A stretch of 34,099 nt of DNA from Gammaproteobacteria bacterium (GTDB taxonomy: Bacteria; Pseudomonadota; Gammaproteobacteria; GRL18). The stretch's first letter is position 1; every line of letters begins with the position of its first letter. The notes beneath the pieces were generated by a model. That model did not search any database. It was given only the letters and a program-made list of their open reading frames with translations, and was not told the origin of the DNA. Position numbers and translations under genes: made by a program. The DNA lies in the NCBI GenBank assembly GCA_015231865.1, contig JADGAU010000018.1, positions 1-34,099 of the forward strand, written 5' to 3'. Positions 1 through 34,099 of the stretch are shown in pieces.

Positions 1-43
1 TTTAGCAATGGTTAAAGCAATCAACACGATTGGCCATATCTAA
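1..43 (+). pseudogene. 3' fragment of an EAL-domain gene copy
   Basis: The second frame reads LAMVKAINTIGHI followed by a TAA stop at 41-43. The first 37 bases are an exact reverse-complement copy of positions 481-517, inside the EAL domain of the large gene at 334-3744. The match stops abruptly at base 38, so this is a copied or inverted fragment cut off in the middle of the EAL domain rather than a complete EAL gene, which would continue for about 50 more residues. The rest lies outside the window. It could be a real partial inversion or duplication, or an artefact at a contig end. Confidence 0.5.
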
Positions 44-333
44 ATGAACTTTAAACCTAGAAAAATCTTATTGAAATAGACTGTTTACAATTAAGAAACT
101 ATTATCTTTTCAAACTTGTGCTATCAGTCTGCAATGTACAGTACAACATGATAAGAGGGCTAAAATGCCATAATTGAGATTTATATTATTTCAATTTTTT
201 TCTGATATCCCTGAAATAACCCGTGCAATCGTATCATCAACAGGAAACCCATTTTTGAGAGGACCATATTTATACAAAATAGTATCGGGTAAAACTCATG
301 CACTAATAGTGCTCTATTCTATATGAGATGATC
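38..333. other. Intergenic region with transposon debris
   Basis: Apart from the ISAs1-like remnant on the minus strand at 191-292, I see no intact gene, RNA gene or strong terminator. With the truncated EAL copy at the left edge, this looks like a rearrangement scar downstream of the large Amt-GGDEF-EAL gene. Confidence 0.5.
191..292 (-). pseudogene. ISAs1-family transposase remnant (N-terminal part)
   Basis: Read on the minus strand, an open stretch of 33 codons bounded by stops contains YGPLKNGFPVDDTIARVIS. This resembles the DDE_Tnp_1-associated N-terminal domain of ISAs1/H-repeat transposases, whose usual form is close to LPLxNGIPSHDTFGRVFS. A stop follows within about 15 codons and there is no start codon in the stretch. 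No DDE catalytic region is present nearby, so it is a short dead remnant. The identification is from memory of the family motif. Confidence 0.55.
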
Positions 334-3300
334 TTATTCTACTCGTTTAGCAGATAAACACTCAATTGGCTGAGGTTTGTCAATATAATATCCCTGAGCG
401 TAATCAACTCCAATAGCAGTTAGCTCTGATAAAATATCTTTATCTTCAACAAATTCTGCAATTGTTTTAATACCCATAACATGGCCAATCGTGTTGATTG
501 CTTTAACCATTGCTAAATCAATTGAATCATGACAAATATCCTTAATAAAAACACCATCTATCTTAAGATAGTCGACTTGTAAATTTTTGAGATACTCAAA
601 TGATGACAAGCCACTGCCAAAATCATCCAACGAAAAACAGCAACCGATTGCCTTTAATTCATCCATAAAACGAGTAGCTGTTCTTAGATTTGAGATGGTT
701 GCCGTTTCTGTGACTTCAAAACAAATAATTTCAGGGTTAACTTTAAATTCCCTAAAACATTGTTTCAGATCTTGAAGAGAAGCAATATTACCTAATGTCG
801 AGCCAGATAAATTAATAGACACTTTTTCAATTGTATTTAATGTTATTACACTTTGCTGACTTAACCAATCTAAAGTTTTTCTTACCACAAAGATATCAAT
901 TTCTTGCATCAGATTATAACGTTCCGCTGCGGGTATAAAAGCACCAGGTGGAATCATATTTCCATCATCACCACGAATTCTTACAAAGATCTCATAATGA
1001 CCCGTTTGGGGGGTTGGATTATCAATCGGTGCGATTGTTTGATAATAAAGATGGAGATTATTTTCATCCAAAGCTTTTCGAATAATACTAACCCATTGCA
1101 TTTGTCCTTGGCGCACCTGCAATTCTTCATCATTGACTTCATAAGTATGAACTCTATTTCTTCCTAAATCTTTAGCAGTATAACAAGCCGTATCAGCCAT
1201 ACTTAATAGATGGCTTAAATCACGAGTTGTTTGATCGATGGGAACAATACCAATACTGATACCAATAGAAAATTGTTTATCTTCCCAGGGAAAACGGAAG
1301 TTTTTGATTTCTTCACGTATTTCTTCACAAACTTCCAGTCCTTTTTTGATTGGACAATTTAATAGTAATATAGCGAATTCATCACCACCTAACCTAGCCA
1401 GGGTATCTCCCCGGCGTAATTTATAACTGATTAGCTGAGACACTTGTTTAAGCAATTCATCACCCGCTAAATGACCACAGGTATCATTCACTATTTTGAA
1501 TTGATCCAAATCCAGATAACACAAAACATGTTGATGTAATTGTTCATTTGCATCATTTATCAAGTCCTGTAATTTTTTCTCAAATGAATATCGGTTCATC
1601 AATCCGGTTAGACTGTCATGACTTGCCTGGTGGGATAAAACTTTTTGCATTTCCCGAGCCGATGTGACGTCGTGAAATACCATCACAGCGCCAATAATTT
1701 CATCACGACTATTAACGATCGGAGCAGAGGTATGTTTGATGGTGAATTTTTCATCAAATTTGGAATAAACCCTATGTACTTCTGTTTCATTGACCGTTTT
1801 ATTCTGTTCAATAGCGGGGGTAAGTAATTCAGTTAATAATTCATCGCCATTTTCATCATAGGCATGATAGACGGTATTAAATTCTTTACCAACGGCTTCT
1901 GAAAGCTCCCATCCAGTGATGCGTTCAGCCGCATTATTTATATACTGAATATAACCATTGTGATCCGTTGTAATCACGCCATCAGCTATAGAAGCTAAGG
2001 TAATTAAAGCACGTTCTTTTTCTTCGAAAAGTTGATCTTCAATTTTTTGTTTTTCTGAAATATCTCTGACTGAGGCGGTAAATTGCAGTGAATGTAAATC
2101 TTTATTTCTGCTAACAGTAACTTCCATAAAAAATAGTTCTTTATTAGAACGTTGCCCAAGCAGCTTTCTTTTTCTATTCAACAATAAAAAACTGTCTGTT
2201 TGTTTGTTATTGTTGAGCAAAGACAGCATCGGTTCATCCGGGTGCAAAATATTGATAAATAATGAGTTTAAAACTGCACGCTCAGATACACCGAAAATCT
2301 TTTCCGCTCCGGGATTAAAACTGGTGATTTTAGCGTTTGAGTCAAAAGTAATAATGCCATCATGAATATCTCGAACAATTGACTTAGTTTGATGTACAGC
2401 ACTTTCCAATGCTGAAATAACTTGATTATATTGGCGTGCGATTTGCCCTACTTCTGTAAATGGTTCAACAGGTACCCGCCTGGTTAAATCTTTGGATGAT
2501 GCCTGTTTGTGCATTGAATTTAACAAATCAATTAAATCTGTTTTAGCACCATGCTCAGAGACATTCAGACCATCTAACTCATCCTTTTTAGAAACACGCA
2601 AGGCACTCATTTTATTAATAACATAAAATAAGATAAATGCTGTTGTAAACGCCCACATACCAACAACAAAAATACCAATAGCTTGTACCTTTAATTGCTC
2701 AAAAAAACTTAAACCGGTATTTAAAAGTTCTGGATTACCAAATATAGCGACACATAAGGTACCCCAAATCCCTGCGGCTAAATGTACTGGAATTGCACCA
2801 ATTGCATCATCTAACTTTGCTTTAAGCATCAATTGATTAGCAAGCATCATAATAATTGCCCCTATTGTGCCAATGATAAAAGCATCGACTGCAGTGACCA
2901 CGTGTGCATTTGCGGTAATAGAAACTAAACCGGCTAAAATACCATTAATTGGTGCAACCAATTGATCTTCCTGTTGCAGTGGAAGTACCAATAAAAATAG
3001 ATAAGCAGAGATACCACCCGCTACAGCGGATAAAATTGTATTTGCTATAATGCCAGGCACACTGGAATTAAACTCTAGGGTACTACCACCATTAAAACCT
3101 ATCCATCCGATAACAAAGAAAAAGACACCCAGTAAAGCCAAACTAGGCTGACTACCCGAAATAACATTCACTTTACCATTTTTAAATCGCCCATTTCTGG
3201 GACCTACAATTAATAAAGCGGCTAAAGCAATCCAGCCACCAACACTATGCACAACTGTAGAACCTGCAAAATCAACAAATCCCATTGAACTGAGCCATAC

Positions 3301-3744
3301 TTCAGAATTAGTTAATGCACTGCCCCAGACCCAATGTCCAGAAACGGGATAAATAAAGGCGGCGATAATTAGACTAAGAATAATATAATGATGAAACTTA
3401 ACTCTTTCTGCTATGGCTCCCGAAACTATGGTAACTGCAGTAGCACAAAACAGGCTTTGGAAAATAAAAAAAGTCGTGTTCCAGGCTGAGCCCTGGCCAA
3501 TATCAAGAACAAAATGACTTTGCCCTACTATTCCCAGCAGACTATCTCCGAACATCAATCCAAAACTGAATAACCAGAAAACGGCAAAGGTAACCGTAAA
3601 ATCAACCAGGTTTTTCATAGCCACGTTGATCATGTTTTTACTTCGGGTTAATCCTGTTTCAAGCAATAAGAATCCTGCTTGCAGCAGTAAAACAAGTACC
3701 GAGGCGATGAGTAACCAGAGAATATTTAAAGACGTTTGTTCCAT
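334..3744 (-). CDS. Ammonium transporter-HAMP-like-PAS-PAS-GGDEF-EAL fusion
   Basis: A 1136-residue protein. Residues about 1-385 are an Amt/MEP/Rh channel with about 11 membrane segments. They carry the family signature DFAGSTVVHSVGG and a second pore histidine in PVHLAAGIWGTL, so both twin-histidine positions appear kept. A HAMP-like linker (about 390-455) leads to two PAS domains (about 456-560 and 575-700). A GGDEF domain follows with an intact GGDEF at 786-790 and DLDQFKIVND. The C-terminal EAL domain has EIFVR in place of EALLR, but the metal-binding glutamate (E918), the EVTET motif, DDFGSG, KIDG and AEFVED are all present. It could therefore both make and degrade cyclic di-GMP. The Amt part probably acts as an ammonium sensor or transport-coupled switch, as in other Amt fusions. 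No glnK lies next to it. It starts at ATG and is divergent from the receiver gene at 4002. Confidence 0.9.
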   Translation of the reverse strand: MEQTSLNILWLLIASVLVLLLQAGFLLLETGLTRSKNMINVAMKNLVDFTVTFAVFWLFSFGLMFGDSLLGIVGQSHFVLDIGQGSAWNTTFFIFQSLFCATAVTIVSGAIAERVKFHHYIILSLIIAAFIYPVSGHWVWGSALTNSEVWLSSMGFVDFAGSTVVHSVGGWIALAALLIVGPRNGRFKNGKVNVISGSQPSLALLGVFFFVIGWIGFNGGSTLEFNSSVPGIIANTILSAVAGGISAYLFLLVLPLQQEDQLVAPINGILAGLVSITANAHVVTAVDAFIIGTIGAIIMMLANQLMLKAKLDDAIGAIPVHLAAGIWGTLCVAIFGNPELLNTGLSFFEQLKVQAIGIFVVGMWAFTTAFILFYVINKMSALRVSKKDELDGLNVSEHGAKTDLIDLLNSMHKQASSKDLTRRVPVEPFTEVGQIARQYNQVISALESAVHQTKSIVRDIHDGIITFDSNAKITSFNPGAEKIFGVSERAVLNSLFINILHPDEPMLSLLNNNKQTDSFLLLNRKRKLLGQRSNKELFFMEVTVSRNKDLHSLQFTASVRDISEKQKIEDQLFEEKERALITLASIADGVITTDHNGYIQYINNAAERITGWELSEAVGKEFNTVYHAYDENGDELLTELLTPAIEQNKTVNETEVHRVYSKFDEKFTIKHTSAPIVNSRDEIIGAVMVFHDVTSAREMQKVLSHQASHDSLTGLMNRYSFEKKLQDLINDANEQLHQHVLCYLDLDQFKIVNDTCGHLAGDELLKQVSQLISYKLRRGDTLARLGGDEFAILLLNCPIKKGLEVCEEIREEIKNFRFPWEDKQFSIGISIGIVPIDQTTRDLSHLLSMADTACYTAKDLGRNRVHTYEVNDEELQVRQGQMQWVSIIRKALDENNLHLYYQTIAPIDNPTPQTGHYEIFVRIRGDDGNMIPPGAFIPAAERYNLMQEIDIFVVRKTLDWLSQQSVITLNTIEKVSINLSGSTLGNIASLQDLKQCFREFKVNPEIICFEVTETATISNLRTATRFMDELKAIGCCFSLDDFGSGLSSFEYLKNLQVDYLKIDGVFIKDICHDSIDLAMVKAINTIGHVMGIKTIAEFVEDKDILSELTAIGVDYAQGYYIDKPQPIECLSAKRVE
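481..517 (-). repeat. 37-bp exact inverted repeat, inner copy
   Basis: This is the partner of positions 1-37, identical in reverse complement over 37 bases. It lies in the part of the EAL domain encoding AMVKAINTIGH, downstream of the KIDG lysine motif. The two copies are about 440 bp apart in opposite orientation. Confidence 0.9.
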
Positions 3745-4001
3745 AAAAACACATTATTAAGTAGTAATAATAAATTTAGTCAATTAATGTGCCAAAGTAG
3801 GATTTAAATATTAATTCAATAAGTTATAATTTACTCTCTATAATGTGTAGATGTAAAAACATGTTTTATTGTGCATTCTCTACAACACATGCACTAATTA
3901 AGAACATTTGTATTTGATTTATGACTAGAATTACTGATAAAGCTAGAGTAAAGTTCTCTAAATATAAAAATGAACCAAAACCATAGAATGAAGGAAGTAA
4001 C

Positions 4002-4391
4002 TTGTCAAATATTGAAGATAAAAAAATTATATTAATTGTTGATGATACTAAAGCAAATATTGATGTACTCAGTGGCGTTTTACGTCCAACTTATAAGACA
4101 AAAATAGCACTTAATGGTGAAAAAGCTCTAAAGTTAGCTGCAACAGAACCTAAACCTGATATAATTTTACTAGATATTATGATGCCTGACATGGATGGCT
4201 ATGAAGTCTGCCGACACCTTAAAATTGATGCTGGAACGACCGATATCCCAGTTATTTTTTTAACCGCCAAAGATCAGGAAAAAGCTAAAAAGAAAGGACT
4301 TGATTTAGGGGCGGTAGATTTCATTTCTAAACCCATAAATCCAAATATACTGCTGGAACGCGTTGAATTTTATTTACAACAAACGGGATAG
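4002..4391 (+). CDS. Single-domain response regulator (CheY-like receiver)
   Basis: A 129-residue stand-alone receiver. Acidic pocket residues D14 and D15, phospho-acceptor D58 in LLDIMMPDMDG, T88 in FLTAKD and K110 in SKP are all present, so it should be phosphorylatable. It has no output domain. The start is TTG, chosen because a good ribosome site (AAGGAAG) sits just upstream and no ATG in frame gives a full receiver. It is first of four signalling genes on the + strand, with a 76-bp gap to the next. Its receiver is closely similar to that of the following protein and to the second receiver of the third (VDD-x4-NID-x10-TY and DIMMPDMDG patterns), suggesting local duplication. Likely a phosphate shuttle or sink for the neighbouring kinases. 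Confidence 0.88.
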   Translation: MSNIEDKKIILIVDDTKANIDVLSGVLRPTYKTKIALNGEKALKLAATEPKPDIILLDIMMPDMDGYEVCRHLKIDAGTTDIPVIFLTAKDQEKAKKKGLDLGAVDFISKPINPNILLERVEFYLQQTG

Positions 4392-4467
4392 CTTTCCACT
4401 ATAAAAAAACAGAAAACATAAAATAATCGATAAAATCTTATGTTGATAACCGTAATATTGGAAAAAT

Positions 4468-5658
4468 ATGGATAGTACAAAAAATAAATCGACTGTATTA
4501 ATTGTTGATGATACATCCGAAAATATTGATGTGCTTCGTGGCATATTAAAAAATACTTATAAAACACAAGTAGCCAAAAATGGTCTAAATGCGCTAAAAA
4601 TTATCAATAGTATTCATAAACCGGATTTAATTTTACTGGATATTATGATGCCTGATATGGATGGTTATGAAGTTTGTAGACAAATTAAATCTCATCCACT
4701 CACGAAAGATATCCCCGTTATTTTTATTACCGCAAAAAATGAAATAAACGATGAAAAATTGGGTTTTGATTTAGGCGCCGTAGATTATATTACTAAGCCC
4801 GTTAGACCTGCCTTGGTTTTAAGGCGAGTTCAAGCACATCTGGAATCTTATAATCAAAAGAAAAAAATAGCCGACTTGTTGGAGCAAACTCAACAATCGA
4901 TTCAATTTGCTTCTCTCATTCAAAATGCAATTATCCCTGATACGACTCCTCTTGAGGCTTTAGTTAAAGAATATTTTACTATCTGGCTGCCTAAAGATGT
5001 TGTTGGTGGAGATATTTTTCTTTTTGAAACCTTAAGAAATAACCATGAGTTTTTATTAATGGTAATAGATTGTACTGGACATGGTGTTCCCGGTGCCTTT
5101 ATTACGATGCTGGTTAAGGCTTTAGAACGACAAATTACTTCTTTGATCATCAACCGTGATGAATACATAAGCCCTGCTAATATCATGTCTTTTTTTAATC
5201 GAAGTATGAAAGATATTTTAAAGCAGGAAAGTTCTCTGAGCATAAATAATGCTGGATTTGATGGTGGCATTCTGTATTTTAATAAAGATAAAAATATACT
5301 GAAATATAGTGGTTCTCAAACCCCCCTATTTATTATTAAAAATGGTGAACTCGACGTTATAAAAGGTGACCGTCACTCTGTCGGATACAAAAACTCCGAT
5401 CCCAGTTTTCAATTTAAGGAGCACCAAATCATGGTCAGCGAAGGCATGAAGGTTTATCTAACTACCGATGGTTTCCTGGATCAAAATGGTGGTGAAAAAG
5501 AATTTCCCTATGGCAGAAAACGATTTAATAACATGTTGCTAAAGAACAAAGACAAAAGTATTTCTGAACAAAAAACAATATTTCTTGAAGAGCTTGAAAA
5601 GTATCAGGGTGACCACGAAAGAAATGATGATATCACCATGATTGGCTTAAAATTTTAG
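4468..5658 (+). CDS. Response regulator with PP2C/SpoIIE-type phosphatase output
   Basis: A 396-residue protein. Residues 1-125 are a receiver with D14/D15, phospho-site D58 and a conserved ITAKN/TKP pair. A short helical linker (about 125-160, KIADLLEQTQQSIQFASLIQ) precedes a PPM/SpoIIE phosphatase domain (about 165-396). That domain has metal-ligand motifs VGGD (D182), DCTGHGVPGA (D201) and NDDITMIG (D387/D388), so it should be an active Ser/Thr phosphatase controlled by phosphorylation of its receiver. In related systems such enzymes dephosphorylate STAS-domain anti-anti-sigma proteins; no STAS or anti-sigma gene is in this window, so the substrate is unknown. It lies 23 bp before the next gene and is probably co-transcribed with it. 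Confidence 0.9.
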   Translation: MDSTKNKSTVLIVDDTSENIDVLRGILKNTYKTQVAKNGLNALKIINSIHKPDLILLDIMMPDMDGYEVCRQIKSHPLTKDIPVIFITAKNEINDEKLGFDLGAVDYITKPVRPALVLRRVQAHLESYNQKKKIADLLEQTQQSIQFASLIQNAIIPDTTPLEALVKEYFTIWLPKDVVGGDIFLFETLRNNHEFLLMVIDCTGHGVPGAFITMLVKALERQITSLIINRDEYISPANIMSFFNRSMKDILKQESSLSINNAGFDGGILYFNKDKNILKYSGSQTPLFIIKNGELDVIKGDRHSVGYKNSDPSFQFKEHQIMVSEGMKVYLTTDGFLDQNGGEKEFPYGRKRFNNMLLKNKDKSISEQKTIFLEELEKYQGDHERNDDITMIGLKF

Positions 5659-5681
5659 TCGCTTATTTTTACAGGGAAAGT

Positions 5682-7307
5682 ATGAGTATCCAAAATAAAT
5701 CTTTTTTAATTGTTGATGATTTTGATGCCATGAGAAAAATTATCAAGAATGCGTTAACGGCCAAAGGGTTCAAAAAATTTGAATTTGCAGAAAATGGCTT
5801 TCAGGCTTTACAAATTTTAAAATCTAAAACTTTTGATCTGGTTATTAGTGACTGGAATATGCCCGTGATGACAGGGCTGGATATGCTATCTGAAATTCGT
5901 AAAGATAAGAAACTATGTCATTTACCTGTTTTAATGGTTACAGCTGAAACCAAACAGGAAAATATTGTGCAAGCAATAACGGCTGGCGTTAACGAATTTA
6001 TGGTCAAGCCTTTTACGCCTGCAACATTATATACAAAGATTGAATCTATCTTTGCTGGGAAGTCCCCCATTCAAAGTGCACGTTCCCTGCCAGGTTATCA
6101 AGAAGATAATAATTCATTCGTTAACGATCTCTCCCTGGAACAAACTACAAACAATATTAATAATTCACTTCCTATTAAACAAACAAATACTTCTGCGCCG
6201 GCACCAATTAGAAAAAATGATAAACCAGAAATATTAATTGTTGATGATCTCACTTCTAACATCGATATTATTGTTGGTTTTCTTAAAGGAACCTATAAAC
6301 TTAGAATTGCAACAAGAGGACAAAAAGCAATTGAAATGGTTGAGTCAGACCATCCACCTGATTTGATTTTATTAGATATTATGATGCCTGAAATGGACGG
6401 TATTGAGGTTTGTAAGCGTCTTAAAAGTAATCCATTGGTCTCTCATATTCCTATTATCTTTTTAACTGCTAAAACGGATAAAGAGTCACTTATTGAGGCT
6501 TTTGAAAGTGGAGGAATAGATTATATTACTAAACCGGTGCAATCCTATGAGCTAAAATCTCGTGTTCAAAGTCATCTTGAATTAAAACTTTCACAGGATG
6601 CGCTAAAAGGACAGGTCGATACTTTAATGGAAAATGCCAGATTACGGGATGATGTCGAGCGTATGTCCCGACATGATTTGAAAACCCCCATAAGTTCATT
6701 GATTACACTTTCAGGTATATTAAAAGAAGAAAATAAAATTAATTTATTGGGCAACGAATTTACTGATAACCTGGAGCAAATTGAATCAACTTCATTTTTA
6801 TTAATGGATATGGTCAATCAATCATTAAATTTATTTAAAATAGAAACAGGAAGTTACGTTTTTAACCCATCAACCATCAATATTAAAGATGTTATTAATA
6901 AAGTTATTAAAGATGTTAACTTGCTGGCAGATTCTTTAGAAGTTATTGTTAAACCTTTATATGATAAGCTCAAAATTAGTTGCTCTTTGGAAGATTTATT
7001 ATGTTATTCCCTCTTCTCTAATATCATTAAAAATGCTGTAGAAGCCTCAGAAAAGGGAGATGAGGTTAAAGTAGATATTCGTAGAATTGATGAAAACGTT
7101 ATTATTAAAGTTAATAATAAGAAAATTGTTCCTGAAGAAATTCGCTCCGTCTTTTTCTCTAAATACGTTACTCATGGAAAATCACAAGGTACAGGTATCG
7201 GCACTTATTCATCAAAACTGCTAACCGAAGTACAAAACGGTACTATTGAAATGGATACAGATGAAGAACATGGCACCACCATATCTGTTATATTCCCTTG
7301 TTCATAA
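5682..7307 (+). CDS. Receiver-receiver-histidine kinase hybrid
   Basis: A 541-residue soluble protein. Receiver 1 (1-125) is CheY-like with D12/D13 and D57 in SDWNMP. A low-complexity Asn/Thr/Gln linker (about 135-180) leads to receiver 2 (about 183-305), with D188/D189 and D232 in LLDIMMPEMDG. A short coiled coil precedes a HisKA-like segment with H331 in RHDLKTP, then a HATPase domain with N-box NIIKNAVEA and a clear GTGIGTYSSK G2 box. The G1 box is unusual (VNNKKIVP instead of a DxGxG form), a variant I associate with other RHDLKTP kinases that keep FFxKYxTxGK, so it need not be inactive. There are no membrane segments or sensor domains: input must come through the receivers. It may phosphorylate the neighbouring receivers. 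Confidence 0.88.
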   Translation: MSIQNKSFLIVDDFDAMRKIIKNALTAKGFKKFEFAENGFQALQILKSKTFDLVISDWNMPVMTGLDMLSEIRKDKKLCHLPVLMVTAETKQENIVQAITAGVNEFMVKPFTPATLYTKIESIFAGKSPIQSARSLPGYQEDNNSFVNDLSLEQTTNNINNSLPIKQTNTSAPAPIRKNDKPEILIVDDLTSNIDIIVGFLKGTYKLRIATRGQKAIEMVESDHPPDLILLDIMMPEMDGIEVCKRLKSNPLVSHIPIIFLTAKTDKESLIEAFESGGIDYITKPVQSYELKSRVQSHLELKLSQDALKGQVDTLMENARLRDDVERMSRHDLKTPISSLITLSGILKEENKINLLGNEFTDNLEQIESTSFLLMDMVNQSLNLFKIETGSYVFNPSTINIKDVINKVIKDVNLLADSLEVIVKPLYDKLKISCSLEDLLCYSLFSNIIKNAVEASEKGDEVKVDIRRIDENVIIKVNNKKIVPEEIRSVFFSKYVTHGKSQGTGIGTYSSKLLTEVQNGTIEMDTDEEHGTTISVIFPCS

Positions 7308-7345
7308 GCATTTAAATTCAAACAGTTAAGACCAAGTTTCATAAA

Positions 7346-9040
7346 ATGAAAGATATTACTATAGAAGATCTGGAAGCACTAAAAGAAAGTATTGACGAAT
7401 CTATACACGAGAAAATTGATAAAATTATTAATAGCCATCAACAGTATCTTAGACGTATGGATAAAATTATTCGTCAGTCAGATAGGCATCAAATGCATGC
7501 TTTAAAACTTAATCAAGAGTTAAAAGAAAGTCAAAAAAAATTATTAGACAATCAGGAAATTATTGAGAAGGCAAAAGAAACTGCTGAGATTGCTGCAAAA
7601 ACAAAATCTGACTTTTTAGCGAATATGAGCCATGAAATTCGTACACCAATGAATGCTATCATTGGCATGTCTTATTTAGTTCTGCAGACAGACTTAAACC
7701 CAGTGCAAAAAGACTATATAACTAAGGTCCATGGTGCGGGTGAGTCTTTACTTGCAATTATCAATGATGTCCTGGATTTTTCGAAAATTGAATCCGGGAA
7801 AATGACTATTGAGCAAATTCCTTTTCAATTAAATGATGTTTTTGAGCATTTAAAAACGATTTTAGCGTTTAAAATAGATGAAAAGCAACTTGGGTTTAGT
7901 TGTCATATTGATCCAAATCTAGGAACTTATACTAAAGGAGATCCGTTAAAATTAGGACAAATTTTAATCAATTTAACTAATAATGCGGTGAAATTTACTG
8001 AAAAAGGCAGTATAAAAGTTGAGGCTAATTTAAAAAGCAAACAGGCCACTAACTTCACTATACAGTTTTCAGTTACGGATACAGGCATTGGTATAAGTGA
8101 AGAACAAAAGTTGAATCTATTTGAAGCATTTACTCAAGCTAATAGTTCTACAACAAGAAAATATGGTGGCACTGGTCTTGGCTTAAGCATTTCGAAGCAA
8201 CTTGTTGATTTGATGGGTGGTGAAATTTGGGTAGAAAGTGACGCAGGTAAAGGCAGTTCTTTTATTTTTACTGCTGTTTTTGACTATTGTACTGATGATG
8301 AGATTAAACAATTAAATAGTGAAAATCAAAATGATAAAAGTCAATCTTCAGAAGCTTCCTATGATCTAGATAGCATTAGTTTACAAATATTTGATGATTT
8401 AGAAAGTGCCGGCCTGGATATTAAATTTGGTCTAAAACAAACTCAAGGTGATATAAAACGCTACCACTTAGCGTTAGTAAACTTTCTAGACAAAAATAAC
8501 ACAGAAATAAAGGATTTTCAGGAAAAATTCTTTGCCGTTTGTAATAATGACACTGCAATTATATCTTCCCCCAAACAAATTGATTTAGTTAATGAACTAA
8601 AGAAATCTGCAGCCGACATAGGTGCAAAAAACTTATTTATCGCCTGTAAGCAATTACTTGAAATTTGCACAAACAAGCAAAAACAATCGGTAAATTCGGC
8701 CTTGTTAAAAGTAGATAATGAACTAGAAATACTTTTATTTTCCTTAAATGATTATGTTAAACAGTTTGCTACTGAAGATAATTCCGCTACACAAGAGACT
8801 AAAAGTAACAAGAGCTTGCTTAGCCCTGAGCAATTTAAAGAGCAACTAAATAGTCTGCAGGAATTGATATCATATGGTGATAGTGATGCAAGTGATTTAT
8901 TAGCAGAAATTCTTGAAACGATGCCAAATGACTCTTATCGAGATGTTCTTGAAAGTATTCGCAAAGATATTAGCGGATATGAATTTGATTCAGCACTGAC
9001 TAAATTAGAGCCTCTACGAGCAGAATTACCAACTGAATAA
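7346..9040 (+). CDS. Soluble histidine kinase with degenerate Hpt-like tail
   Basis: A 564-residue protein. The N-terminus (1-85) is helical and coiled-coil, with no membrane segment. HisKA carries H96 in [10 protein letters not shown]. The HATPase domain has N-box [11 protein letters not shown]1 DTGIGI, an F-box and [10 protein letters not shown], so the kinase core looks complete. No receiver follows. Residues about 355-460 resemble an Hpt domain ([19 protein letters not shown], then [10 protein letters not shown]), but the expected phospho-histidine before LKK is Asn (N416), so it cannot relay phosphate in the usual way. The last 80 residues match the helical tail often seen after Hpt in BarA-like hybrids. 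It may therefore be a hybrid kinase that lost its receiver while its tail drifted into a binding role. It ends 26 bp from the convergent DUF2802 gene. Confidence 0.87.
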
Positions 9041-9066
9041 AAAAGAATTAAATACTAGAGCGTGAG

Positions 9067-9468
9067 CTAGTCCTGGCCTCTGTGGATTCTAAACAGCAAC
9101 TCAGCTTCAGCAACTGATAAGCCACAGTTTTCAACAATCTCATCTAAACTGGCACCACGTTCAATTAAGGCAATGGCTTGCTGTATTGGTTTTTCTGATT
9201 GCTCACGGACATCAATTTCATCCTGACGAACATCTAAATGATGCACATGTTCAGAAATTTGATTAACTTTCTGATCAATCCCTACGGCAGCAGAACTCAC
9301 ACTTTGCATATCCTGCATGAGTGATGTTAATCGAGAAAATAATTTGGAATTGAATTCTTTTACTTCTAGAAGTTCTTTTTTTACATTTTGCAGCTGATAA
9401 AATAGAACAATGACGGCAATTGATAAGGCGCTTAATAAAATAATAAGAATATAGGAAAGGTCTATCAT
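9067..9468 (-). CDS. DUF2802 membrane-anchored protein of the chemotaxis operon
   Basis: About 133 residues. An N-terminal membrane helix (YILIILLSALSIAVIVLFY) is followed by a coiled coil (about 25-85). A C-terminal helical segment reads IERGASLDEIVENCGLSVAEAELL, which is the DUF2802 signature and looks helix-turn-helix-like. DUF2802 proteins are regularly found after cheW at the end of polar flagellar/chemotaxis operons in gammaproteobacteria; their role is not known to me. The start is uncertain: ATG at 9468 puts the membrane helix at the very N-terminus, and an upstream TTG at 9477 would add three residues. Neither has a strong ribosome site. Confidence 0.8.
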   Translation of the reverse strand: MIDLSYILIILLSALSIAVIVLFYQLQNVKKELLEVKEFNSKLFSRLTSLMQDMQSVSSAAVGIDQKVNQISEHVHHLDVRQDEIDVREQSEKPIQQAIALIERGASLDEIVENCGLSVAEAELLFRIHRGQD

Positions 9469-9525
9469 GTATTTCAAGTTTAAGAGTCAAAGAAATATGG
9501 GTGTTAGCACCGATAGTATCTAAAT

Positions 9526-9762
9526 CTATGCTAACTCGTCAATATGTAAATCTGCTTTATCTTCCTTATCTTCTTCTTGAAAATTATCATCTGTTTGATT
9601 ATCAACTACATCACTATCAACTTCATCAGTTTCAGAAGATTTAGAATCAGGTTTTTTGTATCTATCTTTAGGAGAAGGAGATTCTCCATCCGATTTATGT
9701 TTGACAATATAAACCGGACTAACTTTAACTACCGGATCTATTTTGATATTTTCTGACATCAT
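9526..9762 (-). CDS. Small acidic protein between cheW and DUF2802
   Basis: A 78-residue hydrophilic protein. The N-terminus (SENIKIDPVVKVSPVYIVK) is predicted to be a beta-like segment, followed by a long acidic and lysine-rich disordered tail ending in HIDELA. There is no signal peptide or membrane helix. I recall small proteins of the same pattern (basic/hydrophobic start, acidic tail, HIDExx ending) at this place in other polar chemotaxis operons, so it is probably a real conserved gene. Start is at one of two consecutive ATG codons, with a plausible GAGGG ribosome site just upstream. Function unknown. It is in line with cheW upstream and DUF2802 downstream. Confidence 0.65.
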   Translation of the reverse strand: MMSENIKIDPVVKVSPVYIVKHKSDGESPSPKDRYKKPDSKSSETDEVDSDVVDNQTDDNFQEEDKEDKADLHIDELA

Positions 9763-9857
9763 TACACTACCCTCTTTAAGTATAGTAGAAATGTCAGAAA
9801 TTAACAGGCCTTAGTTTCTCAATGATTATAGAAAAGATTTGTAAGCTTATGTTTTAA

Positions 9858-10337
9858 CTAGTAAAGGTCGCCATCCATACTCTCTTCTTCACCCAGTAAT
9901 TTCCCCATATCTACTAAAATAATCAGATCACCTTTGGCGCTATAAACTCCCATAATAAATTTAGAATTATCATCGGTACTTAGATTAGGTGTCATTTCTA
10001 TTCCACTTTTAGGAATATCAGCCACCTCTGCAATCTGATCAACTAATAAACCTAAGCTTTGATCTTCTGTCTCAATAACAATAACTCGTGTATTATCATC
10101 AATTTCTCGAGGAGGCAAATTGAAACGAGAACGTGTATCAACCACAGTAACAACATTACCACGCAAATTAATAATGCCCAGAACATAAGGCGGAGCACCT
10201 GGAACCGGTGCAATTTCTATATCACGGAGTACTTCTTTAACATGCATAACATCAATGCCATACTTTTCGCCTTCAAGCATAAAAGTTACCCATTGCGTCA
10301 TCGCTTCAATTTCTTGATTACCGAATTCGTAGTCCAT
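9858..10337 (-). CDS. cheW: Chemotaxis coupling protein CheW
   Basis: A 159-residue protein made of one CheW domain (about 15-155). It contains WVTFMLEGEKYGIDVMHVKE, the motif GIINLRGNVVTVVD, and LGLLVDQIAEVADI. CheW links receptors to CheA in the signalling array. I chose the ATG at 10337, which follows a clear AGGAAA site. The frame stays open to 10421, but the 28 extra residues do not belong to the domain and start without a ribosome site. It is separated from parP upstream by about 190 bp, so it may have its own promoter; none is obvious. Confidence 0.93.
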   Translation of the reverse strand: MDYEFGNQEIEAMTQWVTFMLEGEKYGIDVMHVKEVLRDIEIAPVPGAPPYVLGIINLRGNVVTVVDTRSRFNLPPREIDDNTRVIVIETEDQSLGLLVDQIAEVADIPKSGIEMTPNLSTDDNSKFIMGVYSAKGDLIILVDMGKLLGEEESMDGDLY

Positions 10338-10490
10338 AATTTTTCCTGAGTCTTTTGCTGGTATTAACCTTAAATAATAACATGTAAATCTTGATGTAAT
10401 TCTTAAAGTTAATATCGGCAAGCTTAAAAAATAGTTTAACCAATTTAACTCATTCTATATGGTTTGATTAAATTTTAAGTAGAAATATTC

Positions 10491-10526
10491 AAAAAATCGA
10501 ATTTTTTAGTATTTACTCAGATACTA
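10491..10526 (-). terminator. AT-rich hairpin after parP (possible weak terminator)
   Basis: Just after the parP stop the minus strand has TAGTAT...ATACTA and then AAAAAAT-TCG-ATTTTTT, a 7-bp A/T hairpin ending in a T run. The stem is weak and contains almost no G/C, so termination is uncertain. Confidence 0.3.
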
Positions 10527-11759
10527 ATCTTTAAAAATACGTTGGTTTACATCCTCAATAAGATGAAATAACCCTTTGATATCAATAATGACACACTTAT
10601 CCTGCCGATTTGTTGCTGCCAACCATTTTCTTGAACTTCTTGATGATTTCCAGCTAAAATGTTGATATTTTTGAGTTTCTAACTGATTAATTTCATCACA
10701 CAATAAGGCAAATAATGAATTGTTTAATTCATTTTTAATCACAACTACAGAAAATTCTGTATCTTTTTTCATCAATAATACATCATGAGGGAAAATAACT
10801 GATTTTAAATCTAATAAAGTAATTGTTTGTCCTTCGAATTCAAACTTACCGACAAATAAGTTTTTACCTTGTCTTGTTTGTACTGGATATAAATCTGCTA
10901 CTTCCATCGTCAAAACACTATGAAGCGCATGAAAAGGAATACCAATTTTTAATTTGTTGATAAAAATATTCATGACCTGGAAATCTGGAACTGCCCAGGA
11001 TGGTATATTTTTATCAATTTGATATTTGCTAAATTCTAATTGTTTTAGGTGTTCAACTTCATCTGATAAATTTTCAACTTTTAAATTTAGTTCTTGATTA
11101 ATTTGTTTTTGTTCAAATAGGTTTTTCTTAAGCTGATTATTCTCAATAATGATTTTTTTTCTGGAAACTGCTTCAATTTCTAATTCTCCAGCGCCATCAG
11201 ATAAAAAATTCTTTAAATTTCGATACCTGATTTTATTGATTTCTATTTTTTGTAACTCCTGCCCTAACTTATCTGTCCAAGCTTTATCAGATATTTCTAT
11301 AGCAGAAGCCTCTGTATTTTCAATTTTACCTTTTACTTTATTATCAATGACTACTTGCTTTACTTCTGGGGCAACCTGTTGTTGTGCTTCTGAAGCAGGT
11401 TCCTCAGGAAGGATTTCTGGTGCTAAAGATGGAACAGAAGTGTTAGCCTGTTCATCACTAACTTCCATCGCAATAAACCTATCTTTAATTAAGGTTTCTT
11501 TTTCAATATATTGATTTTTCAATATTTCTGTTTTTATATCTTTGCTTGTTAAATCAATATCTCTATTTAATCTCTTACCCGTCTCTCTATTAGCTGGATA
11601 CTTATGTGTTAATTTTAAATCAACCAAGTTTGAATTATTGGAGGCCTGTTTATGATCATCTGAGACAACACCAAGTAACGATCCCATATAGGCAGATATC
11701 GCATCTTCCTGTGGATCGAACATTGAATAGACATGATTTTGTTTTAGCTGATTACTCAT
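10524..11759 (-). CDS. parP: CheW-domain protein ParP, polar array organiser
   Basis: A 411-residue protein. The first 260 residues are poorly conserved: a polar N-terminus, a proline/glutamate-rich stretch (about 115-135), and a long coiled coil (about 195-245). Residues about 260-405 form a divergent CheW-like domain (INKLKIGIPFHALHSVLT, then GKFEFEGQTITLLDLKSVIF). In Vibrio, ParP is encoded after the ParA-like ParC and holds chemotaxis arrays at the cell pole by binding ParC and the CheA interface. The same gene order here, 28 bp after parC, supports that role. The extension is long and its sequence is not diagnostic, so the name rests on the C-terminal domain and position. Confidence 0.82.
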   Translation of the reverse strand: MSNQLKQNHVYSMFDPQEDAISAYMGSLLGVVSDDHKQASNNSNLVDLKLTHKYPANRETGKRLNRDIDLTSKDIKTEILKNQYIEKETLIKDRFIAMEVSDEQANTSVPSLAPEILPEEPASEAQQQVAPEVKQVVIDNKVKGKIENTEASAIEISDKAWTDKLGQELQKIEINKIRYRNLKNFLSDGAGELEIEAVSRKKIIIENNQLKKNLFEQKQINQELNLKVENLSDEVEHLKQLEFSKYQIDKNIPSWAVPDFQVMNIFINKLKIGIPFHALHSVLTMEVADLYPVQTRQGKNLFVGKFEFEGQTITLLDLKSVIFPHDVLLMKKDTEFSVVVIKNELNNSLFALLCDEINQLETQKYQHFSWKSSRSSRKWLAATNRQDKCVIIDIKGLFHLIEDVNQRIFKD

Positions 11760-11787
11760 ATATGCTCACTTTAATTCTTAGCAATTT

Positions 11788-12567
11788 TTATACTGACACT
11801 GCTTTTGTCAAATCATCAAATAAAACGCTGTATGAAACAGCTCCTTTGCTAGACGCGTTATAAACCGATATTGGTTTTCCTTGTCTGGACGCTTCTCTAA
11901 ATTTAGTATCTATAGGAATTACCGTATTTGAAAGTTTTTCTCTGGGATAATTTTGATGAATGGCTCTTAAGCTTTCAATCGATGAGCGTGTCCTTCGATC
12001 AAACATAGTCGGTAAAATAGTGTAATTTAACGGACGTCGACGAGTTTTATTTAGCATAGTTAATGTGTCAAGCATACGATCAAGCCCCTTCAAAGCTAGA
12101 AATTCGGTTTGTACGGGCATTAATAAATCATCACAAGCAGCCAGGGCGTTAATCATTAAAATACCTAGCATGGGTGGACAATCGATAAATACATGCTCAT
12201 AAATATCCTGTACACTTAATAGAGCTCTTGATAATACTAAGCCCATGCCATTTTGAGTTCCGAGCTGCCGGTCTAGAGTAGCTAAAGCTGTAGATGCCGG
12301 TAAGATATCAAGGTATTCAAATTGTGTTTTTTTTATCAATGAACTAATTAAGAAGGGCTCCTGATTTGCAGCCCGTTGAAATAATTGATAAACGCCCTCT
12401 TTCAAGGTGTCTGGATCATAGCCCATATATGAAGTCATAGAGCCATGCGGATCTAAATCCACTAATAAGGTTTTATGTTGGCGTGAACTTGCCAAACCAG
12501 ATAGAGAGATAGAGGTTGTGGTTTTTCCAACTCCACCTTTTTGATTTGCAACTGCCCAAATTTTCAC
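11788..12567 (-). CDS. parC: ParA/Soj-like ATPase ParC
   Basis: A 259-residue MinD/ParA ATPase. The deviant Walker A motif KGGVGKTTTS is at about residues 10-19, the A' motif is LLVDLDPHGS, and Walker B is VFIDCPPMLG. The start codon is GTG, giving MKIWAVANQKGG, preceded by AGGATA. In polar flagellates this gene, between motD and parP, partitions chemotaxis arrays to the pole and does not act in chromosome segregation; no parB is adjacent. It is separated from motD by about 180 bp holding a 7-bp repeat array, so it may be transcribed independently. Confidence 0.88.
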   Translation of the reverse strand: MKIWAVANQKGGVGKTTTSISLSGLASSRQHKTLLVDLDPHGSMTSYMGYDPDTLKEGVYQLFQRAANQEPFLISSLIKKTQFEYLDILPASTALATLDRQLGTQNGMGLVLSRALLSVQDIYEHVFIDCPPMLGILMINALAACDDLLMPVQTEFLALKGLDRMLDTLTMLNKTRRRPLNYTILPTMFDRRTRSSIESLRAIHQNYPREKLSNTVIPIDTKFREASRQGKPISVYNASSKGAVSYSVLFDDLTKAVSV

Positions 12568-12629
12568 GGTTTTTATCCTAAAATTATTGTACTATACAAA
12601 ATCAATGCATAAATTATGCCTGTTTTTTC

Positions 12630-12728
<99 letters not shown>

Positions 12729-12749
12729 GGGCAATCGCTCACCTTAAAA

Positions 12750-13631
12750 TCAATCACTGATTAGATCCTGAGTTTCTGCATTATAACTAGAGGGATAAGC
12801 GTCAACTTCACCAATTTTACTGGCTTGATTAGCATTAACTTTTGTTACTTTACGTGTGTTATCACTTCCTAAAACAACTAAAACCACGCGGCGGTTTTCT
12901 CTTCTACCCGCAGCAGTATCATTTGAAGTTTTTGGTTTGTACTTACCATAACCAATTGCCTGCATCTTGTTTGGATCAACGCCTTCTGCCTCAAATAAAT
13001 GAACTACACTTGCAGCTCTTGCTGAAGATAATTCCCAGTTCGACGGAAATCTTGGACTATTAATAGGCACATCATCGGTATAACCTTCAATTTGTAATTG
13101 ATTAGGGTAAACTTTGATAATAGAAGCAAGTTTAGCCAGGACATCTTCTGCATCTTCGGATAATTTTGAATTCCCTATTTCAAATAAAATACTGGATTTA
13201 ATTTCAATTTCAAGCCAGTTTTCATCCTGAGTGATATTAATCAAACCTTGAGCCATTAACTCAACTACAGAGTTTTTAACTTCTGTAGAAATTTCCGTTA
13301 AAGTTGGATTTTGATTATTATGCTCTTTTTCTTCAAACTCATCGGGGATTGGAAGTTCTATAAGATTTTCGGTATCAGATTTCTTTTTGGCTGTAAGCTC
13401 GGAGTCCCGATCATCTTGCACATCTTCTTCAACAACATCAACGGGAGCACCATCAAAACTTTCTACAATTGAATCGGAAAGAATTCTATATTTGCCGGTA
13501 TTAACAGATGAAATGGCATACATCACAACAAAAAAAGCAAACAATAGCGTAATAAAATCAGCATAAGAAACCAGCCAACGATCAAGATTGTCATGCTCTA
13601 TTTTAGTTTGATGTCTACGTTTTCGGGCCAT
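12750..13631 (-). CDS. motD: Flagellar stator protein MotD (MotB family)
   Basis: A 293-residue stator subunit. A short basic cytoplasmic start is followed by one membrane helix, with the proton-binding aspartate D25 in LVSYADFITLL. A variable acidic linker (about 65-115) leads to an OmpA/MotB peptidoglycan-binding domain (about 125-265) with IEGYTDDVPINS, NWELSSARA and GRRENRRVVL. It pairs with MotC, encoded 16 bp upstream. In Pseudomonas the MotC/MotD pair supports swarming and high-load torque beside MotA/MotB. Whether this organism has a second stator is not visible here. There is no clear ribosome site, so translation may depend on coupling with motC. Confidence 0.92.
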   Translation of the reverse strand: MARKRRHQTKIEHDNLDRWLVSYADFITLLFAFFVVMYAISSVNTGKYRILSDSIVESFDGAPVDVVEEDVQDDRDSELTAKKKSDTENLIELPIPDEFEEKEHNNQNPTLTEISTEVKNSVVELMAQGLINITQDENWLEIEIKSSILFEIGNSKLSEDAEDVLAKLASIIKVYPNQLQIEGYTDDVPINSPRFPSNWELSSARAASVVHLFEAEGVDPNKMQAIGYGKYKPKTSNDTAAGRRENRRVVLVVLGSDNTRKVTKVNANQASKIGEVDAYPSSYNAETQDLISD

Positions 13632-13647
13632 GAAAAAATTTTTAGTT

Positions 13648-14436
13648 TTAATATTTTAATTTCTTAGTCATTTTAACACTATCCGGATTTGTTTTATCCA
13701 GATAGCCATCTAGCTTTCTTTCTATATTTCTTGGGTTTTCCCCTTCTGCTATAGATATAAAACCATCAATAATCATTTCTCTAAATTGTGCTTCTTCTTC
13801 AACAAGATACTTAATTTTATTAGAAACAGGTATGAGTATAAGATTGGCTAAACCAATACCATAAATAGTTGCCACAAAGGCAACGGCAATACCAGGGCCA
13901 AGCGTGCTGGGTTCTGACAAACTTCCCATCACATGAATTAAACCTAAAATTGCACCAATAATACCAATTGTTGGACTATATCCGCCCATAGACTCATAGA
14001 CTTTGGCACTTGAGAGATCAAATTTTTCTTTTACTTCTAATTCTAATTCCAGAAAATCACGAATATCATCCGGGTCACTTCCATCAACTATCAATTCTAA
14101 GCCTTTACGAGCAAATAAATCGGTTTCTTTCATAGAAAAGTTTTCAAGACCTAAAATTCCTTCTCTTCTGGCAATATTACTCCAACTGAGAATTTTCTCT
14201 ATCATATCTCGTTTATGAAAGCGTGGGGGAACAAAAACCCAGGTGAATAAGCGCATGGCGCGCAGAAATACAGGTAAAGGAGTTTGTAATAAAACGGCAC
14301 CTAAAGTACCACCAAAAACAATAAACGCAGCAGGACCGTTAACTAATGAAAGTAAGCTTCCACCTTCCATCAACTGGCCAATAATAATGGCCGAGACACC
14401 GAGAATAAAACCTATGACGCCTAAAACATCAATCAT
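13648..14436 (-). CDS. motC: Flagellar stator protein MotC (MotA family)
   Basis: A 262-residue protein with four membrane helices: two near residues 5-50, and two between 145 and 205 (GYSPTIGIIGAILGLIHVMG; GPGIAVAFVATIYGIGLANL). A large charged cytoplasmic loop carries the motor-contact region (about 85-140, rich in Arg and Glu). This is the MotA/PomA/MotC layout and usual length. It has a good ribosome site (AAGGGAT) and is followed at once by motD. In relatives with this gene order cheB lies just upstream; here the preceding gene is cheA itself. Confidence 0.93.
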   Translation of the reverse strand: MIDVLGVIGFILGVSAIIIGQLMEGGSLLSLVNGPAAFIVFGGTLGAVLLQTPLPVFLRAMRLFTWVFVPPRFHKRDMIEKILSWSNIARREGILGLENFSMKETDLFARKGLELIVDGSDPDDIRDFLELELEVKEKFDLSSAKVYESMGGYSPTIGIIGAILGLIHVMGSLSEPSTLGPGIAVAFVATIYGIGLANLILIPVSNKIKYLVEEEAQFREMIIDGFISIAEGENPRNIERKLDGYLDKTNPDSVKMTKKLKY

Positions 14437-14495
14437 TTGATGATCCCTTTACCCCACTCAAACTATTAAACTCTAGTGGTCTACCCTCAGCCATA

Positions 14496-14544
14496 TACCA
14501 CTAAACCTTGAAAATCTTTACTTGATATTCAAGGTTTAGTGGTA
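14496..14544. repeat. Perfect 17-bp inverted repeat between cheA and motC
   Basis: The arms at 14496-14512 and 14528-14544 (TACCACTAAACCTTGAA and its complement) match at all 17 positions, with a 15-base spacer. No T run follows on either strand, so it is not a standard terminator. It could be a regulator-binding palindrome, an RNA-processing hairpin that sets cheA/motC ratios, or the leftover of a small mobile element. Confidence 0.9.
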
Positions 14545-14573
14545 GTTTCATGACTGATGATGTTATCGAAATA

Positions 14574-16850
14574 TTAGGTCACTCTTGAAGACATTAAACT
14601 AGGAATATCAACAATTAAGGCAATTTGTCCATCACCAGTAATGGTTGCTCCAGCAAGCCCTTGCGTGCCTTGAAGTAATGCACCAAGTGGTTTAATGACA
14701 ACTTCTTCCTGACCGATTAATTCATCAACAACAAACCCAACTTTTTTCGTTCCAACATGAACGACAACGACGTGACCTTTAGACGGTAATTCATCATATT
14801 CATGTCCTTTAATCAACCATTTAGTCAAATAAAATAGCGGTAAAGGCTTATCTCTGACCATAATCACTAATTGTCCATCAACCATATTCGTCTTGGTTAA
14901 ATCTAAATGGAAGATTTCACTAACACTAACTAATGGTAATGCAAACGATTGTTCTTTTAAATTGACCATCAAAGTTGGCATAATTGCCAAGGTCAATGGT
15001 ACCATAATTGAAATAACGGTGCCTCGTCCAATTTCAGAATCAATTTCAACTGAACCATTTAATTGACTGATACGTGTTCTTACCACGTCCATACCGACAC
15101 CACGACCTGAAACATCAGAAATCACATCTTTAGTTGAAAATCCTGGCATAAAAATTAAACTAAAACATTCTTTTTTATCTAATCTTTCAGCCGTTTCGTG
15201 ATCCATTAAACCTTTTTGAACGACTTTATTTCGTAAGAATTCCGCATCCATACCGGCACCATCATCTTCTATGGTTAGTAATATATGGTCACCTTCCTGC
15301 GCTGCTGAAAGTGTTACCGTACCTTGACGTGGTTTGCCATTTTGTTCTCTAACATCGGGTAATTCAACACCATGATCAACTGAGTTTCTCACTAAGTGAA
15401 CTAAAGGATCCGCAAGAGCCTCAACAAGGTTTTTATCTAAGTCAGTTTCTTCTCCGATCAAAATCAATTGCACTTCTTTCTTCATTGAACGGGAAATATC
15501 ACGAACAACTCGAGGGAAACGCCCAAATACCTTCTTAACCGGCTGCATACGTGTCTTCATGACAGAAGTTTGCAGATCGGATGTTACCACATCCAAACTA
15601 TTAACAGCTTTACTTAAATCTTCATTAGCTAGATTATTATCTAAGGTAACCAGCCTATTTCTAACTAACACCAATTCACCAACCATATTCATAATATCAT
15701 CGAGTCGTTTGGTATCTACTCTAACGGTAGTTTCAGATTGAACCTGATTAGCATCTCTTTTACCTTTTGCTGGTGCAGGTTTTGAAGCAGCGACTTCAGG
15801 TGCAGCAGGTTTATTCGCTGGCGGTGGTGGTGGTGGTGGTTCTACCTTATTCTCAGGCTTAACTTCTGCCGGTTTGGGTTCCGGTTCTGCTTTTGCATCT
15901 ATACCATGATCTTCAGTAGATACGTTACCAAATTGACCTTTACCGTGCAGTTCATCTAAATATTGTTCAAATTCATCATCACTAATTATGTCTGAATCAC
16001 CACCCACAGTTGCTTTTGGTTTCTGCTCCGTCTTTTGTTCTTTTTTAGGTTTTGTTTTTTGTTCATCAGAAGATGAACTACTAGGTGAACCGCCTTGCCC
16101 ATGAAGTTGGTCTAATAAGCTATCAAATTCAGAATCTGTAATTTCGTCGCTAACATTGACATCATCAGGCCCACTATCATCATCATCAAGACCAAAAAGA
16201 TCATCTCCATCATCAGCATCATCAAGCCCAAATAAATCAACATCGTCGGATTTTTCTTTAGCTGCCTGGCTGCCTGCTTGCTTTGAAGAGCCTGAAGCTT
16301 CTGAATCTAGTGAGTCCAGTAAGTTCTCAAATTCTTCATCTGTGAAATCTTTTTCTTCCTCCGAATCAGAACCTGCAGCATTTTCATTTGCTGTTGCAGT
16401 AGACTCAATAGGTTCCTGTTTCTGTGCTTTAGGTTCTGGTTCGGAGGCACCTGCAGATGCTTCCCCGGATAAAATTCTATCTAATGCTTTAAGTTGTTCA
16501 GGATCTGCTGCACTTGGTTCCTGACCTAATTTAAGTTCATCAAACATTGAGTTCAGGCTATCAAGCACGGTAAGAAAAACATCCATCATGCCTGCATTGA
16601 TATGCAACTCGCCGTTTCTAATCAAACCGAAAACATCTTCAGCACGGTGGCAAAGTTCGACTAGAGGGGTAAGACTTAAGAAGCCCGCACCACCTTTGAT
16701 GGTATGGAAGCTTCTAAAAACAGAATTAATTTTATCAGCATCGTCTGGAGTTTGCTCTAGATCTACCAGCTCTGCATTAAGTGTTTCTAGTATCTCTCCA
16801 GCTTCCACCAGGAAATCCTGGAGAATTTCATCATCTGCATCGAACGACAT
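14574..16850 (-). CDS. cheA: Chemotaxis histidine kinase CheA
   Basis: A 758-residue kinase. The Hpt domain (1-105) has phospho-site H49 in SFHTIKGGAGF. Residues about 145-375 are a long acidic, low-complexity linker in place of a recognisable P2 domain. It contains three similar motifs (FTDEEFENLLDSL, ITDSEFDSLLDQLHG, ISDDEFEQYLDELHG), two copies of DLFGLDD, and a run of prolines. The dimerisation helices (about 385-445) precede the HATPase domain with N489 in LVRNSVDHG, DDGAGM, and GRGVGMDVV. A C-terminal CheW-like regulatory domain (about 620-755) ends with the usual GDGQIALIVDI motif. It is preceded by a strong AGGTGGGG site, 12 bp after cheZ. It should phosphorylate CheY. No cheB follows. 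Confidence 0.96.
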   Translation of the reverse strand: MSFDADDEILQDFLVEAGEILETLNAELVDLEQTPDDADKINSVFRSFHTIKGGAGFLSLTPLVELCHRAEDVFGLIRNGELHINAGMMDVFLTVLDSLNSMFDELKLGQEPSAADPEQLKALDRILSGEASAGASEPEPKAQKQEPIESTATANENAAGSDSEEEKDFTDEEFENLLDSLDSEASGSSKQAGSQAAKEKSDDVDLFGLDDADDGDDLFGLDDDDSGPDDVNVSDEITDSEFDSLLDQLHGQGGSPSSSSSDEQKTKPKKEQKTEQKPKATVGGDSDIISDDEFEQYLDELHGKGQFGNVSTEDHGIDAKAEPEPKPAEVKPENKVEPPPPPPPANKPAAPEVAASKPAPAKGKRDANQVQSETTVRVDTKRLDDIMNMVGELVLVRNRLVTLDNNLANEDLSKAVNSLDVVTSDLQTSVMKTRMQPVKKVFGRFPRVVRDISRSMKKEVQLILIGEETDLDKNLVEALADPLVHLVRNSVDHGVELPDVREQNGKPRQGTVTLSAAQEGDHILLTIEDDGAGMDAEFLRNKVVQKGLMDHETAERLDKKECFSLIFMPGFSTKDVISDVSGRGVGMDVVRTRISQLNGSVEIDSEIGRGTVISIMVPLTLAIMPTLMVNLKEQSFALPLVSVSEIFHLDLTKTNMVDGQLVIMVRDKPLPLFYLTKWLIKGHEYDELPSKGHVVVVHVGTKKVGFVVDELIGQEEVVIKPLGALLQGTQGLAGATITGDGQIALIVDIPSLMSSRVT

Positions 16851-16862
16851 GTTGTCCCCACC

Positions 16863-17633
16863 TTAAAATCCAAGACTCGATAAGAGGTCGTCAACCTCAT
16901 CCTGACCAGAAACTGTTTCTTTTGCGTTGGATACGCCTGGAACGACGGGGCCATCTAAACTTGTTTTTGCCTGTCTATCCTTTTCGGCTTTATCCTGTTC
17001 AGTTTCGTCAGAATTACCATCAACACTTAAATGCTCACTTGCAATAGTCACAATATTAACAAGAGCAGCTTCAACATCTTCTACTAACTTAATTACCTTA
17101 AAAATAACCTGACCGGTAATATCCTGAAAATCCTGAGCCATTAGCACTTCATTTAAATGAGTTTTAAGTGTCTCTCCATTTTTATTGGCAGTTTCTAAAA
17201 AATCTTTAACATTTTTACTTAATTCTCTAAATTCATTGGCTTTCATTTCCTTTCTGGTTAATTTTAACCAGCTTTGTTCCAATTCTTTTGAGGAATTAAT
17301 CATTGATTCACAAATAGGAATAGACATCTCTATTTGCGTCATGGTTAAGTCTGCAGCTTGTTGTGTTTTAGTAACAACAAAATGTAGTCTTTCGCGTGCA
17401 TCTTTAATATCAATATTTGCAAGTTCTGCAATACGTGTATCTCCAGTAAAGTCAGAGAAAGCTTCATGCAAATCTCGAGTCAGTTTGCCTAATTGTTTAT
17501 AAAGAGAAGTTTCACGGGATGTTGTTAATTCATCAAGGATAATGTTAACTTTATCATCATCGCCAGATTTAGCGTGATTTAGAAGGGTTTCAATACGTTG
17601 TATCAGGTGTTCATCTATTAAGCTATCAGCCAT
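16863..17633 (-). CDS. cheZ: CheY-P phosphatase CheZ
   Basis: A 256-residue, almost entirely helical protein. The catalytic region AQDFQDITGQVIFKVIKLVE contains the DFQD-x-TGQ motif with the active-site glutamine. The extreme C-terminus DEVDDLLSSLGF is the CheY-binding peptide, reached through a flexible linker (about 205-240). CheZ speeds dephosphorylation of CheY-P. It lies between cheY and cheA with an AAGGAGAC ribosome site and is clearly in the same operon. Confidence 0.95.
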   Translation of the reverse strand: MADSLIDEHLIQRIETLLNHAKSGDDDKVNIILDELTTSRETSLYKQLGKLTRDLHEAFSDFTGDTRIAELANIDIKDARERLHFVVTKTQQAADLTMTQIEMSIPICESMINSSKELEQSWLKLTRKEMKANEFRELSKNVKDFLETANKNGETLKTHLNEVLMAQDFQDITGQVIFKVIKLVEDVEAALVNIVTIASEHLSVDGNSDETEQDKAEKDRQAKTSLDGPVVPGVSNAKETVSGQDEVDDLLSSLGF

Positions 17634-17760
17634 TTAAAAGTCTCCTTATTTTATAGCATCTGATTGTAAACAACTATGTTACTTGTTTAAAAATGTTACT
17701 TGTTTAAAATAAGTCACTAGTTTCAAGACAATCACAGATAGTAAAAATATAAAATAAGGA

Positions 17761-18144
17761 TTAGCCAATTCTTTCAAAAATTTTGTCAATCTTTTCTTTT
17801 AACGTAGCCGCAGTAAAAGGTTTAACAATATAGCCATTAACGCCCGCTTGTGCTGCTTCGATAATTTGTTCACGTTTTTGTTCTGCTGTTACCATCAACA
17901 CTGGTAGTTTAGCTAATTTTGCATCTGCTCGGCATGCTTTTAGTAAATCAATACCTTCCATACCCGGCATATTCCAATCCGTCACAAGGAAGTCAATTCC
18001 GCCTTGTTTTAAAATAGGTAATGCAGTTAATCCATCATCTGCCTCAACAGTATTCGTAAACCCAAGGTCACGTAAAAGATTTTTAATGATCCGACGCATC
18101 GTTGAAAAGTCATCAACCACTAAAATTTTCATGTCTTTATTCAT
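17761..18144 (-). CDS. cheY: Chemotaxis response regulator CheY
   Basis: A 127-residue single receiver. D11/D12 form the acidic pocket and D56 in [10 protein letters not shown] is the phosphorylation site. VTAEQ contributes the switch threonine, and VKPF the conserved lysine. Phosphorylated CheY binds the flagellar switch. It is the first gene of cheY-cheZ-cheA, with a strong GGGGAG site and about 290 bp of upstream non-coding DNA that probably holds its promoter. Confidence 0.95.
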
Positions 18145-18437
18145 TTATTCTCCCCTTAGCTGTCAAGGTAGCAGATTACTAAGTTTAAAATTCAAATTAA
18201 CTCGAACCTATACTGCTGATATTTCAAAATGTAGCGAGGCTTTTTAAAAGATTGTCAGTATAAGTCAAAATAGCTATCACAAATACAAATTATATCTCTA
18301 TCATTGTATATCGTCTATTATCAAAAAAGATAAAGGTGCTATTTTTTAATTTATACCCGTAATCTTTTAAAAAACCTGACTGAATTTGCCTTAATAATCC
18401 ATACTTTTGGCCAAATATCATGGGTATACTCTCTGTT
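18145..18437. other. Non-coding region between fliA and cheY
   Basis: About 290 bp of AT-rich DNA between the fliA stop and the cheY start, both on the minus strand. I looked for a sigma-28 promoter (TAAA-N15-GCCGATAA) and for a sigma-54 box and found none that fits. No GC-rich terminator is evident after fliA. A separate promoter for the che genes is likely from the spacing but not demonstrated. Confidence 0.4.
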
Positions 18438-19199
18438 CTATTTATTTTCCTCAATAATCGATTTCATTTTAGTCTGCAACCTGATCACAGCTTGTGCATG
18501 AATCTGACTAACTCTTGACTCACTAACACCTAAAATAGCACCAATTTCTCGTAAATTCATTTCTTCATCATAGTATAAAGAAATTACCAGACTTTCTCTT
18601 TGAGGTAAATCACTTATACTTTTAGAAATAAGTTTTTTCATATCTTCTTTATAGACGTCATCGACTAATAATGGCTGAAAATTTGGCACATTATCAATCA
18701 TAGATTCATCATTATATCCATACTCTTCAAAACTTAAAATATGATGATTGTTAGTATCCTGTAACATTTTATGATATTCATCGATTGTTACGCCTAACTC
18801 ATCAGCAATCTCAAATCCCGTTGATTGACGGCCTTTTCTATTTTCTATTTTTTTAATGACATCTGAGACCATTCTAGTATTACGGTGAACTGAGCGAGGG
18901 GTCCAATCATTTTTTCTGATTTCGTCTAACATAGCCCCGCGAATACGAATGCCTGCGTAGGTTTCAAAACTCGCCCCCTGCTCCTTGTCAAACTTCTTAG
19001 CCGCTTCTATTAATCCAAGCATGCCTGATTGTATCAAATCTTCAACATGAACATGTTCAGGTAATTTTGATTTTAAGTGAAAGGCTATTCGCTTAACCAT
19101 GACGATGTGACTTTCCACCAACTGGTTGAATTCATCCGTCGTAGTACTATCTGTATATGCCTGATAAGCATCTTCCATTTTTACCGCATTTGCTATCAT
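18438..19199 (-). CDS. fliA: Flagellar sigma factor FliA (sigma-28)
   Basis: About 253 residues. Region 2 includes HVEDLIQSGMLGLIEAAKKF and FETYAGIRIRGAMLDEIRKN. Region 3 includes the GRQSTGFEIADELGV stretch, and the region 4 helix-turn-helix is MNLREIGAILGVSESRVSQI. It directs RNA polymerase to late flagellar and chemotaxis promoters. I prefer ATG at 19199, which follows GGTGGGG. An upstream ATG at 19235 would add 12 residues (MDIKGRKGGDRV) not typical of the family. It is 84 bp after fleN, at the end of the flhA-flhF-fleN-fliA row. Confidence 0.94.
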   Translation of the reverse strand: MIANAVKMEDAYQAYTDSTTTDEFNQLVESHIVMVKRIAFHLKSKLPEHVHVEDLIQSGMLGLIEAAKKFDKEQGASFETYAGIRIRGAMLDEIRKNDWTPRSVHRNTRMVSDVIKKIENRKGRQSTGFEIADELGVTIDEYHKMLQDTNNHHILSFEEYGYNDESMIDNVPNFQPLLVDDVYKEDMKKLISKSISDLPQRESLVISLYYDEEMNLREIGAILGVSESRVSQIHAQAVIRLQTKMKSIIEENK

Positions 19200-19283
19200 G
19201 ACCCTATCCCCACCTTTTCTTCCTTTAATATCCATGACGAACCCATCCAGCTATTCAATTCAAACCAGATGGTTCTCATCTGC

Positions 19284-20150
19284 TTATAAATTGTTATAGG
19301 CAATCAAACGTTCAACAAAAAATTCTAATTGTCCACCAGCCGATCGAGCAACCGGCCATTTATTAATTAGCTGCCCCATTTGGGCAAACGATTTAGAAGC
19401 TGGGCTATTAGGAAATGACAAAGTAATTGGCATTTGCTTTTGTACGGCTTTTTTCAGGTTCTGGTCATAAGGGATAGTTCCCATAAAACCAAGCGATGCA
19501 TCTAAAAATTTATCAGTTACCATCATAATTTTATTAAATAACATTCGCCCTTCCTGAGCATTGGCAGCCATATTTGCTAAGATTCTAAATTTATTAATCT
19601 TATGTTCTTTATTCAGCACTTTTATTAACGCATAGGCATCGGTAATGGATGCCGGCTCATCACAAACGACTACAACAACTTCTTGTGCGGCCTTGCAAAA
19701 ATTAATCACTGAATGATCAAGTCCCGCAGCAGTGTCAATAATTAGCACATCAATTTGTTCCTTTAAATCACTAAATGCATGAATTATGCCAGCATTTTCT
19801 GCAGGGCTTAAACCAGACATGCTAGAAATACCTGATGATGCAGGAATTATGCGTAACCCGGCTGGTCCATCGACAATAATATCCGCCAGTTCACGTTCTC
19901 CGCTTAATACATGTGATAAGTTATATTTGGGGTGTAAACCCAGCATAATATCAATATTAGCTAATCCTAAATCTGCATCCATAATCATGACTTTCTTGCC
20001 CTGCCTTGATAAGGATATTGCCAGGTTGACACTGACATTGGTTTTACCAACACCACCTTTTCCGCTACTAACGGCTATAACTCTAATTGGTTGACTATTA
20101 TTCATACGTCTTAATCCATCAGCTTGATCTTGTTGTAAATAGGATGTCAT
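19284..20150 (-). CDS. fleN: Flagellar number regulator FleN/FlhG
   Basis: A 288-residue MinD-type ATPase. The N-terminal DQADGLRRM is the activation-helix motif typical of FleN/FlhG, which stimulates FlhF GTPase. Walker A is SSGKGGVGKTNVSVNL, A' is IMDADLGLANIDIMLG, and Walker B is VLIIDTAAGLD. In Pseudomonas and Vibrio it limits flagellar number, partly by holding back the master regulator FleQ/FlrA. It lies between flhF and fliA. The 147-bp gap upstream contains two different 7-bp repeat arrays, which is unusual inside this operon. Confidence 0.95.
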   Translation of the reverse strand: MTSYLQQDQADGLRRMNNSQPIRVIAVSSGKGGVGKTNVSVNLAISLSRQGKKVMIMDADLGLANIDIMLGLHPKYNLSHVLSGERELADIIVDGPAGLRIIPASSGISSMSGLSPAENAGIIHAFSDLKEQIDVLIIDTAAGLDHSVINFCKAAQEVVVVVCDEPASITDAYALIKVLNKEHKINKFRILANMAANAQEGRMLFNKIMMVTDKFLDASLGFMGTIPYDQNLKKAVQKQMPITLSFPNSPASKSFAQMGQLINKWPVARSAGGQLEFFVERLIAYNNL

Positions 20151-20166
20151 TAAACTCTCATTATAT

Positions 20167-20201
20167 AGTAGTCAGTAGTTAGTAGTTAGCAGTTAGTAGT
20201 C
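20167..20201 (+). repeat. Heptamer array B (unit AGTAGTT, degenerate)
   Basis: Five 7-bp units in register: AGTAGTC, AGTAGTT, AGTAGTT, AGCAGTT, AGTAGTC. It is 16 bp upstream of the fleN start codon, in its leader. It is short and variable but shares the AGTNNNN pattern with the other arrays. Confidence 0.8.
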
Positions 20202-20222
20202 TTTGATAATACCGGGACGATA

Positions 20223-20292
20223 TTTTAACTTTTAACTTTTAACTTTTAACTTTTAACTTTTAACTTTTAACTTTTAACTTTTAACTTTTAAC
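20223..20292 (-). repeat. Heptamer array C (unit AGTTAAA on the minus strand)
   Basis: Ten perfect copies of TTTTAAC on the + strand, equal to AGTTAAA-type units on the minus strand. The array starts 5 bp beyond the flhF stop codon and fills half of the flhF-fleN gap. It is in opposite orientation to arrays A, B and D. Confidence 0.97.
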
Positions 20293-20297
20293 TGTTT

Positions 20298-22100
20298 TTA
20301 ACCATTTGCCTGTAAAAGCTCACCCATAAACGACATAGCAATATCATTGTAGTCGTATGCTTCTTTTCTTTCTCTAACCATTGCCATTGCATCTTTTAAC
20401 AGGTTGCTCACTCTTCCTGGTCTAATATCTTCTGGCACTTTTTGGCCGTTTGTTATGTAATGCAGTGGTAATTGGTTCTCTATCATGACCGATAGAATGC
20501 CGCCTAATGAACTTGATTCATCCATTTTTGTTACTACACATCCATCCAGGTCATAATGCTTAAAAGTATCGATAACTTCATGAAGTGCATGACTTTGAGC
20601 TGAAGCAGATAATACTGAAATAATTTTAATATCATCAATAGAGTGTCTTAACATCGATAATTGTTCTGTCATTCTGACATCATTTTGATGCATGCCTGCC
20701 GTATCAATTAACACTAAACGCTTATCTTTTAAGCCAGCTAAAGTTTTAGTCAATTGCGCTTCATTTGAAACCATATAAACAGGTACACGTAATAATTGCG
20801 CATAAATCTTTAATTGCTCTTGTGCCCCAACCCTAAAACTATCCATGCTGACTAAAGCCATATCCGATGGTTTATTGGCTAGTGCAAATCTTGAGGCTAA
20901 TTTAGCTATGGTTGTTGTTTTGCCAACACCTGTAGGACCAACAAAGGCGACCATACCACCTTCTGTAATTAAATCAGTCTCGGCAATTTTGATTCCTCTG
21001 GAAATAATCGATAAGGCTTTTTTCCATCCATCTTCTAAATTTTGAGGTTCGTTAATTTGTCTTAAGACTGCTTCACTGATGGATGGTTTTAAACCAAGCT
21101 TAAAAAGTCTTTGTAATAATTCTGAACGATGTGGATTTTGACGATTAATATTACCCCATGCCAATCCTGACAATTGGTTTTGCATCATACTTTTTAATGA
21201 CTCAATTTGCTCCTTCATTTCCGTAAGCATTGGATCCTGTGACCATTTCACATTTTGTGTGCTTTTAGCTTTAGGCTGAGTATAAGATTTTGATGTATTG
21301 AGTTGATGCACATTATTTATTCTAGTGCTTGTCATTGGTTTCTCAGCTGTAAAAGGAGTGTTTCGCGCACTAGGCTTAGAATAAGTATCAGCAGAATGAT
21401 TACTACGCATATTGTTATGAGCCTTATTCTGTGAATTATTGTGTAAATTGCTTCGAGCATTCATTCCCGGTTTGCTATAAGTTAACGAATCATTTTGAAA
21501 AGAATTAAATTCATCATCACTTTCATTAATTAATCTATCTAAATCAAATGGATTGTCTGCATGACTGTCTGCATGATTGTCTTGCATGCTCTGTTGCTGG
21601 TTTAAGATTTCAGAGAACTGATTTTGAACTCTGGATTGCTTAGCCACTAAATCATCAACACGAAAGGTTGATATTTTTGGGTCATGACGTTCTTCTTCAT
21701 TTGCTAGTTTACGAGAAAAATTAACAATATCTTCTTTTATATCATCTTGCATAGGTTGTTTTACTAAACCTTCAACCTTAACATTACCCATTTCTATATT
21801 ATGTTGATGCTCTTCTCTTAACTGTTGTAGCCAGCCCGGTGTCCCTTTGTTTTGCTTGAATTCATTTGAATAGGAATTTCTTAATGAAGTATTTTTGTTA
21901 AATGTATCCGGCCCGTCATCATAAATGCCATTTTGCATCGAATCTTTAATAGCCGATTCATCATAATCGATGGCTGCAACTAATTCGATACCACCGTCGA
22001 CACTATTATTGGATAAGATGACGGCATCCGGGCCAAGTTTATTTTTAACCTGAGTTAACGCTTCACGTAAGCTACTTGCAAAAAAACGTTTAATCTTCAT
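20298..22100 (-). CDS. flhF: Flagellar placement GTPase FlhF
   Basis: A 600-residue SRP-type GTPase, longer than many FlhF proteins because of a large central region. An N-terminal FlhF motif (MKIKRFFASSLREALTQVKN) and the B-like segment GPDAVILSNN are followed by about 250 residues rich in Asn, Gln and Ser (about 60-310) that look disordered. The helical N domain precedes the GTPase domain with P-loop GPTGVGKTTT from residue 388, DSFRVGAQEQL, and DTAGMHQND. TKMDESSSLGG provides the guanine-specificity motif. FlhF marks the pole where the flagellum is built and is antagonised by FleN. Good AGGAG ribosome site, 29 bp after flhA. Confidence 0.95.
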   Translation of the reverse strand: MKIKRFFASSLREALTQVKNKLGPDAVILSNNSVDGGIELVAAIDYDESAIKDSMQNGIYDDGPDTFNKNTSLRNSYSNEFKQNKGTPGWLQQLREEHQHNIEMGNVKVEGLVKQPMQDDIKEDIVNFSRKLANEEERHDPKISTFRVDDLVAKQSRVQNQFSEILNQQQSMQDNHADSHADNPFDLDRLINESDDEFNSFQNDSLTYSKPGMNARSNLHNNSQNKAHNNMRSNHSADTYSKPSARNTPFTAEKPMTSTRINNVHQLNTSKSYTQPKAKSTQNVKWSQDPMLTEMKEQIESLKSMMQNQLSGLAWGNINRQNPHRSELLQRLFKLGLKPSISEAVLRQINEPQNLEDGWKKALSIISRGIKIAETDLITEGGMVAFVGPTGVGKTTTIAKLASRFALANKPSDMALVSMDSFRVGAQEQLKIYAQLLRVPVYMVSNEAQLTKTLAGLKDKRLVLIDTAGMHQNDVRMTEQLSMLRHSIDDIKIISVLSASAQSHALHEVIDTFKHYDLDGCVVTKMDESSSLGGILSVMIENQLPLHYITNGQKVPEDIRPGRVSNLLKDAMAMVRERKEAYDYNDIAMSFMGELLQANG

Positions 22101-22129
22101 CGCTAACTCCTAAATCCTGTTTCCTATCC

Positions 22130-24232
22130 TTATTGTCCAACTGTTGCAACTATTTTAATTTGCATCGTATCTGGAACTTCGTTATACGCTAAGACATTTA
22201 ACTGAGGTATTGAATGCTTAACAAATCGAGATAACATTTCTCTGACAGTTCCTGAAACCAGTAATACCGCTGGTTGCCCCATACTTTCCTGGTTATGTGA
22301 ACTCTCTAATAAAGAGTTATGCAATCTTTCTGCCAATCCTGGCTCAATACTGCCAGAACCGTCTGAAACCTGTGCTGATTGAACTAAAATTTGTTCTAAA
22401 GCAGGCTCTAAGGTAATAACAGCCAGCTCTGGATTGAGACCATTAATATTTTGAACAATCATTCTACCTAAAGCGACACGAACAACAGCAGTCAAAATAT
22501 TGGCATCCTGAGTTTGTGGTGCATGCTCAGCCAAACACTCTGCTATATTTCTAAAGTCGTTAACAGGTATACCTTCATATAATAAATTCTGGAGAATTTT
22601 AACAATGGTACTTAAAGGTAGAAGTTTAGGTACAAGATCTTCAACCAGTTTTTGTGAAGTTGCAGCTAATCTATCAATTAAGTGTTGAGTTTCTTCATGT
22701 CCTAATAATTCATGCGCATTTTCCTGAAGTAACTTACTTAAGTGAGTTGCAACAACAGTATTGGCATCAACCACCGTATAGCCTAATGTTTGTGCCTGCT
22801 CTTTATTACCCATTTCAATCCAGACAGCATCTAAACCAAAAGCCGGATCTTTACACTTGATACCATCAATATCACCAAATACCTGTCCTGGGTTAATTGC
22901 CATATCTCGATCTGCATGAATTTCTGATTGAGCAATGGTAACGCCCATTAATGATAAGCGATAGGCATTTGGAGCTAAATCTAAATTATCACGAATATGT
23001 ACTGGCGGTATTAAGAAGCCTAAATCCTGAGATAACTTCTTACGTACACCCTTGATACGTGTCATTAGCTCACCACCCTGGTTTCTATCAACCAAAGGTA
23101 TTAGACGATAGCCAACTTCTAGTCCAATGGCATCTACATGAGAGACATCATCCCAGCTAAGTTCTCTTGGTTCTTGCGGTTTCTTAGTTTCTTCAGAAAT
23201 TTTTGCATTTTCTTCCAAGGTCTGTAATTCTTGTGATTTAGCATTACGGTTTCTTAAAAAGACGGTTAATGCCAATAAGAAAGAGAACGTTAAAAATGTT
23301 AAATGCGGCATGCCAGGTACAACACCAATAATAAACATAATTAACGATGCCAATAGTAAAATATTATTTTTACTAAACATCTGATTTTTAACTTCTTTCC
23401 CAACACCACCATCTTTATTTTCCCGAGTAACTAAGATACCTGCTGCAGAAGATAAGATAAGTCCCGGAATTTGAGCAACTAAACCGTCACCAATTGTTAA
23501 TAGAATAAAGATTTGTGCAGCATCAGCCATCGACAAATCATGTTGAATAACACCGATTAAAAAGCCACCAACAACATTAATGACGGTAATTAAAATACCA
23601 GCGATGGCATCACCACGAACAAATTTTGACGCACCATCCATAGAACCATAAAAATCTGCTTCCTGGGTAAGTTCCTTACGTCTTTTCATCGCTTCATCCT
23701 GATCAATCATACCCGCATTTAAATCAGCATCAATTGCCATCTGCTGACCAGGCATTCTATCTAAAGTAAAGCGTGCACCAACTTCTGCGATACGACCTGC
23801 ACCTTTAGTAATGACCACAAAGTTAATAATGACCAAAATCATAAAAACGACAAGACCAACAGCAAAGCTGCCGCCGATAACAACTTCACCAAATGATTGA
23901 ATCACTTTACCTGCAGCATCAGGACCTTCATGCCCATGCAGTAATACCACTCGAGTAGAAGCGACATTAAGTGCTAAACGTAATAATGTAGCCAATAGAA
24001 TAACCATTGGGAACACAGAGAAGTCCATCGGCTTATCTGCATAAACAACCACCAGTAAAATTATCAAAGCAAAAGTAATATTAAAGGTAAATAAAATATC
24101 TAATAGAAATGGAGGCAATGGTAATATAACCATTGCCAACATACCTATCAGAATAATTGGTGTTCCTAAGCCTGTTTTGAGGTGTTCTTTAATATCTTTT
24201 ATACTAGGTAAAGATAAAGCCATTGAAGCCAT
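22130..24232 (-). CDS. flhA: Flagellar type III export protein FlhA
   Basis: A 700-residue protein. The first half (about 20-330) has about eight membrane helices and the FHIPEP-region motif RIAEVGARFTLDRMPGQQMA with the conserved cytoplasmic loop. The second half (about 350-700) is the cytoplasmic ring domain that docks export chaperones (SWDDVSHVDAIGLEVGYRLI, then HLSKLLQENAHELLG). Length and domains match the family. FlhA is the nonameric gate component that couples proton flow to export. It starts the flhA-flhF-fleN-fliA row, with an AGGAAA site and a sigma-54-type promoter just upstream. Confidence 0.97.
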   Translation of the reverse strand: MASMALSLPSIKDIKEHLKTGLGTPIILIGMLAMVILPLPPFLLDILFTFNITFALIILLVVVYADKPMDFSVFPMVILLATLLRLALNVASTRVVLLHGHEGPDAAGKVIQSFGEVVIGGSFAVGLVVFMILVIINFVVITKGAGRIAEVGARFTLDRMPGQQMAIDADLNAGMIDQDEAMKRRKELTQEADFYGSMDGASKFVRGDAIAGILITVINVVGGFLIGVIQHDLSMADAAQIFILLTIGDGLVAQIPGLILSSAAGILVTRENKDGGVGKEVKNQMFSKNNILLLASLIMFIIGVVPGMPHLTFLTFSFLLALTVFLRNRNAKSQELQTLEENAKISEETKKPQEPRELSWDDVSHVDAIGLEVGYRLIPLVDRNQGGELMTRIKGVRKKLSQDLGFLIPPVHIRDNLDLAPNAYRLSLMGVTIAQSEIHADRDMAINPGQVFGDIDGIKCKDPAFGLDAVWIEMGNKEQAQTLGYTVVDANTVVATHLSKLLQENAHELLGHEETQHLIDRLAATSQKLVEDLVPKLLPLSTIVKILQNLLYEGIPVNDFRNIAECLAEHAPQTQDANILTAVVRVALGRMIVQNINGLNPELAVITLEPALEQILVQSAQVSDGSGSIEPGLAERLHNSLLESSHNQESMGQPAVLLVSGTVREMLSRFVKHSIPQLNVLAYNEVPDTMQIKIVATVGQ

Positions 24233-24273
24233 TGTATTTCCTATCTAGACAATTAATTGACGTTATTACCTAG

Positions 24274-24292
24274 TTAGCAGAGACTGTGCCAA
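24274..24292 (-). promoter_or_regulatory. Sigma-54 (RpoN) promoter of flhA
   Basis: On the minus strand the sequence TTGGCACAGTCTCTGCTAA fits the -24/-12 consensus (TGGCAC-N5-TTGCW), with exact GG-N10-GC spacing. It lies about 42 bp before the flhA start, giving a leader of about 35 bases. RpoN control of flhA-flhF-fleN-fliA is known in Pseudomonas and Vibrio, which supports the call. A FleQ-type activator would be needed. Confidence 0.75.
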
Positions 24293-24300
24293 GAAAAGAA

Positions 24301-24384
24301 AGTGGGTAGTGGGTAGTGGGTAGTGGGTAGTGGGTAGTGGGCAGTGAATAGTGAATAGTGAATAGTGAATAGTGAATAGTGAAT
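24301..24384 (+). repeat. Heptamer array D (AGTGGGT block then AGTGAAT block)
   Basis: Twelve units in perfect 7-bp register: five AGTGGGT, one AGTGGGC, then six AGTGAAT. Two homogeneous blocks joined by one intermediate unit suggest successive local expansions. It lies 9 bp upstream of the -24 element of the flhA promoter and 31 bp from the pnp terminator, where activator sites would be expected. Confidence 0.97.
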
Positions 24385-24415
24385 AGTCTAATTTTATTAA
24401 TGGTCCAAAAATGTA

Positions 24416-24447
24416 AAAGCCCCATTACTTTTCAGTAATGAGGCTTT
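24416..24447 (-). terminator. Rho-independent terminator after pnp
   Basis: On the minus strand AAAGCCTCATTAC pairs with GTAATGGGGCTTT over 13 positions (one G-U) around the loop TGAAAA. The stem ends in CTTTT followed by a T-rich stretch. It is 23 bp after the pnp stop and separates rpsO-pnp from the flagellar genes. Confidence 0.9.
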
Positions 24448-24470
24448 AAAAAGCTAAAAAGTAGTTTTAA

Positions 24471-26600
24471 TTATTCTTCTACAGCTTCTGCTTCTTCTGT
24501 TGCTGCTTCGCCATTTTCAGCATCGACAGCTTTCATACTTAAACGGATACGTCCCTGCTTATCAATTTCAAGAACCTTAACGCGTACGACTTCGCCTTCT
24601 GATAATTTGTCACTGACATTATTAACACGTTCGTCACAAATTTGAGAAATATGAACTAAACCATCTTTACCTGGTAATACCGATACGAAAGCACCGAAGT
24701 CCATAATACGGATTACTTTACCTTCATAGATCTTACCCACTTCAACATCAGCAGTAATTTCTTCAATACGACGAATACATTCCTGACCTGCTGCTCTATC
24801 AGCAGATGAAACTTTAACTTCACCATCATCTGAAATGTCGATATTAGCACCAGTTTCTTCCTGAAGTGCTTTAATCGTTGCGCCACCCTTACCAATAATG
24901 TCACGAATTTTATCTGGATTAACATTTATTGTTGTAATTCTTGGCGCATAATCAGACATTTCTGTTGATGGAGCACTAATCACTTTGCCCATCTCATCTA
25001 AAATATGCATTCTTGCATCTTTAGCCTGAGCTAATGCAATTTCCATAATTTCTTTAGTGATACCTTCAATTTTAATATCCATTTGTAAGGCATTAACACC
25101 ATTTTCCGTACCGGCAACTTTAAAGTCCATGTCACCTAAATGATCTTCATCACCTAAAATATCGGTTAGTACAGCAAATCCATCCGCTTCTTTAATTAAG
25201 CCCATTGCAATACCAGCAACTGGAGAAGAAATTGGCACACCTGCATTCATTAACGACAAGCTTGTACCGCAAACTGAAGCCATTGAACTTGAACCATTTG
25301 ATTCAGTAATTTCTGATACTACACGAATCGTATATGGGAATTCTTCAACTGAAGGCATAACTGCTGCAACACCACGCTTAGCCAAACGACCATGACCAAT
25401 TTCACGACGCTTAGGACTGCCGACACGACCAGTTTCACCAACACTAAATGGAGGGAAATTATAGTGAAGCATAAATGAGTCTCTATAACTACCTTCTAAT
25501 GCGTCGATAATCTGTGCATCTCTTGCCGTACCAAGGGTTGTTACAACTAGCGCCTGAGTTTCGCCACGAGTAAATAAAGCAGAACCATGAGTCGTTGGTA
25601 ATACATCAGTTCTAACGGTAATAGGACGAACTGTTTTTGTATCACGTCCATCAATACGTGGGTTTCCTGCAATAATACTTCCGCGAACAACTTTCTTTTC
25701 AAGCTTACCAAAAGCACCACTTAATTCAGAATCAGAATAAGCACCTTCTTCACCCGTTGCCTTAGAAGCAATTAAAGCTGCTTTAATTTCAGCTAAACGG
25801 TCCTGACGTTCCATCTTGTCACTGATTTGATAGGCTGCAGTTACATCCGCTTCGCATTCCGATGCAACCATAGATGCTAATGTTTCATCAACTTCAGGGG
25901 CAACCCAGTCAGAAGCTGGTGGATTTGCTTTTGCAGCAAAATCTTTAATCGCATTAATAGCAACCTGGAAATTTTCATGTCCAAACATAACTGCGCCAAG
26001 CATGACGTCTTCTGGTAATTCGTCTGCTTCTGATTCAACCATTAATACCGCACTTTCAGTACCGGCAACCACTAAATCCAGTTCAGATTCATCCAGCAAT
26101 TCTCTACCAGGATTTAAAACATATTCACCATCGACATAACCAACGCGACAAGCACCAACAGGACCATTAAATGGAACGCCAGAGATTGATAGAGCAGCAG
26201 AAGTACCAAGTAGTGCAGCAATATCCGGGTCAATATCCGGGTTTAAAGACATGACATTGGCAATAACCTGAATTTCATTGTAATAACCTTTTGGAAATAA
26301 AGGTCTCATTGGACGGTCAATTAAACGAGCAACTAAAGTTTCCTGCTCTGTTGAGCGGCCTTCACGTTTAAAGAAACCACCTGGAATTTTACCAGCCGCA
26401 TAAGCTTTTTCCTGATAATCAATCGTTAAAGGGAAAAAATCAGCCCCTTCACGACATTCTTTCTTGGCAACAGCTGTAACCATAACCACTGTTCCATCAA
26501 TGTTGACAATAACCGAACCAGAAGCTTGACGAGCTATCTCGCCTGTTTCCAAAGTTACCGTATTATTACCAAATTTAAATTCTGTTTTAATTGGTGACAC
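24471..26600 (-). CDS. pnp: Polyribonucleotide nucleotidyltransferase (PNPase)
   Basis: A 709-residue enzyme, the usual length. Two RNase PH domains (about 10-230 and 310-545) flank a helical linker. [12 protein letters not shown] and the second-core [19 protein letters not shown] motif mark the catalytic core with its phosphate and metal sites. The KH domain (about 555-615) has [10 protein letters not shown], and the S1 domain (about 620-690) has [18 protein letters not shown]. It degrades mRNA 3'-5' with phosphate and is part of the degradosome. The start is GTG, preceded by GGAGAG. A leader hairpin directly before the ribosome site suggests autoregulation as in E. coli. It follows rpsO. 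Confidence 0.98.
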
Positions 26601-26615
26601 TCTTTACTCTCCATT

Positions 26616-26643
26616 ATGGATAATCTTTTACTAAGATATCCAT
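26616..26643 (-). promoter_or_regulatory. pnp leader hairpin
   Basis: In the rpsO-pnp gap the minus strand forms ATGGATA...TATCCAT (7 bp), with an inner CTT/AAG pairing, ending 4 bases before the GGAGAG ribosome site of pnp. In E. coli a pnp leader stem is cut by RNase III and then used by PNPase to repress its own translation; this hairpin is shorter but in a matching place. Confidence 0.5.
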
Positions 26644-26696
26644 TGTTTTGTGTGTAATTTGTTTCTAGCGAAATAACTTAGGATGAATCCTAAAAC

Positions 26697-26963
26697 TTAC
26701 TTACGTAATCCAAGCTTAGCGATTAAATCAACATAAGAAGTATTGTTGTTCTTTTTAAGATAATCTAATAATTTACGACGTTGGCTAACTAAACGTAATA
26801 GCCCCTGGCGAGAATGGTGGTCATGAATATGAGTTTTGAAATGTTCAGACAAATCTGTAATTTTAGCTGTTAATAATGCGATTTGTACTTCTGATGACCC
26901 GGTGTCATTTTCAGTTTTACCATAAGTCGATACGATTTCTTTTTTTTGTTCTGCTGTTAGCAT
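26697..26963 (-). CDS. rpsO: 30S ribosomal protein S15
   Basis: An 88-residue protein. It has the full S15 pattern: [20 protein letters not shown], then [20 protein letters not shown] and LDYLKKNN. It binds the central domain of 16S rRNA early in 30S assembly. A strong CAGGAG site precedes the ATG. It pairs with pnp as in most gammaproteobacteria, but truB/rbfA/infB are not upstream here; a hydrolase gene is. It has its own promoter about 85-115 bp upstream. Confidence 0.98.
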
Positions 26964-27048
26964 TTGTTGCTCCTGATTTATTTTAAGGAATCATTAAAAG
27001 CCCCAGAATTCACCATGAAAACCGGTGGCAATAAATATAAACCCGCGT

Positions 27049-27077
27049 ATTCTACCTATTTTGACAAAGAGGAACAA
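27049..27077 (-). promoter_or_regulatory. Sigma-70 promoter of rpsO-pnp
   Basis: The minus strand carries TTGTTC, a 17-bp spacer and TAGAAT, followed by ACGCGGG at the expected start point. This is a good housekeeping promoter about 85 bp before the rpsO ATG. The GC-rich stretch after the -10 box resembles the discriminator of growth-controlled ribosomal promoters. Confidence 0.65.
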
Positions 27078-27173
27078 GCATAATTCTTATTAAAATTAAG
27101 TCATCTTAAATTTGCGCTGTAACTATATAGGCTAAGTTTAAAAGTTCATGAGCTAAAGTAAATCAAACCGAGC

Positions 27174-28136
27174 TTAGTATAAATCTGCAAGCAAACGATG
27201 TAATGCTGCTTTTTGTTCTTCTGCAGTATTTCTAAGTACCCCGGTATTTTGAAGTATTGATAATAATTTATGAGGTGCATAGCCTTTATACCCGACTATT
27301 TCTACATGCCCCGCTTTAACTTCAATATTTTGTATATTGGTGTATTGATCAACTTTGATGTTGTATTGTTCTGGTAAACTAAAAACATAATCATCTTCTA
27401 TACAATTATCTTTGTCATTTTTTCGTCGACAAGATTGGCGTTCATCCGTAACAATTTTAATGTAGCTATCAACCGAGCTCATTAACGCAACAGGATTTTG
27501 TATAAAGCCAGATTGTGGTGTAATTTCATACCAGTTGTCTCCAGTAACAGCCCAACATGCTGCAGGTACAAAGCCAAAACTTAACCAGTGCAATAATTTA
27601 TTACCACAGGGTTTTGCAACTGTCATTCCGCCTAAAGGTGCAGAAACGGTTACCAGCTTTAAATCAACACTTTTATCTAGCCAATTATCTTCATATTGCG
27701 TTTCCATTGCGTGACGAGCCACTAATCCACCCATGCTATGCCCAATAACAGAAATGTTTTTGTTTTCAACTTTTTTGCTCAATTCATTTAAGGCGGTAAT
27801 TAATTTTTCTGAACTATCTACAAGACTATCCCTATCATCATAGCTAAAGCAGAAAGCTTGCTGACCATGAAATGCAAAAAGCTCGGCCAATGAACGGAAA
27901 CGACCTGCGGAACCATTACAGCCATGAACTAATATTGTGATTGGTTCATTGGTATTAAAATGTAGTGTTTGATCATTTGAATCAGTACAGTTGCCAAGAC
28001 TATTAATCGTCACTTTTTTATCCGGAATTGGTAAGTGCCCGATTTCAAGTCTATCAGTCTGTGGAATATACTCTGGTGATGTTGAACAAGCACCCAGCGT
28101 TATCAATAACATTAAAATAAAAATAATTTTTTTCAT
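27174..28136 (-). CDS. Lipoprotein alpha/beta hydrolase (lipase-like)
   Basis: About 320 residues from the ATG at 28136. Residues 1-17 are a lipoprotein signal (MKKIIFILMLLITLGAC) with lipobox LGAC and C17 as the lipid-modified cysteine. The mature part is an alpha/beta hydrolase: ILVHGCNGSAGRF gives the oxyanion region, and GHSMGGLVARHAM the nucleophile elbow with S134. A late His in KAGHVEIVGYKG could complete the triad. Substrate unknown; lipase or esterase is likely. An earlier TTG in frame at 28145 would add three residues but would place charge before the signal. It is alone on its strand, with the rpsO promoter downstream and a divergent gene upstream. Confidence 0.8.
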   Translation of the reverse strand: MKKIIFILMLLITLGACSTSPEYIPQTDRLEIGHLPIPDKKVTINSLGNCTDSNDQTLHFNTNEPITILVHGCNGSAGRFRSLAELFAFHGQQAFCFSYDDRDSLVDSSEKLITALNELSKKVENKNISVIGHSMGGLVARHAMETQYEDNWLDKSVDLKLVTVSAPLGGMTVAKPCGNKLLHWLSFGFVPAACWAVTGDNWYEITPQSGFIQNPVALMSSVDSYIKIVTDERQSCRRKNDKDNCIEDDYVFSLPEQYNIKVDQYTNIQNIEVKAGHVEIVGYKGYAPHKLLSILQNTGVLRNTAEEQKAALHRLLADLY

Positions 28137-28362
28137 ATCATTCAAACAGAAAAATAGTTTGGAGTTTGTATTGCAATACTACTGTTTAAGTTTATTTTAT
28201 TCAAATAACTTTAGGATCCATTTTAAATGCAGAAATGAGCATTAAATTTTTCATCAATAACAAATAAAATTAATTAAAACAAAATTTAAACGTAATCAAT
28301 AGAAATATAGCTACTTTTATTTTATCATCAATAGGTATTACAACTATATTCCAGGATAATCT

Positions 28363-29523
28363 ATGACCCAAAATACCGGCCCCAGAGAAATTACTACTCC
28401 TTTTAGACCTATTCCACTTGATGTACCAGAGGGTATGAAGCCTAACGAATTTTTTAATAGTACTGAAAACCTGAATGATCTGGTCAATAATAATGGTCTG
28501 CTTTCAAACCCTGAAAACTTATTGCTTTATCGAAAAGCACTGGGGCATAGCAATATATTTGATACTTCAATTATCTATAACACTTCTAAAACGATTCTTA
28601 ATCCACTTGGCAGGCCCGTTAGACGAACTCAGGTGCCTAAAGGTGTGAAACATGTCTGGAATCGCATGAATCAGATTATTATTGAATACATGGTTGAGAA
28701 ATTCCCAGATCCCAAAAAACACTTATTGCTTGCCGGTGAAGCAAGTTTAGACTCGACCTGGCCATTAACATCACCTGGCGTGCCCAGTATTAGAATGCTT
28801 CATAATCACTTTATTGTCTTTGATCAGCAACAATTGAAACAAGCTAAAATTGCAGATACTGATAACCCCAATCTGACCGATGGCGGCCAACACAGTTTGT
28901 TTCAGGCCTATATGAAAGATGTATACCGACAATTTATGAGCAATCTTGATCTTAAAATTTTAAAACCAATGCATACTGAAGACTCTCAATTAAAACTTAC
29001 CGGGTATCCACAAGGCTTACCTTGTTGGGAAATAACCGGTGGCGTAGAAAGTCTCAAAAATGTTCGTTTATGGTGTGAATATGATCAAGTCTTAAAAGGT
29101 TTTATTGATTTTTATCGAACGTTCTTCTCACAAGTTTCTTCTAGAAATTCACCTGTACCAAAAGATAGTTATTTTCCAAAGCAAATAAGATCTGAGCTAT
29201 TATTTAATAATGACTTTTTGAAAACCGCAAAGAAAATTCGTAAGCAATGTATTTCTGATCCAAGATATGCCAATGCGATTCGCTGGCAGCCCGCATTTAA
29301 GCAATTAATCTTTAGAAATGACGAAGGTAAGTTAGTGGTAACGATTAGTCAAAATTCTATTGGTAATGCAATTACTGAACTTTTAGGTGTGGTTGTGAAA
29401 CGTTCCCCGGATGCCGAAGCTTATGAAAAAGCTGAGCCCGCATTAATTGAAAAACTTCTTGAAGTTAGACAAAGACTAATTGAAGCAGATCTCGGTGATG
29501 CAATAGATACGTCTAGCTGGTAA
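28363..29523 (+). CDS. Unrecognised 386-residue soluble protein
   Basis: I do not recognise this family. The protein is hydrophilic, with no signal peptide or membrane helix, and mixed alpha/beta composition. Notable segments are RTQVPKGVKHVWNRMNQIII (about 90-110) and VPSIRMLHNHFIVF (about 145-158), where the HNHF motif could be metal- or phosphate-binding. Another is YPQGLPCWEITGG (about 220-232), and the C-terminal helix is rich in Glu and Leu. It starts at ATG after an AGGATAA site and is followed 61 bp later by a small membrane protein on the same strand, so the two may form an operon. Codon use looks like its neighbours. It is clearly a real gene from its length and ribosome site. Confidence 0.7.
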   Translation: MTQNTGPREITTPFRPIPLDVPEGMKPNEFFNSTENLNDLVNNNGLLSNPENLLLYRKALGHSNIFDTSIIYNTSKTILNPLGRPVRRTQVPKGVKHVWNRMNQIIIEYMVEKFPDPKKHLLLAGEASLDSTWPLTSPGVPSIRMLHNHFIVFDQQQLKQAKIADTDNPNLTDGGQHSLFQAYMKDVYRQFMSNLDLKILKPMHTEDSQLKLTGYPQGLPCWEITGGVESLKNVRLWCEYDQVLKGFIDFYRTFFSQVSSRNSPVPKDSYFPKQIRSELLFNNDFLKTAKKIRKQCISDPRYANAIRWQPAFKQLIFRNDEGKLVVTISQNSIGNAITELLGVVVKRSPDAEAYEKAEPALIEKLLEVRQRLIEADLGDAIDTSSW

Positions 29524-29584
29524 GTTGATAAGTATCCCTACTTTTGGTTAAATATCACAGGTATATAAAAAAAGGAAATTATTT

Positions 29585-29992
29585 ATGCGTGGTGCAGGTG
29601 GAACGTCGGGTGGTGCAGGCCAGTTTTTTATTGGTTTTATTATGATGTGTGGCGGTTTTTATATGTTATTAAATGCCATTCATGTCACCTCTAGTTTTGG
29701 TTTTGGTGCACGTCTTTATGGGTTCGCTGCCTATGGTTCAAACTGGGGCATTACTAGCGGCATGATCATGATTCCATTTATGTTTGGTGTAGCAATGATT
29801 TTTTATAATAGTAAAAATGTTATAGGCTGGTTGATAGCAATTGGCTCTATTGCCGCGCTTATTTTTGGCGTTATTTCTTCTATTCGTTTCAGCTTTAGAA
29901 GTATGAGTGCCTTTGATTTAATCACGATTTTAGTGCTATCAATGGGTGGATTGGGATTGTTTTTAAGATCTCTTAAAAAGTTTGATGATTAG
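29585..29992 (+). CDS. Small four-helix membrane protein
   Basis: A 135-residue protein. It has a Gly-rich start (MRGAGGTSGGAGQFFIG) and four hydrophobic segments: about 12-30, 52-75, 78-98 and 108-128. The C-terminus LFLRSLKKFDD is charged. I recall similar short proteins starting with MRGxGGTSGG and ending GLFLRSLR in varied bacteria, of unknown function. A clear AAAGGAAA site precedes the ATG. It probably shares a transcript with the gene before it. Confidence 0.65.
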   Translation: MRGAGGTSGGAGQFFIGFIMMCGGFYMLLNAIHVTSSFGFGARLYGFAAYGSNWGITSGMIMIPFMFGVAMIFYNSKNVIGWLIAIGSIAALIFGVISSIRFSFRSMSAFDLITILVLSMGGLGLFLRSLKKFDD

Positions 29993-30026
29993 AGGAGTTT
30001 GGCCCGTATGTACGGCCGGCCCCTCT
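29991..30026 (+). terminator. Hairpin after the membrane-protein gene (possible terminator)
   Basis: Overlapping the stop codon, AGAGG pairs with CCTCT around an inner CCGTA...TACGG hairpin that is GC-rich. There is no real T run after it, so it may protect the 3' end more than terminate. Confidence 0.35.
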
Positions 30027-30085
30027 TAATAGAAGTATCATCAAATCCAGAACATAAGAAAGCAAACAGTTAAAAACAAATATTA

Positions 30086-30301
30086 TTACGCCGTTTTAGA
30101 ATATAAACTTTCTGTTTCGTGATCAACTTGAGTTAATGCAGCTTGAATGTGATTTACTTCTTTTTCTTCAAATAATGCTTCGCCACACTGTGTGCATACC
30201 CATGCAGGAACTGATTCCCAAGAAATATGATAACCATTTCTGTCGGCACTAAATGGCGCAGCACTTTTAATCATTTTACCTTTACAGTGATAACATTCCA
30301 T
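30086..30301 (-). CDS. YgiT-type zinc-finger protein (MqsA-like antitoxin N-domain)
   Basis: A 71-residue protein with two CxxC pairs (C3/C6 and C36/C39) in the pattern MECYHCKGKM...VPAWVCTQCGEALF, the YgiT/MqsA zinc-binding domain. The C-terminal DNA-binding domain of full MqsA is absent, so it is a zinc-domain-only version. It starts 1 bp after the stop of the DUF4258 gene, with its AGGAAA site inside that gene's end. Tight coupling suggests it is the antitoxin of a two-gene module. Confidence 0.8.
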   Translation of the reverse strand: MECYHCKGKMIKSAAPFSADRNGYHISWESVPAWVCTQCGEALFEEKEVNHIQAALTQVDHETESLYSKTA

Positions 30302-30302
30302 T

Positions 30303-30620
30303 TTATTTCCTCTTTTTTAAGTCGGAGTGCCATTGGTCTAATGCGGGTAGATAGGCTGTAATTATAGCAAGATATTCATCTTTTGGTGCACAGACAACAT
30401 GTATCGCTCTATTTTCCTCTTGCTTTGATAAAATATGGAGAAGCAAATAGCTTTCACCTCTTGGATCGTCATGATATTCTTCTATAATTTCACCATGATA
30501 TATTGATTCTCTAATCTCGTCAGTAGTAATCATTCTGTCAGGATGAGAGAGTTGTTTTATTGCATGAGGCAAAAATAAGATTTTCTTATTAGCTGAATTT
30601 ATAATTTTACTATTCATCAA
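30303..30620 (-). CDS. DUF4258 protein, putative toxin
   Basis: A 105-residue small basic protein. FLPHAIKQLSHPDRMITTDEI gives the conserved early HA and R residues, and GEIIEEYHDDPRGESYLLLH the central strand motif. HVVCAPKDEYLAIITAYLP with the W near the end matches DUF4258. Such proteins are commonly paired with a YgiT-type zinc-finger protein and are thought to be RNase-type or related toxins. It is first in the pair, upstream of the zinc-finger gene. Activity is inferred from family and context only. Two start codons (M1, M2) are adjacent. Confidence 0.78.
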   Translation of the reverse strand: MMNSKIINSANKKILFLPHAIKQLSHPDRMITTDEIRESIYHGEIIEEYHDDPRGESYLLLHILSKQEENRAIHVVCAPKDEYLAIITAYLPALDQWHSDLKKRK

Positions 30621-30906
30621 TTTAAATCGAATTCCAAACTAGTTAAATTCATATCACAAATTACATAAACTGAACTTAGAGAAAACACATGGGGTATTCA
30701 ATTACTTTACTAAGCCCATGAAGTGAATCAGGCATTTGTTGCTTCTGAAGTGAATCAGCCATTTGTTGCTTCGTAATATGGCTAGATTCATATACTTAAT
30801 TAGCCTGATGTGTTCCTTTATTTTTACGTGTTGCGCAAGAATCAAAGATAAACATCCTCTCAAATTCAATCATATCCAGAGATAAGTTACATCTCCATAA
30901 TATTTG
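30621..30906. other. Non-coding region between DUF4258 and caspase genes
   Basis: About 285 bp. Apart from the two 27-bp repeats I see no gene, and no convincing promoter or terminator. It contains the 3' trailer of the caspase-like gene and the upstream region of the toxin-antitoxin-like pair. Confidence 0.4.
30721..30773. repeat. Two tandem 27-bp direct repeats
   Basis: The units at 30721-30747 and 30748-30773 share AAGTGAATCA, then G or C, then CATTTGTTGCTTC, with one substitution and a one-base end difference. On the minus strand one frame reads KQQMADSLQ then KQQMPDSLH, but that frame is only about 40 codons long and has no ribosome site, so I do not call a gene. Confidence 0.9.
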
Positions 30907-32760
30907 TTATAAGTCTCTGGCTAAGCGGAAACCGGTTAAATTAAGATTACGGTTAGTGAAGCTTCCATTACGATAAGTAGCTCGTAAGTTTGTGGCATCG
31001 AAACTCCAGGAACCACCACGATTGACTCGAGTATTACCATTTGATGGACCAGATGGGTCAGTTACATTACGAGATGGGTAGCTACCTTTCCTATCCTGTA
31101 CCCATTCCCAAACATTACCACTCATATCATATAATCCTAAACCATTTGGTGATTTTTGACCCACGCTATGATGTCCGTTTTCCCATTCTTCATCATACCA
31201 ACCATAACTAGATACATCATCTCCTCCACAATATTTCTGTTTTTTGCCACCACTACGACAAGCGTACTCCCATTCGGCTTCACTGGGTAATCGATACTTT
31301 TTACCTGTACGTTGATTTAGTTTCTTAATAAAATCCTGTACATCATTCCAACTAACACTCTCTACAGGGTGGCTGCTTCCTTTTGGAAATTTGGATGGAT
31401 TATAGCCCATAATCTCACTCCACTGACTCTGTGTGACTTCATACTTACCTAAGTAAAAATTCTTTGTGATACAGACTTTATGAACAGGTTTTTCATCATT
31501 ATTACCATAATAACTCCCCATATCAAAGCAGCCTTTAGGCACCTTTATTAACTCCATACCGGTAATCGATTCAGTTATGCTTCTAGAGTTTTCCTTCAAC
31601 TTGGCATAAACTGTTTGGTTAACACCTGCTACCAACTTAATACTCTGTTCCCAAGTGCTATAACCATCCTTACTAACTTCAATCTCATAGATACCAGGTT
31701 TAAGTTTTAGGTCTAACCGTGTGCTACCCTTATCTTCACCATTAATTGTCACTGTATCACCATTGAGATTTGAACGGATAGTCAATGTGGCATCCACAGG
31801 TATAACTTTAGTCTTAAGCGCTTCTTTAGCATTAAATTCCTTTAACTTAATTTCAGCCAGAACTTTATAATGGCCATTGGAGTATTCTTTTAAATAAGCC
31901 TGATACATTTCTTTGCTATTATCAGATATCACCGTATTCCAAAAGGTGTTTTCCTGTTTGTCGGCCATATCCGAGTCAGCACTGGCTACCTGAATGTTAG
32001 GCTGAGTAACCGTAACATTCCCATTAAAGTAAAAATCACCTAAGATAACCCCTTCAAAATAGGGAACTTGTTTTTTACCAGAAGCATTACTAACGGCAAT
32101 GGCTGTTTGTTTAAAGACTTTCTCGACATTAAAACCTTTTTTATTGATATTTTTCATTAACTTTTCAGTAAATAAACCATTTCTACCACTGCCATCAGCG
32201 GCCACATCACCCGGAGAAGTGGCATATAAAATTACGGAGCCTGTTGGAGCCTGCATTTTAGCTAAACCACGAGTTGAACTTCTAAAACTTCGTGAAAATG
32301 GATTGTTACGACACGCATCAAGAATCATCATATTTAGGCCATTATCGGCTAATGACATTTCACTTAAAATCTGGCCTGCATCCACCGCTTTATATTTAAT
32401 ATTCGCTTCAGTTATATTGGCACCAGTGGGAACCAGGTAGTTAGTATTATTTACCTGTACCCCATGTCCTGCAAAAAAGAATAAGCCAACTGTATTTTTT
32501 TGATAAAGCTTTTTACCAAACTTCGTAATGGCCTCTTCCATTTTTTGCTGATTGGCATTAATCAGTTTAGTTACTTTAAAACCTTGTCGTTTTAAAACTT
32601 TAGTCATATCTGTGGCATCATTACCAGGATTAGTTAGTGGCGCATTTTTATAATCAGAATTACCAATCACTAAAGCAATACGGTTTTGTTTTGCCTGTAC
32701 AGCTTGAATACAGAAACTTATCAATAAAGCTGTGATAAATAGAGAGTATTTTTTAAACAT
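30907..32760 (-). CDS. Secreted caspase-like protease with PEGA and SUMF1 domains
   Basis: A 617-residue protein. A signal peptide (about 1-23, cut after AVQA) is followed by a caspase/peptidase C14 domain (25-250). The dyad residues are H99 in FFFAGHGVQ and C150 in ILDACRNNPF, and both are present. A linker (about 270-312) looks like the short helical segment often seen after such domains. A PEGA domain (about 322-388) is followed by a SUMF1/FGE-fold domain (401-617) with GMELIKVPKGCFDMG, SHPVESVSWNDV, YRLPSEAEWEYACR and GNVWEWVQD. Where formylglycine-generating enzymes have two active-site cysteines after RGGS, this protein has Phe and Leu (RGGSWSFDATNLRATYR), so it is unlikely to make formylglycine and may bind a ligand. 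It is alone in its transcript. The start has no clear ribosome site, but the signal peptide fixes it. Confidence 0.88.
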   Translation of the reverse strand: MFKKYSLFITALLISFCIQAVQAKQNRIALVIGNSDYKNAPLTNPGNDATDMTKVLKRQGFKVTKLINANQQKMEEAITKFGKKLYQKNTVGLFFFAGHGVQVNNTNYLVPTGANITEANIKYKAVDAGQILSEMSLADNGLNMMILDACRNNPFSRSFRSSTRGLAKMQAPTGSVILYATSPGDVAADGSGRNGLFTEKLMKNINKKGFNVEKVFKQTAIAVSNASGKKQVPYFEGVILGDFYFNGNVTVTQPNIQVASADSDMADKQENTFWNTVISDNSKEMYQAYLKEYSNGHYKVLAEIKLKEFNAKEALKTKVIPVDATLTIRSNLNGDTVTINGEDKGSTRLDLKLKPGIYEIEVSKDGYSTWEQSIKLVAGVNQTVYAKLKENSRSITESITGMELIKVPKGCFDMGSYYGNNDEKPVHKVCITKNFYLGKYEVTQSQWSEIMGYNPSKFPKGSSHPVESVSWNDVQDFIKKLNQRTGKKYRLPSEAEWEYACRSGGKKQKYCGGDDVSSYGWYDEEWENGHHSVGQKSPNGLGLYDMSGNVWEWVQDRKGSYPSRNVTDPSGPSNGNTRVNRGGSWSFDATNLRATYRNGSFTNRNLNLTGFRLARDL

Positions 32761-33006
32761 AGGCGTGGACGCTCAATTAAATATCATTCTCACAATTATA
32801 GCAGTTAGGAAAAAATATCACTAATTTTGATAATGCTGGGATGTCTTGTTAATGAGGCTCAAATAACAACAAGCCCGCCGTATAAGAATTTCAAAATCAT
32901 TCAATTCGAAAAAGAATTCATCAGTTATGGTTAGGAGTAACTTGTCATTGAAGGTATTTCTTAACAAATGCTCGTTCTATTAATTGCTGAAATTGATTTA
33001 TAAGCT

Positions 33007-33093
33007 CCATGGTTTGAAATTACTTTATAAAGGTTTGTACTGTTTGAGTGAAACGAGTTTACAATACTTTTATAAAGTAATTTTGAACTATGG
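33007..33093. repeat. 87-bp imperfect palindrome (REP/MITE-like)
   Basis: Outer arms of 25 bp (CCATGGTTTGAAATTACTTTATAAA and its near complement ending CTATGG) match at all but about four positions. Inside, GTACTGT pairs with ACAATAC with one mismatch around GTGAAACGAG. It would form a long hairpin if transcribed. The core resembles the TTTGAGCGAAGCGAG palindromes common in gammaproteobacteria. It occurs once in this window. Confidence 0.75.
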
Positions 33094-33200
33094 TGCTTGA
33101 TTTATAGTTCAACCAGTTCAACCGCTAAAATCTCCAATTCATGGAAATATACGCGGTTGAGATTCACCAAAAACTGTTTAACCGTGTGTCATGAAGCATG

Positions 33201-33234
33201 TTGACTGTTCACTAATGTCTGTCCACTGATAACT
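33201..33234 (-). repeat. Degenerate heptamer array E (minus strand)
   Basis: On the minus strand the units are AGTTATC, AGTGGAC, AGACATT, AGTGAAC and AGTCAA. They are diverged but stay in 7-bp register with the AGT start. The array ends 4 bp from the hpt stop codon. The first unit is a rotation of the complement of TAACTGA. Confidence 0.6.
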
Positions 33235-33238
33235 GATT

Positions 33239-33805
33239 TTACATCCCCTTTACAGCATAAATTCCCGGTGCATTTCTGAGCATGGTTTTATAGTCCATGC
33301 CATAACCAAAGATGTATCTATCCGGCACGATAAGTCCGGTAAAGTCAGCGGGTTCACTTTGTTTTCTATCATGTTCTTTATGAACTAAAACACAGGAATA
33401 AACTACTTTGGCTCCCTGCTCCTGGCAATATTGAATAATTTGTTTTAACGTTTCACCAACATCATGCATATCATCAATTAATAACACCGTTCTATCTTTT
33501 AAACTTAGTGTTGGTTTGGCAATCCATTTTAAAGTCTTACCCGACGTTTCATAACCATACCTTGTGGCATGTAAATAATCACATTGTAATTGGAAATTAA
33601 GTTTTGGTAATAACTCACCGCAGGTAATTAACCCTCCGTTCATAACAGCCATAACAATAGGATTAGTACCTTTTAATTCTGTGTTCAGTTCTATTGCCAG
33701 CTTTTCAACTGCCCGCTCTACTTCTGCTTTTGTATATAGACATTCCGCTTCGGCCAATACATGCTGACTGTGCTCAAATAGCTGCTCGTAATTATCTTGA
33801 GTCAT
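33239..33805 (-). CDS. hpt: Hypoxanthine-guanine phosphoribosyltransferase
   Basis: A 188-residue type I phosphoribosyltransferase. The PRPP-binding loop is VLLIDDMHDVGETL, a slightly unusual form of the VDDxxDTGxT motif. MNGGLITCGELLPKL is the early PP-loop, and PDRYIFGYGMDY matches the hypoxanthine/guanine-type C-terminal motif. It salvages hypoxanthine and guanine to IMP and GMP using PRPP. It is divergent from the gene starting at 33848, with 42 bp between them, so both promoters are packed in or near that gap. An AGGAAA site lies a little far (13 bases) from the ATG. Confidence 0.93.
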   Translation of the reverse strand: MTQDNYEQLFEHSQHVLAEAECLYTKAEVERAVEKLAIELNTELKGTNPIVMAVMNGGLITCGELLPKLNFQLQCDYLHATRYGYETSGKTLKWIAKPTLSLKDRTVLLIDDMHDVGETLKQIIQYCQEQGAKVVYSCVLVHKEHDRKQSEPADFTGLIVPDRYIFGYGMDYKTMLRNAPGIYAVKGM

Positions 33806-33847
33806 GGTAAAATAAAATTTCCTGTATTAAAAAACTCATTATAAATC

Positions 33848-34099
33848 ATGATAGATAATATTTTTAGTTCAAAAGAAACTTTTAGAGATCATTTTGAACA
33901 AGGCTTAATTAAATTACTGCAATATGATGAATTAGGCGTGTTTATATTAAGCCTCGCCAATGCCAGCTTTGATCAACATACCCATGATAATACAGAAGAA
34001 GCTTTATTAAGTCGTTATCATTATTTGAAACAATTATATACCGAAGCTTTAAAAAATGGTCAGCAACTTCAAGTTCCCGATGATGATTTAATGGTTTTT
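33848..34099 (+). CDS. Start of an unrecognised gene, cut by the window edge
   Basis: The frame is open from ATG at 33848 to the end, giving 84 residues. It begins MIDNIFSSKETFRDHFEQGL, then YDELGVFILSLANASFDQ, and ends at VPDDDLMVF. It is probably soluble and helical, with no signal peptide or membrane helix. I have seen similar openings (LGVFIL-LANASFD, then DDLLVFLK) in gammaproteobacterial hypothetical proteins but cannot name the family. It is divergent from hpt. Confidence 0.65.
   Translation, partial: MIDNIFSSKETFRDHFEQGLIKLLQYDELGVFILSLANASFDQHTHDNTEEALLSRYHYLKQLYTEALKNGQQLQVPDDDLMVF

Follow-up and report, generated by a model that had tools for sequence, protein, structure and literature searches.

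Receptor methylation by CheR and CheB is regarded as one of the core elements of nearly all chemosensory pathways (PMC7390727). Helicobacter pylori performs chemotaxis without CheR and CheB and with CheV (PMC11357200). Receptors of the 40H class are the ones expected to feed the F6 pathway (PMC7534058), and of the CheR paralogues of Pseudomonas aeruginosa only CheR2 binds the pentapeptide of the receptor in its own pathway (PMC7390727). Among dispersed repeats, the published consensus of Escherichia coli ERIC/RU-1 is 127 nt long (reading tatacccgtcatatttcaagctgcag...; PMC2759123), a review gives the range of ERIC as Enterobacteriaceae and Vibrionaceae (PMC10969869), and in Yersinia the mRNA upstream of an ERIC is reported to be destabilised when the repeat is transcribed with it (PMC2229807).

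Here, we describe a polar flagellar chemotaxis cluster in which motC stands directly after cheA. The window, i.e. the whole stretch of 34,099 nucleotides that was analysed, is a complete contig (C99) of a gammaproteobacterial genome of 3.54 Mb in 299 contigs that is 94.5% complete. Our main reading, to which we give a probability of about 0.72, is that the polar cheB was lost, that flagellar taxis works with little or no methylation feedback, and that an ERIC-like repeat copy came to lie in the gap independently; the methylation-poor working is the part that we infer.

The polar cluster and its relatives

On the minus strand, the gene order is flhA-flhF-flhG(MinD-like)-fliA-cheY-cheZ-cheA-[gap]-motC-motD-ParA-like-(411-aa protein)-cheW (Table 1). 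The gene set of an F6-type cluster is present, namely cheY-cheZ-cheA and motC-motD, a ParA-like gene and cheW beside flhA-flhF-flhG-fliA; the 411-aa protein encoded between the ParA-like gene and cheW has no solid Pfam match. A sequence-only reading of this DNA had held that cheB is missing between cheA and motC and that no cheR lies in the window. Both statements stand: exactly 137 bp separate cheA from motC, and neither a CheB nor a CheR domain was found in the window contig.

Table 1. Features of the polar chemotaxis cluster and repeat copies within it (positions refer to the whole window)
Feature	Position	Strand	Remarks
cheW, same cluster as cheA	9858..10421	-	Pfam CheW
motD (MotB-type stator subunit)	12750..13631	-	Pfam MotB_plug, OmpA
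motC (MotA-type stator subunit)	13648..14436	-	Pfam MotA_ExbB, MotA_N
cheA-motC gap, cheB's place in most related clusters	14437..14573	.	no recognisable cheB remnant
Short copy (53-bp) of genome-wide ERIC-like palindromic repeat	14494..14546	.	PWM 21.9 bits
cheA, polar (F6-type) chemotaxis cluster	14574..16850	-	Pfam Hpt, H-kinase_dim, HATPase_c, CheW
cheZ	16863..17633	-	Pfam CheZ
cheY	17761..18144	-	Pfam Response_reg; adjoins cheZ
Second ERIC-like repeat copy (54 bp), between cheY and fliA	18209..18262	.	arms 27.3 and 17.3 bits
Third ERIC-like repeat copy (77 bp), between cheY and fliA	18352..18428	.	arms 26.0 and 20.2 bits

The usual order, cheA followed by cheB, is borne out by a named GTDB collection, where cheB comes directly after cheA in 66 of 77 readable loci. 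The remaining 11 loci have motC directly after cheA and are family-like by identity or gap; the family-like named records include metagenome-assembled genomes and a 'gamma proteobacterium symbiont of Bathyaustriella thionipta'. The cheA region was additionally searched in 57 related genomes. In same-family genomes, the cheA orthologs are 69-71% identical. The cheA-motC junction is readable in 17 of these genomes, from three other genera, and none has cheB after cheA. Their cheA-motC gaps measure 3-164 bp, some of them only 3-4 bp, and none holds a palindrome (n=17). A tblastn search with a polar CheB query gave no match to a decayed cheB in the window gap or in the gaps of seven relatives. Because motC follows cheA without cheB in 17 genomes of three other genera, the loss of cheB predates the split of the sampled genera and is shared by the family. 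The common ancestor of the family would accordingly be where the cheB of the polar (F6-type) cluster was lost, an event that would have placed motC directly after cheA.

Elsewhere in the window, a 1136-aa protein (334-3744) combines an ammonium transporter with PAS, GGDEF, and EAL domains, and a 617-aa protein (30907-32760) joins caspase-like (Peptidase_C14), PEGA, and FGE-sulfatase domains. A 386-aa protein (28363-29523) has no Pfam match; its homologs, recognised by N-terminal sequence, adjoin cheV in the related genomes G015 (L398 2604-3761) and G007 (L401 5500-6657).

The palindromic repeat in the cheA-motC gap

The sequence-only reading had correctly described an inverted repeat that has perfect 17-bp arms, a 15-base spacer and no T run. 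The arms, at 14496-14512 (TACCACTAAACCTTGAA) and 14528-14544 (TTCAAGGTTTAGTGGTA), match without mismatch along all 17 bp across a spacer of 15 nt, and the ends of the copy read TATACCAC...GTGGTAGT. When loops of up to about 50 nt are allowed, the window has a single perfect inverted repeat of 17 bp, and 20 dinucleotide-preserving shuffles of it have none. As RNA of the transcribed (minus) strand, the gap folds at -47.2 kcal/mol (z -7.1). A search for an intrinsic terminator in the gap gave no match, there being no T run, and positions 14300-18500 gave no match to a known RNA family in Rfam at E up to 1.

The arm recurs in the genome, where it marks a dispersed repeat with dozens of further copies. 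Seven other places match the 17-mer arm at ≤2 mismatches, four of them with the identical sequence TACCACTAATCTTTGAA, and one 99-bp copy has 57 BLAST places in the genome. A degenerate arm pattern drawn partly from the window copy matches 64 times, against one match in the reversed control; a pattern independent of the window copy matches 62 times here and 33 times in G015, with 0 matches in reversed-pattern controls, a few in other genomes of the family, and single one-mismatch matches outside it. With a weight matrix (PWM) built from the other copies and without those of the window, position 14494 is the third-best site of the window (21.9 bits, compared with a maximum of 18.7 over 30 shuffled windows); the two sites ranked above it are the left arms of the cheY-fliA copies. 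In the outer stem of the repeat, 11 of 24 pairs show both-sided changes, with a covariation score that 0 of 500 shuffles reached and from which slid controls stayed far below. The cluster as a whole carries three ERIC-like copies in two gaps, the cheY-fliA pair lying side by side.

These observations bear on the proposal that a mobile element excised cheB and that the palindrome is the scar. The palindrome does sit exactly at the place of the missing cheB. However, cheB is equally absent from same-family junctions that have no palindrome, including those of 3-4 bp, and the arm is part of a repeat of which the genome holds dozens of further copies. The comparison of gaps among relatives and the search for further arm copies, both suggested in the sequence-only reading, thus tell against its scar, which we have rejected as an explanation with hardly any probability left to it. 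The absence of cheB, which is old and shared by the family, and the palindrome, a genome-specific copy of a repeat, are independent of each other.

Full copies of the repeat are often exactly 127 bp long with TATACCC...GGGTATA ends, as seen in several copies of this genome and its relatives. With regard to a TA target-site duplication on insertion, a trait of ERIC, the termini read TATA (5'-TA ends); the genomes compared all belong to other genera. Aligned globally with the E. coli ERIC consensus, a full copy has 79 identities over 134 columns (z up to 8.0), and full alignment with a Vibrio ERIC gives z 9.1. This 128-bp ERIC, from a Vibrio sp. HDW18 plasmid (L458), has a central 25 nt identical to that of the repeats in this genome and at nearly the same position as in the full copies; the 25-nt stretch occurs at 11 places on the plasmid. 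By length, ends, and alignments to E. coli and Vibrio ERIC, the dispersed repeat is to be classed as ERIC-like at the sequence level; this applies to the full copies only, and the copy in the gap resembles the family at the arms alone, its centre being unlike that of the 127-bp copies.

The strong fold (z -7.1), within a likely operon, might also be taken to mean that the hairpin serves this operon specifically as a regulatory element, such as an attenuator or a processing site, and is not a copy of a dispersed repeat; the perfection of its arms, which differ from most other copies by both-sided changes, points the same way. Yet the hairpin is conserved in no relative's gap, it has no terminator features, and its arms match the dispersed repeat, which makes such a dedicated element quite improbable. 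A mobile repeat copy may still act in regulation. If transcribed together with cheA and motC, the 53-bp copy would fold into a strong hairpin and might alter how stable the cheA and motC portions of the mRNA are relative to each other, in the manner described for ERIC of Yersinia (PMC2229807).

Remaining methylation enzymes and receptor sites

The genome has eight CheB domains, all outside the window contig, as well as seven CheR domains and one CheR N-terminus at a contig end. Four CheBs are of the receiver type (C272, C28, C222, and C297); the others are CheB-CheR fusions or belong to a CheB/CheR pair on C33 that has one internal stop. The receiver-type CheBs of the genome and the family were placed in a tree with 27 polar CheBs, leaving out the fusion CheBs and the C33 CheB. 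In this tree, which has some long branches and leaves the placement of the Wsp-like and C297 rows uncertain, the main-cluster CheBs of the genome and the family form a clade separate from the polar CheBs (support 100/100). Since the receiver-type CheBs fall outside the polar clade, the polar cheB ortholog is, judging by the proteins tested, lost rather than moved elsewhere. The sequence-only reading had left two outcomes for methylation-based adaptation, encoded elsewhere or lost, to be settled by a genome-wide search for cheB and cheR. The outcome lies between them: paralogous CheB and CheR proteins are indeed encoded elsewhere, but none of the CheBs tested is the polar ortholog.

The CheB found throughout the family sits in an F7-like cluster of the order cheY-cheA-cheW-ParA-like-MCP-cheR-cheD-cheB, which includes a 36H receptor with an EWEEF end. 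In the genome itself, the cluster evidently falls on two contigs, C32, which ends inside cheR, and C28, which starts inside cheD, the adjacency of the two being judged from synteny. Other settings of CheB and CheR are a second cheA-cheR-cheB-cheD cluster, Wsp-like and other clusters, CheB-CheR fusions, and, in relatives, Pil-Chp. Proteins of che clusters, including CheD, share a short terminal motif, IELF, IDLF, or IDFF (L120 12757-13995, L025 7306-10226), and in G001 the additional protein that follows cheB has an ending of this type too.

Two relatives, G007 (100% complete) and G015 (99% complete, 10 contigs), have two full CheBs and two full CheRs each, solely in the F7-like and Pil-Chp clusters. 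The outgroup genome G044 has the polar cheB and keeps cheV-cheR-flgB. With all full CheRs of G007 and G015 in other clusters and cheV-cheR-flgB kept in G044, the flagellar cheR has apparently disappeared as well, judging by the full CheRs of these two relatives. CheW proteins of CheV length occur in every family genome searched (1-3 per family genome, one in the genome itself). CheV, which is CheW plus a receiver, and CheZ would be the remaining ways of resetting the signal.

The receptors of the family are of two kinds, 36H-like with WEEF-type ends and many of 40H length. The 36H receptors of the F7-like cluster have intact E/Q pairs at all three methylation sites. For the 40H receptors, an initial methylation-motif regular expression proved too narrow and was dropped in favour of comparison with outgroups at fixed offsets from the hairpin tip (-88, -81, and +129), using 38 receptors from five family genomes and 12 from outgroups. 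At -81, E/Q is found in 12/38 family receptors versus 12/12 in the outgroup (p 2e-5), and at -88 in 10/38 versus 9/12 (p 0.005), p-values that serve only as a guide given that the rows are paralogs and phylogenetically dependent; at +129, the difference (14/38 versus 6/12) is not significant. The background E/Q of 0.19 is the same for family and outgroup receptors. Among 185 positions, -81 shows the largest drop in E/Q and -88 ranks fifth. Three conserved Glu/Gln positions of the C-helix stalk (offsets 94, 100, and 108) drop in the family 40H receptors as well, and the erosion of Glu/Gln is therefore not specific to methylation sites. All three sites are kept in 0/38 family and 5/12 outgroup 40H receptors.

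In addition to cheB, the family has apparently lost the corresponding methyltransferase and numerous methylation sites of its receptors. From the loss of cheB and the frequent lack of Glu/Gln at the methylated positions of 40H receptors, we infer flagellar taxis with little or no methylation feedback. The main rival to a methylation-poor pathway is that the flagellar receptors came to be methylated by enzymes of the F7-like or the second cheA-cheR-cheB-cheD system, which would have left adaptation intact and the polar cheB redundant. F7-like CheB and CheR occur in those relatives that were searched and evidently also in this genome (C32/C28), and in 9/38 family 40H receptors E/Q is preserved at two of the three sites, so that some methylation by enzymes of another system is conceivable. 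The counterpart of the C-terminal pentapeptide by which CheR2 is directed to one receptor in Pseudomonas (PMC7390727) is, however, the WEEF-type end of the 36H receptors, whereas most 40H receptors stop right after the coiled coil, and the site residues of the latter are strongly reduced at -88 and -81. We regard such a takeover as rather unlikely. The methylation-poor pathway has a stricter form, in which receptor methylation would play no part in the F6 pathway of the whole family: both cheB and cheR of the polar system would be lost, the 40H sites decaying, and CheV and CheZ resetting the signal, with the full methylation machinery kept by the F7-like system of the same cell. For this version we see a chance just short of even.

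Comparison with known pathways and repeats

The cluster resembles the F6 polar flagellar cluster of the Vibrio, Pseudomonas, Marinobacter, and Marinomonas type, having the same order fliA-cheY-cheZ-cheA-...-motC-motD-ParA-like-cheW next to flhA-flhF-flhG, and, as in F6-type systems, the genome carries 40H-length membrane receptors elsewhere. It differs from that type in that cheB is absent after cheA, no polar-type CheB is among the CheBs tested, many receptors are without methylation residues, and the two most complete relatives have no cheR outside other chemosensory clusters. A literature search yielded no precedent for a gammaproteobacterial flagellar pathway without only its own CheR and CheB, which does not prove that there is none.

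The dispersed repeat shares with ERIC (also IRU or RU-1), the 127-bp enterobacterial MITE (PMC2759123, PMC2229807), its length of 127 bp, TATACCC...GGGTATA termini, a long imperfect stem, and a copy number in the tens, and its 127-bp copies have their centre in common with a Vibrio ERIC. In contrast to ERIC, the host belongs to an uncultured gammaproteobacterial family, the interior is A+T-rich, and the gap copy has merely 53 bp. ERIC-like repeats of 127 bp outside Enterobacteriaceae and Vibrionaceae extend the range given in the review (PMC10969869).

There is a functional likeness to Helicobacter pylori (PMC11357200), where flagellar taxis likewise proceeds apparently without dedicated methylation enzymes and where CheV is kept, as it is here. 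H. pylori belongs to another phylum and its pathway to another class, and the genome described here, unlike H. pylori, retains CheR and CheB in other chemosensory systems. A family in which the enzymes of one pathway were lost and those of another kept within the same cell offers a natural experiment, both on the question of which receptors require methylation and on what CheV can achieve by itself.
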